Position numbers and translations under genes: made by a program. From the NCBI GenBank assembly GCA_021788955.1, contig JAJYKC010000164.1:1-6230 (forward strand): 6,230 bases of DNA, written 5' to 3'. Positions 1-6,230 of this stretch are shown piece after piece (within the stretch, counting starts at the first letter, position 1; the number at the start of each line of letters is the position of its first letter). Origin of the DNA: Acidobacteriota bacterium (GTDB lineage: Bacteria > Acidobacteriota > Terriglobia > Bryobacterales > Bryobacteraceae). The notes below the pieces were generated by a model. That model had not been told where the DNA came from. It saw nothing but the letters and a program-made list of their open reading frames with translations, and did no database searches.

Positions 1-352
1 AGTGGCAGGTCGCCAGTTGGGGCGCGACAAGAGCGCGCGCAAGGCGCTGTTCCGAAATCTGATTACCGAGTTGTTCCGGCGCGAGCGGATCGAGACGACC
101 GAAGCGAAAGCCAAAGCGATCCGTGGAGACGCCGAGAAATTGATCACGCTCGCCAAGCGCGGCGATGTGCATTCCCGCCGGCTAGCGGCGGAAACCATCC
201 TCGATCCCAAGGTGACGAAAAAACTGTTCGAGACGCTGGGACCGCGTTACAAAGAACGCGCGGGCGGCTACACGCGGCTGTTCAAAGTTGGTCCACGTCC
301 GGGCGACGCCGCGCCGGTCGTCATCATGGAATTGGTGGACCGAGAAATCTAA
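1..352 (+). CDS. rplQ: 50S ribosomal protein bL17, 5' partial
   Basis: Large-subunit ribosomal protein bL17, a structural component near the exit tunnel. The visible 116 residues carry the family pattern throughout: GRQLGR near the start, KALFRNL, an ITLAKRGD segment, LGPRYKERAGGYTR at about residues 79-92, and a C-terminal IMELVDR. The GTG at position 2 is very probably not the start. Family members begin with about four more residues (MRH-type) before the GRxL motif, so this GTG looks like an internal valine and the true start lies just left of the window. The usual SHR after the GR motif reads SAR here. rplQ normally closes the ribosomal-protein/rpoA operon, so the left neighbours are probably rpoA and other ribosomal genes; that is inference. 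Identity is very secure. Confidence 0.97.
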   Translation, partial: VAGRQLGRDKSARKALFRNLITELFRRERIETTEAKAKAIRGDAEKLITLAKRGDVHSRRLAAETILDPKVTKKLFETLGPRYKERAGGYTRLFKVGPRPGDAAPVVIMELVDREI

Positions 353-354
353 TT

Positions 355-402
355 GGTCTAGTCAGCCAGTCGACCGTCGAGCGATCACGTGACTAGAAGA
401 CC
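355..402 (+). repeat. Inverted repeat between rplQ and the next ORF
   Basis: CTAGTCA at 358-364 is matched by TGACTAG at 390-396. The pairing extends by T357-A397 or, across a three-base bulge, by GGT 355-357 with ACC 400-402. The 25-nt loop contains the palindrome TCACGTGA at 385-392. The repeat fills almost the whole spacer between the rplQ stop and the ATG at 403. There is no T-tract after it, so it is not a typical intrinsic terminator. It could be an mRNA hairpin at the operon end or an operator. A chance repeat is also possible. Confidence 0.35.
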
Positions 403-738
403 ATGCGACTACTGGCAATCGTCGAATACGACGGCACAGATTTCGAGGGGTTTCAGATCCAAAAGCGCCGGCGCACGGTGCAGGGCGAACTCGAAAAGGC
501 GCTGCGCCGAATCATCGGGGCGAAGGTTCGTGTGACGGCGGGAGGACGGACGCAGGTGGATGAAGTACGCAGCGGCGGCAGTTATCTTTCGCAGAACGAC
601 CTGCGCCTCCATTTCGGCCTCGGCTCGGCGCAGCGCGTGGACCGGATTGACATAGACTGGCCGTCGGGTGGGCGCCAGACGCTGCGCAATGTGGCGGCGG
701 ACCGGGTGTTGCCGATTCGGGAAGCGATTTCAGAGTGA
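403..738 (+). CDS. Chimeric ORF: TruA N-terminus joined to ASPIC/UnbV C-terminus
   Basis: Residues 1 to about 38 match the start of tRNA pseudouridine synthase TruA, the enzyme that makes pseudouridine in the tRNA anticodon arm: VEYDGTDFEGFQIQ (7-20) and TVQGELEKAL (25-34). Intact TruA continues into GRTDxGVHA, whose Asp is catalytic. Here GGRT (47-50) is followed by QVDEVRSGGSY, and the catalytic Asp position is Gln51. From about residue 39 the protein instead matches the tail of ASPIC/UnbV (CRTAC1-like) proteins: SGGSYLSQND (57-66), LRLHFGLG (67-74) and WPSG (86-89). Whole TruA is about 250 residues and CRTAC1 proteins are usually over 500, so both partners are truncated. The ORF has no stop or frameshift, but it should not have pseudouridine synthase activity. 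The ATG at 403 is the expected TruA start; no good ribosome binding site precedes it. It is either a real fusion remnant or an assembly misjoin. Confidence 0.8.
   Translation: MRLLAIVEYDGTDFEGFQIQKRRRTVQGELEKALRRIIGAKVRVTAGGRTQVDEVRSGGSYLSQNDLRLHFGLGSAQRVDRIDIDWPSGGRQTLRNVAADRVLPIREAISE
514..552 (+). other. Recombination or misjoin breakpoint (truA to ASPIC/UnbV)
   Basis: Codons 38-50 of the chimera (IGAKVRVTAGGRT) fit both parents. TruA has a similar stretch leading to G-A-G-R-T-D, and ASPIC/UnbV proteins have an IGAxVxVTAGGRxQ stretch. The breakpoint must lie in or just before this segment, because TruA features end at about residue 37 and unambiguous UnbV features start at Gln51. Similarity of the two parents here would suit homology-mediated deletion and would equally mislead a short-read assembler. 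Confidence 0.6.
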
Positions 739-755
739 TTGTGACTACTCTATTT

Positions 756-764
756 AGGAAGGGA
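756..764 (+). promoter_or_regulatory. Ribosome binding site for the methyltransferase
   Basis: The purine-rich AGGAAGGGA ends 10 nt before the TTG at 775 and 16 nt before the alternative GTG at 781. The spacing favours TTG as the start. The frame is closed by a TGA at 742-744, so no earlier start is possible. Confidence 0.55.
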
Positions 765-774
765 ACTCAAAGGC

Positions 775-1629
775 TTGCACGTGCAAACGGAGTCCGGGCT
801 TCCGCAGGGACACGCTCGGGAAGTGGCGGCAGGGGAACGCTTCTGCTTCGGAGAGAACTGGTCGCGTTTTCTCGAAAAACTGGATGATCGCCGAATAGCG
901 CAGGCAGAGGCTTCCCTGCGCGCGATGCTCGGCGTGAGCGACCTGCGCGGGCGCTCGTTTCTCGACGTAGGCTCCGGCAGCGGGCTGTTCTCACTCGCGG
1001 CGCGTCGGCTTGGAGCACGGGTGCATTCATTCGATTTCGATCCGCGGTCGGTGGCTTGCACGGCGGAACTGAGGAGACGGTATTTCGCTGAGGATCCGTC
1101 CTGGACGGTAGAACCCGGCAGCGTCCTCGACACGGAATATCTGAAGCGTCTCGGCCCTTTCGATGTCGTCTATTCCTGGGGTGTTCTGCATCACACGGGG
1201 GCAATGTGGCAGTCGCTTGCCAATGTTGCGCCACTGGTGGGTGATGGCGGCTTGTTGTTCATCGCAATCTACAACGACCAGGGGACGGCGAGCCGGCGTT
1301 GGCTGGCTGTGAAGCGCACGTATAACCGGCTGCCTCCGGCGCTGCGCTTCCTCGTCCTGTGGCCGGTGTTCGTGCAACAGTTCTGGCGCCCTATCGTGAA
1401 AGATCTTTTCAAGGGGCAGCCCTTGGCCTCGATCCGGCAACACGGCCAGGATCGGGGCATGGACATGTGGCGCGATCACGTGGACTGGGTGGGAGGGCTG
1501 CCGTTCGAGGTAGCCAAGCCGGAGCAGATATTCGATTTCTACCGCGAACGCGGCTTCGAGCTCTATCGGCTGGTCACGCAGGGTGGCAGTCTGGGGTGCA
1601 ACGAATTTGTCTTCCGCAAGGCGAGCTGA
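775..1629 (+). CDS. Class I SAM-dependent methyltransferase
   Basis: 284-residue soluble methyltransferase with a Rossmann fold. Motif I is LDVGSGSG (63-70), which binds S-adenosylmethionine. The acidic residue after strand 2 is in the FDFDP stretch (86-90, probably Asp87). The post-I region FDVVYSWGVLHHTG (129-142) is typical of methyltransferase types 11/12. The C-terminal part, with a DHVDWVGGLPFEVAKPE stretch and a GCNEFVF end, resembles methyltransferases found in polysaccharide biosynthesis clusters; this is recognition of the family style, not a database result. No signal peptide or membrane segment is obvious. The methyl acceptor is unknown, and a sugar or polysaccharide precursor is inferred from the neighbour. 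The TTG start is chosen from the upstream ribosome binding site; GTG at 781 would remove two residues. Only 6 nt separate its stop from the heparinase gene, so the two are probably co-transcribed. Confidence 0.9.
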   Translation: MHVQTESGLPQGHAREVAAGERFCFGENWSRFLEKLDDRRIAQAEASLRAMLGVSDLRGRSFLDVGSGSGLFSLAARRLGARVHSFDFDPRSVACTAELRRRYFAEDPSWTVEPGSVLDTEYLKRLGPFDVVYSWGVLHHTGAMWQSLANVAPLVGDGGLLFIAIYNDQGTASRRWLAVKRTYNRLPPALRFLVLWPVFVQQFWRPIVKDLFKGQPLASIRQHGQDRGMDMWRDHVDWVGGLPFEVAKPEQIFDFYRERGFELYRLVTQGGSLGCNEFVFRKAS

Positions 1630-1631
1630 GG
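1627..1631 (+). promoter_or_regulatory. Short ribosome binding site overlapping the methyltransferase stop
   Basis: TGAGG overlaps the stop codon of the methyltransferase and sits 4 nt before the TTG at 1636. The arrangement suggests translational coupling. The spacing is short, so the signal is weak alone. The choice of this start rests mainly on the conserved N-terminal residues that follow it. Confidence 0.4.
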
Positions 1632-1635
1632 CTGC

Positions 1636-3450
1636 TTGAGAATCCGCGACCCACGCGCAGTGGCGTACCGCCTGCGGCAGGAGGCGGTTAACGCCTCTCG
1701 TCTTCTGTTCCCCCCGCGTGCCCGCCACGGAAAACAACATATGCTTCCGTTGCCGGACGGCGCAGCCGTGGCCCGGAAACTGTGCAATACCCCGTACGCC
1801 GCCGAAGTCGAGCGATTGGCGGATCTGGTGCTGGCGCACCGCTTCCCGCTGCTCGGCGCGGAAATCGAGACCGGCGCGGAGATCGACTGGCGCAAGGATT
1901 ATCTGCACGGAGTTGAGACCACCCCGGCGTACTTCGCGCGGATCCCGTATCTCGACTTCACCCGTTGTGGGGATCACAAAGTCGTCTGGGAGTTGAACCG
2001 GCATCAGCATCTTGTCCTGCTCGCGCAGGCGCGGCTGTTGACAGGGAGGGCGGAGTATCTGGGGGAGATCTGCGCCGGGCTTCAAGGCTGGATCGAGCAG
2101 AACCCGTACCCGATGGGCATCAACTGGGCAAGCGCCCTGGAGGTCGCGCTGCGGGCGCTCTCGTGGCTGTGGGTGGATCATCTCGTGGGGGAGCAAATGC
2201 CGCAGGAGGTGCGCGAAAGGTTTTACGACCGGCTCTACATTCACGGCGTTCACCTGGCATCTAACCTCTCCGTTTACTTTGCTCCGAACACGCATCTTCT
2301 GGGCGAGGCCGTGGCGCTGCACGCGCTGGGCGTGTTTTTTGGCGAGCGGGGGTGGAGGGGCAAAGGGGCGGCGATCGTTGAGCGGGAGGCAGCGCGCCAG
2401 GTGCGGGATGACGGCGCATACTTCGAACAGTCGACCTACTACCACGTGTATGCGCTGGACATGCTGCTGTTCCACACGACTTTGCAGCCGCAGCCGGACG
2501 CCTACCGCGAACGCCTGCGGCGAATGGCGCGCTTCTTGCAAGCGGTCGCGGGGCCGCAACGCGAAATCCCGTTCATCGGAGATGACGACGGCGGCCGCTT
2601 CTTCCATCCTTACGGCAGGCACGCGCGGTACGGGCGTGCGACGCTGGCCGCCTGCGCGGCCTACGGTGTCGGCGAAGATGTGAGCTACGATGCCGAAGAC
2701 CTGCATCCGATCGCGGCATGGTGGCTGGGCGTTGTCGAGGGAGGAAACCGGGCTCGGCTAAAGAGCGAATTATTCCCGGATTCGGGTTTCGCGGTTCTGA
2801 CGGATGGTGTGACCCAATGCGTTGTGGATGCAGGGCCATTCGGTCCGTTTCGTGCCGGCCACACGCACGCGAGTAAATTGAGCTTCACCCTCTGCCGGGG
2901 CGGCGAATGGGTGCTCGGTGACCCGGGCACTTACACCTACGTAGCGGACCCCACGCTGCGCAACCGGTTTCGAGGAACGGCGATGCACAACACAGTTCGG
3001 ATCGACGGTCTGGATCAGGCTACGCCGGCAGGTCCGTTCGCGTGGGCGCAGCGGCCGCAGACACACGTGCTGGCATGGAACGTCAATGCGGTGCGGGAAG
3101 AAATTGAAGCTGAGTGCCGGTACCGCGGTTTTCGCCATGTGCGGCGGATTGTGTGGGAGAAGCCATCGCAACTGCTTGTGACCGATGAAATTGATGGCCC
3201 GGCGGGCACGCACGAACTCGAGCAGTTCTGGCATCCGGGAGCGCACGCGCGAGCTCTCAGCGGGCGTGAGTTCGCACTGGGAGCCGGCGCCATTCTTGTG
3301 CTCGATAGCGAGGCGGAGCTGAGCGAGGGTGGGGAGTTCGGATGGCGGTCGCCTGCGTTCGCGGTTCGGGAGCCGGCGCCCGTGATTCGCCGCGTCCGGC
3401 ACACTACGCTGCCCGCGCGTTTTGAAGCCCGGATCACGCTAAGCGAATAG
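1636..3450 (+). CDS. Heparinase II/III family polysaccharide lyase
   Basis: 604-residue protein with the two-part heparinase II/III architecture. The N-terminal half (about 60-330) should form the alpha/alpha toroid and the C-terminal part (about 370-560) the beta-sandwich Hepar_II_III domain. Candidate catalytic residues of the lyase family are present: N218 and H220 in NTHLLGEA, Tyr268/Tyr269-His270 in EQSTYYH, and His409/His411 in GHTHASK. Also typical are DPGTYTY (429-435) and the TAMHNTV segment (448-454). The family cleaves acidic polysaccharides by beta-elimination; the substrate here is unknown. There is no signal peptide, unlike secreted scavenging lyases, so the protein may act on a polysaccharide made by the cell. 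The TTG start keeps an N-terminal VAYRLRQEAVN segment of the type seen in polysaccharide-cluster members. ATG at 1741 would remove 35 residues including it. It probably forms an operon with the preceding methyltransferase. Confidence 0.92.
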   Translation: MRIRDPRAVAYRLRQEAVNASRLLFPPRARHGKQHMLPLPDGAAVARKLCNTPYAAEVERLADLVLAHRFPLLGAEIETGAEIDWRKDYLHGVETTPAYFARIPYLDFTRCGDHKVVWELNRHQHLVLLAQARLLTGRAEYLGEICAGLQGWIEQNPYPMGINWASALEVALRALSWLWVDHLVGEQMPQEVRERFYDRLYIHGVHLASNLSVYFAPNTHLLGEAVALHALGVFFGERGWRGKGAAIVEREAARQVRDDGAYFEQSTYYHVYALDMLLFHTTLQPQPDAYRERLRRMARFLQAVAGPQREIPFIGDDDGGRFFHPYGRHARYGRATLAACAAYGVGEDVSYDAEDLHPIAAWWLGVVEGGNRARLKSELFPDSGFAVLTDGVTQCVVDAGPFGPFRAGHTHASKLSFTLCRGGEWVLGDPGTYTYVADPTLRNRFRGTAMHNTVRIDGLDQATPAGPFAWAQRPQTHVLAWNVNAVREEIEAECRYRGFRHVRRIVWEKPSQLLVTDEIDGPAGTHELEQFWHPGAHARALSGREFALGAGAILVLDSEAELSEGGEFGWRSPAFAVREPAPVIRRVRHTTLPARFEARITLSE

Positions 3451-3459
3451 AATGGCATC

Positions 3460-3463
3460 AGGA
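3460..3463 (+). promoter_or_regulatory. Ribosome binding site deciding the DUF1080 start
   Basis: AGGA lies 6 nt before the ATG at 3470. The alternative in-frame ATG at 3452, directly after the heparinase stop, has no comparable site. The start at 3470 also gives a cleaner signal peptide. Confidence 0.5.
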
Positions 3464-3469
3464 CCGGCG

Positions 3470-4087
3470 ATGCGAACTCTTACTTTCCTCCTGACCGTGC
3501 TCTCGCTGGCGGCGGCGCCAGTTTCGGGCGAAGACATTTTCCCCGGCGATCACCTCGGCGAGTGGACACGGATCGCGATTCCCCCGACGAAGCAGATTTC
3601 GAATATCGCCCAGTGGCACAGCGACACGAAGGAGCGGGTGATCGTTTGCGACGGAAACGGCGGCCACGAGTGGCTGAGATATAACCACGAACTTACTAAC
3701 TTCGAGTTCCATGTGCAGTGGCGGTTTACGAAACTCGACGGCACGGCGAAGTATAACAGCGGCGTGTTCTTCCGGAATAACCGCGACGGGAGCATCTGGC
3801 ACCAGGCACAGGCGGGGTTAACCGGCGGCTACATCTTTGGCGACACGCCGGTCGCAGGAAAGCTGCAACGAGTGAATCTGCTCGCTCAAATGAAAGAGAA
3901 CCGGGTGAAGCCCGCGGGCGAGTGGAACGACTACGTTATCCGCTGCCAGGGGGCGGACTGCACACTGGCCGTGAACGGCGAAGTGACGAGCGAAATTCAC
4001 ATCGACGTTCCGAGCGGATTCATCGGGCTTGAGAGCGAAGGGTATCGAATCGAGTTCCGGCATCTCGAGTTGACAGTGCTGCCTTAG
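3470..4087 (+). CDS. Secreted DUF1080 (3-keto-disaccharide hydrolase-like) protein
   Basis: 205-residue single-domain protein of the DUF1080 family, a concanavalin-like beta-sandwich for which 3-keto-glycoside hydrolysis has been reported in some members. Residues 1-20 form a signal peptide: MRT, a hydrophobic core LTFLLTVLSLAAA, then a likely cleavage after VSG. Recognisable family parts follow in order: FEFHVQWRF, YNSGVFFR, GGYIFGDTP, the VKPAGEWNDYVIRC stretch with its typical NG turn (AVNGE), and a closing GFIGLESEGYRIEFRHLEL. The start at 3470 is preferred for its ribosome binding site; the ATG at 3452 would add six residues (MASGPA). It follows the heparinase gene by 19 nt or less, so a shared transcript is likely. 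Secretion, in contrast to the two upstream proteins, suggests an extracytoplasmic role in sugar breakdown. Its stop overlaps the stop of the convergent esterase gene by 4 nt. Confidence 0.9.
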   Translation: MRTLTFLLTVLSLAAAPVSGEDIFPGDHLGEWTRIAIPPTKQISNIAQWHSDTKERVIVCDGNGGHEWLRYNHELTNFEFHVQWRFTKLDGTAKYNSGVFFRNNRDGSIWHQAQAGLTGGYIFGDTPVAGKLQRVNLLAQMKENRVKPAGEWNDYVIRCQGADCTLAVNGEVTSEIHIDVPSGFIGLESEGYRIEFRHLELTVLP

Positions 4088-4093
4088 GCGGCA
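4077..4093. terminator. Hairpin over two overlapping convergent stop codons
   Basis: TGCTGCC (4077-4083) pairs with GGCGGCA (4087-4093) around a TTA loop, giving a 7-bp stem with one G-U pair on the + strand transcript and one C-A mismatch on the - strand. The loop and flank carry both stops: TAG at 4085-4087 on + and TAA at 4086-4084 on -. Neither strand has a clear T-tract, so termination is plausible but not proven. Confidence 0.3.
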
Positions 4094-4800
4094 AGGTGTT
4101 TCGCGGCCATGCGCTGCCACCAGGGCCAGTCGTGCGCGGCGCCGTCGCCCCAGACGTCGAGGGTGTGCGGTATGCCGCGTGAGGCGAGAGTCTCCGAGAA
4201 GCGGCGGTTCTCGTCGAGGAGAAAGTCGTGCTCACCGACCGCGAGGATGAGACGCGCCGCGCGGCAATGGTCGAGGCGAGGGCCGTCTTCGAGCCGCGGC
4301 ACGTAGTCGGGAGGGTTTTGTTCGAGGACGGCGTGGTCAAAGTAGCCGTCAAGGAAGCGGCGAATGTCGAAGGCTCCCCCGAGGGTGAGGGCGCGGCGGA
4401 ACACTCCGGGGTGGCGAAGGGCAAGGTTCATCGCGTGATAGCCGCCGAGGCTGGTGCCAAGAGCACCAAGCGTCGCACCAGGATTTTTGCTGCGCACGAG
4501 CGGGATGACCTCCTGGAGGATGTAGCGCTCATAAGAGTCTTGGAGGCGGACCCGGGCGGCCGGGCTTCGCCGCTTGTTATACCAGCCTGTCGCGTTGACC
4601 GTGTCTAGGCAGAATAGTTGGAGGGCGCCGGCCTCGATCGGCGCGCGGAGGATGTTGACCATACCGCGGTCCGCGAATTCGGAGTGCCTTCCGCCGGAAG
4701 TGGGAAAGACGAGGAACGCCTCGCCGCCCTGGCCATAAACCGACATTTCCATGTTGCGCCGGAGAATGCGGCTCCGTTGGACGATGTGCTCGTGGATCAA
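4084..4800 (-). CDS. Alpha/beta-hydrolase, putative esterase (COG4947-like)
   Basis: About 238 residues of an esterase-type alpha/beta hydrolase. Numbered from the preferred start, the catalytic triad candidates are Ser117 in the nucleophile elbow GTSLG (115-119), Asp192 in GEHDFLLDEN, and His223 in GAAHDWPWW. The N-terminal pattern NMEMSVYG followed by FLVFPTSGGR resembles small cytoplasmic esterases of the COG4947 type; the substrate is unknown. The TTG at 4800 is preferred because family members begin about 15 residues before the ME-x-x-VYG strand, and the protein then starts MIHEHIVQRS. Longer in-frame starts exist at ATG 4887 and TTG 4896; the added residues look like translated leader. 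No signal peptide is seen. It is transcribed away from the propeller-like gene at the right, across a 280-nt gap, and towards the DUF1080 gene. Confidence 0.85.
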   Translation of the reverse strand: MIHEHIVQRSRILRRNMEMSVYGQGGEAFLVFPTSGGRHSEFADRGMVNILRAPIEAGALQLFCLDTVNATGWYNKRRSPAARVRLQDSYERYILQEVIPLVRSKNPGATLGALGTSLGGYHAMNLALRHPGVFRRALTLGGAFDIRRFLDGYFDHAVLEQNPPDYVPRLEDGPRLDHCRAARLILAVGEHDFLLDENRRFSETLASRGIPHTLDVWGDGAAHDWPWWQRMAAKHLAA

Positions 4801-5083
4801 AGCTGAGATACCCCGCGTCTGCTTTAGCGTGTACGTTCTAGTCTGCCCTATGGGATAAGGTGCAAGCAATAGAGGGTAGTCAGGCATCTCGTGCAATTAC
4901 AACGAGGTGCGACAAATTCGGTTATTGCTGCACTACTTGGGTGTCAAAACAATATATGGAAAAACTGGAAGAAATAGTGGTTCTCAGTTTTGACCTGTTT
5001 GACGAAGATCCGGGCGATGAGTTCCTCGGTTATCTCGAACTGATGGATTGCCTCGAGGCGCTGGAAGCCGACGTCGAGCCGAA
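4801..5083. other. Gap between the two - strand genes, with AT-rich core
   Basis: This 283-nt stretch separates the esterase from the next - strand gene. Its centre is unusual: only 22 of 60 bases at 4921-4980 are G or C, far below the flanking genes. It holds a promoter-like pair for the esterase and a possible small + strand ORF. No tRNA, riboswitch or clear terminator was recognised. Confidence 0.6.
4921..4947 (-). promoter_or_regulatory. Candidate sigma-70-type promoter for the esterase
   Basis: Read on the - strand, a perfect TTGACA (4947-4942) is followed by a 15-nt spacer and AATAAC (4926-4921), which matches 4 of 6 bases of TATAAT. It lies in the AT-rich part of the gap and points at the esterase. 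Transcription would begin near 4914, leaving a leader of about 115 nt to the TTG at 4800, or about 27 nt to the ATG at 4887. The spacer is shorter than the ideal 17, so this is tentative. Confidence 0.3.
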
Positions 5084-5087
5084 CTAA
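4956..5087 (+). CDS. Possible small acidic protein, 43 residues
   Basis: Not recognised. From ATG 4956 the frame gives 43 residues starting MEKLEEIVVLSFDLFDEDPG, with 15 Asp/Glu and only one Lys, so it would be strongly acidic. The second half uses mainly G/C in third codon positions, as real genes in this window do. The first half and the upstream sequence are AT-rich. There is no clear ribosome binding site, and an in-frame GTG at 4860 would give 75 residues with a less convincing start. Its TAA (5085-5087) overlaps the TAG of the - strand gene (5086-5084), the same 4-nt stop overlap seen at 4084-4087. It could be a real small gene, a fragment of a lost gene, or chance. Confidence 0.35.
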   Translation: MEKLEEIVVLSFDLFDEDPGDEFLGYLELMDCLEALEADVEPN

Positions 5088-6230
5088 GGCATCTGCCGCC
5101 GCGTTCTCATGACAAGGCTGAGTCGCCCAGAGACGTCCGGTTCGAAGCTGAAGTGGCGAAGTGCCTCGGCATGCAGAGTGTAAAGCCCGTCGCTGGTTCC
5201 GCAGTAGATCGTCTCCTCAACGCGGTCGATGGTGTAGACGTACTCGGAGAAGGGATAGCGCCGCGTTGAGCCGTCGCGCAGGTCGAATCGGAGTAGGCCG
5301 CCTCCGATCGCAGAGCCCTCGGGCCGGCGCATTAGACCGATCCAGAGAGCGCCCCGGTCGAGCAGGATGGCGGAGGCAGACCATGGGGCGATGACGGGCA
5401 GGTAGCGCACGGTGTACTTCCGGCTGGCGAAGTCGAAAGAACCAATGGCGCCGACGCCGGATACGCCCTCAGCATCATAAAAGGTGTTTGCAAACCAGAT
5501 GTGCGAAGCGTCCGCCGCCCACGGTCCGATGTCGATTTCAATTATTCCCCCATGCATTTTTTGAGGTTTTTGTGTCCCGAACACGCCCACGGACGCGACC
5601 GGCGAAGGGTAGAAGCGCTTCCTTCCGTTGGGTTCGGTGACCTGAATGCCCGATGGCTGGTGCGTCTGGCCGGGCGGTGTCTTGTTCACCACGAGAAATG
5701 TTGCGCCATCCGGAGTCCGAATCGGAGTTCGATCCGGGCCGGGCGGCGGGAACGGGAAGCGCGGCGACTCTGCGAGCCGGAAAGCCGGAGCCTGGCCTGC
5801 ATCCAGTGGCTCCAGGCTGAGCTTTCGATAGGTCAGCACGTCATCGATGACCGTCTTTCGGGCGGGTTCGTTCACACCGCCCATGACGTCGTAGACGATG
5901 CGCCCCTTGCTTATCGCGGACGCAACAAGGGCGAGCTTACGATAATGCTGTCTTACGGGCGGCGTCCGGTGTGCGTCGTCGAAAAAGTACTTGATGCTCC
6001 CGAAATACAGGCCGTAGTCGGAGTAGAAATCGAGGTACGCAGCGTGAGCGGACGCCGCTACGAGGGTAGGGAACGGCTCGGAAGTCTTGGGCCGGTAAAT
6101 GTCGATCACCAGTCGGACGCGATTGTCCGGAACGGAAACAAGTAAGACTCCGGCGACGGGCCTTAAAGGCGAGCGTGGTGCTGCCTTGGCCGACGCGCTG
6201 ACAAGCAGGACCGCTTCCCTGGCCTTTACA
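5084..6230 (-). CDS. Unrecognised protein with beta-propeller-like repeats, 5' partial
   Basis: At least 381 residues. The frame is open to the right edge: 40 codons upstream of the GTG at 6109 contain no stop, so the GTG is probably an internal valine and the true start lies outside. The visible beginning, with AVLLVSASAKAAP and GVLLVSVPDNRV stretches, is hydrophobic and small-residue-rich, possibly a signal or first strand. The middle has a Pro-rich segment (FPFPPPGPDRTP). The C-terminal 150 residues show propeller-like units: an IWFANTFYD strand and a later FDFASRKYTV strand, then LWIGLM, LLRFDLRDGSTRRYPF, and YCGTSDGLYTL. Such aromatic/Gly patterns recur in two-component-regulator-type and Kelch/NHL-like propellers, but I cannot name the family. 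No enzyme motif was seen. Substrate and location are unknown; export is possible if a signal peptide lies upstream. The gap of about 280 nt makes an operon with the esterase doubtful. Confidence 0.75.
   Translation of the reverse strand, partial: VKAREAVLLVSASAKAAPRSPLRPVAGVLLVSVPDNRVRLVIDIYRPKTSEPFPTLVAASAHAAYLDFYSDYGLYFGSIKYFFDDAHRTPPVRQHYRKLALVASAISKGRIVYDVMGGVNEPARKTVIDDVLTYRKLSLEPLDAGQAPAFRLAESPRFPFPPPGPDRTPIRTPDGATFLVVNKTPPGQTHQPSGIQVTEPNGRKRFYPSPVASVGVFGTQKPQKMHGGIIEIDIGPWAADASHIWFANTFYDAEGVSGVGAIGSFDFASRKYTVRYLPVIAPWSASAILLDRGALWIGLMRRPEGSAIGGGLLRFDLRDGSTRRYPFSEYVYTIDRVEETIYCGTSDGLYTLHAEALRHFSFEPDVSGRLSLVMRTRRQMP

Follow-up and report, generated by a model that had tools for sequence, protein, structure and literature searches.

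A TruA/ASPIC gene fusion behind rplQ that very probably reflects an inter-phylum chimeric metagenome contig

Short-read metagenome assembly is known to err by producing chimeric contigs composed of several genomes, and an excerpt of PMC7299287 describes such chimeras among related species, whose assembly graphs become connected through shared k-mers or sequencing errors. Of the two protein families that concern us here, TruA and ASPIC/UnbV, the latter appears in PMC3174227, where an ASPIC/UnbV protein is named in a table on Solibacter paralogs. The stretch of DNA that we analysed (hereafter the window, 6,230 bases) is evidently a whole contig with rplQ-truA at its very end, and behind rplQ it carries an open reading frame (ORF) in which the start of TruA runs in frame into an ASPIC/UnbV domain. 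That the window is the whole contig follows from the database entries of this ORF and of the window's lyase, both of which belong to a contig of 6230 bases, as long as the window itself. We consider it very probable that the window is a chimeric metagenome contig made of sequences from two phyla, an artefact of assembly or library preparation, and that the fusion is not a biological feature. We infer that the join almost certainly originated at one of these two steps and is present in no cell.

The features of the window are as follows, G001 being the nearest Chloroflexota metagenome-assembled genome (MAG):

2-352, plus strand: rplQ (50S ribosomal protein L17; PF01196, 124.6 bits; TIGR00059, 137.2 bits), apparently of Chloroflexota (Anaerolineae-like) origin
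403-738, plus strand: TruA/ASPIC chimeric ORF, 111 amino acids in one complete frame, with an ATG and a plausible start and stop
403-513, plus strand: truncated 5′ end of truA, residues 1-37, the last possible TruA residue being about residue 50 (nt 552); defined by TIGR00071, by 82% identity to the G001 truA over residues 1-50 and by the change-point at residue 38
514-552, plus strand: zone holding the join (IGAKVRVTAGGRT), which resembles both families; defined by per-residue counts (40 TruA rows against 111-119 ASPIC rows) and a drop in DNA identity
514-738, plus strand: ASPIC/UnbV C-terminal domain of a probably acidobacterial CRTAC1-type protein whose N-terminal part is absent (PF07593, 88.9 bits; 11 best other matches 70-80% identical)
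775-1629, plus strand: SAM-dependent methyltransferase (PF08242/PF13489; best match, P0241, 93% identical)
1636-3450, plus strand: heparinase II/III-type lyase (PF07940 and PF16889; best other match, P0122, 92% identical)
3452-4087, plus strand: 3-keto-disaccharide hydrolase-domain protein (PF06439, 83.8 bits), placed in the right-hand segment by its position
4084-4896, minus strand: esterase-like protein, listed among the downstream ORFs
5084-6109, minus strand: ORF of 341 residues, matched by no Pfam (E up to 1) or NCBIfam (E up to 0.01) family

As an earlier note on this DNA had stated, the ORF at 403-738 starts as TruA, ends as ASPIC/UnbV and directly follows rplQ, whose identity is confirmed by the PF01196 match. 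Residues 3-50 match positions 3-51 of the 228 in the NCBIfam profile TIGR00071 (hisT_truA) with 43.3 bits against a cut-off of 142.85, and the Pfam TruA family (PF01416) matches residues 5-51 with 18.6 bits, under its cut-off of 23.3; the ORF does not contain a full-length TruA. Its C-terminal two thirds form a near-complete ASPIC/UnbV domain, since PF07593 (UnbV_ASPIC) covers residues 38-103 with profile positions 2-67 of 68, its 88.9 bits exceeding the cut-off of 23.4. All 40 ungapped TruA rows have the Asp of GRTD, the catalytic residue of TruA, and the window has Q at this position, like 115 of the 119 ASPIC rows. Ninety of the listed proteins extend at least 35 residues upstream of SGGSY; 86 of these carry a canonical segment just ahead of the domain (N, then R, H, L or S), and the window protein is one of the four without it.

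The place of the switch was estimated by a change-point count. The TruA side consisted of 40 distinct ungapped rows from several phyla, taken from all fetched loci after gapped and duplicate rows had been dropped, and the ASPIC side of the 120 listed proteins except that of the window, with 109-119 letters per position; three suspect proteins (P0058, P0078 and P0100, discussed below) were kept among the ASPIC rows. The best single change-point was residue 38 (nt 514), that is, between residues 37 and 38 (nt 513 and 514). In the per-residue count, TruA was favoured at residues 30, 31, 33, 34, 36 and 37, and ASPIC at residues 38, 40, 42 and 45-47 and at nearly all of 51-66 (weakly at 58), while residues 29, 39, 41, 43, 44 and 48-50 gave little signal either way. 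However, residues 32 and 35, which lie upstream of this change-point, favoured ASPIC and count against it. At the DNA level, the window shares 25-28 of 30 bases per block with the G001 truA in the three blocks across 403-492, then 20 of 30 in 493-522, 20 of 30 in 523-552 and 6 of 30 in 553-582; across the last two blocks, identity to five truA relatives falls from 18-20 to 6-9 of 30.

By these counts the switch would most likely lie between residues 37 and 38, some 13 residues upstream of the Asp position, and since Q stands there as in most ASPIC rows, that position would already belong to the ASPIC part. The claim that the Asp was lost exactly at the switch therefore stands for the loss and probably falls for the place. 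If the real truA parent were closer to the window than G001 is, the join could be anywhere up to about nt 552. The zone from 514 to 552 does resemble both TruA and ASPIC, which bears out the proposal that the join falls where the two families read alike: the G001 TruA has ITGERIRVTGAGRTD here and the ASPIC row P0093 has AIGARVRVTAGGRTQ. The nearest truA sequences, that of G001 among them, differ from the window at several bases of this zone. The G+C content does not change across the join, and its profile is uninformative on it.

On the left side, the rplQ product of the window is 93% identical to that of an Anaerolineae MAG (locus L001) and 87, 87, 83, 81 and 78% identical to those of loci L002-L006, all six being Chloroflexota by record title (Anaerolineae, Chloroflexi, Ca. 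Aquidulcis). Among the best 80 matches listed, the next one is also from Chloroflexota, at 68%, and those from other phyla reach at most 66%. Positions 1-330 of the window show 84% DNA identity to L001, whose contig stops there, inside rplQ. Similarity in blastn to the other relatives extends through rplQ into truA and ends at 494 (L003), 533 (L002), 535 (L004 and L006), 540 (L005) and 552 (G001), and over TruA residues 1-50 the fetched relatives from the same family show 67-82% identity. The rplQ neighbourhood in relatives, which the earlier note had wished to see checked, is intact: rplQ and a full-length truA, with L13 and S9 after it, are present in all five of L002-L006, and the same order from truA on is found on the truA-bearing contig of G001 (NCBIfam identified truA, L13 and S9 in G001, and similarity to that contig located them in L002-L006). 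At E 1e-6 we found neither L13 nor S9 in the window, and the G001 truA matched it only over 388-552. Chloroflexota sequence appears confined to the first 515-550 bases of the window, and on the best reading an Anaerolineae-like Chloroflexota genome is the source of these bases, which hold rplQ and codons 1 to 37-50 of truA. In G001, rplQ ends one contig (C597, which is L001) and truA apparently lies near the end of another (C275, L088), so that this assembly, too, broke near this place.

The right side has other relatives. For the ASPIC tail, the 11 best other matches (P0002-P0012) are 70-80% identical over 66-72% of the query, and both organism-named rows among the 120 listed are acidobacterial, one from Bryobacteraceae (P0013, 67%) and one from Acidobacteria (P0028, 68%). 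The Bryobacteraceae belong to the Acidobacteriota. Among the 120 listed proteins for each of the next two genes, the named rows were all Bryobacteraceae, namely four of four for the lyase (53-56% identical) and three of three for the methyltransferase (68-72% identical), which brings the three lists together to nine of nine named rows from Bryobacteraceae or Acidobacteria. As the best reading, then, the right side would derive from a Bryobacteraceae-like acidobacterium, an assignment that depends on the more distant, organism-named rows at 53-72% identity. A plasmid search with the ASPIC tail returned eight records, all below 60% identity, four of them from Acidobacteriota (two Acidisarcina and two Granulicella), and a search of viral contigs for the fusion and the methyltransferase found no relative.

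Seven contig sizes (90714, 43019, 14807, 22386, 51422, 3580 and 92347) were common, by eye, to the lyase and methyltransferase lists, the contig of 92347 belonging to a methyltransferase cluster (P0248) named Bryobacteraceae. Since these sizes are shared, the two genes appear to occur together elsewhere too, the link being one of equal sizes and not of contig names, and this suggests that methyltransferase and heparinase-type lyase make up a genuine block, apparently a conserved pair. The two closest lyases (P0122 and P0123) have no methyltransferase partner among the matches listed. Further downstream, the lowest G+C of the profile (0.50) was observed at 4801-5100, about where the two minus-strand ORFs are separated.

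We then considered whether the two halves co-occur in other records. The protein search gave 803 relatives, and among the 120 listed only the window's own protein covers 100% of the query; the next best coverages are those of P0078 (92%) and P0072 (89%), neither of which has a TruA start, and no second TruA/ASPIC fusion is found among these 120. In the 14 genomes of the family, the fusion query matched 13, each match ending by residue 58, and gave no second fusion. It matched 380 of 400 Chloroflexota genomes. No match listed from these covers both halves; of the listed ones with a start in TruA, the longest reaches residue 77 and lies in an open frame of 258 amino acids. Identity on the ASPIC side was at most 51% among the matches listed from these 400 genomes, in contrast to the 70-80% of the best protein-search matches. 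In the six near Chloroflexota genomes, ASPIC was above the cut-off in one (32.1 bits) and was not found in the other five, and the lyase gave any match in only six of the 14 family genomes, at 34% identity or less. ASPIC proteins do occur in some Chloroflexota (for example G142, with 11 matches), so the argument rests on the degree of identity and on gene context rather than on absence. The two sides thus affiliate with different organisms, the left with Chloroflexota and the right, by its named rows, with Bryobacteraceae or Acidobacteria, and among the matches listed the junction is absent from independent records, as is to be expected of an inter-genome chimera.

These observations bear on three explanations in which the fusion would be real. 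One is an illegitimate recombination between phyla, by which a Chloroflexota rplQ-truA fragment came to lie in frame in an acidobacterial ASPIC gene, or the reverse, and a small ASPIC protein would now be made from a ribosomal-operon promoter. The frame kept across the join, the plausible start and stop of the ORF and the even G+C would all suit such an event, but it would require a piece from the 5′ part of an operon to cross from one phylum to another and to land at a similar sequence, and the left piece sits at a contig end, starting one base before rplQ and stopping in mid-gene. Moreover, the full-length protein is known from one contig only (among the 120 listed of 803), and none of the matches listed from the 14 genomes of the family and the 400 of the phylum extends over both halves. 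We regard this event as very unlikely.

Less likely still, at a chance that we would put close to nil, is the fusion of truA to an ASPIC gene further downstream by a deletion in a single genome. It would draw on the similar sequence of both families at the join and on the ASPIC genes of some Chloroflexota, but the halves differ in phylum affiliation, and no close copies of the genes on the right occur in the relatives of the left half, as the lyase and ASPIC searches in the family and near genomes indicate. The earlier proposal of a deletion that joined the ribosomal operon to an accessory locus is thus not upheld, as the two parents do not look like one genome. That the ORF belongs to a conserved new family, its N-terminus derived from TruA and its C-terminus being ASPIC, is just as hard to credit: one complete open reading frame speaks for it, but no other member appears among the 120 listed of 803 proteins or the listed genome matches, and the Asp shared by all 40 TruA rows is absent, as is the remainder of TruA. 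The same 111-residue protein in several independent genomes, which had been named as the sign of a real fusion, was likewise not seen there, and the idea that a new protein is made finds no support. What the earlier note had offered as the alternative, an artefact joining two unlinked loci, is supported by the halves lying in different phyla, by the intact rplQ-truA-L13-S9 order of the relatives and by the lack of another copy among the matches listed.

Under the artefact reading, an Anaerolineae-like Chloroflexota genome would have contributed rplQ and the beginning of truA (37-50 codons), and a Bryobacteraceae-like acidobacterium the last 70 or so ASPIC/UnbV codons, followed by the methyltransferase, the lyase and further genes. 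The two would have been joined where TruA ahead of GRTD and the first strand of the ASPIC domain resemble each other by chance, and because of this likeness the reading frame would have been kept, so that the ORF looks like a fused gene. A false join of two organisms would account for the differing affiliations, the position at a contig end, the fact that both genes are cut short and the absence of other copies. An assembler misjoin seems likelier than a chimeric library molecule. A shared k-mer is the classic cause of such a join and is hypothetical here, since no long exact repeat came to light in the comparison with the G001 truA, which differs from the window at several bases of the join zone.

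The other three proteins without the usual segment upstream of ASPIC are P0058, P0078 and P0100. P0058 is encoded on a 580-base contig. Its NfeD C-terminal domain spans residues 29-72 and reaches profile position 46 of 57; recognised by Pfam only and not by NCBIfam, it runs into ASPIC from residue 64. P0078 is from a contig of 1188 bases; Pfam shows ASPIC only, its N-terminal part has no NCBIfam or PDB match, and 10 of its 11 plasmid matches begin at residue 55 or later, the remaining one beginning at residue 25, within a CRTAC1 protein. In P0058 and P0078, unrelated N-termini lead into ASPIC at the same ARVRLTA segment, and the two are possible further chimeras. P0100 has the look of an ASPIC-type protein with an internal loss. 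These cases hint that false joins recur where the ASPIC domain begins, but they are few, and the search that yielded them prefers proteins of this length. The window ORF provides a clean example of an in-frame chimera that resembles a gene fusion, and chimeric ORFs of this kind will occur in databases of predicted metagenome proteins.

When the ORF is compared with known systems, it resembles TruA in that residues 3-50 match the first 51 of the 228 TIGR00071 positions and in its place after rplQ, where truA is found in the Chloroflexota relatives, but about 80% of the TruA protein and the Asp of GRTD are absent. With CRTAC1-type ASPIC proteins it shares positions 2-67 of the 68 in PF07593 and 70-80% identity to the 11 best other matches, yet the long N-terminal FG-GAP/VCBS part of those proteins is absent. 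As a whole, the window is most like the inter-genome chimeric contigs treated in the excerpt of PMC7299287, with two genomes in one contig joined at a local similarity; it differs from the chimeras described there in that its parents would be of different phyla and the likeness between them is short.
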